From NCBI GenBank assembly GCA_024695625.1, contig JAILHV010000111.1, positions 1-45,358 of the forward strand: a stretch of 45,358 nucleotides of DNA, written 5' to 3'. A program made the translations under genes and the position numbers. The DNA comes from Treponema sp. (GTDB lineage: Bacteria; Spirochaetota; Spirochaetia; Treponematales; Treponemataceae). The first letter of the stretch is position 1. Each line of letters opens with the position of its first letter. Under the pieces are notes generated by a model. That model ran no database searches. It was not told where the DNA came from and saw only the letters and a list, made by a program, of their open reading frames with translations. Positions 1 through 45,358 of the stretch are shown here, piece after piece.

Positions 1-106
1 TCGCACAAAGCTGGGCTGGAGCCAGAAAAATCAAGAATCCAAAGTAAAATAATACAAAAAGCTGTAAAAACCGCCTGCCGGCTCCCGAAACACCCCTGCC
101 GAACAT
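1..106 (-). CDS. Secreted protein of unknown function, N-terminus only
   Basis: Only the first 35 codons are inside the window. The ATG overlaps the stop of the LolA-like gene in a TGATG arrangement, so translation is probably coupled. The peptide opens with an Arg-containing n-region (MFGRGVSGAGRRF), then a Phe/Leu-rich core (LQLFVLFYFGFLIFLAPA), then AQLCA. This looks like a signal peptide, possibly a lipoprotein one at the Cys. As the last visible member of the FtsX/LolA-like operon it is plausibly the envelope cargo or partner of that system. That role is inferred from position; the mature protein is not visible. Confidence 0.6.
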   Translation of the reverse strand, partial: MFGRGVSGAGRRFLQLFVLFYFGFLIFLAPAQLCA

Positions 107-915
107 CATTTGCTCATCATTTCCACATATTTTTTAGTGTAAACAGTGTCGCTCTGCTTTGCAAAAGAGACGTTGGTAATGGTAATCTGTGTCTTTTCGT
201 ACTGCATCTTGCCGTCTATCTTTTTACCGCGAAGGTTGTCCACGATAAGCATTTTGTCAGGAACCGAATGAGAACCATACTTCTGGTAGGAAGGAATTGC
301 CATGGTGCGCAAAAGCTGACCAGAAAGGCTGTAGTCTTCCCTCTTGCGGATAAGGCCATCTTCCTTGGTAACCCAGAGCTTTACAGTAGGATAGTCTACG
401 TTCTTTGAAGAAGCCTTAAGCTCAAAAAGCACACAGTCCAGCTTGCCAAGCATTACGTCGGAAAACTTTTCTATAGAATAGTCAGTTGAAAAATGCTGGG
501 GTACAAGGTCCGAATTGTTTGCGTTTGATCCCTGGAACCTTTCGTGGGAGCTTGTAAAGACAAACTGCTTGTCTGCCGGGTCGTAGAACCAGATGCTGTT
601 GTCAAACTGCACGTATCCCTTGCCCTTGTCCTTTGCAGGGCCAGTTATAAGTATTGTATAGGACTGGGCAGAGTCACGGCGGTACATTATGGCCTGCACG
701 TTAGAGTTGCCCTGTCCCGGCTTGCTCTGAACCATAGAATAGTTTGCGGCAAAGTCGGAATCCTTAAAGGCTGTGCTCTGGTCGGTTTTCTTTAGCAAAT
801 TCTTTGCCTGCGCCGCTGTGGTTCCCTGGGCATGCAATGCAGGTGCATAAAAGGCAGAAAGTGCGGCGAGCATAAAAGAAGCGTAAATAAATGAAGCTTT
901 AGATATAATTTTCAT
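106..915 (-). CDS. LolA-like outer membrane lipoprotein-sorting protein
   Basis: A 269-residue exported protein with a signal peptide ending near ALHAQG. The rest resembles COG2834 / LolA_like periplasmic proteins: a chain of beta strands with the typical segments 'YVQFDNSIWFYDPADKQF' and 'KLWVTKEDGLIRKRE'. In this family an incomplete beta barrel carries lipids or lipoproteins across the periplasm. An in-frame TTG lies at 921, but ATG 915 is preferred because AGGAG sits 8 bases upstream and the signal peptide starts cleanly there. It lies 11 bases after an FtsX-type permease and overlaps the next secreted gene, so it probably works with the permeases in moving envelope components. The family is fairly sure; the cargo is unknown. 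Confidence 0.82.
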   Translation of the reverse strand: MKIISKASFIYASFMLAALSAFYAPALHAQGTTAAQAKNLLKKTDQSTAFKDSDFAANYSMVQSKPGQGNSNVQAIMYRRDSAQSYTILITGPAKDKGKGYVQFDNSIWFYDPADKQFVFTSSHERFQGSNANNSDLVPQHFSTDYSIEKFSDVMLGKLDCVLFELKASSKNVDYPTVKLWVTKEDGLIRKREDYSLSGQLLRTMAIPSYQKYGSHSVPDKMLIVDNLRGKKIDGKMQYEKTQITITNVSFAKQSDTVYTKKYVEMMSK

Positions 916-932
916 ATTCAATACTCCTAAAA

Positions 933-2234
933 TTAGGCTGTTGTTGCAAACGCGTTCACAGGACTAATGTGAACAATGTTTCGTATGGTAAACAACACAG
1001 ATAATATCGTAGTTACAGCTATAATTCCCAAGAGCAAAAGCCACTTTGCAGGGTTAAATTTCGGCAAAAGGCGGCCTGCGGTAAGGAAAATGTCAAAGGC
1101 CGGTATTACTGAAAGGTTCAGGTAGGAAACAAGCAGGGAAATAAGACCGGCAAGCACAATCCCGCAAATGAATCCCGCAAGCAAAAGGAAGAGGGTCTCA
1201 AAAAGGAAGACTTTCTTAACTCCCCGGCTGTTCATTCCTATTGCGCGGTATATGCCTATCTCCGTAATCCGCTTCATTACGATTACGCGGTAGGTGCTGC
1301 CTATTCCTACTGCTATTATAGCAACTAAAATCACCGTTATAAGCAGGGTAACAAAAGAAAGGGCTTTTATTACCATCTGCAGGTCCTTGATGTTGGCGTC
1401 CAGAGTGATAAGGGCATATATTGGCTTTGGAGTAACGTTGTCAAAAAGAACGGCGTAAAAACTCTGCTTGTCGTCCGTAAGGGGGAACATGTTGAATTCC
1501 TTCTCCAAGCCGGACTGAAGCTTAAGAACTTCCTTTTCAGAAGGGGTACGCTTTCCGTAGTTAAGGCAGATTCTGTTGGTATAGTTTTCAGAATATCCGC
1601 TTGCGGTGCGAAGGCTCTGTATGTCTATGTAGGAAGTGTACATGCCAAAAAGGCTTGAGTCCTGAAAGATTCCGGTAACCACAAGGTTTATCGTGTTGGT
1701 GTAGTTGCCTATGGTATAGAGCTGCAGGGTAATCATGTCGCCTGCATGGATTCCAAGGCGGCGGGCTATAGGCTCAGAAATAATCATCGTGTTGCGCTCA
1801 GGGGAAATGCTTGCTCCACCTTCAACAAAGGTAAAGCTTGAGAACAATTCCTCTTCGGCTTCAAAATCAACACCCTTAAAAACTCTCTGGCGGATTTTCT
1901 GCCCCTCGTAGTAAAAGGCGGAATTTCTTGCGTCGTAGTCAAAGCGGGTGTAGAATTTTACGTCGTCTGCAACAAGGGGTTTTATCTTTTCTATAAACTC
2001 CCCCGGATTCTTTATGTCAAAGTTGTTGGAGCCGCCCATAAACTGAAGGTCTCCACCGTAATAGAGCTTGGCTCGCTGGTGCACGGCCTGAACCATTCCA
2101 TCGGTAATCAGTATGGAAGCAAGGATTATGGCAACTCCAAAAAGACAGACCGCAAAAAGAGAGCGGTACTGGGCCCTGTTCTGCAGGATAGACTTAACTG
2201 CCAGGTTTGCATAGAATTTTGCCTTGGAAAACAT
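933..2234 (-). CDS. FtsX-like ABC transporter permease (second of pair)
   Basis: A 433-residue MacB/LolC/FtsX-type permease. One N-terminal membrane helix (about residues 20-40) is followed by a large periplasmic MacB-like domain. Three C-terminal helices follow, with the family signature region 'YRVIVMKRITEIGIYRAIGM'. The open frame extends upstream to 2507, but ATG 2234 is chosen: it overlaps the stop of the upstream permease in a TAATG, and the protein then begins with the expected short cytoplasmic stretch. It probably forms a heterodimer with the preceding gene and is powered by an ATPase encoded elsewhere, because none is adjacent. The likely role is lipoprotein or envelope export with the LolA-like protein. 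Confidence 0.85.
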   Translation of the reverse strand: MFSKAKFYANLAVKSILQNRAQYRSLFAVCLFGVAIILASILITDGMVQAVHQRAKLYYGGDLQFMGGSNNFDIKNPGEFIEKIKPLVADDVKFYTRFDYDARNSAFYYEGQKIRQRVFKGVDFEAEEELFSSFTFVEGGASISPERNTMIISEPIARRLGIHAGDMITLQLYTIGNYTNTINLVVTGIFQDSSLFGMYTSYIDIQSLRTASGYSENYTNRICLNYGKRTPSEKEVLKLQSGLEKEFNMFPLTDDKQSFYAVLFDNVTPKPIYALITLDANIKDLQMVIKALSFVTLLITVILVAIIAVGIGSTYRVIVMKRITEIGIYRAIGMNSRGVKKVFLFETLFLLLAGFICGIVLAGLISLLVSYLNLSVIPAFDIFLTAGRLLPKFNPAKWLLLLGIIAVTTILSVLFTIRNIVHISPVNAFATTA

Positions 2235-3697
2235 TACACCTGCCTCCTCATGGCCTCTACCGGAGTAGCCTTCAGAGCAACCCTTACCGGATAGACACAG
2301 CCAACCACGGCAAGCACAAGTGAAAGCACAAGGTTCTGGATTGCGTTGGAAGCGGTAATGGCAAAGGTAAGAGTCTTTCCGCCAAAAAGCTGCATAAGAT
2401 AGGTGTTGGAAATGCCAATCTGGGCCTTTTGCAAAAGCAAGGCAAATAAACAGCCCAAAATGCAGCCTATGATTCCAGAAGTCACGGTAAGAAGAGATGT
2501 CTCGCAAAGGAATTCCTTAATCACAAAGCCCCTCTTTGCACCCAGGGCGCGTATGGTTCCTGTCTCACCGATTCTGGAAATGGAAGAAACCGTAAGCGTA
2601 TTGTTCACAACTATAAAGCCTGTAAGAAGGATAAGCACAATGCCAATGTTGAATATGATGCGAAGGTAAAAAGAAATGTAAACAGAACCGCCGGCCGCAT
2701 CCCGCCAGTTAACGGCCTGAACTGCCCACTCGTTCTCCCTAAAGGCCTTGTTCAGCGTCTTGATAAGCTTTTTGTCGCTAACAGAACCGTCTGTCATGCA
2801 AATCAAATATGACCAAACGGAACTTTCCGAACTGGAAGCTGTCTTTTCACTTGATGCCTCTGGTGATGGGGAAGAAGCAAGAGAAAGCTCCGGTCCACCT
2901 TCAGCCTCCTTGCCGTCAAAATCCGAAGCATCACCAAAAAGGTCGTCAATGGAAGAATTCTCTTCTATAAGATTAATCTGCGACTCCTGAATCTCCGCCG
3001 TATCAGAAAAGTCCTGCATTCCAACAAGGTCACGCAAGGTTTGCGGAGAAACAAGGGCTATCTTTGAAAGAGTGGGGTTCTGAGAATCGTAAGTGTAGAC
3101 CCCGGTAAGCGGAACAGAGCGTATGGAAAAAGAAACGCCGTCTCCGGCAATAATCTGAACTTCACTGCCAATGCCAAGGTTTGCTCCAGTATCATTGTTG
3201 ATTCTTTCAAGGGTCTCTTCGCTAAGCATAAGCCCAGCCTCTCCGTCCGCAAAGGCACGCCCCCCGGTTATGGTAATACTGGACATGGTGCCCGCGTACT
3301 TTTCACCGGGAACCCCAAAAAGTGACACAGGAACCCTTGTGTCATTAACGTTCATTGCGGCAAAACCTGTAACCTGCGGCACAACAGCCTTTATTCCGTC
3401 CGTAGCAGAGGCAAGATCCCGAATTTTAGCATAGGGAATTAGCGTTGGAATTTCAGAAAGGGAACCGGTCACAGGCGTTTCGTCCCCAAAAAGGCTAAGG
3501 GGAAAGTCCACCTTTGGCCGAAGGACTATGTTTCCTGTAAAACTGTTAATAAAAGTACGCTCCAAACCGTGATCCGTACCATCAAACACGGCATTAGAAA
3601 CAAAAAGCAGCGCAATCGCAAACGAGATAAAGAGTATAATTACAAGAGAACTTTTCCGTGAAATGACGTTTTTTAGCGCCAACCTAAGAGCATACAT
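2234..3697 (-). CDS. FtsX-like ABC transporter permease (first of pair)
   Basis: A 487-residue permease of the same MacB/FtsX class, with one N-terminal helix, a periplasmic domain and three C-terminal helices ('TLTVSSISRIGETGTIRALG' is the typical cytoplasmic loop). An in-frame ATG at 3721 would add eight residues. 3697 is preferred because 'MYALRLALKNVISRK' is the usual start of such permeases, although neither site has a strong ribosome binding site. The periplasmic part carries a Ser/Ala/Glu-rich low-complexity insert near residues 258-290. Its stop overlaps the start of the next permease. No ATPase gene lies upstream: the next gene is a methyltransferase. Confidence 0.83.
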   Translation of the reverse strand: MYALRLALKNVISRKSSLVIILFISFAIALLFVSNAVFDGTDHGLERTFINSFTGNIVLRPKVDFPLSLFGDETPVTGSLSEIPTLIPYAKIRDLASATDGIKAVVPQVTGFAAMNVNDTRVPVSLFGVPGEKYAGTMSSITITGGRAFADGEAGLMLSEETLERINNDTGANLGIGSEVQIIAGDGVSFSIRSVPLTGVYTYDSQNPTLSKIALVSPQTLRDLVGMQDFSDTAEIQESQINLIEENSSIDDLFGDASDFDGKEAEGGPELSLASSPSPEASSEKTASSSESSVWSYLICMTDGSVSDKKLIKTLNKAFRENEWAVQAVNWRDAAGGSVYISFYLRIIFNIGIVLILLTGFIVVNNTLTVSSISRIGETGTIRALGAKRGFVIKEFLCETSLLTVTSGIIGCILGCLFALLLQKAQIGISNTYLMQLFGGKTLTFAITASNAIQNLVLSLVLAVVGCVYPVRVALKATPVEAMRRQV

Positions 3698-3721
3698 CGC
3701 GCCTATCTTACTACATTGCAA

Positions 3722-4064
3722 AAAAAATTACAATGACAATTAAATAGCCTTAAGAGTATACATGAGGGGGAAAGCCTTCCCCCTGGCCTCAGCCCAAGGT
3801 CTTCGGCACACCCCCTTCTGCGGGGCAACCCCTTTGCAAAGCCCCGCAACGCCCCAAAATTAATAGAAGTTAGAAATATGAATCGCGAGTTACAAAGTAA
3901 CTCGGTAGCTCGCGTAGCGAGCGGACAACGCCTGCTAAAATTGATGGCAAGTTCGCATATAATTATCGCGACTGCCCCCGAACGGTCGCTGAGCTTGTCG
4001 AAGCGTGATTCGCAGTCTAAAAAGCTACACTTACTACAGTTCAAACAATCTCTCCTGCTAAAAT
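3722..4064. other. Intergenic region with G-rich hairpins, no gene
   Basis: No convincing gene. It holds a perfect 8-bp hairpin at 3765-3784 (AGGGGGAA, loop AGCC, TTCCCCCT). A second at 3819-3848 has TGCGGGGC pairing with GCCCCGCA. The sequence CGGTCGCTGAGCTTGTCGAAGCG region lies at 3983-4005. The region follows the methyltransferase stop and precedes the permease start on the minus strand. Confidence 0.6.
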
Positions 4065-4715
4065 TTACAACGAAGCCCTAAGCGTATGTGTCGCTCCCCA
4101 GCTTTTAAGTTCCTCCACAGAGGAAAAACCGGCCTCAAGAAGGGCTTCTGTCTCGTGGGCCACCATCAGCGGAGTGTCGTAGTGGTAGAATTCACCGTCG
4201 AGAAGGTTCTGCTCCTTTCGCAAGCGCAAAAGCTCCCCGCGCAAAAAAGACTCCTCTTCATCAGAAGAGACAAAATAGTCAGTAAGAATAAAATACCCGC
4301 CAGGTTTTAGAGCCTTCCTAAGCTTTACATAAAGCGGAATCTTTTCCTCTTTAGTAAAATGATGCAAAGACTCAACGGAAAGAGCCGCATCAAAACGACT
4401 CTCTCCAAAAGGCAGCTCAAAATAGGAACCAAGGACAAGCTCAATCTCCCTGCCCGCAAATTTATCCCGCAAAAAATCCAGCATTCCCTTGGCAAGATCA
4501 ATTCCCGTAACCACCGCAGCCGGATTCAGCCTAAAAAACTCCTCCAGCTCAAGCCCAGTACCGCAGCCCAAATCCAAGACCCTTGCCCCTGCATTTCTTG
4601 GCAAACAGGCAGCCGTAAAAGGATAAAACTCCCGCGCAGACTCAATCGTATTCATCTGATGCTCTTCATAGCCATCCAAGCGGGCATTAAAAAATTCACC
4701 CATCTTTTCCAACAT
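4065..4715 (-). CDS. Class I SAM-dependent methyltransferase
   Basis: A 216-residue Rossmann-type methyltransferase. Motif I is 'VLDLGCGTGLELEEF' near residues 45-60, the acidic ribose-binding residue lies in 'VTGIDLAKGML', and 'FDAALSVESLHHF' followed by 'ALKPGGYFILTDYF' are motifs IV-VI of the UbiE/small-molecule type. AAGGAAAG lies upstream of ATG 4715 at proper spacing. The substrate cannot be read from sequence. The gene stands alone, divergent from gdhA, so context does not help. It could act on a small molecule, a lipid or RNA. Confidence 0.8.
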   Translation of the reverse strand: MLEKMGEFFNARLDGYEEHQMNTIESAREFYPFTAACLPRNAGARVLDLGCGTGLELEEFFRLNPAAVVTGIDLAKGMLDFLRDKFAGREIELVLGSYFELPFGESRFDAALSVESLHHFTKEEKIPLYVKLRKALKPGGYFILTDYFVSSDEEESFLRGELLRLRKEQNLLDGEFYHYDTPLMVAHETEALLEAGFSSVEELKSWGATHTLRASL

Positions 4716-4834
4716 TTTTTTCTTTCCTTAATAATAGCTTTCTTTTGCAAAGTCAGTATAGCAGAAAATTCTTTTCTTAACATTAGAATAATTGTAAAAA
4801 AAAACACGGAGAACAGTTCAGGGCTTCCACTCCC

Positions 4835-4927
4835 AGAAAAATCTGTCAGAAACGCCTCAGTTGCGCGTACAAGGTATTAGACTCGCTACGCTCGCACGCG
4901 CAAAGGGCATTTCTGCCAGATTTTTCT
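4835..4927. repeat. Long imperfect inverted repeat between divergent genes
   Basis: The outer arms, 4835-4856 and 4906-4927, are complementary over about 22 bases with two mismatches (AGAAAAATCTG T/G CAGAAA C/T GCC). An inner perfect 8-bp arm follows (TTGCGCGT at 4861-4868 with ACGCGCAA at 4896-4903). It lies between the divergent starts of the methyltransferase and gdhA, so it cannot be a terminator for either gene. Confidence 0.7.
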
Positions 4928-5042
4928 TCCGTTACACCCAAATTTGATTTCCTGCATTGCTTTCCTAAAAAATAGGTTTTAAAAGTTTATTTCTATGCTT
5001 CCCCCACACACAAAAGACTGCCACAAGAAAAATACAAAAAAT

Positions 5043-5056
5043 TGCATAAATATGCA
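5043..5056. promoter_or_regulatory. Candidate operator palindrome upstream of gdhA
   Basis: TGCATA-AA-TATGCA is a perfect 6+2+6 palindrome about 85 bases upstream of the gdhA start. AT-rich promoter-like sequence follows (TTTACA at 5066, TATATT at 5092, though the spacing is long). It may be a transcription factor site; this is inference from symmetry and position. Confidence 0.35.
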
Positions 5057-5104
5057 CAGTCTTTATTTACAAAGAAATAAAAATACTTTAGTATATTGCT
5101 AGCA

Positions 5105-5123
5105 CCTGCGGAGAAGACGCAGG
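5105..5123 (+). other. Leader hairpin before the gdhA ribosome binding site
   Basis: CCTGCG at 5105-5110 pairs perfectly with CGCAGG at 5118-5123 around a 7-base loop. It ends just before the AAGAGG ribosome binding site of gdhA. It could stabilise the mRNA or tune translation. Confidence 0.45.
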
Positions 5124-5139
5124 GCTAAGAGGTTATAAT

Positions 5140-6495
5140 ATGGAATACAATATTAAGAACGCTTACTGCAAACGTGTATGGGACGAAATCAGCGCACGCT
5201 ATGCAGATCAAGGACACTTTCTCCAGGCTGCAGGCCTTGTTCTCGAAACAATTTCTCCGGTTGTAGACAAAATGCCGGAACTGGAAAAGAATGCCGTTCT
5301 TGAGCGCTTTGTAGAACCGGAACGCATTATCATGTTCCGTGTTCCGTGGACAGATGATCAGGGAAAAGCACACGTAAACCGTGGCTTCCGTGTTCAATTC
5401 AACAGTGCAATCGGACCTTACAAGGGAGGCTTACGCTTTAGCCCGGAAGTTGGTCTTGATGTATTGAAATTCCTCGGATTCGAACAGGTCTTAAAGAATT
5501 CCCTTACAACACTTCCTATGGGTGGCGGTAAAGGTGGTTCTGACTTTGACGCACACGGAAAGAGCGATGCAGAAGTTATGCGTTTCTGCCAGTCTTTCAT
5601 GACAGAGCTCCAGCGCCACATTGGCCCTGACACAGACGTTCCAGCCGGTGACAAGGGTGTTGGCGGACGCGAAGTTGCATATATGTTCGGTCAGTACAAG
5701 AGACTCCGCAACGAATACACAGGCGTTCTTACTGGAAAGGGCCTCGCATTCGGCGGTTCACTTGCCCGTACAGAAGCTACAGGCTACGGTCTTATCTACT
5801 TTGCAGACTGCATGCTCAAGAAAATCGGAAAGGACTTCAAGGGCAAGACATGCATCGTATCTGGAGACGGAAACGTTGCACAGTACGCCGTAGAAAAGCT
5901 CACACAGCTTGGCGGAAAGGCAATCACAATGTCAGACTCTTCAGGATACATCCTTGACGAAGACGGAATCGACGCAGAAAAGCTCGAATTCGTAAAGCAG
6001 TTCCGCGCAGAGCACAAAAAGATTGATGAATACGTTAAGAAATATCCAAAGGCAAAATTCTTCAAGGGAGAAAAGCCTTGGGGCGTAAAAGCCGACCTTG
6101 CATTCCCATGCGCAACTCAGGATGAAATCTATCTTGAAGACGCACAGAAGATGGTTGCAAACGGAGTATGGCTTGTAGCAGAAGGTGCAAACATGCCTAC
6201 ACGTGCAGAAGCAATCGACTACTTCCAGAAGAACAAGGTTATGTTCGCTCCTGGAAAAGCTTCCAACGCAGGTGGTGTTGCAGTTTCCGGTCTCGAGATG
6301 AGCCAGAACTCAGAACGCCTCAGCTGGAGTTTCGAAGAAGTAGACGCAAAGCTCAAGCAGATTATGACCAACATCCACGACAACGCTTACGAGACAGCCA
6401 AGAAGTACGCCACAGAAGGTGACTACGTAGCAGGCGCAAACATCGCAGGCTTCGTAAAAGTAGCCTCCGCCATGGTAGCTCAGGGATTGGTATAA
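5140..6495 (+). CDS. gdhA: NADP-specific glutamate dehydrogenase
   Basis: A 451-residue enzyme, the usual length of the hexameric bacterial NADP-dependent family (about 450). It reductively aminates 2-oxoglutarate to glutamate in the cytoplasm, the main ammonium assimilation step in many gut anaerobes. Signatures seen: 'GPYKGGLRF' substrate loop, the catalytic-lysine segment 'LPMGGGKGGSDFD', 'DVPAGDKGVGGREVAYMFG', and the dinucleotide-binding fold from 'CIVSGDGNVAQYAVEKL'. The C-terminal 'APGKASNAGGVAVSGLEMSQNS' is typical. AAGAGG lies 7 bases before ATG. It is monocistronic: a strong terminator follows and the neighbours face away or converge. A hairpin and a palindrome precede it and may be its control elements. 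Confidence 0.96.
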   Translation: MEYNIKNAYCKRVWDEISARYADQGHFLQAAGLVLETISPVVDKMPELEKNAVLERFVEPERIIMFRVPWTDDQGKAHVNRGFRVQFNSAIGPYKGGLRFSPEVGLDVLKFLGFEQVLKNSLTTLPMGGGKGGSDFDAHGKSDAEVMRFCQSFMTELQRHIGPDTDVPAGDKGVGGREVAYMFGQYKRLRNEYTGVLTGKGLAFGGSLARTEATGYGLIYFADCMLKKIGKDFKGKTCIVSGDGNVAQYAVEKLTQLGGKAITMSDSSGYILDEDGIDAEKLEFVKQFRAEHKKIDEYVKKYPKAKFFKGEKPWGVKADLAFPCATQDEIYLEDAQKMVANGVWLVAEGANMPTRAEAIDYFQKNKVMFAPGKASNAGGVAVSGLEMSQNSERLSWSFEEVDAKLKQIMTNIHDNAYETAKKYATEGDYVAGANIAGFVKVASAMVAQGLV

Positions 6496-6509
6496 TAAAT
6501 ATCCAGCAA

Positions 6510-6572
6510 AGCGAGTTTTAACGGTTTTTGCGCAGCAAAAATTGACGCAGTGCGGCAAAGTTAAAACTCGCT
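6510..6572. repeat. Nested inverted repeat downstream of gdhA
   Basis: AGCGAGTTTTAAC at 6510-6522 pairs perfectly with GTTAAAACTCGCT at 6560-6572. Inside it TTTTTGC pairs with GCAAAAA around a 3-base loop (6525-6541). It precedes the gdhA terminator and has no T-run of its own. Confidence 0.7.
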
Positions 6573-6600
6573 AAGCAAGCGCAACTTTCGACTTGCCAAC

Positions 6601-6658
6601 AAAAACCCCGCCGGCAAAGTGGAGCAAAATCTTCAAATGCCAGCGGGGCTTTTTTTTT
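6601..6658 (+). terminator. Intrinsic terminator of gdhA, possibly bidirectional
   Basis: CCCCGCCGGCA (6606-6616) pairs with TGCCAGCGGGG (6638-6648) with one mismatch and is followed by nine Ts from 6650. Five As lie on the 5' side, so it could also stop minus-strand transcription. Confidence 0.85.
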
Positions 6659-6803
6659 GCAAAAAAAACTTATATAGTGCTTACTGAAAAAAAGTTAACT
6701 ACAAAAAGAAAAAAGTTAAAAACACTGAAAAAACTTGCACTGGTCTCCAAAGAAAATAGCCTGTATCAGGATGAAAATTACAGTGAATAAAAGAATCCGG
6801 GTT

Positions 6804-6843
6804 CTTAGGCATATCGCGATACGTTGAGCGATATGGCCCTAAG
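6804..6843. repeat. Hairpin in the gdhA / MCP spacer
   Basis: CTTAGGCATATCGC (6804-6817) pairs with GCGATATGGCCCTAAG (6828-6843), with two bases bulged. It is part of a run of hairpins in the 476-base spacer between the converging gdhA and MCP genes. The spacer shows no gene. Confidence 0.6.
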
Positions 6844-6867
6844 CCGTGCCGGAAAAGGGAGGGGTTT

Positions 6868-6916
6868 AAGGGGAGGGAAAAACCTCGCTTCGGAGTAGGG
6901 TTTTTTCCCTCCCCTT
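6868..6916 (-). terminator. Strong hairpin, probable terminator of the FIST/MCP operon
   Basis: AAGGGGAGGGAAAAACC (6868-6884) pairs with the complementary arm at 6898-6916 (GGG, six Ts, CCCTCCCCTT) around a 13-base loop. It lies about 55 bases after the MCP stop. A smaller perfect hairpin, CAAGGG-TACT-CCCTTG, lies closer at 6928-6943. There is no long pure T-run, so the terminator role is inferred. Confidence 0.5.
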
Positions 6917-6971
6917 AGTTTGGGGTCCAAGGGTACTCCCTTGAAAAGAGTTTTTCAGTAAACACTATATT

Positions 6972-7868
6972 CTATTCCTCTATCTTGTGATTCTGAATGT
7001 AGTCAAAGAGCTTGTTCATCTGCAGGAGGAAGGAAAGCCTGTCGTTCATCATGATGGAGGCATCCGTTTCGCGGCGGACAATTTCGTTTACCTGCATGAT
7101 GTTGGAATGTTCAACTTCCTTAGAAGAGCGCATGATGTTTTCCTGGTTGGCCTTGATGTCCTGGTACATGGACTCGGTGGCATCTGCATTGTGCATGGAG
7201 TCGGTTTTAATTTCTTCAAGGGAAGAACTGGAATCTTTCGTAAGGCTTCTTATCTGGTTAAGGAATTCATCGTACTGGGCATTGCTCCTTACAACGGTCG
7301 CAACCCTTCTGTTGAGTTCCTCGATATGCTGGCCAATGTCAAGCGACGTGGAGCGCGTCTGTTCGGAAAGCTTCTTAACCTCGTTTGCAATGATGCGGAA
7401 TCCTGCACCGGCACTACCTGCATGGGCTGCTTCTATAGAGGCGTTAAAGGAAAGCAGGTTTGTCTGGTCAGAAATATTCTGGATGTTCTCTACAAAGCCG
7501 CGGATTTTTTTGATGAATTCTTCAAGCTCGTTCATCTCGCGGTCCATCTCGTGGCGCTTTTTCTGAATCTCGTCCATCTTTCTGTTGAGTTCTTCCAGCT
7601 GCGAATAGATGCCGTCTATTTTTACAGAACTCTTCTGAATGGATTCAAGGATTTCCTGAGTGGTGTCCCTTATCCTAAGGCTTGTATCAGAAAAATCCTG
7701 CAAAGCTTCCGACTGCTTTTTGTATATGCCGTCTTCAGAAGTAAGGTTGTCCAGATAACTGCGCAAAAATGAATTTCCGTCATTCTCGCGGCTAGCCATG
7801 TCCATAAGAATTTTTGTTATGTCAAAGCCTGCCTGAACAAGCGTCTGTTTGCTGTATGTCTGTTCCAT
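6972..7868 (-). CDS. Soluble methyl-accepting chemotaxis-type signal transducer
   Basis: 298 residues with no membrane segment and no recognisable sensor domain. The protein is almost entirely coiled coil. The highly conserved MCP hairpin tip that binds CheA/CheW is clear near residues 134-175 ('DQTNLLSFNASIEAAHAGSAG', then GFRIIANEVKKLSEQTR). It is therefore a cytoplasmic transducer, short for the family. AAGGAAG lies 6 bases before ATG. It sits 23 bases after the FIST-domain gene on the same strand, so FIST probably supplies the sensory input in trans. It likely signals to the flagellar CheA/CheY pathway. Identity is sure; the ligand is unknown. Confidence 0.88.
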   Translation of the reverse strand: MEQTYSKQTLVQAGFDITKILMDMASRENDGNSFLRSYLDNLTSEDGIYKKQSEALQDFSDTSLRIRDTTQEILESIQKSSVKIDGIYSQLEELNRKMDEIQKKRHEMDREMNELEEFIKKIRGFVENIQNISDQTNLLSFNASIEAAHAGSAGAGFRIIANEVKKLSEQTRSTSLDIGQHIEELNRRVATVVRSNAQYDEFLNQIRSLTKDSSSSLEEIKTDSMHNADATESMYQDIKANQENIMRSSKEVEHSNIMQVNEIVRRETDASIMMNDRLSFLLQMNKLFDYIQNHKIEE

Positions 7869-7891
7869 GATTCACTTCCTTATTAATGCCC

Positions 7892-9031
7892 TTACGCTTC
7901 TATTACGATTGCAAGCAGTGTCTGGTTAAAGTTAAGGCGGTCCATCTGCTCACCGTAGCTGGAAAATCCGCAGAATACCGGGAAATATTTTTTCCACACC
8001 GCTGCAACCTGTGTGGTCAAATGCTTCTGCTCAAAGCCTATTGTGCGGAGGATGCAGTTTACAAGCAGAACGCAGCCCGGCCTGAAAATTTCTTTTGCAA
8101 AAGAAGCGCAAGTTTCGTCGGCAATTTTAATCGGGTCAAGCGGATTCATAAGTTCAACTTCGGAATTGGGAAGAACACGGCAGTACATACCGATTGAACC
8201 GTCCGGATTGAAATTTGCTATGGAAGAAATAAATACGTCTTCTCCGTAAGCACGCCCCATTGGATGCTGCAAAGCCGCATTCTGTGCCTCTGCTTCCGTT
8301 ATGCCCAAAGTCTTTGCATACATCTTTCTTGGACTTTGACCGTTGATTGTTTTTATTGTACGAGACTCTATGTCCACATCGGAAAGGCGCATCCTCTTTC
8401 CGGAAGGGGCAAAAATATTTTCCCTCTTTATGATAAAGCGCTTCTTGGTCTTAAAGAAAAGGACCGCAGCCCCTCGCGAAACAACATCGCCGTTGTAGCT
8501 TACGTAAGTCTGTTTGAATTCAAGGTCATCGCCTGCGGAACCGCCTGCAATTATAAAGTCTTTGTCTCCGATGACAGCATTCAAAAGCGCCATTGTGGAT
8601 TCTTCCGCATTGCAAAGGCCGTTTATAAAGGTTAGCGCAAAGGCATCATGGTTTGCACCGTTCTGGCCAAGAGTGATTCCTACCTTTTTTGCAGCCTCTG
8701 CAATCTTTGATTTATTTACGATTGGAAATTTGTCCGTGTCGTCAAAGATTACGCCGGAAACCATTGTAACATTGTCTGTGAGGGTTGTAACGACAAGTGA
8801 TTTTTTTGAAAAGCCCTCTGAGCTTATTTCGCCAGACGTGCTTGTTCCAAGAACCTGGCTCTTTGGAAAATGTTCGCGAATGCGTTTTGCAAGTTCAGGA
8901 AAATTGTAGCAGGCACTTGCAAAAAAAATAACTGCCGTGCATAAATCCGGGCTTCTCTTAAGCTGTCCAAAAACATCTTTTAGGGCCAAATCCATATCCT
9001 GGTTGGACGAAAAAGCAACTTCTTGAACCAT
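7892..9031 (-). CDS. FIST signal transduction sensor protein
   Basis: A 379-residue protein with FIST N (about residues 25-200) and FIST C (about 215-360) domains. In FIST N, 'AVIFFASACYNFPELAKRIREHFP' and 'LGTSTSGEISSEGF' are characteristic; in FIST C, 'HPMGRAYGEDVFISSIANFNPDGSI'. FIST domains are proposed small-molecule (perhaps amino acid) sensors and are often fused to MCP, kinase or GGDEF outputs. Here the output is the adjacent soluble MCP. An ATG at 9043 exists, but 9031 is preferred: GGAGG lies 5 bases upstream of it and overlaps the upstream ATG codon. A sigma-28-like promoter lies about 75 bases upstream. Confidence 0.88.
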   Translation of the reverse strand: MVQEVAFSSNQDMDLALKDVFGQLKRSPDLCTAVIFFASACYNFPELAKRIREHFPKSQVLGTSTSGEISSEGFSKKSLVVTTLTDNVTMVSGVIFDDTDKFPIVNKSKIAEAAKKVGITLGQNGANHDAFALTFINGLCNAEESTMALLNAVIGDKDFIIAGGSAGDDLEFKQTYVSYNGDVVSRGAAVLFFKTKKRFIIKRENIFAPSGKRMRLSDVDIESRTIKTINGQSPRKMYAKTLGITEAEAQNAALQHPMGRAYGEDVFISSIANFNPDGSIGMYCRVLPNSEVELMNPLDPIKIADETCASFAKEIFRPGCVLLVNCILRTIGFEQKHLTTQVAAVWKKYFPVFCGFSSYGEQMDRLNFNQTLLAIVIEA

Positions 9032-9105
9032 AACGACCTCCATAAAACTTTGCTGACTTACATAAGGAACAAAGAAGGGTATTTTTATTTTGCTAATGAC
9101 TTTTA

Positions 9106-9132
9106 TTATCGTACAAAAAGAAACTTTTCTTA
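9106..9132 (-). promoter_or_regulatory. Sigma-28 (FliA)-like promoter for the FIST/MCP operon
   Basis: On the minus strand TAAG is followed after exactly 15 bases by TACGATAA. The flagellar sigma consensus is TAAA-N15-GCCGATAA, so nine of twelve positions match. It lies about 75 bases upstream of the FIST start, which fits a chemotaxis operon. Inference from motif and context. Confidence 0.5.
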
Positions 9133-9193
9133 ATCAGACATTAAAGATGGGAGGAAATGGCGTATTTCTGAATCTAATCCTCAGAAAAACAGA

Positions 9194-9387
9194 GCCTAGC
9201 CCCGATTGGAAGGGGCCGAAGGCGACCGGCACGAAGTGACGGGCCGCGCACCGCAAGGTGGGCAAGCCCTGGAAAGCGGGTAACGAATGGCCGCCTTGTC
9301 ATTTGTTACCCCCAAGTTTCTTTTATCAGATAACGCGCCACGCTGAAAAGCTACGCTGCGTGAACACATGGCGCGCTAATGACAAGG
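9194..9387 (-). repeat. Dispersed structured repeat, copy 1
   Basis: On the minus strand the left arm is CCCGCTTTCCAGGG (9267-9280) and the right arm CCCTTCCAATCGGGGC (9200-9215). CCCG/CGGG and AGGG/CCCT pair and leave the loop CTTTCC against TCCAAT. A hairpin follows at 9279-9310 (GGTAACGAATG with CATTTGTTACC) whose loop centre is CCGCCTTG. CCTTGTCATT (9294-9303) can instead pair with AATGACAAGG (9378-9387), enclosing CGCGCCA/TGGCGCG. It fills most of the 398-base spacer, which holds no gene. Confidence 0.75.
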
Positions 9388-9429
9388 ACAGTAAAACAAG
9401 CAAGCTGCTCCAAAGAAGGATGGAAAGGC

Positions 9430-10371
9430 TTATCCTGCAATATTCAGTCTTCCAGCATCGTGAGCAATGTTCTGTGCTGCATAGCTGTAGACAATCTTTG
9501 CCACATCGTAAATTGGCTTCTTTGCGTTCAGGCCCATGCTGCGTGCAAAGTCTGAAGAAGCCTTTGTGGCCTTTGGATTCCAGAGGGTTGCGCTCTCAAG
9601 GTTGATAAAGTCAGCCTGTTCGGATGAAGCAATTCCTTCAATGTGCCTGTTCATCTCTGCAACAAGGGCATCCTTCCTCGGGTTGTCAAGGGAGACAAGG
9701 GCAAGGCTGCACTTCTTGTTTACCATCTTGATTGTGGAAAGCAGGGAAAGGTAGAGGTTGTCAAACTCAGTCGGGTTTGTGGCAAAGAGATCTTTGTCTT
9801 CTTCGCCCAAGTGAAGGATGATGCCTTCCACATTGATAGATGCGACGTACTTCTTGAAGTATTCCTTTGCGTTCTTGAGGGAGAGGGCAAATGTACTTGT
9901 GTTAACAAGGTCTGTTTCAAGTTCAAATTCATCGTTGATTTTTGCCGCAGGGATTTCCTTGTCGTATGTGCCGCCAAGAAGAACCATGCTGCTGACGGAC
10001 GGCTCCTTCTTTTCGTCTGCAAGAATAATCTGCTCTTCGTGAGCATAGACTACCTTGTTTGCTTTTGTTGTATTGTTTGAACCCATAAAGACCTCCTCGC
10101 GCTTTTTGTCCAGCGCACAGTTCCTAAAATATACCAAGACGTTTGTCAAAACGATTACAAGATTCAAAAAGTAAACTGCAAGAACGTAGTTGTACTGGTG
10201 GTTGTTAAGCTTGGCGCAGATTCCTGCAACGTAGCCTGTTATGATAAGAAGGATGAATGCAAGGCTGGTGCTCTTTGCAGTGCGTGCCCTGTATGCCTTT
10301 ACCACATTGATTGGCCAAGAAAAGCCAAAGCAAACCAACATTCCAGATTCCAAAAGATTAGCTAAGTTCAT
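9430..10371 (-). CDS. SemiSWEET/PQ-loop-like membrane domain fused to an SGNH-like domain
   Basis: A 313-residue protein. Residues 1-92 have three membrane helices with the small-transporter pattern ('WPINVVKAYRARTAKSTSL', then 'GYVAGICAKLNNHQYNYVL'), resembling SemiSWEET/PQ-loop or PnuC-like proteins. Residues from about 125 resemble an SGNH/GDSL fold, with a block-I-like 'MVLLGGTYD' and 'IILHLGEEDKDLF' where GxND would be expected. The Ser and Asn are not obvious, so it may not be an esterase. ATG 10371 is chosen over longer frames because GAGG lies 7 bases upstream. A second strong site (GAGGAGG, 5 bases before an in-frame ATG at 10086) could make the C-terminal domain alone. The function of the fusion is unknown. 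Confidence 0.65.
   Translation of the reverse strand: MNLANLLESGMLVCFGFSWPINVVKAYRARTAKSTSLAFILLIITGYVAGICAKLNNHQYNYVLAVYFLNLVIVLTNVLVYFRNCALDKKREEVFMGSNNTTKANKVVYAHEEQIILADEKKEPSVSSMVLLGGTYDKEIPAAKINDEFELETDLVNTSTFALSLKNAKEYFKKYVASINVEGIILHLGEEDKDLFATNPTEFDNLYLSLLSTIKMVNKKCSLALVSLDNPRKDALVAEMNRHIEGIASSEQADFINLESATLWNPKATKASSDFARSMGLNAKKPIYDVAKIVYSYAAQNIAHDAGRLNIAG
10086..10101 (-). promoter_or_regulatory. Internal ribosome binding site inside the fusion gene
   Basis: GCGAGGAGGTCTTTATG on the minus strand places a near-perfect Shine-Dalgarno sequence 5 bases before an in-frame ATG. The start is at the domain boundary (product MGSNNTTKANK...), so a separate soluble SGNH-like protein of about 218 residues could be made. 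Confidence 0.55.
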
Positions 10372-10539
10372 ATAAAAACCTCTATTCATAAATGTTTTTT
10401 TTATGCCGCTCTTTGCAAGTGACAATTGCATGATAGCCGAACTGGAAAATTCATTCAATTTTTTTGAAAGTTAAAAAATGAAAAAAAAAGCCAATATTTT
10501 TTTTACTTTCTAAAGTCCCCCAAAAAATTTTCTTTATGC

Positions 10540-10545
10540 TATAGT
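10540..10545 (+). promoter_or_regulatory. Possible -10 box of a leaderless transcript
   Basis: TATAGT ends 6 bases before the ATG of the histidine kinase at 10552, and no Shine-Dalgarno sequence precedes that ATG. A start site at normal distance would fall on the A of the ATG. No good -35 box is visible. Confidence 0.3.
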
Positions 10546-10551
10546 AGTATT

Positions 10552-11790
10552 ATGGAAAACAAAGGAAACCTTAACCTTCTTAGAAAGGAAATAACTTCTA
10601 CACAGGTTGCGCTGATTATCCTCGTAACCATTTTCTTAAGCGCGGGCGGAATGCTCATAAACATCAATTCCAACAACAAGTCCTTTGACCAGAACTTGCA
10701 GAACACATCCGCACTCATAACACGGCTTTACAACTTTACAAAAAACATGACACAGACGGAACTCTGCGTCTACATGGACAGCGTTGTTTCTTCCCTTTCC
10801 GACGTAGACATTTTTTCTATCGTAGACAAAAACAACACAAGGATTTACCACACCCACCACCAGCTTATAAACACCCAATACGACGGAGACCACCCGGACT
10901 TTTCCATAAAACGTTCCGACTACCTTACGGAAGACAGCACAGGCCCGTCAGGTCCGCAAAGGCGCACCTACTCTGCCGTATATGACGAAGACGGGAAATA
11001 CCAGGGCTTTATAATGACAATCCAGCTAAAGACTTCCATACGGTCGGTAACAATAAGGACAATACTGCTCTTTCTTGTGGTAACGATTGTTGCAATATTG
11101 ATAGAGCTTGCTGTTTGCGCAACCATTTCAAAAAAGATAAAAAAAGAATTCCTGCGCTTTACTGAAGACTTCGAGGGAACAAAATTTCTGGTTGATTCAA
11201 TGCGCGCAAACAACCACGACTTTACAAACAAGCTGCACGTAATACTTGGACTAATACAAATTGGCGAATACGAAAAGGCCCAGAACTACATACAGAACAT
11301 TTCCATCATTCAGAGGGAAACGGTAACATTCGTAATGCACAACATAGAAAACTCTTCCCTTGCCGCCCTGCTCATCGGAAAAATCGCAAGGGCAAGCGAA
11401 TGCAACGTAAAATTCAGCCTAAAGGAAAATTCATCCTACAAGGAAGAGGACGTAGACATTCCGTCTGAGGCACTCGTAACAATCACTGGCAACCTGATTG
11501 ACAATGCGCTGGACGCAATGAACCGAAGCCCGAAGGACTGCAAGGAACTTTCAGTAGGAGTCTTTACAAAACCCGGCGACCTGCTTTTAATCGTTCAGGA
11601 TTCGGGCCCTGGCATTCCACAGGACATAAGGGAAGCAATTTTTGAAAAAGGATTTTCCACCAAGGGAAGTGGACGCGGACTTGGCCTCTACCACACCAAG
11701 CAGCTGATACAGAGCCTTGGCGGGGAAATATTTGTTGAATCCCAGACTGGAAAAGGATGCTGCTTTACGGTAAAATTATACAGGCACTAA
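10552..11790 (+). CDS. Sensor histidine kinase, CitA/DcuS type
   Basis: A 412-residue membrane kinase. Helix 1 is about residues 17-38, an extracytoplasmic sensor about 40-165, helix 2 about 168-190. The phospho-acceptor is His222 in 'RANNHDFTNKLHVILGLIQ', the variant H-box of the CitA/DcuS/SpoOB-like group. The ATPase domain shows the N box 'NLIDNALDAM', G1 'DSGPGIP' and G2 'GSGRGLGLYHTKQLI'. It pairs with the response regulator 15 bases downstream. Members usually sense citrate or C4-dicarboxylates, but no such transporter is nearby, so the ligand is open. No ribosome binding site is visible before ATG; a -10-like box 6 bases away suggests leaderless translation. Confidence 0.9.
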   Translation: MENKGNLNLLRKEITSTQVALIILVTIFLSAGGMLININSNNKSFDQNLQNTSALITRLYNFTKNMTQTELCVYMDSVVSSLSDVDIFSIVDKNNTRIYHTHHQLINTQYDGDHPDFSIKRSDYLTEDSTGPSGPQRRTYSAVYDEDGKYQGFIMTIQLKTSIRSVTIRTILLFLVVTIVAILIELAVCATISKKIKKEFLRFTEDFEGTKFLVDSMRANNHDFTNKLHVILGLIQIGEYEKAQNYIQNISIIQRETVTFVMHNIENSSLAALLIGKIARASECNVKFSLKENSSYKEEDVDIPSEALVTITGNLIDNALDAMNRSPKDCKELSVGVFTKPGDLLLIVQDSGPGIPQDIREAIFEKGFSTKGSGRGLGLYHTKQLIQSLGGEIFVESQTGKGCCFTVKLYRH

Positions 11791-11805
11791 CCGTAGGAAT
11801 TTAGC

Positions 11806-12474
11806 ATGTACAAAGTTTTAATTGTAGAAGACGACCCCATGGTTGCAATGATAAACAGCCACTACGTTGAGCAGAACAAAGACTTTTCCGTTTTATCGAT
11901 ATGCAAGAACGGGCAGGAGGCATTGGAATTCCTTCAGAAAGAAGATGCAGACCTGATTGTACTGGATGTATTCATGCCGTTAATGGACGGAGTTGAAACC
12001 CTAAAGCAGATAAGGCAAAAAAAGATACAGGCAGAAGTTGTAATGGTAACGGCCGCAAACGACACCGCAACGCTGGAAGAGACAATGAACCTGGGCGTAC
12101 TTGACTACCTAATAAAGCCATTTACACTGGAGCGTTTCCAGATTTCGCTTGAAAAATTCATTGAGCGGACCACGACCCTAAAGCAGAACACAACGCTGGA
12201 CCAAAGCTGCATAGACAGTCTCTTTTCAAAATCCGTAAAATGCCACAGGGAAGACCTGCCCAAGGGAATCCAAAAGCACACTCTGGACTCGCTGATGCAA
12301 TACTTTAACGAAAACCCGGGCTGGCAGGCAGTGGACGCAATAGCAGAAAAACTTGGAATCTCCATCGTAACCGTGCGGCATTACGTAAGCTACATGGTCA
12401 AGGAAAAAATCATCCGCGAAGAAATAAATTACAAGACAGGCGGAAGACCTTCCATGGTCTACAAAAAAAACTGA
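11806..12474 (+). CDS. Response regulator, CitB/DcuR type
   Basis: A 222-residue cytoplasmic regulator. The receiver domain (1-120) has the acidic pair Asp9/Asp10, phospho-acceptor Asp54 in 'LIVLDVFMPLMDG', Thr82 and Lys104 in 'YLIKPF'. The C-terminal domain has a winged-helix segment near residues 175-220 ('AIAEKLGISIVTVRHYVSYM', ending 'TGGRPSMVYKK'), as in DcuR and CitB. It is the partner of the kinase 15 bases upstream. Targets are not evident: the next gene downstream converges on it from the other strand, and no symmetric site was found near either promoter. Confidence 0.9.
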   Translation: MYKVLIVEDDPMVAMINSHYVEQNKDFSVLSICKNGQEALEFLQKEDADLIVLDVFMPLMDGVETLKQIRQKKIQAEVVMVTAANDTATLEETMNLGVLDYLIKPFTLERFQISLEKFIERTTTLKQNTTLDQSCIDSLFSKSVKCHREDLPKGIQKHTLDSLMQYFNENPGWQAVDAIAEKLGISIVTVRHYVSYMVKEKIIREEINYKTGGRPSMVYKKN

Positions 12475-12511
12475 AGCCCCCGCACTTATCCGAGCATTTT
12501 ACCTGCTGCCC

Positions 12512-14767
12512 CTATTTACCCGAGCTGTCCCCTATCTCCACGCTGTAGCCCCCGAACACCCATACCAGTCTTCCTTCCGAATACTCACCATAAGTGTGGT
12601 CGTCTTCATAAATAAGGTACCAGGGAGCAGTTTTTTCGCCTATAGTTTCCTTGCGTTCCGTTGCGGCAATGATGTGGATTTTCTGCCCTGCAAACACGAC
12701 GCTTCTGTCCTTTATATATTCGTCGCCATTATAATAGGGCATGGAAACCGTATCAGAGTTGACCGAAGCGCTTTCCCTCATCTTTGTGTTTTCAAGCAGG
12801 TGAAGGTATTTTATGTCCTTTGCCCCCCAGCCCGGATATTTTATTACGTCCTCGCCCATGTAATAGTATTTTTTCCAAGCAGGACTTGGCCTGTTGCTTT
12901 GCAGGACGGGAGCACCGTCGTCAAAAGCTCCGATTGAGCCCTCTGACTCAAAATCCTCATAATCAGGACAAACAGGATATGTCCCCGGAAATTCAACCTG
13001 CAAGTCGTATTTATTGGTAAAGGAATAGGGTTCCTTCTTGCCGCCGAATTCAGGAGTTGAAAAGGTAACCTCGTAGCCCTTCCTGCCCTTCTCAATAAAC
13101 CAGTTGCCGGTCTGGGTTCCGTCGTGCCTTGCCCAAAGACCGTAAGTGCCGTCAGGATAAAAGCTGAGTTCCCACCAGCCTGCATTGAATGAAGTTGAAA
13201 GGAGGAAGTCCCTGTTTTTTCTCTCTTCCTCATCACGCTTTACCGCAGGAATCGTCCTTGCTTTTTTGTTCAGGTTCACGGCGCAGATTATCTGGTGGCA
13301 CTCGTTTACATGAGTTCCGTCCTTTACCCGAATTGAAATGTATTTTCCGTCTGGGCTCAGCTCAAGGTCTTCTATCTTTTTTCCCTCATCCTCTATGTGC
13401 TCAGCCTGAACAAGCCTGCCTGTAGAAAGCTCGTAGACATAAAGGTATGAAAGTCCGTGGACGCTGTCGTATTCCCCCTGATTTTCTTCGGTTATGGCAT
13501 AAAGAACGCGGTCCTTCTTTGGAACCACCTCCCAGTCATTAATCCTGTACTTATATGGAAATTCAATATTCGTCTTTGACTTTACCTCTCCATTTTTTGA
13601 ATCTATGGACGCAATTCCACTTCCGTTTACAACATAAAGAGTTTTTCCGTCATCTGAATAGTAGAGGTCTCCGCCAAAGTCACGGTATTTTTGCCAGATG
13701 ATTTCCCTTGTGTTCATGTCCCACACGCAGATGTCGGTAGGATTTCCTGCACAGCCTGCAATGTATTTTCCGTCGGGTGAAAAGGCAAAGCTGTTTGCCC
13801 ACATAAAATCCCCGCCTTTCTTGTAGATCCATTCCCCGGTCTTTACGTTGCACATTGCCCATGGCTCGTAATAAACACCGCAAAGTACATGCTCTCCGTC
13901 CGGAAGGGGATGGATGCTCTGGAGGAATTCGGAACCATCGTTAATTGCAGCCTGGTGGGGCGTAGGGCTCCCAAGGTTTTTCTGCGTCCTGTCCTTTATG
14001 CTAAGCTGCATCAGGAACTTGTCGTCTTTAACATAGTAAAAATATTCTCCGTCGGGACTAAAGGCACAGGCAATGCGGCTGTAGGGTTTTGCCTCTGACA
14101 CAAAAAGCTCTTCCCCGCTTACCCTGTCGCAGACCGATATTCCCTGCGAAGAACTGTATCTGTAATCCCAGCGGTGGAATGCCACCGTCTTCCCGTCCGG
14201 ACTAAAGCGTGCAAGGTCAAAGCCATCTTTTTGCCATAGCTTTCTTATGATGCTGTCGTCCGCCGTGTACTTTCTCTGCCTAAAGGGTATGGAAGGCTTT
14301 ATCCAGCCAGACATGCCGTGCTCGTCCACAAAGCAAATCCAGTCGCGGTCTTTTCCCGAGTAAAGATAGTAAACCGTACTTCCCTTTTTTAGCTTGCCGC
14401 AGCTTTTTCCAAAACCACCGTCGTTACTTGTTCTGTACACATCGCAGTCTTCAATGATTCCAATCTTGTCGCCAATTGCAAGGGGCGTTGCAAAGTCAGA
14501 AAATTCAGTCTGCCTTTTTATCAGGGTAGCGTTTTCAAAGGGAACGCTATCTTCCCCAAACCACACGGTTTCCATTGAAGGCTGCTGCGAAGCCTCTTCT
14601 CCAGAAAAAGTCTCCGAGGGAGAACCGCCATTTTCGCCGGAATTTTTGCTTTCAATTTCACCAGCTTTTTCAACATCCGCCTTTTTTACATTATCCTGCT
14701 TCCTGTTTGTGCAGGCCAAAAAACAAGCACCAAGAAGAAGGAAAGACATTTTTACAATAGTTTTCAT
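12512..14767 (-). CDS. SH3/beta-propeller lipoprotein
   Basis: 751 residues from ATG 14767. The longer frame from TTG 14806 is rejected because MKTIVKMSFLLLGACFLAC is a clear lipoprotein signal with Cys19 as anchor. A Ser/Glu-rich linker follows. Then come an SH3b-like domain (about 80-160; 'VYRTSNDGGFGKSCGKL...SGWIKP'), WD40/YVTN-type propeller blades (about 170-520; repeated 'SPDGK' motifs such as 'AFSPDGEYFYYVKDD' and 'SPDGKYIAGCAG'), a beta-rich region with 'WELSFYPDGTYGLWARHDG', and a second SH3-like domain at the C-terminus. It is probably on the cell surface or in the periplasm, binding protein or glycan. No operon partners. Function unknown; domain calls are from motif reading. Confidence 0.7.
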   Translation of the reverse strand: MKTIVKMSFLLLGACFLACTNRKQDNVKKADVEKAGEIESKNSGENGGSPSETFSGEEASQQPSMETVWFGEDSVPFENATLIKRQTEFSDFATPLAIGDKIGIIEDCDVYRTSNDGGFGKSCGKLKKGSTVYYLYSGKDRDWICFVDEHGMSGWIKPSIPFRQRKYTADDSIIRKLWQKDGFDLARFSPDGKTVAFHRWDYRYSSSQGISVCDRVSGEELFVSEAKPYSRIACAFSPDGEYFYYVKDDKFLMQLSIKDRTQKNLGSPTPHQAAINDGSEFLQSIHPLPDGEHVLCGVYYEPWAMCNVKTGEWIYKKGGDFMWANSFAFSPDGKYIAGCAGNPTDICVWDMNTREIIWQKYRDFGGDLYYSDDGKTLYVVNGSGIASIDSKNGEVKSKTNIEFPYKYRINDWEVVPKKDRVLYAITEENQGEYDSVHGLSYLYVYELSTGRLVQAEHIEDEGKKIEDLELSPDGKYISIRVKDGTHVNECHQIICAVNLNKKARTIPAVKRDEEERKNRDFLLSTSFNAGWWELSFYPDGTYGLWARHDGTQTGNWFIEKGRKGYEVTFSTPEFGGKKEPYSFTNKYDLQVEFPGTYPVCPDYEDFESEGSIGAFDDGAPVLQSNRPSPAWKKYYYMGEDVIKYPGWGAKDIKYLHLLENTKMRESASVNSDTVSMPYYNGDEYIKDRSVVFAGQKIHIIAATERKETIGEKTAPWYLIYEDDHTYGEYSEGRLVWVFGGYSVEIGDSSGK

Positions 14768-14819
14768 ACAAATGAGTATACAAAATTTTTCCCTCCGCTT
14801 CCACAAGTTTTTATAAAAA

Positions 14820-14852
14820 CCTATTGACTTTATAGGAATAACCTATTACGAT
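14820..14852 (+). promoter_or_regulatory. LysR promoter with interleaved operator half-sites
   Basis: TTGACT (14824-14829) and TACGAT (14847-14852) are 17 bases apart. Three alternating half-sites overlap them: CCTAT (14820), ATAGG (14832) and CCTAT (14842). ATAGG-AATAA-CCTAT fits the T-N11-A pattern of LysR-type sites, which suggests autoregulation. The spacer is shared with the divergent lipoprotein gene. Confidence 0.55.
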
Positions 14853-14946
14853 GCATATATAATTTATATTTGTCAAAGCTCTTGTTTTACTATAACCTTT
14901 GCCTATAACAACGCTCACAGCATGGCAAATTGAAGGAGGATTTATC

Positions 14947-15873
14947 ATGACTCTTCAGCAGCTAAAGTATGTTATAGGTATTGCCGAGTATGGCTCGCTG
15001 AACAAGGCGGCAGACAAGCTCTACATATCCCAGCCCTCGCTCACAAGCACGATACACGACCTTGAGGATGAACTTGGAATCAAGATTTTTAACCGGAACT
15101 CCCGGGGCGTAACCCTCACTCAGGAAGGCCAGGATTTTCTAAGCAGCGCAAAGGAACTCTACCTTAACTACGAAACGGTAATGGAACCCTACCTAAAGGG
15201 AAAGAATTCCAAAAAGAAATTCGGAATTTCAACCCAGCACTATTCCTTTGCCCTAAAGAGCTTTGTAGAAATGGTCAAGCGGTTCAATACTGAGGAATAC
15301 GCATTTGCAATCCGCGAAACCCGGACTAAGGAAGTAATAGAAGACATAACACTGCTCAAAAGCCAGATTGGAATCATCTACCTGAGCGATTTTAACCGCA
15401 GCGTAATACAAAAGCTTTTAAAGTCCAACGGCCTGGAATTCCACCCGCTCATCGAATGCAAGGCCTATGTCTACCTCTGGAAAGGCCACCCGCTTGCATC
15501 AAACAAGTCAATCAGCTTTGAAGAGCTTACGGGCTACCCCTGCCTGTCATTCGAACAGGACGACAACGACTCCGTTTATTTTGCAGAGGAAATCCTTTCC
15601 ACAAAGGAATACCACCGCACCATAAAAACCAACGACCGTGCCTCAATGCTCAATCTGATGGTAGGCCTCAACGGCTACACGCTCTGTTCGGGAATTATCA
15701 GCGAGGAACTCAACGGTTCCACCTACACGGCTATCCCCTTCCGCGAGACAAGCGAAAACATCAACCGCGTGATGGAAATAGGCTACATCACAAAGAAGGA
15801 TTTCATCCTTAACGAGGTTGGGCAAATTTATATAGAAGAAATGAAAAAATACCTTGCAAACTGTACAAGCTAA
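14947..15873 (+). CDS. LysR-family transcriptional regulator
   Basis: A 308-residue LysR regulator. The N-terminal winged helix is 'TLQQLKYVIGIAEYGSLNKAADKLYISQPSLTSTIHDLEDELG' (1-45), continuing 'IKIFNRNSRGVTLTQEGQDF'. Residues 90-300 form the periplasmic-binding-like effector domain. The frame opens at 14899, but ATG 14947 is chosen because AAGGAGG lies 7 bases upstream and the HTH begins there. It heads a same-strand cluster with a hydrolase and two sulfur amino acid enzymes, spaced 33, 61 and 23 bases. It is therefore probably a CysB/CysL-like regulator of that cluster. O-acetylserine or a related metabolite is a guess for the effector. Confidence 0.9.
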   Translation: MTLQQLKYVIGIAEYGSLNKAADKLYISQPSLTSTIHDLEDELGIKIFNRNSRGVTLTQEGQDFLSSAKELYLNYETVMEPYLKGKNSKKKFGISTQHYSFALKSFVEMVKRFNTEEYAFAIRETRTKEVIEDITLLKSQIGIIYLSDFNRSVIQKLLKSNGLEFHPLIECKAYVYLWKGHPLASNKSISFEELTGYPCLSFEQDDNDSVYFAEEILSTKEYHRTIKTNDRASMLNLMVGLNGYTLCSGIISEELNGSTYTAIPFRETSENINRVMEIGYITKKDFILNEVGQIYIEEMKKYLANCTS

Positions 15874-15906
15874 CAGCAGGCAAAATAAATAAAAAGGAGG
15901 TGCAAT

Positions 15907-16770
15907 ATGCCGCATTTGAACTTGAACTATCTTTTTTCTGACCCAGAAGCGATGGATGCCCATGCACTTCCAAATTATGACGGGCTTGATTTTGTAAGCG
16001 CAGGAAGCCACATCTACGGAGAAATCATGTGGCCCAGCGGAGAATTCAAAAAGCCCCACCCCTGCGTAATAATGCTCCACGGTTTTCCGGGCAGCGCAAG
16101 GAATGACGACATAAGCCACGCCCTCTGCAGAATGGGATGCGTTGTTTTGGTTCCACACCACCGCGGGGCCTGGGGCAGTCAGGGAAAATACCTCGTGACC
16201 CACTGCGTTGAAGATGCCTACAACCTTGCAGTCCACGCAAGGAGCGAAGACTTTGCAAAAAAATACGGTGTGGACAGAGATAACATCTTCCTGCTGGGGC
16301 ACAGCATGGGGGGAAATTCCGCACTCAATGCAGGAAAGAACATTCCCTGGATTCGCGGCCTTATCCTCGTTGCCCCCTACGACCCAACCTGCCTACTGCA
16401 GAAGTCCAAGGAAGAATACCTTAGCGCACTGCTCAACGAAGGCAAAATCCTGAACTCAGACGGAACCGATGCGATCTACGAGGACATCCTCAAAAACCGC
16501 GGCAACTTTGAATTCACCAATGCCTACCCGAATGTACGGGACAAGAACATACTGATAATTTCTGCCCTTTACGATTCAGTCTCCATAAATGAAAAGATGA
16601 TCGCACCGCTTTGGAAGCTGCTTCACGACGGAGACAAAGAACCACAGGAAGGCAATGCTGCAAAGGCCATACACCGACTGGTTGAATACCCGACCGAGCA
16701 CGGAATCCTTGGCAGGCGAATCAGCATGATAAAGGAAATCGGTAAATTTGTGGACGAATGTTCCATCTAA
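15907..16770 (+). CDS. Alpha/beta hydrolase
   Basis: A 287-residue cytoplasmic alpha/beta hydrolase of the dienelactone hydrolase/acyl-peptidase type. The oxyanion motif is HGFPG (58-62), 'HHRGAWGSQGKY' follows, the nucleophile elbow is GHSMGG with Ser133, and 'TEHGILG' near residue 270 probably provides the catalytic His. AAGGAGG precedes ATG. Its place between the LysR gene and the trans-sulfuration enzymes is unusual and suggests a substrate in sulfur metabolism, such as a thioester or an acylated sulfur compound. That is inference; the family itself is generic. Confidence 0.82.
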   Translation: MPHLNLNYLFSDPEAMDAHALPNYDGLDFVSAGSHIYGEIMWPSGEFKKPHPCVIMLHGFPGSARNDDISHALCRMGCVVLVPHHRGAWGSQGKYLVTHCVEDAYNLAVHARSEDFAKKYGVDRDNIFLLGHSMGGNSALNAGKNIPWIRGLILVAPYDPTCLLQKSKEEYLSALLNEGKILNSDGTDAIYEDILKNRGNFEFTNAYPNVRDKNILIISALYDSVSINEKMIAPLWKLLHDGDKEPQEGNAAKAIHRLVEYPTEHGILGRRISMIKEIGKFVDECSI

Positions 16771-16831
16771 AAATAGACGGTTTGCGCGCTAAAAAACGTG
16801 CATTTATTCTAGCATGATAAGGAAATAAATT

Positions 16832-17992
16832 ATGGAAAAAAACTACAGGCAAATCGAATCGGCATTAATCCACGGGGGCATCGACGGCGACCCTCTGACA
16901 GGGGCGGTAAACGTTCCCATCTACCAGACTTCCACCTATCAGCAGCAGGGCTTGGGACAGAACAAGGGTTGGGAATATTCCCGCACAGGAAACCCTACAC
17001 GCGCTGCCCTTGAAGCCCTGATTGCGGAACTTGAAGGAGGAAGCCACGGCTTTGCATTTGCATCAGGAATGGCTGCAAGCACTGCCGTAATAAGCCTCTT
17101 TAAAAGCGGAGACAAAATCCTTATCTCCAGCAATGTCTACGGCGGCACCTTCCGCGTACTGGACAAAATTTTCAAGAACTTTGGCATAAGCTATTCAATA
17201 GAAGACACGACAAACCTTAAGACACTCGAAGAAAAAATCACTGATGACGTAAAGGCCATCTGGATAGAAAGCCCGGCCAACCCCCTGCTTACAATCACTG
17301 ACCTTGAAGGAATTGCAAAGCTTGCAAAAAAGCACAATATCCTTTCCATCGTTGACAACACCTTCATGACCCCATACATTCAGCGGCCGATTGAAAAGGG
17401 TATCGACATCGTTGTCCACAGCGCAACAAAATACCTGGGCGGACATTCAGACGTGGTTGCAGGACTTGCAGTTGTACACGACAAAAGCCTGGCAGAAAGA
17501 ATCGCCTTCATACAGAATGCCACAGGCGGAGTACTGGGCCCCTTTGACTCATTCCTCTTAATCCGCGGAATAAAAACTTTGGGTGTAAGATTGGACCGCC
17601 ACGTTGAAAATGCGGAAAAAATTGCAGCCCACCTGCAGAATCATCCGGCAGTAAAGAATATCTACTATCCCGGACTTGCCACCGACCCTGGCTACGAGTT
17701 GAACAAAAAGCAGGCAAAAAATGGCGGTGCAATGATTTCCTTTGAACTGCACGAAGGTTATGACATCAAGAAATTCTTTTCGTCACTGAAGCTTCTTTCA
17801 CTTGCCGAAAGCCTTGGCGGAGTGGAAAGCCTTGCATGCCACCCGGCCAGCATGACCCACGCATCAATCCCCAAGGAAATCCGCGACAAGGTTGGAATCA
17901 CGGAAGGCCTCATACGCCTTTCTGTAGGAATTGAAGGCGCGGACGACATCATTGCCGACGTTGACCAGGCAATCGAATCCAGCAGGCAGTAA
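16832..17992 (+). CDS. Cystathionine gamma-lyase / gamma-synthase family PLP enzyme (MccB-like)
   Basis: A 386-residue Cys/Met-metabolism PLP enzyme of normal length. PLP Lys200 lies in 'VHSATKYLGGHSDVVAG'. 'WEYSRTGNPTR' (Tyr49) contacts the phosphate and 'FASGMAAS' is the cofactor-binding loop. The C-terminal 'SLGGVESLACHPASMTHASIP' and 'IRLSVGIE' are typical. Members split cystathionine to cysteine (lyase) or build it (synthase), and sequence alone does not separate them. Next to an MccA/CysK-like enzyme, reverse trans-sulfuration from homocysteine to cysteine is the best guess. AAGGA precedes ATG. The upstream spacer has no promoter I can support, so it is probably expressed with the LysR operon. 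Confidence 0.88.
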   Translation: MEKNYRQIESALIHGGIDGDPLTGAVNVPIYQTSTYQQQGLGQNKGWEYSRTGNPTRAALEALIAELEGGSHGFAFASGMAASTAVISLFKSGDKILISSNVYGGTFRVLDKIFKNFGISYSIEDTTNLKTLEEKITDDVKAIWIESPANPLLTITDLEGIAKLAKKHNILSIVDNTFMTPYIQRPIEKGIDIVVHSATKYLGGHSDVVAGLAVVHDKSLAERIAFIQNATGGVLGPFDSFLLIRGIKTLGVRLDRHVENAEKIAAHLQNHPAVKNIYYPGLATDPGYELNKKQAKNGGAMISFELHEGYDIKKFFSSLKLLSLAESLGGVESLACHPASMTHASIPKEIRDKVGITEGLIRLSVGIEGADDIIADVDQAIESSRQ

Positions 17993-18015
17993 GTCTGATA
18001 GAGGCGGAGAAAAAC

Positions 18016-18927
18016 ATGAAGTATTACAATGGAATGCAGGAGCTGGTCGGAAATACGCCGCTCGTAAAACTTAACAACGTCGGTATGCCGGAGGGCGTCA
18101 ATCTTTTTGCAAAGCTTGAGCTTTACAATCCCAGCGGAAGCGTAAAGGACAGGACTGGCCGCTTTATGGTTCAGGCAGCTGAAGAGCAGGGGCTTCTTGT
18201 GCCGGGTGGTACAATCGTAGAAGGAACGGCTGGTAACACCGGACTCGGAATTGCCTTTGCAGCACTCAACAAGGGATACCGTGTAATCTTTGTGGTGCCG
18301 GAAAAATTCTCCCAGGAAAAGCAGACCCTTATGCGTGCCCTGGGGGCGGAAATTGTAAACACGCCGCGCGAAGACGGAATGCTTGGGGCTGCCCGCAAGG
18401 CAGAAGAAATCAAGGCCGAAATAAAGGGAAGCGTAAGCCTCAAGCAGTTTGAAAATCCGGCAAATCCGCTTGCCCACTACAAGACAACAGGCCCTGAAAT
18501 CTACGATGCGCTTGAAGGAAAAATCGACTACCTGATTGCAGGAGCAGGAAGCGGCGGAACATACGCAGGCATTGTCCGTTACCTGAAGGAAAAGAATCCC
18601 AATGTAAAGGGCATACTCGCAGACCCTGTCGGAAGCAGCATGGCTGGCGGTGAGCACGGTGACTACAACATAGAAGGTATCGGAAACGACTTTGTTCCAA
18701 AGACCATGGACATGAGCCTTGTTGATGACGTTGTAAAAGTAAATGATGACGACGCATTCAACGGCGCACGCACACTTGCAAAGAAGGAAGGTATCATTGC
18801 AGGCTCTTCCAGCGGGGCCGCATTTGCAGCCGCAGTAAAATTTGCAGAGCAGGGACACAAGGGAAACTTTGTCATAGTCCTACCCGACCGCGGTGACAGA
18901 TATTTCTCCAAGAACCTCTTTGAATAG
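18016..18927 (+). CDS. Cysteine synthase / cystathionine beta-synthase family PLP enzyme (MccA/CysK-like)
   Basis: A 303-residue fold-type II PLP enzyme. Lys44 in 'NPSGSVKDR' binds PLP, 'EGTAGNTGLGIA' is the substrate loop, 'GAGSGGTYAG' binds the phosphate, and 'GSSSGAAFAAAV' is near the C-terminus. CysK enzymes usually have TSGNTG; the TAGNTG form is commoner in MccA and cystathionine beta-synthase types. It may therefore condense homocysteine with serine or O-acetylserine, feeding the MccB-like enzyme 23 bases upstream. Plain O-acetylserine sulfhydrylase remains possible. GGAG precedes ATG. It is the last gene of the LysR cluster. Confidence 0.88.
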   Translation: MKYYNGMQELVGNTPLVKLNNVGMPEGVNLFAKLELYNPSGSVKDRTGRFMVQAAEEQGLLVPGGTIVEGTAGNTGLGIAFAALNKGYRVIFVVPEKFSQEKQTLMRALGAEIVNTPREDGMLGAARKAEEIKAEIKGSVSLKQFENPANPLAHYKTTGPEIYDALEGKIDYLIAGAGSGGTYAGIVRYLKEKNPNVKGILADPVGSSMAGGEHGDYNIEGIGNDFVPKTMDMSLVDDVVKVNDDDAFNGARTLAKKEGIIAGSSSGAAFAAAVKFAEQGHKGNFVIVLPDRGDRYFSKNLFE

Positions 18928-19110
18928 GGTGCCCTTAGAAACTTCTGTTTTTGAAGACACTTTGAAAAAACGACAGGAAAGCCCATGAAACATTTTGAGT
19001 CCGCCTTGAAATCTTCTTAGGCTTTTCCAGTCAAGCGTCATGGCAAGTTAAAGCCGGCAGTTAAATCCGGTCTGCTTTACAAAGCTGCATTTATGCTATA
19101 ACCTTTTTTC

Positions 19111-19812
19111 ATGAACACAAGCAAAATACAAGAGCAGTTATTTTCCATGCAAGATGCCCAGTACGCTGCCTTTACTGCAAGAATAATTCCCTCGGTTGAC
19201 CGCGACAGCATCATCGGAATACGTACGCCTGCCCTCCGCACTTTTGCAAAGGAAATTGTCAGGAACAAGGAAAATACAGCAGACCTTGAAAGATTTTTAA
19301 ATACCCTTCCCCACAAGTATTTTGAAGAAAACCAGCTGCACGCCTTTGTAATTTCCCTAGAAAAAGATTTTGACAAATGCGCATCCCTCGTGGAAAATTT
19401 TCTTCCCCACATAGACAACTGGGCAACCTGCGACCAACTTTCGCCCAAGTCATTCAAAAAAGAAAAAGAGAAGCTTCTTCCTTACATAAAAAAATGGATA
19501 AAATCGGAAAAGACCTACACCATCCGCTTTGCAATAGGAATGCTGATGCAGCACTTTCTGGATGAAAATTTTTGTGACCAGTACGCAAGCATGGTGGCAA
19601 GGATAAAGTCTGATGAATACTATGTTAACATGATGAGGGCATGGTATTTTGCAACAGCACTTGCAAAGCAGTACGACCTTGTTCTGCCCTACATTCAGCA
19701 AAAGAAGCTGGATGCATGGACCCACAACAAGGCTATACAAAAAAGCATAGAAAGCTACAGGATTACAGCGGAACAGAAAAGCTACCTGCGCACGCTAAAA
19801 GTCTCCCTGTAA
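19111..19812 (+). CDS. DNA alkylation repair protein, AlkD-like
   Basis: A 233-residue all-helical protein of the AlkD/COG4912 family, built of HEAT-like repeats. Characteristic stretches are 'SIIGIRTPALRTFAKEI', 'ENQLHAFVISLEKDF', 'FLPHIDNWATCDQLSPK' and 'AIQKSIESYRIT'. Family members are glycosylases that remove bulky or positively charged alkyl-purines without base flipping. The key Trp and Asp of the 'DNWATCD' motif are present, so activity is plausible. The gene is monocistronic and converges on the HTH gene with a 6-base gap and no visible terminator. TATAAC lies just before the ATG, but with no properly spaced -35 box. Confidence 0.88.
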   Translation: MNTSKIQEQLFSMQDAQYAAFTARIIPSVDRDSIIGIRTPALRTFAKEIVRNKENTADLERFLNTLPHKYFEENQLHAFVISLEKDFDKCASLVENFLPHIDNWATCDQLSPKSFKKEKEKLLPYIKKWIKSEKTYTIRFAIGMLMQHFLDENFCDQYASMVARIKSDEYYVNMMRAWYFATALAKQYDLVLPYIQQKKLDAWTHNKAIQKSIESYRITAEQKSYLRTLKVSL

Positions 19813-19818
19813 CATCTC

Positions 19819-20385
19819 CTAGCGAACCTTGGAACCAAGCGGTTCAAGGCCATTTTTTACAAGCACTTCGTTCACATCATCAACAGTGCCAACATTCTGC
19901 CTTAGGGCATCCGTTATGATTTTGGAAAAGATGCTTCCGGGAACAAAGGCATGCCCCGCCCTTTCCAGGAGTAGTTTTGTCTCCGAAAGGCTAAGCTTTA
20001 GGGTAAGTGCCAGAGAAAGAACATTTTCCTGTTTGGGGACAGATTTTCCCGAGCGGATGTTGGAAAACACAGCCTTGCTCAAGCCCGCCCTTGTGTAAAG
20101 GTCAACCTCTTCCATGCCGGCCCTGTCGCGGAACTTTCTAAGCAAGTCATAAAACTTGTCGTCTTTTTCCACTACAATTCCGCTCTTCCTTAGCTCTTCC
20201 TCCGTCTTTTCAAAATAGGCCGAAAGCACTTCTGGCGACTTTAGCGCATAGTACTCCTGTATAAGGTTTAGGCAAGCAACCGTCCTTTCCACAAAGTTTA
20301 TGTACTTGTTCTGGCTTTCCATAAACTTCTGTACCGTATTGGTAAGAGCTCTATACACTTCCAGGGGAATCGTTATCTCTTCCAT
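19819..20385 (-). CDS. XRE-like helix-turn-helix protein
   Basis: A 188-residue cytoplasmic protein. The N-terminal 85 residues are helical and unrecognised. Residues about 88-185 match a domain common in Firmicutes and other gut bacteria: 'GMEEVDLYTRAGLSKAVFSNIRSGKSVP', then 'ALALTL'-type helices and 'LLLERAGHAF...', an XRE/Cro-like fold. In other genomes this domain sits at the end of many regulator-like proteins of unclear role. It lies 21 bases after pyrH on the same strand, so it is probably co-transcribed. DNA binding is likely; the target is unknown. Confidence 0.7.
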   Translation of the reverse strand: MEEITIPLEVYRALTNTVQKFMESQNKYINFVERTVACLNLIQEYYALKSPEVLSAYFEKTEEELRKSGIVVEKDDKFYDLLRKFRDRAGMEEVDLYTRAGLSKAVFSNIRSGKSVPKQENVLSLALTLKLSLSETKLLLERAGHAFVPGSIFSKIITDALRQNVGTVDDVNEVLVKNGLEPLGSKVR

Positions 20386-20406
20386 AAAAAAAGAAAAATG
20401 AATTCC

Positions 20407-21141
20407 TTATTTTATTGTGGTTCCTACGTAATCTTTTCCGTCCAAGATGGCACGGATGTTGGGGATGTTTTTTCCGCCGGCACAGATTACGGTAAGGGAA
20501 AGTTCCTGGGCTTTGCGACTTGCGATTGGGTCAAAGGGACAGTTTTTGCCGGGAACCCATTCGTCGCCAACAATTTTGCGGAAGTCCGCCCAAGAGATTG
20601 TGTCTATTGGCTTTGCGTCAGGATTTTTGCGCGGGTCGTCAGTGTAGACTTTTTCTATGTTGCTAAGGTTTACGACTGTGTTGGCCTTGTATTTTTCTGC
20701 CAAAAGAACTGCATCGTTGTCTGTGGAAAAGCCGGGCTTCCATCCTGCTGCGACGAGAACCTTTCCTTCAAAGTCTGCCGGAGCGGCAGTCGGGTCTGTT
20801 ACAACATCATTCTTGCAAAGAGGACCAAATACCGTCTTTAAAATCTGGGCGTTAAGGCGGGTTGCCATAATTCCAAGCCAGTCACAGGCATTGTTAAGTT
20901 CTGCTTCACTTGCAAAAGCGGCGGATTTTTTCTGTTCACCTGTAAAGGATTCTGCAACTTTGCGGTAGGCGTTCTGGTAAACGCGGGCCGGGGCTCCACC
21001 ACCTGCCACAAGGATAAGGCGGTTGCCTGCATCGGACATAAGCCATTCAACGGCCATCTTTCCGAATTCGCCAAGAAAATTTGTATCAACTTCACCGGGG
21101 GCAATTATAGAGCCTCCAACACTCAAGACCTTTGTGTTCAT
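20407..21141 (-). CDS. pyrH: UMP kinase, archaeal-type
   Basis: A 244-residue amino acid kinase-fold enzyme that phosphorylates UMP to UDP. The N-terminal 'VLSVGGSIIAPGEVD', the glycine loop 'LVAGGGAPARVYQNAYRK', 'GIMATRLNAQIL', 'GWKPGFSTDNDAVLLAEKY' and 'NLSNIEKVYTDDPRKNPDAK' match the archaeal-type UMP kinases also found in spirochaetes, rather than E. coli PyrH. AAAGGAG lies 6 bases before ATG. It follows the transglutaminase-like gene by 41 bases that contain a 14-base tandem repeat. A distant second possibility is another kinase of this fold, but the UMP kinase match is good throughout. Confidence 0.88.
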   Translation of the reverse strand: MNTKVLSVGGSIIAPGEVDTNFLGEFGKMAVEWLMSDAGNRLILVAGGGAPARVYQNAYRKVAESFTGEQKKSAAFASEAELNNACDWLGIMATRLNAQILKTVFGPLCKNDVVTDPTAAPADFEGKVLVAAGWKPGFSTDNDAVLLAEKYKANTVVNLSNIEKVYTDDPRKNPDAKPIDTISWADFRKIVGDEWVPGKNCPFDPIASRKAQELSLTVICAGGKNIPNIRAILDGKDYVGTTIK

Positions 21142-21154
21142 ATATACTCCTTTG

Positions 21155-21195
21155 CTAATGTGCTTGCACTAATGTGCCTGCACTAATGTATCTGC
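21155..21195. repeat. 14-base tandem repeat across a stop codon
   Basis: CTAATGTGCYTGCA occurs twice in full (21155-21168 and 21169-21182). A third, diverged unit (CTAATGTATCTGC) covers the last codons and the stop of the transglutaminase-like gene. It looks like replication slippage starting from the gene end. Confidence 0.75.
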
Positions 21196-22892
21196 TCTAT
21201 TCCGATTATCGTGGGATTGTTCCAAAGGGAACTGTAGTTAAGCATTGAATCGCTTGATTCTTCCCAGACCGACTGCAGGGCATAAGTGCGCGGCCGGTAA
21301 ACAATCTTGCTGTTCAAAAGGGAGGGCTTTATCTGCGTCCATCCGCGGCTAAAGATTATGTGCTGGTTGTCCATGTTGCCAAAGTAGAAGTCCGCCTTGT
21401 TGGGGATTTCCTGCTGGGGGACAAAGTTGAGGCCTGCCCCAAGTGCAACGTCCACCGGGAACCATCCGTAGCCGTCAAAATAAATCTCTGCCCACCAGTG
21501 GTTTCTGGTAGTAGCATTGTCTTCCACCAGGATTCCGCTCACTGGAAGGGCCGGTATTCCTGCCGCACGGCACATGGCGGTAAACATGACCGCAAAATCG
21601 TATGCATCGCCGTACTTCTGCTCCAGCATGTCAAGGACGGTTACGTTTCCTGCCCTGACTTCTTGGTATACAGAGAAATTTCCTATTATATAATCGTAGA
21701 TGAGCTTGGCCTGCCTGTAGGGATTCTTTTCCCTTCCCACGACAGACTGAACAAGCTGAATTATTGCCGGGCTGGAAGAAGGAACGCAGGAGTCTGACGA
21801 CGTGAACATGGAGTACAAAAGCCTCTGCCTGTCCGAATAGCGTTTAACCTGCCTGCTGTCGATTCCGCTTGTAACGGCATAGACTTCAACCGCAAAGACC
21901 TGGCTAAAGCGCTGCTTGCCGCTGTTTCCGCCGGATATGTCTATCTGCTGGATTATGTCGTGAAGGTCGTTCTTGATTAGGGGCTCCGGGCTGACTTCCG
22001 TAAGGTTTGCAACAGGCTGGGATGCGCATACCGGAGGGCGGGGAATGTAAAGGGTGATGCGGGAATCCTGTCCCTGGCCACGGTTTTCTATGTCCGCATT
22101 AACCTGCACCACATAGACCTTGCTTGAAGAATAGGAACTTCGCCCAGCCTTGTATTCAACTGTAAAGAGCTGGTTGCGGCTCATCCCGTTTGCAGTCTGC
22201 ACGTAAAGGGAACCGGTGGCAGCTCCGTCGGGCACACGCACGTGAAGCTCGCTGTCGCTCCAGTATTCATAGTCAAAGTCCATTTCATTGGCAGAAATGT
22301 AGACGCCAGCCTGTCCTGTGAGCTTCTGAGCGGCGGCAGCATTTGTGTAGGAGCGGTTTGCAGAAAAATAGACCTGTGAAGTTCCGCGCACGTTTCCAAA
22401 ATTTGCACCGGTAATAACAATCGTGTCCCCCGGCTCTGCGCTTGCAGGCTCAATGCTCCTGATTATGGGAAGCAATGTCCTGGGGTTTTGCCTTACAGCA
22501 ACGGGAATCCCGGACTGCTTTGCAAAGAAGGAAGGATTGGATTTTCCCGAGGAGGTGTGTACGGTAACAAGCCCGTCCTCCACAGTCTGCGGGAGCACTA
22601 TGCGGATTTGGTTGTCGGTCCAAAGCGAATATCCTGAAGACGTAATGCGGGAACCTGAAATCTCAACAAATGAATCAAAACGCTCGCTTCCAAAATTCTC
22701 GCCATATATGATGACTGTTTCTCCGGGTGAACTTACCGGCGGCATTAGGGAAAGAATTTCCGGCCTTTTTCTGGAACTGTGGCGGGCAAGGCTGGTAAAG
22801 GCAAATGCCAAAAGAAGAATTCCCGCCAGCGAAAGAAGACGCGCCAACGGGTATTTCTTGAGGAGCTGCAGATACAATCGTAAGAACTTCAA
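21183..22892 (-). CDS. TIG-domain transglutaminase-like protein lacking the catalytic Cys
   Basis: 569 residues. An N-terminal membrane anchor (about 18-37) is followed by two IPT/TIG immunoglobulin-like domains (about 45-125 and 143-247; 'SPGETVIIYGENFGS' and 'EPGDTIVITGANFGN'). A central domain and a transglutaminase-like domain (about 385-500) follow. In the latter the usual GVCRDFA motif reads GDAYDFA, so Ala430 replaces the nucleophile. His465 ('RNHWWAEIY') and Asp481 ('WFPVDVALG') remain. It is probably a periplasmic binding or structural protein, not a protease or cross-linker. It overlaps the anti-sigma gene by 4 bases and is likely part of an envelope-stress system. Confidence 0.82.
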   Translation of the reverse strand: MKFLRLYLQLLKKYPLARLLSLAGILLLAFAFTSLARHSSRKRPEILSLMPPVSSPGETVIIYGENFGSERFDSFVEISGSRITSSGYSLWTDNQIRIVLPQTVEDGLVTVHTSSGKSNPSFFAKQSGIPVAVRQNPRTLLPIIRSIEPASAEPGDTIVITGANFGNVRGTSQVYFSANRSYTNAAAAQKLTGQAGVYISANEMDFDYEYWSDSELHVRVPDGAATGSLYVQTANGMSRNQLFTVEYKAGRSSYSSSKVYVVQVNADIENRGQGQDSRITLYIPRPPVCASQPVANLTEVSPEPLIKNDLHDIIQQIDISGGNSGKQRFSQVFAVEVYAVTSGIDSRQVKRYSDRQRLLYSMFTSSDSCVPSSSPAIIQLVQSVVGREKNPYRQAKLIYDYIIGNFSVYQEVRAGNVTVLDMLEQKYGDAYDFAVMFTAMCRAAGIPALPVSGILVEDNATTRNHWWAEIYFDGYGWFPVDVALGAGLNFVPQQEIPNKADFYFGNMDNQHIIFSRGWTQIKPSLLNSKIVYRPRTYALQSVWEESSDSMLNYSSLWNNPTIIGIEQIH

Positions 22893-23623
22893 TTTCCGCT
22901 CCCTATTTCCAGGGAGATGTTTGCAAAGGGCGAATAGAACTTAAAGTTAAAGCCCTTTGTCTTTGTCTGCTGTTCAGAAATAACTTCTTCCGGAAGCGGA
23001 GTAAAGACATCGTAGGTCGCCGGATAGTTGCCTGTTACCGATGCGTTGCGCACATAGGCTGATGTTGGCATTGAGGTAAAGTTGCCGTTGAATGAAGCCT
23101 GTCCCTGCACTCCATTTTCAAGGCCTGAATCTTCCCCCAAAAGGGATGGAATCTGAACGTTGCCAAGCAGGTTAACTGCATCGAGCTGCATTGAGTCCAT
23201 GGAAACCGTAGAAGCAGGAGTAGCCAGAGAAGCACGGGCAACCGGATGGAAGTCCTGCACCTGGACCGACTTTCCGCGGCCAAATGGAAGCACTATGCCA
23301 AATACGGCAGCAGCGGCAATACCCGCAACAAAGTAGCTCATCTTCTTTGCAGTCGTAAAGTTCCTTGCAGGCTTTGTGTCAATCGTTCTTGTAAAGTTAA
23401 GCTTTGATTCAAGCTTTTCCCATGAAGCCTCCATGCGGTCTTTGCCAAATTCCACGGAAGCAGAATCCTGGGCAAAAACCCTGTGCAGCTTACGGAGCTT
23501 TTCCAGTTTTGCCTGGCAGTCAGGGCAGGAAGCTACATGCTCCTCATACTTTGCGACATAAGCCTGGGGCAGTTCGCCGTCGAGGTAAATTGAATGGATA
23601 TCATAATCAGGACAGGTAGACAT
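22889..23623 (-). CDS. Anti-sigma factor with zinc-finger domain
   Basis: A 244-residue protein with an N-terminal zf-HC2 anti-sigma domain: the H-x3-C-x2-C motif is His29, Cys33 and Cys36 ('EEHVASCPDC'). A single membrane helix lies near residues 95-114 ('YFVAGIAAAAVFGIVLP'). The C-terminal part, outside the membrane, is about 130 residues and low in recognisable motifs. It should hold the adjacent ECF sigma factor inactive until an envelope signal arrives. Two adjacent ATGs exist; 23623 is preferred because AGGAGA then lies 5 bases upstream. The start overlaps the sigma gene by 17 bases, typical of coupled sigma/anti-sigma pairs. Confidence 0.85.
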   Translation of the reverse strand: MSTCPDYDIHSIYLDGELPQAYVAKYEEHVASCPDCQAKLEKLRKLHRVFAQDSASVEFGKDRMEASWEKLESKLNFTRTIDTKPARNFTTAKKMSYFVAGIAAAAVFGIVLPFGRGKSVQVQDFHPVARASLATPASTVSMDSMQLDAVNLLGNVQIPSLLGEDSGLENGVQGQASFNGNFTSMPTSAYVRNASVTGNYPATYDVFTPLPEEVISEQQTKTKGFNFKFYSPFANISLEIGSGN

Positions 23624-24161
23624 CATCTTCTCCTATTATTTTGGCAAGCTGTTCGCGGGCGCGGAATACACGGACCTTTACGTTTCCTTCCGTAATACCC
23701 AGCGCCTGCCCTATTTCCTTGTAATTCATCTCTCCGTACTCCCTCAGGATAAGCACTTCCCTAAGCTTTTCGGGCAAGAGATTCAGGGCTTCCTTGGTCT
23801 TCTGTATGGCCTCCGCCTTAAGAAGGTCAGTCTCGCCTGAATCCATGTGCTGCCTGTTTTCGTACAGAGCCTTGTGGTAAGCCTTTGCCTCGCGTACCTT
23901 GCGCTTTGCATAGTTGAGCGATGCATTCTTTACCACGCGTATAAGCCAGAACTTTGCGTCATCCATTGAAGGGAACACAAGTTTTTTTTCGTTCGCCTTG
24001 ATGTATGAGTCGTGTACTAAATCTTCGGCAACTTCTTCGTCGTTCACAATACGGAACGAAACCTTGAACAAAAGTTGCATTGTGGCATTGTATACTTTTC
24101 TAAAGTCCTGCGGGTCAGCGCAGTTTATCTGCTGTACCGAACCCTCTTTACTATTAAACAT
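23607..24161 (-). CDS. ECF-type RNA polymerase sigma factor
   Basis: 184 residues. Sigma region 2 is 'LLFKVSFRIVNDEEVAEDLVHDSYIKA' and the DNA-melting segment after it. Region 4 is 'LNLLPEKLREVLILREYGEMNYKEIGQALGITEGNVKVRVFRAREQLAKI', with the HTH at its end. There is no region 1 or 3, as in SigE/RpoE-type sigmas. ATG 24161 is used because AGAGGG lies just upstream; the frame itself opens at 24176. It probably directs transcription of this operon and of envelope genes and is held by the overlapping anti-sigma factor. Its promoter motif is not evident in the 79-base upstream spacer. Confidence 0.92.
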   Translation of the reverse strand: MFNSKEGSVQQINCADPQDFRKVYNATMQLLFKVSFRIVNDEEVAEDLVHDSYIKANEKKLVFPSMDDAKFWLIRVVKNASLNYAKRKVREAKAYHKALYENRQHMDSGETDLLKAEAIQKTKEALNLLPEKLREVLILREYGEMNYKEIGQALGITEGNVKVRVFRAREQLAKIIGEDDVYLS

Positions 24162-24184
24162 CTTACCCTCTTGCAAGTTACACG

Positions 24185-24235
24185 TTTGGCAGCAAAAAGC
24201 GGTTTGTAAACCATATTTGCCAAAGGGGAACCCCT
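24185..24235. repeat. Nested inverted repeats in the sigma factor leader
   Basis: TTTGGCA (24185-24191) pairs with TGCCAAA (24218-24224) and encloses GGTTT-GT-AAACC (24201-24212). Beside it AGGGG-AA-CCCCT (24224-24235) is a perfect palindrome. They occupy the 79-base spacer between cysS and the ECF sigma gene and may form an operator or a leader structure. No T-run follows, so a cysS terminator is unlikely. Confidence 0.5.
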
Positions 24236-24240
24236 AAAAC

Positions 24241-25815
24241 TTATTTTTTGCGCTCCCATACGGGGCCGTTGGGGGTGTCCGTAACAACAATACCCCTTGC
24301 CGTAAGCTCGTCACGGATTCTGTCCGCCTCTGCAAAGTTCTTGTCCTTCTTAGCCTGAACCCTGGCTGCAACCAAAGCGTCAATCTCTGCGGCTTCACTG
24401 TCGCCCTCGTGGCTGGAAGCTGTATTTGCAGAAGAAGCACCCGCTCCGGACAAGGAAGCTGCGTTCTGTGACTGCAATGCCTCTTTTGCACTATTCAAAA
24501 GGCCAAGACCAAGCACGCTGTCCATGCGCCCCACAAGATCCAGTGCATCTGAAGGGCTAAGGGAAGAGTCCTTAACTGCTTTTTGAACACGGCTGAGTGC
24601 AGCAGGAGTACCAAGGTCATTCTCCAGGTCTTCCCTGAATTTTGTAAGCAGTTCTACCGCAGAAGGAGAAAGGCCATCCAAAACCGCTGCCTGACCCTTT
24701 GCATAGTCTTTTTCGCAGGACTTTTCGCCAGTTGCAAGGCCAGCCTGTTTTGCAAGCTTTGCCACGCGGTTAACAAGAGCCATCCTTGCGTTCTTTGCGC
24801 TTTCCATGGCATCAAAGCTAAAGTAAAGCTGCTTTCTGTAGTGGCCACCCAAAAGGAAGAAGCGGTAGTCAAGCGGACTGTAGCCTTTATCTATTAACGA
24901 CTGAAGGCGCAAAAAGTTACCGCTGGACTTGCTCATCTTGGCAGCCTCTTCTTCACCGGAAGAAGCATCACCAGAAGCCTTGGGCTTTGCAATTACAAGG
25001 AATTCATTGTGCAGCCAGTAGTTAACCCACTTTGCTCCCGTAGCACCCTCGCTCTGGGCAATCTCGTTGGTATGGTGGATGGGCACGTGGTCAATACCGC
25101 CCGTGTGAATGTCAAAGTGCTCGCCAAGGTACTTCATGCTCATTGCAGAACATTCAATGTGCCAGCCGGGGTAGCCTCTTCCCCAGGGGGAATCCCAAGT
25201 CAAAGCCTGGTTCTCAAACTTGCTCTTTGTAAACCAAAGCACAAAGTCGTAGGGACTGCGCTTGTTCGGGTCAACTTCAATGCGGGCTCCTGCCTTGAGG
25301 TCGTTTATGTCAATTCCAGCAAGCTTTCCGTAGTCTGGATAAGTAGAAACGTCATAGTAAAGGTTTCCTCCAGCCATGTAGGTGTGGCCGTTGGCTTCAA
25401 TGCGCTTTATAAGGTCAATCATTTCCGGAATATGCTCTGTTGCCTTGCAGATTACGTCCGGGCGGCGGATATTCAGCGCGTCAATGTCCGAAAGAAAGGC
25501 ATCCGTATAGAATTTCGCAACTTCCAGAACGGATTGGTGCTTTTCCTCCGCAGTCTTAAGCATCTTGTCCTTTCCGTCATCAGCATCACCGGTAAGGTGG
25601 CCAACATCCGTTATGTTCATCACGTGCTTTTTGTCGTAGCCAAGAAAAGTAAGGGCACGGTCAAGAGTGTCCAAAAAAACGTATGCCCGCAGGTTTCCTA
25701 TATGGGCATAATTGTAAACCGTAGGTCCGCATCCGTAAAAACCGCAGAATCCCGGCCTAATCGGCACAAATTCCTGCATCTGGCGTCCCATTGTGTTAAA
25801 TAAACGTAGTCCCAT
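24241..25815 (-). CDS. cysS: Cysteinyl-tRNA synthetase
   Basis: A 524-residue class I synthetase that charges tRNA-Cys. 'GCGPTVYNYAHIGN' holds a zinc Cys and the HIGH-like motif. 'GWHIECSAMSMKYLGEHFDIHTGGIDHVPIHHTNE' holds the other zinc ligands. The KMSKS loop reads 'AAKMSKSSGN'. ATG 25815 is used: GGGGG lies upstream and the next residues are the usual start. It is somewhat longer than typical enzymes because of two low-complexity inserts: 'KASGDASSGEEE' just before KMSKS and a Ser/Ala-rich stretch of about 40 residues near residue 465. Both sit at exposed linkers, so activity should be intact. Confidence 0.95.
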   Translation of the reverse strand: MGLRLFNTMGRQMQEFVPIRPGFCGFYGCGPTVYNYAHIGNLRAYVFLDTLDRALTFLGYDKKHVMNITDVGHLTGDADDGKDKMLKTAEEKHQSVLEVAKFYTDAFLSDIDALNIRRPDVICKATEHIPEMIDLIKRIEANGHTYMAGGNLYYDVSTYPDYGKLAGIDINDLKAGARIEVDPNKRSPYDFVLWFTKSKFENQALTWDSPWGRGYPGWHIECSAMSMKYLGEHFDIHTGGIDHVPIHHTNEIAQSEGATGAKWVNYWLHNEFLVIAKPKASGDASSGEEEAAKMSKSSGNFLRLQSLIDKGYSPLDYRFFLLGGHYRKQLYFSFDAMESAKNARMALVNRVAKLAKQAGLATGEKSCEKDYAKGQAAVLDGLSPSAVELLTKFREDLENDLGTPAALSRVQKAVKDSSLSPSDALDLVGRMDSVLGLGLLNSAKEALQSQNAASLSGAGASSANTASSHEGDSEAAEIDALVAARVQAKKDKNFAEADRIRDELTARGIVVTDTPNGPVWERKK

Positions 25816-25897
25816 AAAAAACCCCCGGTTACTAATTATCCACATAGAATACGCAAAAACAGGGAAAATTTCAAGATGGGCACTTTTTGATTTTTAT

Positions 25898-26063
25898 GGA
25901 CGGAGTTTTTTAGGACGGTACTTTCTTAGGCTCTACCAGAATATTTCTTGGCTAATCCGACTGGACGTGCCATGCGTCACCCGCTTTCCAGGGCTACGCG
26001 CCTTACGCGCTCCGGCCCGCCATGCGGCGGTCTGGCTACGCCACCCTTCCAATCGGGCGTAGG
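25898..26063 (+). repeat. Dispersed structured repeat, copy 2
   Basis: The 5' flank has GGACGGTACTTTCTTAGG, GCTCTACC and TTGGCTAATCCGAC. The core has left arm CCCGCTTTCCAGGG (25980-25993) and right arm CCCTTCCAATCGGG (26044-26057), followed by CGTAGG. CCCG/CGGG and AGGG/CCCT pair and leave CTTTCC against TCCAAT. Inside are two hairpins, CGCG-CCTTA-CGCG and CCGCC-ATG-CGGCGG. It lies in the 431-base gap between the sirtuin and cysS, which holds no gene. Confidence 0.8.
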
Positions 26064-26128
26064 ATACAACGGAGTTCCCAGCGTAAATTACAACGGAGTT
26101 CCCCGCGTAGGTTACAACGAAGTTCACC
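26057..26128. repeat. Three 24-base tandem repeats
   Basis: Units at 26057-26080, 26081-26104 and 26105-26128 share GCGTA..(A/T)TACAACGRAGTTC. They start exactly at the right end of repeat copy 2 (GCGTAGG) and a fourth partial unit follows. There are no spacers, so this is not CRISPR. Confidence 0.85.
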
Positions 26129-26246
26129 GCGTAGGATGGTGCGGACTTTTGCGTCCAGGACTTTTCCCTTTCGCCAGTCACAGCAAGCACACCTAAAGAG
26201 TTTTCAAACAGAAAATCCTCTTGATGTGCATGCCAGCAAAGCAATT

Positions 26247-26984
26247 CTAGGCTCTTATCTGCGAAAGAACCTTGCCTATGCTGTCGTGGATCACAAGGCT
26301 TGCTATTGAGTCGGATGTGGTTGCGTCGCGGTTAATCAGGACAAGGCGGTCTCCTGTGTAGGCGCGGACAAAGCCTGCTGCAGGGTAGACGGTAAGGGAA
26401 GTTCCGCCGATTATCAGCAGGTCTGCTTCCCTTAGGGCAGAAAGCGTCTTTGAGATAACGTCTTCGTCAAGGTTTTCTCCGTAGAGGACAACATCCGGTT
26501 TTATGACTGTTTCGCAGCCGGAAGTCTTGCAGATGGGTAGGCCGTGGCTGTCTTTGTGCTTAATCATGTAGTCAATGTCGTAGAAGGCACCGCACCTGGG
26601 ACAGTGGTTTCGCAGTGTGCTTCCGTGCAGCTCAAGTACGTTTTTGCTTCCTGCAGCCTGGTGCAAACCGTCTATGTTCTGGGTGATTACCGCAGAAAGC
26701 TTCCCCTTCTGTTCAAGTTCGGCAAGCTTAAGGTGAGCAGCGTTTGGCTTTATTCCTTCCACAAGGATTTTTTCGCGGTAAAAGCGGTAGAATTCCTTTG
26801 GATTTGAATAGAAAAAGGTGGAGCTAAGGATTTCTTCCGGCGGATAGTCCCACTTCTGGTTGTAGAGTCCGTCCACGCTCCTAAAGTCCGGAATGCCGCT
26901 TTCCGTAGAAACACCAGCACCGCCAAAAAAAACTATATTCTTTGCCTCATCGACATATTTCTGAAGTTCTTCAATTTTATCCAT
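26247..26984 (-). CDS. cobB: NAD-dependent protein deacylase, Sir2 family
   Basis: A 245-residue sirtuin that removes acyl groups from lysines using NAD. 'FFGGAGVSTESGIPDFRSVDGLYN' binds NAD. 'ITQNIDGLHQAAGS' and the catalytic His in 'VLELHGS' follow. Four zinc cysteines lie in 'CPRCGAF' and 'CKTSGC', and 'IIGGTSLTVYPAAGF' is the C-terminal NAD site. AAGGAG lies before ATG and a perfect TATAAT lies upstream. It is separated from cysS by a repeat-filled gap, so it is probably monocistronic. Confidence 0.93.
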   Translation of the reverse strand: MDKIEELQKYVDEAKNIVFFGGAGVSTESGIPDFRSVDGLYNQKWDYPPEEILSSTFFYSNPKEFYRFYREKILVEGIKPNAAHLKLAELEQKGKLSAVITQNIDGLHQAAGSKNVLELHGSTLRNHCPRCGAFYDIDYMIKHKDSHGLPICKTSGCETVIKPDVVLYGENLDEDVISKTLSALREADLLIIGGTSLTVYPAAGFVRAYTGDRLVLINRDATTSDSIASLVIHDSIGKVLSQIRA

Positions 26985-27002
26985 AAAAATCTCCTTTCTT
27001 CT

Positions 27003-27008
27003 ATTATA
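27003..27008 (-). promoter_or_regulatory. -10 box for the sirtuin gene
   Basis: A perfect TATAAT on the minus strand, about 20 bases upstream of the sirtuin ATG. The -35 region (near TGCAAA) is weak. Confidence 0.5.
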
Positions 27009-27052
27009 TCATGTATTTTGAGATTTTGCATTTCTTTCGTACTTGAAAAATC

Positions 27053-27081
27053 TTTACTAGACTTGTTTTTTTTGCTAGAAT
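27053..27081 (+). promoter_or_regulatory. Sigma-70-type promoter of mraY
   Basis: TTTACT (27053-27058) and TAGAAT (27076-27081) are 17 bases apart. The start of mraY is 36 bases further on, with GAGGGG as ribosome binding site. Confidence 0.65.
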
Positions 27082-27117
27082 TGGAAAATTAAAGAATGAA
27101 AACTCGAGGGGTTTAAG

Positions 27118-28188
27118 ATGATTTTCCATCTGGGTGGATTTTTACAGCAATACTGGGGACCGGCAAGACTTTTGCAGTCCTATGCAGTGCTTATTGTGCT
27201 TGCTCTTTACATTGGTTTTATTGTTACATTCAGGCTTTTGCCAAAGTTCTACAAATTTTTGCCCAGCGACAGGGGAAGGGATTTTACTCTTACCAAGGAA
27301 GTTGCAAAGGGTAAGCCCACGGGTTCAGGGGTAATTTTTATTTCCATTTTTATTTTGCTTAGCCTTGTTTTTGCTCCGCTTGACTGGATGCAGATTGGCA
27401 TTCTTGTTCTTACATGGCTTATGATGCTTACCGGTTTTCTTGATGACCGCAGCAAAGGCGGCTGGGGCGAATACATTAAGGCTCTTCTTGATTTGATTCT
27501 TTGCGTTTCTGCTTCGGTTCTTCTTGCATTTTGCCTTTCAAAGAATTCGCAGGACGGAAACCTTTACTTCTGGCTGCCTTTTATAAGTCACAAGATTCAG
27601 GTTCCAATGTGGCTTTACATTGCAATTTCTACGGTAATGCTTTGGACCAGCGTTAACACTACAAACTGTACGGACGGCGTGGACGGTTTAAGTTCCACAC
27701 TTGTTCTTTTGGCCCTTATTGTTATGGGTATGATTTTTTACGTGATTCTTGGCCACAAGGACATAGCGGCATACCTTCTTGTTCCTAATCTGGAAGACGG
27801 TGCAAGCTGGGCTGTGATTACTTTCTGTCTTACAGGCGTTCTTATGGGCTACCTGTGGCACAATGCATTCCCTTCTTCCGTTCTGATGGGCGATGCTGGT
27901 TCACGCGCACTTGGCTTTTACATGGGCATTTGCGTTATGATAAGCGGCAACCCTCTGATTATTCTTGCAACTTCTTCCATTATTCTTATAAACGGAGGAA
28001 TGGGACTTTTGAAGGTTGCGCTAAAGAGGTTCTGCCACATAAGCATTCTGGAAACAATTCGCTTTCCTTTGCATGACCACATGCGCAAAAACCACGGATG
28101 GTCACCAACACAGGTTCTGCTTAAATTCCTTATCATACAGATTTTGATAACTGTTTTCGTGCTGGGTATCTTCTTTAAGATTAGGTAG
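27118..28188 (+). CDS. mraY: Phospho-N-acetylmuramoyl-pentapeptide transferase
   Basis: A 356-residue integral membrane enzyme with about ten helices. It transfers phospho-MurNAc-pentapeptide to undecaprenyl phosphate to make lipid I. Conserved motifs seen: 'PTGSGVIF', 'GFLDDRSK', 'NTTNCTDGVDGLSS', 'WHNAFPSSVLMGDAGSRALG' and 'IRFPLHDHMRKNHGW'; the Asp and His residues are the catalytic set. Unlike in most bacteria it is not in a dcw cluster. fabF follows by 12 bases and a flavoprotein after that, so an envelope-building operon with its own promoter is likely. Confidence 0.95.
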   Translation: MIFHLGGFLQQYWGPARLLQSYAVLIVLALYIGFIVTFRLLPKFYKFLPSDRGRDFTLTKEVAKGKPTGSGVIFISIFILLSLVFAPLDWMQIGILVLTWLMMLTGFLDDRSKGGWGEYIKALLDLILCVSASVLLAFCLSKNSQDGNLYFWLPFISHKIQVPMWLYIAISTVMLWTSVNTTNCTDGVDGLSSTLVLLALIVMGMIFYVILGHKDIAAYLLVPNLEDGASWAVITFCLTGVLMGYLWHNAFPSSVLMGDAGSRALGFYMGICVMISGNPLIILATSSIILINGGMGLLKVALKRFCHISILETIRFPLHDHMRKNHGWSPTQVLLKFLIIQILITVFVLGIFFKIR

Positions 28189-28200
28189 GGGCAAATAGCT

Positions 28201-29463
28201 ATGGCCAGACGCCGTGTTGTTATCACAGGAATGGGGTGCGTCTCTCCGGTTGGGAACAATGCAGACCAAGCCTGGAACAGCGTTAAGAATGGAAAAAGCG
28301 GCATTGGTCCTGTTACCCTTTTTAACCCTGAGCGGATAGACGTAAAGATAGCCGGGGAAGTTAAGAATTTTTGCATGGAAGACTACGGCATTCCTTCCAA
28401 GGCAACGCGAAAGATGGCCCGGTTTTCCAAGTTCTGTCTTGCGGCTACGGCACAGGCTATTAGGGATTCTGGATTTTCTGCTGAAGAACTTAAAAATGAA
28501 AAGTGCGGGATTCTTGTTGGCTGCTGCCTTGGCGGAATGGATGCCACGACCGATGGTTTTAGGAAGCTTGCCGATACAAACTTTGGTCCTTCAAGAATGC
28601 CACCCCTTATAACCCCCATGATGATTTCTAACGAGGCTGCGGCAAACATAAGCATCTACTACGGACTTCAGGGCTTTTCATGGACTTTGGAAACTGCTTG
28701 TGCCTCGGGAACAGATGCACTTGGACTTGCATCAGATTTAATCCGCGCGGGAAGATGCGACACCTGCATCACAGGCGGTACAGAAGCTGCAATTACGGAA
28801 TTCTGCATGGCAAGTTTTTCTTCCCTCATGGCATTGGCAAGCAAGTTCAACGAGTCTCCAGAAAAGGCAAGCAGGCCTTTTGACCGGGACCGCTGCGGTT
28901 TTGTTCTTTCCGAGGGCTCTGCAATGTTCATCATGGAAGAATATGAGCATGCAAAGGCGCGGGGGGCAAAAATCTATGCGGAAGTTGCGGGCTTTGGTTC
29001 CAGCTGCGATGCTTACCACATTACGGCTCCGCTAAAAGATGGAAGCGGTGCGGCCAAGGCTGTAAAAGAGGCGCTTGAAGATGCGGATATGGAAGCCAAA
29101 GACATTCAGTACTACAATGCACACGGAACTTCTACCAAAGCAAATGACTCTAGCGAAAGCAACATGATAAAGCTTGCTTTTGGCCAGCACGCAAAGAAAC
29201 TGCACATTTCTTCTACAAAAAGCATGACTGGTCACCTTGTTGGGGCGGCCGGGGCAATAGAGGCACTTTTTTGCATTAAGGCGATTAACGAAAATTTTAT
29301 TCCCCCGACAATCAATCTTGAAAATCAGGATTTTGATGGTGGGTGCGATTTGGATTACACAGCCAACGAAGGGATTAAGGCGGAAGTTCAGGCGGCGGCA
29401 TCTGCTTCGCTTGGTTTTGGCGGTCACAATGGCTGCATCATTTTAAAGAGAGTAAACGGCTAG
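28201..29463 (+). CDS. fabF: 3-oxoacyl-[acyl-carrier-protein] synthase II
   Basis: A 420-residue condensing enzyme of fatty acid elongation. The catalytic triad is Cys167 ('LETACASGTDAL'), His308 ('YYNAHGTSTKANDSSE') and His345 ('STKSMTGHLVGAAGAIEA'). The closing 'SASLGFGGHNGCIILKR' is typical. AGGGG lies before ATG, 12 bases after mraY, and the flavoprotein gene starts 2 bases after its stop. FabF is usually beside acpP or fabD/G; its pairing with mraY here links lipid and peptidoglycan precursor supply, at least in transcription. Confidence 0.95.
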   Translation: MARRRVVITGMGCVSPVGNNADQAWNSVKNGKSGIGPVTLFNPERIDVKIAGEVKNFCMEDYGIPSKATRKMARFSKFCLAATAQAIRDSGFSAEELKNEKCGILVGCCLGGMDATTDGFRKLADTNFGPSRMPPLITPMMISNEAAANISIYYGLQGFSWTLETACASGTDALGLASDLIRAGRCDTCITGGTEAAITEFCMASFSSLMALASKFNESPEKASRPFDRDRCGFVLSEGSAMFIMEEYEHAKARGAKIYAEVAGFGSSCDAYHITAPLKDGSGAAKAVKEALEDADMEAKDIQYYNAHGTSTKANDSSESNMIKLAFGQHAKKLHISSTKSMTGHLVGAAGAIEALFCIKAINENFIPPTINLENQDFDGGCDLDYTANEGIKAEVQAAASASLGFGGHNGCIILKRVNG

Positions 29464-29465
29464 CT

Positions 29466-31292
29466 ATGATTGAACAGGTTTGCATAACGATTCTACCGGA
29501 GAGGGAAAAGGACCAGGCTTTTATTCAGGATGAACTTATTCGTGCTCTTGAAAAGAAGGCACTCGGGTCTAAGGCATTGGCTTCTGCAATTAAGGATGCG
29601 CTTGATGGGAAGGCATTGTCTGGGTTGCTAACAAACGCTCCCGGTAAAAAAGCGGCGTCCGATTTACAAACAGGCACCCCCGAAGCAAAAAACATAAGCT
29701 TCGTCTTTTCCAAAAAATCAATCGATGCCCGCCACGGAAAAGTAAAATTCGTAATGCGCTACGATGTCTATATTGGCGAGAAAGCCCCATCCCCAGAAGA
29801 CCTGCTCCCCCAATGGAAGTGCGTAAAAGAAAGCAAGTGCAAAAGCGTCCTTGTAGTTGGCTCAGGGCCAGCAGGACTATTTGGCGCGCTAAAACTTCTT
29901 GAAGGCGGCGTAAAACCAATAATCATAGAGCGGGGTTCAGACACAAAAAGCAGAAAGGTGGACATTGCAAAAATAAGCACCCGGGGCCTTTTGGATTCAG
30001 ACTCCAACTATTGCTTTGGCGAAGGAGGGGCAGGAACCTTTAGCGACGGAAAACTTTTTACCAGAAGCAACAAGCGCGGAAACGTAGGACAGGTTCTGCG
30101 TATCTTTAACCACTTTGGGGCAGACCCTTCAATCCTTACCGATGCCCACCCCCACATTGGAACAGACAAGCTTCCCTACATAATAAATGCCATGCGTGCA
30201 AAAATAATTGAACTTGGCGGTGAATTCTACTTTAACACCAGATGCACAGGCTTTATTACAAGCGGCAAAAACTCCGTAGACGGAATTAAAACCGTGAACA
30301 CAAAAAGCGGAGAAGAAAAAGACTTTTTTGCAGACGCAGTACTTCTTGCAACAGGACATTCAGCAAGCGACATATACGAGCTCTTGGCAAAGACCGCACC
30401 CAAGTCGCTTGAGGCAAAAACCTTTGCAGCAGGAGTGCGCATTGAACACCCTAGGGCAACAATAGACGCAATCCAGTTCCACGGACGCAAAATGCCGAAC
30501 GCAGCGGAATACTCGCTTACAAGCCAACAGACAGGCAGTTCCAAAACTGGCAACGCTGCAAGCTACAGCAAAGAAGACGAACGCGGTGTATACACATTCT
30601 GCATGTGCCCGGGAGGCTTCGTTGTTCCAAGCGCAACGGAAAGCGGCACAATCGTAGTAAACGGAATGTCCGCCGCAAAAAGAAACAGCAAATGGTCAAA
30701 TTCCGCAGTAGTAGTAGAAACAAGGCCAGAAGACATACCGGAAAAATTCAAGGAAATGGCAAAGAAAAACGGCTGCCCTGCCCTCGCTGGCCTCTACTTT
30801 AGAAACTCCATCGAACGCGAAGCTTTCCTCCAGGCAAACACAAAAAACAATGGCCATTCCATCAGCAGTGAAAATTCCAGCGGCAAAGAAAATTCCATGG
30901 AAGGACAAAAGGCACCAGCCCAGCTCCTTACGGATTTCCTTTCCCACAAAAAAACTCCCCAGGAAAAGCTTCCCCAAACATCCTACTTTCCAGGCATAAC
31001 TTCAAGCAGACTAGACCAATGGCTCCCGGCTCAAATGGCAAGGCGAATGGAAAAGGCATTCAAAGAATTCAACAAAAAGATGAAGGGCTTTATCTGCGGC
31101 GAGGCACTTCTTATAGCCCCGGAAACCCGCACCAGCACCCCGGTAAGAATCCTCCGCGACAGGGAAAGCTACGAATGCTGCGCACTAAAAAAACTCTACC
31201 CGGCAGGAGAAGGCTCTGGCTATTCAGGCGGAATCGTAAGCTCTGCCATGGACGGAATAAATGCCTGTTCAAAAATCATGGAGCGCCTTTAG
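29466..31292 (+). CDS. FAD-dependent oxidoreductase, COG2509 family
   Basis: 608 residues. After an N-terminal domain, the FAD-binding Rossmann motif is 'SVLVVGSGPAGLFGALKLLEGG' (near 122-143), then 'IIERG' and the family signature 'DSDSNYCFGEGGAGTFSDGKLFTR'. The NAD(P)-type motif 'AVLLATGHSASD' and the C-terminal 'YPAGEGSGYSGGIVSSAMDG' follow. COG2509 proteins are predicted dehydrogenases without an assigned substrate. It is longer than usual because of three low-complexity inserts, near residues 35-75, 355-375 and 460-495. Base composition of the coding strand changes sharply near 29630. It starts 2 bases after fabF. Confidence 0.88.
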   Translation: MIEQVCITILPEREKDQAFIQDELIRALEKKALGSKALASAIKDALDGKALSGLLTNAPGKKAASDLQTGTPEAKNISFVFSKKSIDARHGKVKFVMRYDVYIGEKAPSPEDLLPQWKCVKESKCKSVLVVGSGPAGLFGALKLLEGGVKPIIIERGSDTKSRKVDIAKISTRGLLDSDSNYCFGEGGAGTFSDGKLFTRSNKRGNVGQVLRIFNHFGADPSILTDAHPHIGTDKLPYIINAMRAKIIELGGEFYFNTRCTGFITSGKNSVDGIKTVNTKSGEEKDFFADAVLLATGHSASDIYELLAKTAPKSLEAKTFAAGVRIEHPRATIDAIQFHGRKMPNAAEYSLTSQQTGSSKTGNAASYSKEDERGVYTFCMCPGGFVVPSATESGTIVVNGMSAAKRNSKWSNSAVVVETRPEDIPEKFKEMAKKNGCPALAGLYFRNSIEREAFLQANTKNNGHSISSENSSGKENSMEGQKAPAQLLTDFLSHKKTPQEKLPQTSYFPGITSSRLDQWLPAQMARRMEKAFKEFNKKMKGFICGEALLIAPETRTSTPVRILRDRESYECCALKKLYPAGEGSGYSGGIVSSAMDGINACSKIMERL

Positions 31293-31300
31293 TTTTTTTG

Positions 31301-31541
31301 GGAGCAGTGCTTTTTAGGACGAAGTCCTGATTGCTCTACCATTTTGTTCTTTGGCTAATCCGACCGAACGACTGTTTGCGTCACCGCCGTTCCAGCCTTC
31401 GCTAACGCTCATCCCGCCATGCGGCGGGACTAAAGGGCTTCCATGGCGGCGTACGTGCATTCAAAAAATACCTCCGTGGATTTTTTGAATGATTGCAGAA
31501 GTCAAGGGCTTCTGCACGTTGCTAAGTCGCCCTCCATGGCT
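31301..31541 (+). repeat. Dispersed structured repeat, copy 3 (variant stems)
   Basis: The flank has AGGACGAAGTCCT, GCTCTACC and TTGGCTAATCCGACC. The core has left arm CCGCCGTTCCAGCC and right arm GGCTTCCATGGCGG (31384-31449). CCGCC/GGCGG and AGCC/GGCT pair and leave GTTCC against TCCAT. CCCGCC-ATGC-GGCGGG lies inside. Downstream ATTCAAAAAAT pairs with ATTTTTTGAAT around CCTCCGTG (31459-31490), and GCAGAAG pairs with CTTCTGC. It fills the 331-base gap between converging genes; no gene is seen there. Confidence 0.8.
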
Positions 31542-31623
31542 TAATATTGCTTGGCAAGAAAGAGGAATATCTATTAGTGAGGAGCGTGACAGGTAGTGGA
31601 GCCCAAACATGATTTCCATGCTT

Positions 31624-33045
31624 CTACACCACACGTTTGTTTTTCCAAGAGCCTCTTGCAAATCGGATCACAAAGAAGAAAGAGCGCAGCACCCAGTCCA
31701 AAATCATGGCAAACCAGACACCCAGCGCGCAGAAAGAAAGCGGCCAGTTCATAAAGCCAACAAGACCGAATATCTGCGTGTACTTAAAGACGTAGCTCAT
31801 GCCAACCCGGATTGTCCACATGCTAACAAAAGAAACCACCATGGTAAAGGCGGCATCTCCTGCGGCCCTAAGGCTATTGGGCAGGGTAAAAGACAAGGGC
31901 CAGATAAGCATGCCAAAGATGCCGTGGGTAAGGGTCATGTACCAGGCAAGCATTGTTGTTTCTTCGCTCATCGAATAAAGTCCCAGTATCTGTTTGGAAA
32001 AGAGGAGGAAGGGTATGTTTAGTGCCCAGAATCCGGCGTATGTAAACAGCATGATTTTCTTTGTGTAGTAAACGGCCTGGTCTTTTTTTCCGGCTCCAAT
32101 GCACTGTCCAACAACCGTCAAAAGGGCAAGGCCTGCAGCAGCACCGGGCAAAACTTCCAGTGCGGCAAGAGTGTTTGCAGAAGCATTTGCGGCTATTGCG
32201 CCAGTTCCAAAAGTTGCGATGAGCGAAAGCACAAGGATTTTTCCAATCTGAAAAGCTGAATTTTCTATTCCGTTGGGAATGCCAATTTTTAGAATCTTTG
32301 CAACGATTGGCCACTCTATGTGCAGGCGGGAAATTCCCCGTATGGAAAGGAAGGTGTCAGAGGCATTTTCTTTGCTTGGCTTTGCGCGGTAAAGCTTTGC
32401 AAGAAGAACAAAAGCGGCGGCCGTCCTAGAAAGAAGCGTTGGTACTGCAACACCTTCCACCCCGCACTTTAAGCCGTAAATCATGATTGCGTTTCCGCCA
32501 ATATTCAGAACGTTTACAAGAAGGGCTATTGCCATGCTTACCCGGGAATTTCCCTGTGCCCTAAAGAGAGCTGCCGCCGCGCTGTAAAGGGCAATACCCG
32601 GAAGCGCAAAGAGGGTAATCAAAAAGTAAAGACGGCTGCTCTGCATTACATCCGCTTCTATTTTTCCAAAGACAAGCGAAAGAATCTGCCTGTAAAAGAC
32701 AAGGCCTGCCAAAAGAAGTGCAAGCGAAAAGATTGTTACGGTATACAAAAGCTGCCTTGCACTCTCGTCTGCCATGTCCTTTCTTTTTGCACCTATGTAC
32801 TGGGAGCATACAACCGCACCACCGGTCGCAAGGGCTGCAAAAACCTGGGTCAAGAGTATGTTAATCTGGTCTACAAGGGAAACTCCGCCCACAGCCGCCT
32901 CGCCAATGGAAGAAACCATTGCAACGTCCGCCATTCCAAGCGTAATCTGCAAAAGCTGTTCCACCAGCAGGGGCCATAGTAAAAGCCAGAGACTTTTGTT
33001 GGAGAAAATAAGTTCTGATTTTTGCACAAGGCAGGCCTTGCCCAT
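31624..33045 (-). CDS. MATE family efflux transporter
   Basis: A 473-residue membrane protein with twelve predicted helices in two homologous halves. 'LWPLLVEQLLQITLGMADVAMVSSIGEAAVGGVSL' opens the first half and 'IGIPNGIENSAFQIGKIL' the second. MATE proteins export drugs or metabolites using Na+ or H+ gradients; the substrate cannot be read. It starts 12 bases after the ABC ATPase stop with only a weak ribosome binding site (CGGA). It is probably read through from the amino acid importer operon, which may pair import with export of a related compound. Confidence 0.93.
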   Translation of the reverse strand: MGKACLVQKSELIFSNKSLWLLLWPLLVEQLLQITLGMADVAMVSSIGEAAVGGVSLVDQINILLTQVFAALATGGAVVCSQYIGAKRKDMADESARQLLYTVTIFSLALLLAGLVFYRQILSLVFGKIEADVMQSSRLYFLITLFALPGIALYSAAAALFRAQGNSRVSMAIALLVNVLNIGGNAIMIYGLKCGVEGVAVPTLLSRTAAAFVLLAKLYRAKPSKENASDTFLSIRGISRLHIEWPIVAKILKIGIPNGIENSAFQIGKILVLSLIATFGTGAIAANASANTLAALEVLPGAAAGLALLTVVGQCIGAGKKDQAVYYTKKIMLFTYAGFWALNIPFLLFSKQILGLYSMSEETTMLAWYMTLTHGIFGMLIWPLSFTLPNSLRAAGDAAFTMVVSFVSMWTIRVGMSYVFKYTQIFGLVGFMNWPLSFCALGVWFAMILDWVLRSFFFVIRFARGSWKNKRVV

Positions 33046-33057
33046 TGAATTTTCCGG

Positions 33058-33855
33058 CTACTGTTCAAGAACCGCACCAAGGAATTTCTTTAGGCGGTCA
33101 TTCTTTGGAGCGTTAAAAATCTGGTCGGGGCTTCCCTCTTCCACGATACGGCCGCTTTCCATAAAGACAACACGGTCTGCTACTTCGCGGGCAAATCCCA
33201 TCTCGTGAGTTACAACCACCATGGTCATGCCGTCCTTTGCAAGCTGCTTCATTACGCCAAGAACTTCGCCAACAAGCTCAGGGTCAAGGGCAGACGTGGG
33301 TTCATCAAAGAGCATGATTTTTGGGTCCATGGCAAGTGCACGGGCAATTGCAACACGCTGCTGCTGACCGCCGGAAAGCTTTGCAGGATAAGAATTTATC
33401 TTGTCTCCAAGGCCTACGCGGTTAAGGAGGTCTACTCCCTTGGCACGGGCATCTTCCCTTGGCTTGTCAAGTACGCTCATGGGAGCTACCATAGTGTTTT
33501 CAAGCGCGGTTTTGTGGGGAAAAAGGTTGAACTTCTGAAAGACCATTCCAACATCAAGCAGAATCTTGCGGCGGTCCTTTGCAGAAATGCGGAATTTGCC
33601 ACCCTTGCCGTCGCTTCCTGCAACCTGATTTCCCGCGATAAAGACCCTGCCTCCGTCAATGTGCTCAAGATGGTTTATTGCACGAAGGAAGGTTGACTTT
33701 CCCGCACCGCTAGGGCCGATTATGCAGACCACTTCGCTTGGCTTTACGGTAAGCGAAACATCGTCCAGAACCTTCAGCTGGCCAAAGCTCTTACTTACAT
33801 TTTCCGCTTTTATCATATACTGAACGCCCGATGCGTTTGACATTCCTTCTGACAT
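33058..33855 (-). CDS. Polar amino acid ABC transporter, ATP-binding protein
   Basis: A 265-residue GlnQ/HisP-type ATPase. Walker A is 'GPSGAGKST', the Q-loop '[19 protein letters not shown]', the signature '[16 protein letters not shown]', Walker B '[11 protein letters not shown]' and the switch His in '[16 protein letters not shown]'. The open frame reaches 33939, where an ATG overlaps the permease stop by 4 bases. ATG 33855 is preferred because AGGAG lies 6 bases upstream and the family rarely has the extra 28 residues. It energises the permease and lipoprotein encoded just upstream. Confidence 0.92.
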
Positions 33856-33935
33856 AAAATGCTCCTCTTGGCAGTTTTTACCGTACAAGCCTACGCGGGA
33901 TTGCAGGGGCGTAATGGGTGCCTGCACAGTCCATA

Positions 33936-34595
33936 TCATTCATAAACAGAGTGCCGTTTTTCAAGCCTTCTGAAGAAGAATGTAAACACGGCCGTGATTA
34001 TAAGATAGAGTATCATCGCCGGTATGTAGACCAGGGACGAAGTTGTTGAAGACTGAATGCTGCGGGTTACCTTCGTAATGTCCGCAAGCGCGATAAGGCT
34101 AACAAGGGATGCATCCTTTAGGAGCATGATGAATTCGTTGCCTATCGGGGGAACAAGCCTCTTTATGGACTGGGGAAGGATTACAAGGCGCATAGTCTGG
34201 AAGTAGTTCATTCCGAGCACTTCGGCAGCCTCGCTCTGCCCCTTGTCTATTGACTGGATTGCCGCACGGATAATTTCCGAGCAATAGGCCGCGCTGTTTA
34301 GCGAATACGCTATGAAGGCAGCCAAAAACTGGTTGTTTATGGTAAGGGCCCTGTTTATTTCCGGCAGACCGTAATAGACAAAGTAAAGCTGCATAAGAAG
34401 AGGTGTGCCGCGGAAAAAGAAGGTGTATGCGGAACAGATGCTCCGGAGCCACTTGCGCCTAGACATCTTTCCAAGCGCAATAAAAATTCCCAGCAAAATG
34501 CCGGCGCTAACCGCGCACAAAGTAAGAAGAATTGTAATCCTGGCACCGGCCAAAAGCTGGGGCATCCACCCCAGTATTTTCTTTAATGCATTCAT
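33936..34595 (-). CDS. Polar amino acid ABC transporter, permease
   Basis: A 219-residue HisM/GlnP-type permease with five predicted helices. The ABC-contact loop is '[39 protein letters not shown]', the EAA motif of this family. It starts 3 bases after the stop of the binding protein and has no clear ribosome binding site, so translational coupling is likely. Probably a homodimer in the inner membrane. Only one permease gene is present, as in many such systems. Confidence 0.92.
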
Positions 34596-34598
34596 AAT

Positions 34599-35438
34599 CT
34601 ACTTATTATATGGGGAATCTTTTATCGTGTAAAGCAAGTCCCCGCCAAAAATATTCATGTAAATCTTTGAGAGGGTTCCATCTGCAATCATGTCGTCCAT
34701 GGCCTTGTTCACCTTTTCCAAAAGCTCAGGGTTCTTCTTGCTGATGCACACGCCGAAGAATTCCTCTGCAACGCCTTCCCAGACCTTCTTGAACTCGCTG
34801 TTGTCCTCGGTAAGGTACTTTACTGCAACGAGGGAGTCTGAGCATACAGCGTCTATCCTCTTGAATTTGAGGTCGTCGTAGGCATTCATAACCTTGTCGT
34901 AACCGGCACCTTCAAAGTTCAGGCCAGTCCTTTCGCGGAGGTTGCGCATGTAGAAGTCGCTGGTGGTTTCAGCCTGGAAGCCAACCTTGAGGCCCTCCAA
35001 ATCAGACGGCGTGGTAATTCCCTTGTCGGAGTCCTTGTGCACGATGATAGACTGGGCGTTTCCAATGTATGCCTTGGAGAAGTTGTAGTTGGCAAGACGG
35101 TCGGCTGTAATGGTCATTGCGGATATGATTATGTCGTAGCGGTTTGTGTCAAGGCCGGCAAAGATTCCGTCCCATGCTGTATCCACGAATTCAACCTTAA
35201 AGCCAAGGCGGCGGGCAATTTCTTCGCCAAGCTGTACGTCGAATCCGATTGGGGTGGTTCCATCCGCGTCAAAGTATTCAAATGGCGGATATCCAACTTC
35301 CATTCCGATTTTAAGGGTGCCTTGCTCGATTGTCAGGCCACCGGAAAGCTCTTTCTTGTTCTTGTTGCAAGAAGTGAAGCCGGCAAGCATTGCAAATGCC
35401 ACGCAGAAAGCAAGCAGATTGACAGCAAATTTTTTCAT
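34599..35438 (-). CDS. Amino acid-binding lipoprotein of an ABC importer
   Basis: 279 residues from ATG 35438, chosen because GGAGG lies 6 bases upstream; the frame opens earlier at a TTG. The lipoprotein signal ends FTSC, a permissive spirochaete-type lipobox. The rest is a family 3 solute-binding protein: 'GTLKIGMEVGYPPFEYFDADG', 'GFDVQLGEEIARRLG', 'WDGIFAGLDTNRYDIIISAMTIT' and 'LEGLKVGFQAETTSD'. The ligand-contact Arg (in 'TADRLANYNFS') and a late Asp ('RIDAVCSDS') are as in polar amino acid binders. It is first in the operon with permease, ATPase and MATE genes. Confidence 0.93.
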   Translation of the reverse strand: MKKFAVNLLAFCVAFAMLAGFTSCNKNKKELSGGLTIEQGTLKIGMEVGYPPFEYFDADGTTPIGFDVQLGEEIARRLGFKVEFVDTAWDGIFAGLDTNRYDIIISAMTITADRLANYNFSKAYIGNAQSIIVHKDSDKGITTPSDLEGLKVGFQAETTSDFYMRNLRERTGLNFEGAGYDKVMNAYDDLKFKRIDAVCSDSLVAVKYLTEDNSEFKKVWEGVAEEFFGVCISKKNPELLEKVNKAMDDMIADGTLSKIYMNIFGGDLLYTIKDSPYNK

Positions 35439-35478
35439 TTTTTCCTCCAAAACATTCTCCAAACCTTTTTAAAGAAAA

Positions 35479-35513
35479 AAAGGACGCAAAAGCAAAAAGC
35501 CTCAACGTCCCTT
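35479..35513 (-). terminator. Terminator-like hairpin in the importer leader
   Basis: On the minus strand AAGGGACG pairs with CGTCCTTT (one G-U) and runs into seven Ts. It lies between the promoter and the first gene, so it may attenuate transcription. It starts only a few bases after the predicted transcription start. Confidence 0.5.
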
Positions 35514-35524
35514 CTCTGTTTTCC

Positions 35525-35552
35525 ATTATAATCATTGGCGTTTCTTAGTCAA
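35525..35552 (-). promoter_or_regulatory. Strong sigma-70-type promoter of the amino acid importer
   Basis: On the minus strand TTGACT (35552-35547) and a perfect TATAAT (35530-35525) are 16 bases apart, about 90 bases upstream of the binding protein gene. Confidence 0.8.
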
Positions 35553-35631
35553 GGGAAAAAAATCCGCATTATTTTGCAAAAAACTCTAAAATTCCACTTT
35601 CCCAAATGCAAATTCGGGATTACAATTATAG

Positions 35632-35659
35632 TTAGACAAGGCATTATGCCGCATATAGT
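35632..35659 (+). promoter_or_regulatory. Promoter with internal palindrome for the EAL receptor
   Basis: TTAGAC (35632) and TATAGT (35654-35659) are 16 bases apart. GGCAT-T-ATGCC (35640-35650) is a perfect palindrome between them, a typical repressor position. The GTG start is 18 bases after the -10 box. Confidence 0.5.
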
Positions 35660-35677
35660 AAAAAAGTGAATTAAACA

Positions 35678-38566
35678 GTGAAGCATTATTTTTTTGCGCA
35701 CAAGGCTATTGCCCGCTGCGCCGCATTTGTACTTACATTACTCTCTCAAGTGGCTCTGTCTGCAAGAACGGTGCGGGTGCCCTCGGTAGAGACATATAAA
35801 TTCCTTTCAAACGACAGCCCCAGGTCCCTAAAGCTCTACTATTCCGAATACCTTAAGCTGCTGGCCAAAAACTGCGGTTGGGAATACGATTTTGTGGACC
35901 TTGGCCACGCATCCTCCGCAGCGGCTGCCAGCAAGGCAACCCTGGAACTCTTAAAGCAGGGGCAGCTCGACCTTGCATTTGACATAGTCGAGCAGGATCC
36001 CTCCGACAAGCTCTACTACAGCGCAATCCCCTCCCTGACCAAGCACATAATGCTTGTGGACAGCTACAAGGAAAACAGTTTCAACAGCGCAAACCTCAAG
36101 GCCATGTCGGGTGCAAACACCAGCACATGCAAGGACATACCCCTGCAGCAGAAGCTTCTTGAGGAATTCTCCGCAAGAAACGGCCTGAACCTGCGGATTA
36201 CGCACATTCCCATTGAGCGTTACATAGAAGAAGAATTCATAAAGAACAACGTTGAAGCCTGCGTGGTAACCCTCTCCTTCCCCGCTGACGAGCAGAAAAT
36301 CATACAGAACCTTGGCGAATACCGGGTATTCTTTGCCAGCACCAATGCGGCCATAATAAAGGAGCTGGACAAGGGTGCCGCGGAAATCCTTAGGGAAAAC
36401 CCCCTGCGCCTTGCAACCATGATGGCAGGTCCAAACAAGGGGCAGACCTTCTACCTGGAAAACCCTTCGGAGCAGGAAATCACCTACATAAAGGAACACA
36501 CTCCGGTCCACGTGCTGGAAAACAGCCTTAGCGACAACATTTCGGAAATGCTCAACGTAAAGAACGACTTCTGGAAAAAAGTTGCTTCCATCTCCGGCAT
36601 GGAATTCGTGGTTGACTCAGTAAAAAAGCCGGACAACACAGAATTTTTGCCGGGAATTTCGGAAGTCCCCCAGCCCGTAATGCAGGACAGCAAGCAGGGC
36701 GGAATACTGCTAAGGTGCACAAACCCCTTCTACAGCGTAAATGCGGTGCTTATCTGCGCGCCCGGACACACAATAGAAGAATTCACCACATCCCTGCAGC
36801 GCAAGCAGGGCGTAAACACAGAGCAGTCAATTGCCGTTCCCCAGGACATGCTGAACGTAGTGCCCTTCTTCCGCGAGCGATTTCTCCCCTTTGACGCGCG
36901 CATAATGGGAAGCGAGGAAGCCTGCCTTAGGGAGCTTGCCAACAGAAAGTGCGGTGCCGCCATAGTGAACCACACCTACCTAGACCACCTCTTTAAGCTT
37001 GGAAGGTTCAAGTCACTGCAAAAACAGCAGAGGGCCGTTTACGAAATACCCATGTGCATCTACGTCTCACTTGACCGCCCCTACATCATGATAAACATAC
37101 TCAACAGGGCCTTTGCACAGCTTCCCTACAACTACTACAACAAGCTCTCCGACCAGCAGGCCCTCTTTGCCCGCGACATGCTTTCCCGCCAGAGGAACCG
37201 CAGCATAATGATTTCTTCCCTGGCAGGAATCCTGGCCCTCTTCGTAATATGCGTTCTTCTAATAGTCGTCTACCACATTGCAAAGCTCCGCCACAAGATG
37301 GAGTACGACGACCTTACCCGCATCCATTCACTCAACGGCTTTGAAAAGGCCACCGGCAGGATGCTGCGCTACAAAAGGGGCAACTTCCTCCTTACCGAAC
37401 TGAACGTCCGCGACTTTTCATTCATCAACCGCATATACGGCACGGAAAAGGGAGACAAGATACTGGTTTCCATAGCAAAGCAGATAATGCAGTGCTTCGG
37501 GAAAAACAAGGACACGGTATTGGGCCGCGGCTATGCAGACAACTTCTACATATTCCAGAAGATTCAGGAAAAGGAGGCCGTCTGCCTAAACAATATGGAA
37601 AGCGAAATTTCCCTCATGCAGGACATGATCGGAAAGAGCGAAAACCTCCACCTGGTAATAAAAAGCGGAAACGCCGTAAGCGACGGCAGCGAATCGCTAA
37701 AGATACTCATCAGCCGTGCGGGCTATGCAAGAAAGAGCAACCACGACAGCATGGTTGAAAATTTCTCGGTCTACGATGATGACCTTAAGGCCCAGAGGGA
37801 AAACGAGGAATTCATAGAAAACAACATAGAGGAAGCCCTCAGGAACGAGGAATTCGTAGTCTACTACCAGCCCAAGACTTGCCTTGAAAAACAGACTATT
37901 TGCGGAGCGGAAGCCCTTGTGCGCTGGAAGAGCAAGGACGGCCTCATTCCCCCGGACCGCTTTATCCCCGTACTGGAAAAGAACGGACTGGTCGGAAAAC
38001 TTGACAACTATGTCTACGAAACAGTATTCAAGTACATGAACCGCCTGATGACGGAAAACGTGCCCCTGGTTCCGGTCTCGCTGAACATATCCCGCCTTAA
38101 CTACAACCTCAAGGCCTTCATCGAAAACCTCAACTCGCTCGTAGCAAAATACGGCATCCCCAAACGCTACATAGAGCTCGAAATAGAAGAACGCTTTGCA
38201 GGCGCAAACGACGACTTCATCAAGGACTTCATCGAACGCCTGCACCGCGAAGACTTTAAGGTTAGCATGGACGACTTTGGCTCAGGCTCCTCATCGCTCA
38301 ACATGCTCTCGGAAATCCCCGTGGACATAATCAAATTTGACCAACGCTTCCTCCACCACGCGGAATACTCGCAGGCTAGCCGCATAGTCCTCACATCCAT
38401 GATAAAAATGGTCCGCGACTTGGGAAAACTCACGGTCTGCGAAGGCGTAGAAACAGCAAACCACGTGGAACTCCTAAAGTCCGTAGGCTGCAATATGGCC
38501 CAGGGCTATTACTACTCCAAGCCCCTAAACGAGCGCGACTTCAAGTACTACATCCTCACCCACTGA
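35678..38566 (+). CDS. Solute-binding / degenerate GGDEF / EAL membrane receptor
   Basis: 962 residues from a GTG start. Signal peptide 1-29. An extracytoplasmic region (30-505) resembles tandem family 3 solute-binding domains ('VRVPSVETYKFLS', 'LKQGQLDLAFDIVEQD', later 'ANRKCGAAIVNHTYLDHL'). Membrane helix 510-534. A GGDEF-like domain (about 545-705) has RGYADNF at the active site and should not make c-di-GMP. The EAL domain (about 717-960) keeps 'GAEALVRWKSKDGLIPPDRFIP', 'LEIEERF', 'MDDFGSGSSSLN', 'IIKFDQRFL' and 'CEGVETANH', so it is probably an active c-di-GMP phosphodiesterase. It diverges from an amino acid importer and may sense a similar ligand. Confidence 0.88.
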   Translation: MKHYFFAHKAIARCAAFVLTLLSQVALSARTVRVPSVETYKFLSNDSPRSLKLYYSEYLKLLAKNCGWEYDFVDLGHASSAAAASKATLELLKQGQLDLAFDIVEQDPSDKLYYSAIPSLTKHIMLVDSYKENSFNSANLKAMSGANTSTCKDIPLQQKLLEEFSARNGLNLRITHIPIERYIEEEFIKNNVEACVVTLSFPADEQKIIQNLGEYRVFFASTNAAIIKELDKGAAEILRENPLRLATMMAGPNKGQTFYLENPSEQEITYIKEHTPVHVLENSLSDNISEMLNVKNDFWKKVASISGMEFVVDSVKKPDNTEFLPGISEVPQPVMQDSKQGGILLRCTNPFYSVNAVLICAPGHTIEEFTTSLQRKQGVNTEQSIAVPQDMLNVVPFFRERFLPFDARIMGSEEACLRELANRKCGAAIVNHTYLDHLFKLGRFKSLQKQQRAVYEIPMCIYVSLDRPYIMINILNRAFAQLPYNYYNKLSDQQALFARDMLSRQRNRSIMISSLAGILALFVICVLLIVVYHIAKLRHKMEYDDLTRIHSLNGFEKATGRMLRYKRGNFLLTELNVRDFSFINRIYGTEKGDKILVSIAKQIMQCFGKNKDTVLGRGYADNFYIFQKIQEKEAVCLNNMESEISLMQDMIGKSENLHLVIKSGNAVSDGSESLKILISRAGYARKSNHDSMVENFSVYDDDLKAQRENEEFIENNIEEALRNEEFVVYYQPKTCLEKQTICGAEALVRWKSKDGLIPPDRFIPVLEKNGLVGKLDNYVYETVFKYMNRLMTENVPLVPVSLNISRLNYNLKAFIENLNSLVAKYGIPKRYIELEIEERFAGANDDFIKDFIERLHREDFKVSMDDFGSGSSSLNMLSEIPVDIIKFDQRFLHHAEYSQASRIVLTSMIKMVRDLGKLTVCEGVETANHVELLKSVGCNMAQGYYYSKPLNERDFKYYILTH

Positions 38567-38584
38567 TTTTTTCCTGTATTCTTC

Positions 38585-38731
38585 CGGACGGTAACTTTAA
38601 CAGCTCTACCATTGCATGCCCCGGCTAATTCGGCCAGCATGCAAATGCGCCACCCGCTTTCCAGGGCTACGCTATCGCTCCGGCCCGCCATCCGGCGGTC
38701 TGGCTGCGCCACCCTTCCAATCGGGCGTAGG
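38585..38731 (+). repeat. Dispersed structured repeat, copy 4
   Basis: The flank has GGACGGTAACTTTAACAG and GCTCTACC. TTGCATGC and GCATGCAA (38613-38643) form an extra inverted repeat. The core is CCCGCTTTCCAGGG (38653-38666) with CCCTTCCAATCGGG (38712-38725), then CGTAGG; the loop is CTTTCC against TCCAAT. It begins about 20 bases after the EAL gene and precedes the M30-like gene. Confidence 0.8.
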
Positions 38732-38795
38732 ATGGCCCCGCAGTAGCAACTGCTTGCCGTTTTCCCAAAAATGGTGTAAGCTACATAAAAGAGTT

Positions 38796-40703
38796 ATGGC
38801 TATTCACACGATGACACCCCTAATAGTCCTTGCAAATAAAACTATTTCCCTTGTTCTTACGGCAACCCTTGCCTTGGGAATATTTTCTTCCTTGTTTTTC
38901 ACATCCTGCAAATCCCCGGATGACTCGGAGCAAGAAAGATACGAAAGCGACGACGACCCGGACCTCCCCGATTCAGAATTCTGCAAGCAGCTCGGAAACA
39001 AGACGTCAATAACCTTGAATGGCGTTTACGGAAAAAAGATTCTCTACGTAAACTACAACAACGCAAAGCCGTCAACTTCACAAGCAATCCCCCTGAACAG
39101 CACACGCTTTGTTACCAGTGCCGCAGGAATATCCCCGGAATTCTGCCCCGGTGCCTACTCCTGCAACTACTCAAACTTTTCACATGAACAGACAATGGCA
39201 AGATCTGCCGCCAGCAGCACAGCCTGTGTAAATGCGGCAGGCCAAGCTTCCCCGCCACCACGAAAGGCCTCCCATTCAGCAAAAAGCGTAAAGCCCTTTC
39301 GGGAAAACGAATCGCTAAGGAAAGAAATACTCTCCGGTTTCAGAAAGTCATCGCGTTCCTCCGCAAGAAGGGGCCTGAACCTGCGCACCGCCAACACAGC
39401 CCGCAATGTCTCATTATACGACAACGGACAAATCATCCAGTACTACATGGCAAACCCAACAAGAAGAATCTACGTCGACATTTCACAAGACATGAATTCC
39501 TATGCGGCAAAAGACGCAACCCTCCGTGCAGTCGGATCCTACGGAGGCGTACCAGTAGTCCTGGTATGGGTTATGAACGACTCCTTCGGCGAGGAATGCA
39601 GCGGGGCAACCGTCAATACGGCCCTGGCCCAGGACGTGGCCGACAAGTTTGCAGAACACTACAACCATGAACGCGCAATATTCGGAGAGGAATATGACTT
39701 CCTCTTTGACGCGCAATACGCCTCAAACCAGTCAGAAGCATACAAAATCCCGGATACAGGCTCCCTAATAAACATAGTAATTTACGACATTGCAAACGAC
39801 CATGCCACAGGAAATCAATCCGGCATAGCAGGCTATTTCTTTGGAGGAAAAGACTACTTCAAGAAAAACAGCTTTCAGGATGTAAGGGCCTATACAAATG
39901 AAGGAAAGTATTTTTATCTTGACGCCGCCTACTGCAACTTATCAGACAACGGCCCAAATACAAGCAGCACCATAAGCGACATTGCCCTCACCACACTCTT
40001 CCATGAATTCCAGCACATGATTCACTTTGGGCAAAAAACCATCTACGGTCTGGAAAGCGACACCTGGTACAACGAAATGCTCTCCATGCTCTGCGAAGAC
40101 ATGATGGCCAGCCAGCTTGGAACCTGCTACGGCTCATCAGCCCCATGGATTTCAAGAATAGCAGATTTTAAGCCCTACTACTTTCTTTCCGGAATCGATG
40201 AATTCCGCGATTCAAATTATTCAATCTGCTCCTATGCAACTTCATACGCGTTCGGGGCATGGCTGGCAAGGGAATTCGGCGGACCGGAATTTGTAAGAAG
40301 CATGAGCAGAAACCACAGCTATGCAAACATGGACTCAGTCCGTTATTCCATCCACGAAATGACAGGCAGGGAATACTCTTTTCGGCAAATATACAAGCTC
40401 TTCATACAGGCCTGCGTTTTTCAAAACAACTTTGCAAAAGCGCACGACCTGCCCTCGTTCAACAAGGACGCAGAAGGCAACATAACGGCCTATGACCAGA
40501 CAAGCCTAATGCCTGCGATAGATTTGTTTGCTGACAATTCAGGCCCCTGCATTTTCAACAACGGATATTCCACGGACATCCGCCCCCACGGCTTTGTAAT
40601 CCATACAGTAGGAATTGCGGAAAGCGACACCGTTACGCTAAACTTTAGCCGCCGCCTAAATGCCAACGAAGACGTAATGATTTGCATCCAGGACGACTTC
40701 TAG
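38796..40703 (+). CDS. M30 (hyicolysin)-like metallopeptidase lipoprotein
   Basis: 635 residues. The frame is open from 38616, but that stretch is repeat copy 4. ATG 38796 gives a lipoprotein signal ending FFTSC, and ATG 38811 is an alternative. After an acidic and a Ser/Ala-rich low-complexity stretch, the catalytic part shows 'GQIIQYYMANP', 'SGIAGYFFGGKDYF' and the zinc motif HEFQH (His406, Glu407, His410) within 'LFHEFQHMIHFGQK', then 'WYNEMLSMLCEDMM'. This matches M30-type peptidases common in treponemes. It is probably exported and anchored at the cell surface. Substrates are unknown. Confidence 0.82.
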   Translation: MAIHTMTPLIVLANKTISLVLTATLALGIFSSLFFTSCKSPDDSEQERYESDDDPDLPDSEFCKQLGNKTSITLNGVYGKKILYVNYNNAKPSTSQAIPLNSTRFVTSAAGISPEFCPGAYSCNYSNFSHEQTMARSAASSTACVNAAGQASPPPRKASHSAKSVKPFRENESLRKEILSGFRKSSRSSARRGLNLRTANTARNVSLYDNGQIIQYYMANPTRRIYVDISQDMNSYAAKDATLRAVGSYGGVPVVLVWVMNDSFGEECSGATVNTALAQDVADKFAEHYNHERAIFGEEYDFLFDAQYASNQSEAYKIPDTGSLINIVIYDIANDHATGNQSGIAGYFFGGKDYFKKNSFQDVRAYTNEGKYFYLDAAYCNLSDNGPNTSSTISDIALTTLFHEFQHMIHFGQKTIYGLESDTWYNEMLSMLCEDMMASQLGTCYGSSAPWISRIADFKPYYFLSGIDEFRDSNYSICSYATSYAFGAWLAREFGGPEFVRSMSRNHSYANMDSVRYSIHEMTGREYSFRQIYKLFIQACVFQNNFAKAHDLPSFNKDAEGNITAYDQTSLMPAIDLFADNSGPCIFNNGYSTDIRPHGFVIHTVGIAESDTVTLNFSRRLNANEDVMICIQDDF

Positions 40704-40712
40704 CACAACAAA

Positions 40713-40903
40713 GCCTACCCCCGATTGGAAGGGCGTGTGGTAAAAAATTGCATCCGTGCAATTTTTTACCCATGAGTTTTCCCGTTGGAAAACTCACCTG
40801 CTATTACAATAACAAAATAACGCGCCCTCCTTGGCGCTATTTATCCAACAACGAAAGCGGCTCTCGCAACGAAGTTTCAAGCAACCCTGGAAAGCGGGTT
40901 AGC
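40713..40903 (-). repeat. Dispersed structured repeat, copy 5
   Basis: On the minus strand, left arm CCCGCTTTCCAGGG (40884-40897) and right arm CCCTTCCAATCGGG (40720-40733) bracket three perfect or near-perfect hairpins. GGTAAAAAATTG pairs around CATCCGTG (40739-40770). TGAGTTTT pairs around CCCGTTGG (40773-40796). GCGC pairs around CCTCCTTG (40822-40837), extended by AAATA/TATTT. It fills the 260-base gap between converging genes. Confidence 0.8.
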
Positions 40904-40963
40904 ATACAAAATGCGGTCCAGAAAAAATCAGAAAAAAATTAGAAAAAGATTTTAGAAAAACAC

Positions 40964-41815
40964 CTACTGAACGGTTTTTTGCACCGCAAGAACAGCCTCT
41001 GCCGTCTGCATAAGCTCTTCCCGGGTCATGTCCTCCGAATGCTTAAGCATGGATGCCGGAACACCATAGGCCTTCTCCAAATCCTCGGAAGTAAGAACCT
41101 CGTCCGGAGTGCCAAAATCTATGTTGCGGTCGGGATAAAAAAGCATAACCTTTTCCGCATACTTCTTGCTAAGCTCAAGCTCGTGCATGGAAATAAAAAC
41201 AGCCGTCCCCGTCTTCTTAGAAAAATCCCTAATGTAAGAAAGAGCGCTCTCCTTCTGCCTCTGCTCAAGTGCAAAAAGCGGCTCGTCCATAAAAATTGAT
41301 GCGCTACCGTAAAGCATACTGAATGCAAGCAGCACCCGCTGAATCTCGCCCTTGCTAAGCTCCATAAGACCGCGGTCAAGAAGGCCACCAAGCTCAAACT
41401 GCTCAATAACTTCCTTAAGCAAATCGTCCGAATGAATACCGCAAGCCTTACCCTTATAATTGCCGCTCTTAAAAACCGTATCCAAAAGGGAGCAAACCTT
41501 TTCTCTGCTTTCAAATTCCATGTTCTGGTAAATTACGGAAGCCACAAGATTCTTCTGCTCCTCAGGCAAAGAAGCCACGTCCTTTCCAAACAAAAGGCAC
41601 TTTCCCTCCTGAGGCAAAAGCCGCCCGGAAGCCAGCAAAAGAAATGTAGACTTTCCAGAACCATTCGGCCCCACAAGACTGGTAAAACCACCCGGCAGCT
41701 CCGCCGAAAAATGATAAAACACAGGCTTGGGCACAATCTGCTTTCCCTCGGCATCCAAATCCCCCTCCACCATGGGGTAGGTAAAAGAAACATCGTTAAA
41801 AGAAATGCATTCCAT
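40964..41815 (-). CDS. Orphan ABC transporter ATP-binding protein
   Basis: A 283-residue ATPase. Walker A is 'VGPNGSGKST', the Q-loop 'SVIYQNMEFESREKV', the signature 'ELSKGEIQRVLLA' (LSKGE for LSGGQ), Walker B 'SIFMDEPLFAL' and the switch His in 'VFISMHELELSKKYAEKVMLF'. The layout resembles ECF/cobalt or iron-siderophore ATPases. No permease or binding protein is adjacent; repeat copies 5 and 6 flank it on both sides. It may serve a transporter encoded elsewhere, such as an ECF-type or FtsX system. The Glu after the Walker B Asp is present, so it should hydrolyse ATP. Confidence 0.82.
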   Translation of the reverse strand: MECISFNDVSFTYPMVEGDLDAEGKQIVPKPVFYHFSAELPGGFTSLVGPNGSGKSTFLLLASGRLLPQEGKCLLFGKDVASLPEEQKNLVASVIYQNMEFESREKVCSLLDTVFKSGNYKGKACGIHSDDLLKEVIEQFELGGLLDRGLMELSKGEIQRVLLAFSMLYGSASIFMDEPLFALEQRQKESALSYIRDFSKKTGTAVFISMHELELSKKYAEKVMLFYPDRNIDFGTPDEVLTSEDLEKAYGVPASMLKHSEDMTREELMQTAEAVLAVQKTVQ

Positions 41816-41857
41816 TCAAAAAGAATACAGCAAAAACGCAAGCGTGTCAAAAGCGGA

Positions 41858-42023
41858 ATTTTTAGGACGAAGTCTTAAGGACGCAGTCCTAATTGCTCTA
41901 CCATCCGCCCCTTGACTGCAACCGGCCCTCATGCCTTTGCGTCACCCGCTTTCCAGGGCTCCGCTCCCGCTCCGGCCCGCCTTACGGCGGTCTGGCTGCG
42001 CCCCCCTTCCAATCGGGCGTAGG
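41858..42023 (+). repeat. Dispersed structured repeat, copy 6
   Basis: The flank has AGGACGAAGTCTT, AGGAC-GCA-GTCCT and GCTCTACC. The core is CCCGCTTTCCAGGG (41945-41958) with CCCTTCCAATCGGG (42004-42017), then CGTAGG; CCGCC-TTA-CGGCGG lies inside. It lies in the 304-base divergent gap between the orphan ATPase and aat. After it, TTGCCA (42043) and TAGAAT (42064) form only a weak promoter candidate. Confidence 0.8.
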
Positions 42024-42119
42024 TTGCTGGTCCTCCTACTTTTTGCCACAGAGGCCTCCCCTGTAGAATTTCTAACCAAATTGTGATAGATTGAACACGT
42101 TTTGGTGGGACAATTCAGA

Positions 42120-42869
42120 ATGGAAAGTGAACACATTCCGGTGAACAAGGACGGCAGCATCAACTTGCAGACGCTTGCCCCGGACAAGATTTGGTACGAC
42201 GAGCCACTTTTATTTCAAAAGCCGGAGGACAGGAGTGGGGTTTGTGCGGTTACGGAAACACTGCCACTGCACCTGCTTTATTCTGCATACCTTCAGGGCG
42301 TTTTTCCCTGGTTTGACGAAGCGGAAGGAGAACCGGTAATCTGGTACAACCCGGACCCACGCTTTTGCATTCAGCCGGAAGATTTTCATGTTCCCAAAAG
42401 CATAGACCGCTTTTTAAAGCATACGCCCTACACCTACACCATGGACAAATGCTTTGAGCGCGTAATGGAAGGTTGCAGGGATGCAAAGAGGGAAGGTCAA
42501 AACGGAACTTGGATTGGCCCCAAGATGATAAGAGCCTACTGCGGATTGCACAAGGCGGGTTTTGCCCACAGCGTTGAAGTCTGGCACAATGGGGAACTGG
42601 CCGGCGGTTTTTACGGTGAACTTTTTGGAAGCGTTTTCTGCGGCGAAAGCATGTTCACAAAAGAGAGTGACAGCGCAAAGAGCGCATTCGTTCTTTTTGC
42701 AAGAGCCTTTTTTGCCTGCGGCGGAAAGCTCATAGACAGCCAGGTCTACACAGACAACATAGCCCGCTACGGAGCCAAAAACATAAGCCGAGACGCATTC
42801 CTAAGGCTAGAAAAAGAATACCTCTCAAAGCCCCTCACCGCAGACATACAAAGCTTCTTTTCAAAATAA
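42120..42869 (+). CDS. aat: Leucyl/phenylalanyl-tRNA--protein transferase
   Basis: A 249-residue enzyme that adds Leu or Phe to proteins starting with Arg or Lys, marking them for ClpAP (N-degron pathway). Typical motifs: 'LLYSAYLQGVFPWFDE', 'IWYNPDPRFCI', 'CRDAKREGQNGTWIGPKMIRAYCGLHKAGFAHSVEVW', 'LAGGFYGELFGSVFCGESMFT' and 'LIDSQVYTDNIARYGA'. ATG 42120 is used; TTG 42102 and GTG 42105 are in frame, and the only purine-rich patch (GGTGGG) is a little far. The partner clp genes are not in the window. Confidence 0.93.
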   Translation: MESEHIPVNKDGSINLQTLAPDKIWYDEPLLFQKPEDRSGVCAVTETLPLHLLYSAYLQGVFPWFDEAEGEPVIWYNPDPRFCIQPEDFHVPKSIDRFLKHTPYTYTMDKCFERVMEGCRDAKREGQNGTWIGPKMIRAYCGLHKAGFAHSVEVWHNGELAGGFYGELFGSVFCGESMFTKESDSAKSAFVLFARAFFACGGKLIDSQVYTDNIARYGAKNISRDAFLRLEKEYLSKPLTADIQSFFSK

Positions 42870-42921
42870 AAATAAGTTGAACTCACTTGTTGCAACCAAT
42901 TTCAGCATTAATATCCATAGA

Positions 42922-42943
42922 TTCCCGGGTCAAGCCCGAAAAT
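42922..42943. repeat. Small hairpin between converging aat and ACT genes
   Basis: CGGG-TCAAG-CCCG within ATTCCCGGGTCAAGCCCGAA is an imperfect inverted repeat of a type seen between genes in many bacteria. It may help end transcription, but it has no T-run. Confidence 0.45.
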
Positions 42944-42982
42944 GACATAATGCCATTATTCCTTGTACTAGATGCGGTGCAT

Positions 42983-43252
42983 TTAGATGCGATGCATTTC
43001 GGAGAAAACCTTCTCGTTCATAACGTTAACTTCTACGCCAAGGGAATGTCCTTCCTCCGTAAGTTCGGTGCGAACCTGATCAATGGCAAGGTCTGCCGCG
43101 GAAAAGTCCACAATCATCATCATAACAAAATTACCGCTAAGAACGGTCTGAGTAATGTCGTCAATATTTATAGAATGTTTTGCAAGGTATGCGGAAACTT
43201 TGGCAATAATGCCCATCTTGTCCCCACCAACAACTGTAATAATCGCTTTCAT
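42983..43252 (-). CDS. ACT domain protein
   Basis: An 89-residue stand-alone ACT domain of the UPF0237 type: 'MKAIITVVGGDKMGIIAKVSAYLAKHSINIDDITQTVLSGNFVMMMIVDF' covers the first beta-alpha-beta unit and a second follows. The DKMGIIAKV motif is the ligand-binding turn of the family, which usually binds amino acids. The full length is normal for this group. It stands alone between aat and repeat copy 7. Probably a small cytoplasmic regulatory protein; partner and ligand unknown. Confidence 0.9.
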   Translation of the reverse strand: MKAIITVVGGDKMGIIAKVSAYLAKHSINIDDITQTVLSGNFVMMMIVDFSAADLAIDQVRTELTEEGHSLGVEVNVMNEKVFSEMHRI

Positions 43253-43300
43253 AGTTCACCATAATAATGAATTGGGCACACTTTTTCAAGATAGGCTATT

Positions 43301-43454
43301 GGACGGTAGCTTTTATGGACGGTGCTTTTTTAGGCTCTACAATTGTACTCTTTGGCTTAATTCGACCGCCCATGCCTTTGCGCCACCGCCGTTCCGCCCT
43401 TCGCCTATTCGGCTCATACCGCTACGCGGTACTAAAGGGGCTCCATGGCGGCGT
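43301..43454 (+). repeat. Dispersed structured repeat, copy 7 (variant stems)
   Basis: The flank has GGACGGTGCTTTTTTAGG, GCTCTAC and TTTGGCTTAATTCGACC. The core has left arm CCGCCGTTCCGCCC and right arm GGGCTCCATGGCGG (43386-43452). CCGCC/GGCGG and GCCC/GGGC pair and leave GTTCC against TCCAT. Inside is TACCGC-TAC-GCGGTA, which replaces the CCGCC/GGCGG hairpin of the other copies. Confidence 0.8.
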
Positions 43455-43470
43455 ATATTTTTCGGGTCTC

Positions 43471-44124
43471 CTACAGTAAAGAAACAAAGCACATTGTAAA
43501 GGAAACAAACTTAATCATTTTCCGCTTCCGCGACAAAAGCCCCTCTTCCCGCGAATAAATGAATGAGGGCAGAGTGTATTTTTCCTGAACCTGTTTGGGA
43601 GACGACAAACTCATAATTTTGAATCCATCGCTGCCACTATATTCATACACATATTTGCCAGATTCATTGAGACTTTCCAATGCGTAGCCATCCCTGTCAT
43701 AGCGGGTGCTGTTCACAAACTTTCCATTCTCAAAGCTGGTGATTATATGCTCGTCGCCATCCCTTTCGTAGACGTTACGGTAAACACTTCCTGTTTTTAA
43801 ATCCGAAAGCGTCACTTCAACAATGTCATTTGATATTTTTTTCAATCCACCGCCAGACTTATAATAGTCATCAAAAGGCCAGCAATATATCTCGAAGCCA
43901 CCTAATTTTTCATTCTCCAGCTGGGCAAAAGTATCGGGCAACTTGTTGTGGTGGTCATAATACCTTTGCACGCGGTGAACCAGCATTTCAATCTGTCCGC
44001 CAGCAGAGGCAGTCGCACTTCTCATAAAAAAGCAGTCATAATCGTAGCTGTCATAGTCAAAGGATGCAACATGCAAAGCAGAAAAAACTACCATGCAGGC
44101 CGCAATAAAAATTCTTCTATACAC
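43471..44124 (-). CDS. Secreted protein of unknown function
   Basis: 217 residues with a signal peptide (MYRRIFIAACMVVFSALHVASF). I do not recognise the mature part. It has an N-terminal helical stretch, 'MLVHRVQRYYDHHNKLPDTFAQL', reminiscent of pilin-like or type II secretion cores. A beta-rich part follows, with YD-type turns ('VYERDGDEHIITSFENGKFVNSTRYDRDGYALESLNESGKYVYEYSGSDG'). The C-terminal tail (KMIKFVSFTMCFVSLL) lies next to repeat copy 7 and may be a recent extension. Probably periplasmic or on the surface. Confidence 0.65.
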   Translation of the reverse strand: MYRRIFIAACMVVFSALHVASFDYDSYDYDCFFMRSATASAGGQIEMLVHRVQRYYDHHNKLPDTFAQLENEKLGGFEIYCWPFDDYYKSGGGLKKISNDIVEVTLSDLKTGSVYRNVYERDGDEHIITSFENGKFVNSTRYDRDGYALESLNESGKYVYEYSGSDGFKIMSLSSPKQVQEKYTLPSFIYSREEGLLSRKRKMIKFVSFTMCFVSLL

Positions 44125-44220
44125 TTTCTGCCTCTTGAATATTATTTATCGTCAGCAAAACACATCTTATTATCTTTGTCAACCCAAAGCAATTGAGGTG
44201 AAACATAAGGTAGCCGAGCA

Positions 44221-44438
44221 GACACGGCAGGGATTGGAGGGGCGGCGCAGCCGTTGCTGGGGGTGAGGTCCCTGAGCACAGTCGAAGGGCCGAACCACCA
44301 GCAATGGAGCGGGTTGGGCCCCGCGGAACCCCGGAAAGCCCACACAAATGGCCTCCTTGCCATTTTTGACGCCTTGTTGCTTTGCTAACAAATGACGCGC
44401 CCTCCTTGGCGCTATCTGTTTGCAGAAAAATGGCAAGG
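44221..44438 (-). repeat. Dispersed structured repeat, copy 8 (third stem variant)
   Basis: On the minus strand GGG-CTTTCC-GGGG (44330-44339 region) pairs with CCCC-TCCAAT-CCC (44229-44242 region), so both stems differ from the other copies. Two hairpins carry the loop CCTCCTTG: AAATGG/CCATTT (44346-44365) and GCGC/GCGC (44397-44412). CCTTGCCATTTTT (44355-44367) also pairs with AAAAATGGCAAGG (44426-44438). CCCTGAGCACAGTCGAAGGGC lies inside at 44270-44290. It fills the 454-base gap; no gene is seen there. Confidence 0.7.
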
Positions 44439-44530
44439 TGTTCTTTTACTAAGCGTTTGTCCAAAAAAGAAAGTGCCGCAAGAAGATGATAAGAAAAAAT
44501 TTTGATTAACGGGCACGGCTTTTTAAGAGG

Positions 44531-44559
44531 TTGAAAATAGGTTTGAATTGATTTAAAAT
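44531..44559 (+). promoter_or_regulatory. Promoter of the PAP2/ybaK operon
   Basis: TTGAAA (44531-44536) and TAAAAT (44554-44559) are 17 bases apart. The gene start is 19 bases downstream with AGGGAG as ribosome binding site. Confidence 0.6.
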
Positions 44560-44578
44560 ATCTTTTAGGGAGATTAAC

Positions 44579-45124
44579 ATGGAAGAAAGCGCACTTCTTT
44601 TTGTTCAGGAGCATATAAGGCAGGGCTGGCTTAACGGGATTGTTGTTTTTATTACAAAGTTGGGCGACATGGGATTTTTTTGGATAGCCCTTACGCTTGT
44701 GCTTTTTTGCATACCCAAGACGCGGAAGACTGGGATTATGTGCCTTACTTCTATTGGAATAATACATATTGTGAACAACCTTATCATAAAAAATCTTGTT
44801 GGAAGGGTTAGGCCTTACGATGCAATCAGTCAGTTGCAGGCTCTGGTTCCGCCGTTAAGGGATTCGTCTTTTCCTTCGGGACATTCGGCATGTTCATTTG
44901 CGGTTGCGGTTGTTGTGTTCAGAAATCTGCCTAAAAAAATTGGGGTGCCTGTTCTTGTCCTTGCATTTTTGATTTCGCTGAGCAGGATTTATGTTGGCGT
45001 GCACTACCCCTCGGATGTTGTTTGCGGTGCAATTTTTGGAACCCTTTCTGCGTTGGCGGCGGAATTTATTGTTAAGCACTTTGCAAAAAAAATAGAGAGT
45101 AAAAAATCAGGCGGGGAAAATTAA
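44579..45124 (+). CDS. PAP2-family membrane phosphatase
   Basis: A 181-residue membrane protein with about five helices and the three acid-phosphatase motifs: KNLVGRVRP (K-x6-RP form), FPSGH, and SRIYVGVHYPSD (SR-x5-H-x3-D). Such proteins dephosphorylate undecaprenyl pyrophosphate or phosphatidic acid-type lipids. The active site faces the periplasm in known BacA-independent recyclers. Either role fits, and recycling the carrier lipid used by MraY is possible. The ybaK-like gene follows after 1 base, an unrelated function in the same operon. Confidence 0.9.
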   Translation: MEESALLFVQEHIRQGWLNGIVVFITKLGDMGFFWIALTLVLFCIPKTRKTGIMCLTSIGIIHIVNNLIIKNLVGRVRPYDAISQLQALVPPLRDSSFPSGHSACSFAVAVVVFRNLPKKIGVPVLVLAFLISLSRIYVGVHYPSDVVCGAIFGTLSALAAEFIVKHFAKKIESKKSGGEN

Positions 45125-45125
45125 T

Positions 45126-45358
45126 ATGAAAAAGACAAATGCCATGCGTATTTTGGACGGACTAAAGATTGCCTATACTGCGCACGAATATGCTGATGAC
45201 GGTGAGCATGAACTTGAACGCGGGGCTGCGGAAAAGACTGCGGAAAAGCTTGGCATAGACCCGGCCTGTGTTTTTAAGACGATTGTAATGCAGACGGAAA
45301 GCAAGGAAGTTGTTGTTTTTTGCCAGAGCGCACTGCACGAGATAAACCTAAAGAAAGC
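45126..45358 (+). CDS. ybaK: Cys-tRNA(Pro)/Cys-tRNA(Cys) deacylase, partial
   Basis: The first 77 codons; the rest is beyond the window. MKKTNAMRILDGLKIAYTAH followed by 'EYADDGEHELERGAAEKTAEKLGIDPACVFKTIVMQT' matches the start of YbaK/EbsC editing proteins, including the Lys of 'VFKTI' that is essential in the family. YbaK hydrolyses cysteine wrongly attached to tRNA-Pro. It starts one base after the PAP2 stop, so it is co-transcribed. No own ribosome binding site is obvious. Confidence 0.88.
   Translation, partial: MKKTNAMRILDGLKIAYTAHEYADDGEHELERGAAEKTAEKLGIDPACVFKTIVMQTESKEVVVFCQSALHEINLKK

Follow-up and report, generated by a model that had tools for sequence, protein, structure and literature searches.

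Fusion of two proteins combined with an internal translation start is already known from the SctQ/Spa33/HrcQ family of type III secretion, where the fusion matches two proteins that are otherwise separate, FliM and FliN (PMC4832279, PMC8553256). In Spa33/SctQ, the internal start supplies a free C-terminal partner that binds the fusion (PMC4832279). The results presented here concern a gene in a contig of 45,358 nucleotides from Treponema sp. (the window), in which a SemiSWEET-fold domain is joined to an SGNH-fold domain. Like SctQ, the Treponema fusions have a conserved inner Shine-Dalgarno (SD) sequence with an in-frame start at the domain border, and unfused homologues of both halves exist. 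Unlike SctQ, to which they are unrelated, the Treponema fusions have a membrane-transporter half, and their split and fused forms occur within one bacterial family.

The fused gene is an open frame of 313 codons plus stop on the minus strand at 9430–10371, with its ATG at 10369–10371 and its stop at 9430–9432; the plus strand of this interval is closed by stops. An earlier note on this DNA, made from the letters alone, had placed the gene at the same coordinates. Residues 1–92 (10096–10371) form a three-helix SemiSWEET-fold domain of the PQ-loop clan, followed by a linker of residues 93–125 (9997–10095), of which residues 95–125 are disordered in the structure model (pLDDT <50), and by an SGNH-fold domain of residues 126–306 (9454–9996). 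The first start is preceded by the SD sequence GAGGT (10378–10382), a 5 nt match that is weaker than the inner one. The inner SD sequence, GAGGAGG at 10092–10098, ends 5 nt before an in-frame ATG at codon 96 (10084–10086), exactly as the note had read it at the domain border. Initiation there is predicted to give a 218-aa soluble product ending at 9430. RNA folding near both starts revealed nothing notable (z −0.8 and 0.6), and the window contains no Rfam families or tRNAs. Copies of the gene that are 98% identical are present in other Treponema genomes.

The window protein as a single query matched nothing in Pfam, NCBIfam or PDB, and profiles of its homologues were used instead of single-sequence searches for domain assignment. 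In the alignment of the SemiSWEET half, 27 of 44 members match Pfam PQ-loop (best 1.1e-6), as do a few of 19 fused members, and the profile matches the E. coli SemiSWEET structure 4x5m (E 1.4e-4). The whole-protein model is poor over this half (pLDDT about 55–77), which was therefore modelled alone (residues 1–98, pLDDT 84). The top 11 Foldseek rows for this model are all SemiSWEETs, with 4rng at TM 0.74/0.85 and rmsd 1.8. Both the three-TM SemiSWEET fold and profile membership in the PQ-loop clan were thus found, which bears out the SemiSWEET-like domain proposed in the earlier note. The family shares with SemiSWEETs (4x5m, 4rng) the three-helix fold, the TM1 proline and a positively charged loop between TM1 and TM2. 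It differs in being fused to an SGNH domain and in lacking the Pro-Gln motif of TM1; Pro20 is invariant, but the Gln is replaced, so that WP is followed by Ile, Leu or Met. In a weak profile alignment, which has a gap nearby, the sugar-pocket residues Trp50 and Asn66 of EcSemiSWEET are matched with Gly50 and Tyr67. Gly50 and Tyr67 are invariant or nearly so in the family, and Asn70 is invariant. The apparently altered sugar-pocket residues, together with the carboxylate-type regulator described below, argue against assuming a sugar substrate, and the sugar transport implied by the name SemiSWEET is unsupported. In EcSemiSWEET, it is on the intracellular side that TM3 protrudes (PMC4309421), and the charge distribution of the window protein agrees with EcSemiSWEET topology. 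By analogy with known SemiSWEETs, the C-terminus of the SemiSWEET half would be cytoplasmic.

The second half has the α/β/α fold of SGNH hydrolases, but not their catalytic residues. With an E limit of 10, 14 of 19 fused members match Pfam Lipase_GDSL_2, the best at 2.5e-5; among the split homologues, one scores above the Pfam cut-off. The core of the SGNH-half model has a pLDDT of about 76–92, Foldseek matches it to GDSL esterases, and VIA Z scores against SGNH hydrolases are 11–13, in agreement with the SGNH-like domain of the earlier note. The degenerate catalytic residues that the note suspected are confirmed by counts over the 72 non-redundant fusions (70–71 scored per column). The nucleophile column holds Thr in 22, Ser in 20, Ala in 9, Gly in 7 and Asn in 5 fusions, with Met, Asp, Lys, Val or Cys in the others. 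All 71 scored fusions have Ser at the block II Gly position and Lys or Arg at the block V His position, and the block III Asn (GxND) is variable and kept in about 26. The catalytic Ser, the oxyanion Gly and Asn, and the Asp-His set are therefore not conserved in the fusions, unlike in SGNH/GDSL hydrolases (6njc, TesA 1u8u, AlAXEase 7ddy), with which the C-terminal half shares its fold.

The closest solved relatives by profile are carbohydrate O-acetylesterases, namely sialate O-acetylesterases (E 2.4e-6; 6njc/7pzg), CE2 enzymes (2wao) and the acetylxylan esterase 7ddy. This relationship, and the Ser kept in 20 of the 70 fusions scored and the Asn of GxND in 26 or so, would fit a working esterase that processes an imported substrate, such as a carbohydrate O-deacetylase. 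Such a role is unlikely, given the ten different residues in the nucleophile column and the uniform replacement of the block II Gly and the block V His. The SGNH-like domain probably lacks esterase activity and would more likely serve to bind a ligand or a partner of the transporter. A few split homologues retain GEND or a His, and the ancestor of the SGNH half may for this reason have been an enzyme. One split homologue, in a Clostridia locus (L024:5404-5964), also matches Pfam OSK, a degenerate SGNH family, at 9.2e-5, below the curated cut-off.

Fused genes are found in many Treponemataceae genomes, and other Treponemataceae (L084–L093) have two adjacent unfused genes. The database search proposed in the earlier note therefore finds the fusion to be widespread in this family, with unfused neighbours. 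In 247 sampled genomes of the phylum, only those of Treponemataceae give strong matches to the SGNH profile. In some Clostridia (L022, L023, L025, L042) homologous SemiSWEET and SGNH genes lie side by side with the SGNH gene downstream. The order is swapped in two others (L024:5404-6306 and L036:5421-6291), where the SGNH gene is upstream. Adjacency in Clostridia in both orders supports a functional link between the two genes. These genes differ from the window gene in being unfused, but the ribosome-binding site (RBS) before the split SGNH gene is of the same kind as the inner RBS of the fusions. In unfused L085, this RBS read in frame gives QEEYM. The inner RBS of the fusions encodes the end of the linker, which reads KEENM or QEENM in most relatives and EEVFM in the window. 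The resemblance of QEEYM to QEENM indicates that the linker end is a translated RBS.

Mapped on the tree, the split/fused label changes three times (bootstrap range 3–3), and the fused genes fall into three groups: a large clade that contains the window, a second clade of L094 and its relatives, and L105 by itself. The tree as such gives no direction of change; the split state of the Clostridia and the outgroup suggests that the fused state is derived. In Treponema berlinense ATCC BAA-909 (L020:6001-6620, the L083 gene), the SemiSWEET half is intact and the SGNH half is frameshifted and shortened. Metagenome-assembled genomes are the majority of the records, and an assembly or annotation artefact could in principle create a fused frame. 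The 84 fused genes (72 non-redundant) come from many assemblies, including few-contig genomes (one of 4 and one of 30 contigs), and each is a single continuous frame, which leaves practically no room for an artefact.

The inner start of the window gene is widespread in the family. The non-redundant set of 72 fusions was merged from 49 first-batch and 35 second-batch genes; the second batch was fetched after the rule was set, and 2 of its 35 genes repeat first-batch genes (L156 that of L012, L157 that of L096). An SD match of at least 5 nt precedes a junction ATG in 55 of the 72 fusions, and one of at least 6 nt in 49. Counted over in-frame ATGs, a match of at least 6 nt is found at 52 of 98 junction sites, compared with none of 413 in the rest of these genes and 8 of 1591 internal ATGs in the neighbouring genes from which background rates were taken. 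The SD sequence that the earlier note saw at the domain border is thus far beyond chance. In the first batch, the counts are 31 of 72 at the junction and 0 of 269 elsewhere. Resampling of synonymous codons gave a mean of 3.5 and a maximum of 9 genes in 1000 rounds, compared with 29 of 49 observed. Counts are partly dependent through shared ancestry, which thinning by identity reduces but does not remove; the excess persists after thinning to 41, 17 and 8 sequences, with 25/41 observed vs 3.4 resampled (maximum 10) at <75% identity and 10/17 vs 1.0 (maximum 5) at <65%. In the second batch, 29 of 35 genes have a junction SD and none of 214 ATGs elsewhere has one.

The bases themselves point the same way. 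The Glu codon within the SD sequence is GAG in 40/40 cases, against 145/954 (15%) elsewhere, and GGAGG occurs at 5.0 per kb at the junction vs 0.23 elsewhere, a 20-fold difference. Of 52 genes with GGAGG at the junction, 51 continue with an in-frame ATG at a distance of 3–11 nt, and 45 of 54 counted sites have 5 nt between GGAGG and ATG. The SD excess, the GAG bias, the pairing of GGAGG with ATG and the repeat in the second batch lead us to conclude that the inner start is almost certainly under selection across the family. In the second fused clade, the SD sequence has a different codon phase and reads as the Arg codons AGG AGG, with 9 nt spacing. Together with the GGAGG and GAG bias, this indicates that the nucleotide sequence at the junction is itself kept, beyond the protein sequence.

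Slowing of ribosomes by SD-like motifs within genes has been proposed, an idea that has been called controversial (PMC5100845), and the position at the domain border would suit a pause that helps the first domain to fold or to enter the membrane. A pause needs no start codon, and the nearly invariable ATG, mostly 5 nt from GGAGG, makes this explanation very improbable. It could also be supposed that the SD sequence and ATG are a functionless relic of the former downstream gene and that only the fusion matters as a product. The site is gone from most of the subclade of the window, and also from L105, L117, L131, L138, L139 and L102, with no sign of gene decay, as a relic would allow. However, a relic is expected to erode at synonymous sites, whereas sequences as little as about 50% identical still share the SD bases, spacing and ATG in spite of codon preference, and we regard a relic as quite unlikely. 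The preferred explanation is an inner start that is used, such that the membrane fusion and a soluble, free protein are probably both made. The earlier note had suggested two such products from one gene, and the conserved inner SD sequence and ATG support it.

The subclade of the window sets a limit to this conclusion. The inner RBS is absent in 11 of its 14 rows and kept only in the window, L004 and L005, so that support for the site of the window comes from three non-redundant species and near copies only. The two products are not obligatory, because most species of this subclade lost the inner site. A second, unfused copy was not found in the subclade genomes without the inner RBS (one match each), and the free form seems to be dispensable in these members. 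The site of the window has the same codon phase and spacing as those of the main clade, and tree parsimony prefers loss followed by regain over retention. The earlier note would have given up the inner start if homologues lacked it; the outcome is mixed but on balance favours the note, as the start is present in the family at large, with an SD match of at least 5 nt in 55/72 fusions, and lacking in 11/14 rows of the subclade.

A divergent sensor histidine kinase with a DcuS/MalK/DpiB-like kinase part (10552–11790, plus strand) and its partner, a DcuR/DpiA-like response regulator (11806–12474, plus strand), are adjacent to the fused gene. The two are found beside the gene in most treponeme loci (the kinase in 45 of the clustered loci), and the regulator is conserved too. 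Several Clostridia and some other treponemes have a divergent LysR gene instead of the two-component pair. The DcuS/DcuR-like pair probably controls expression of the fused gene, possibly in response to a carboxylate. The inverted repeats in the gap between the fused gene and the kinase gene are unspecific and AT-rich, and were set aside. Just downstream of the fused gene is an intergenic repeat (9187–9320) with 43 matches in the same genome, including itself, mostly 70–90% identical and without an Rfam match. A FIST-domain gene and a methyl-accepting chemotaxis gene are next on the minus strand (6972–9043).

What sequence comparison establishes is the two domains, the existence of fused and split genes, and selection across the family on the inner RBS and ATG. 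Under the model proposed here, a gene for a SemiSWEET-fold membrane protein and a neighbouring gene for an SGNH-fold cytoplasmic protein became one open frame, and the RBS of the downstream gene was retained inside it, now coding for the linker end. Initiation at the first start would yield the membrane-bound fusion, and initiation at the inner site the free SGNH-like protein, with expression controlled by the divergent DcuS/DcuR-like pair. The tethered and free copies would share the cytoplasm and could assemble together, like the full-length and short forms of Spa33/SctQ. We infer such assembly, as well as the membrane topology and the non-catalytic role of the SGNH-like partner. We consider this account as a whole likely.

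As far as could be found, the SemiSWEET-SGNH architecture is unreported. A literature search of limited reach found no mention of SemiSWEET together with SGNH, and a term search of two SemiSWEET surveys found no such fusion; the combination had been unfamiliar to the earlier note as well. More generally, we lean slightly towards a scheme in which genes fuse by read-through of the gap between them while the RBS of the downstream gene is selected in frame, which would add a tethered form and keep the free one. Fusion of this type would have taken place in two or more Treponema clades, in different codon phases, and a lineage may later turn to the fusion only. The pair of a SemiSWEET-fold protein and an inactive SGNH protein would then represent a novel type of transporter, whose soluble binding partner is both tethered and free.

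These results suggest that gene callers that give one protein at the fused gene miss a second one. The series within one family of a split pair, a fusion with an inner start and a fusion without it allows direct tests of how genes fuse step by step and of whether a free partner is needed. The locus represents an unstudied putative transporter module, common in gut and rumen Treponema, that consists of a three-helix membrane protein, an inactive-looking SGNH domain and a dicarboxylate-type regulator.
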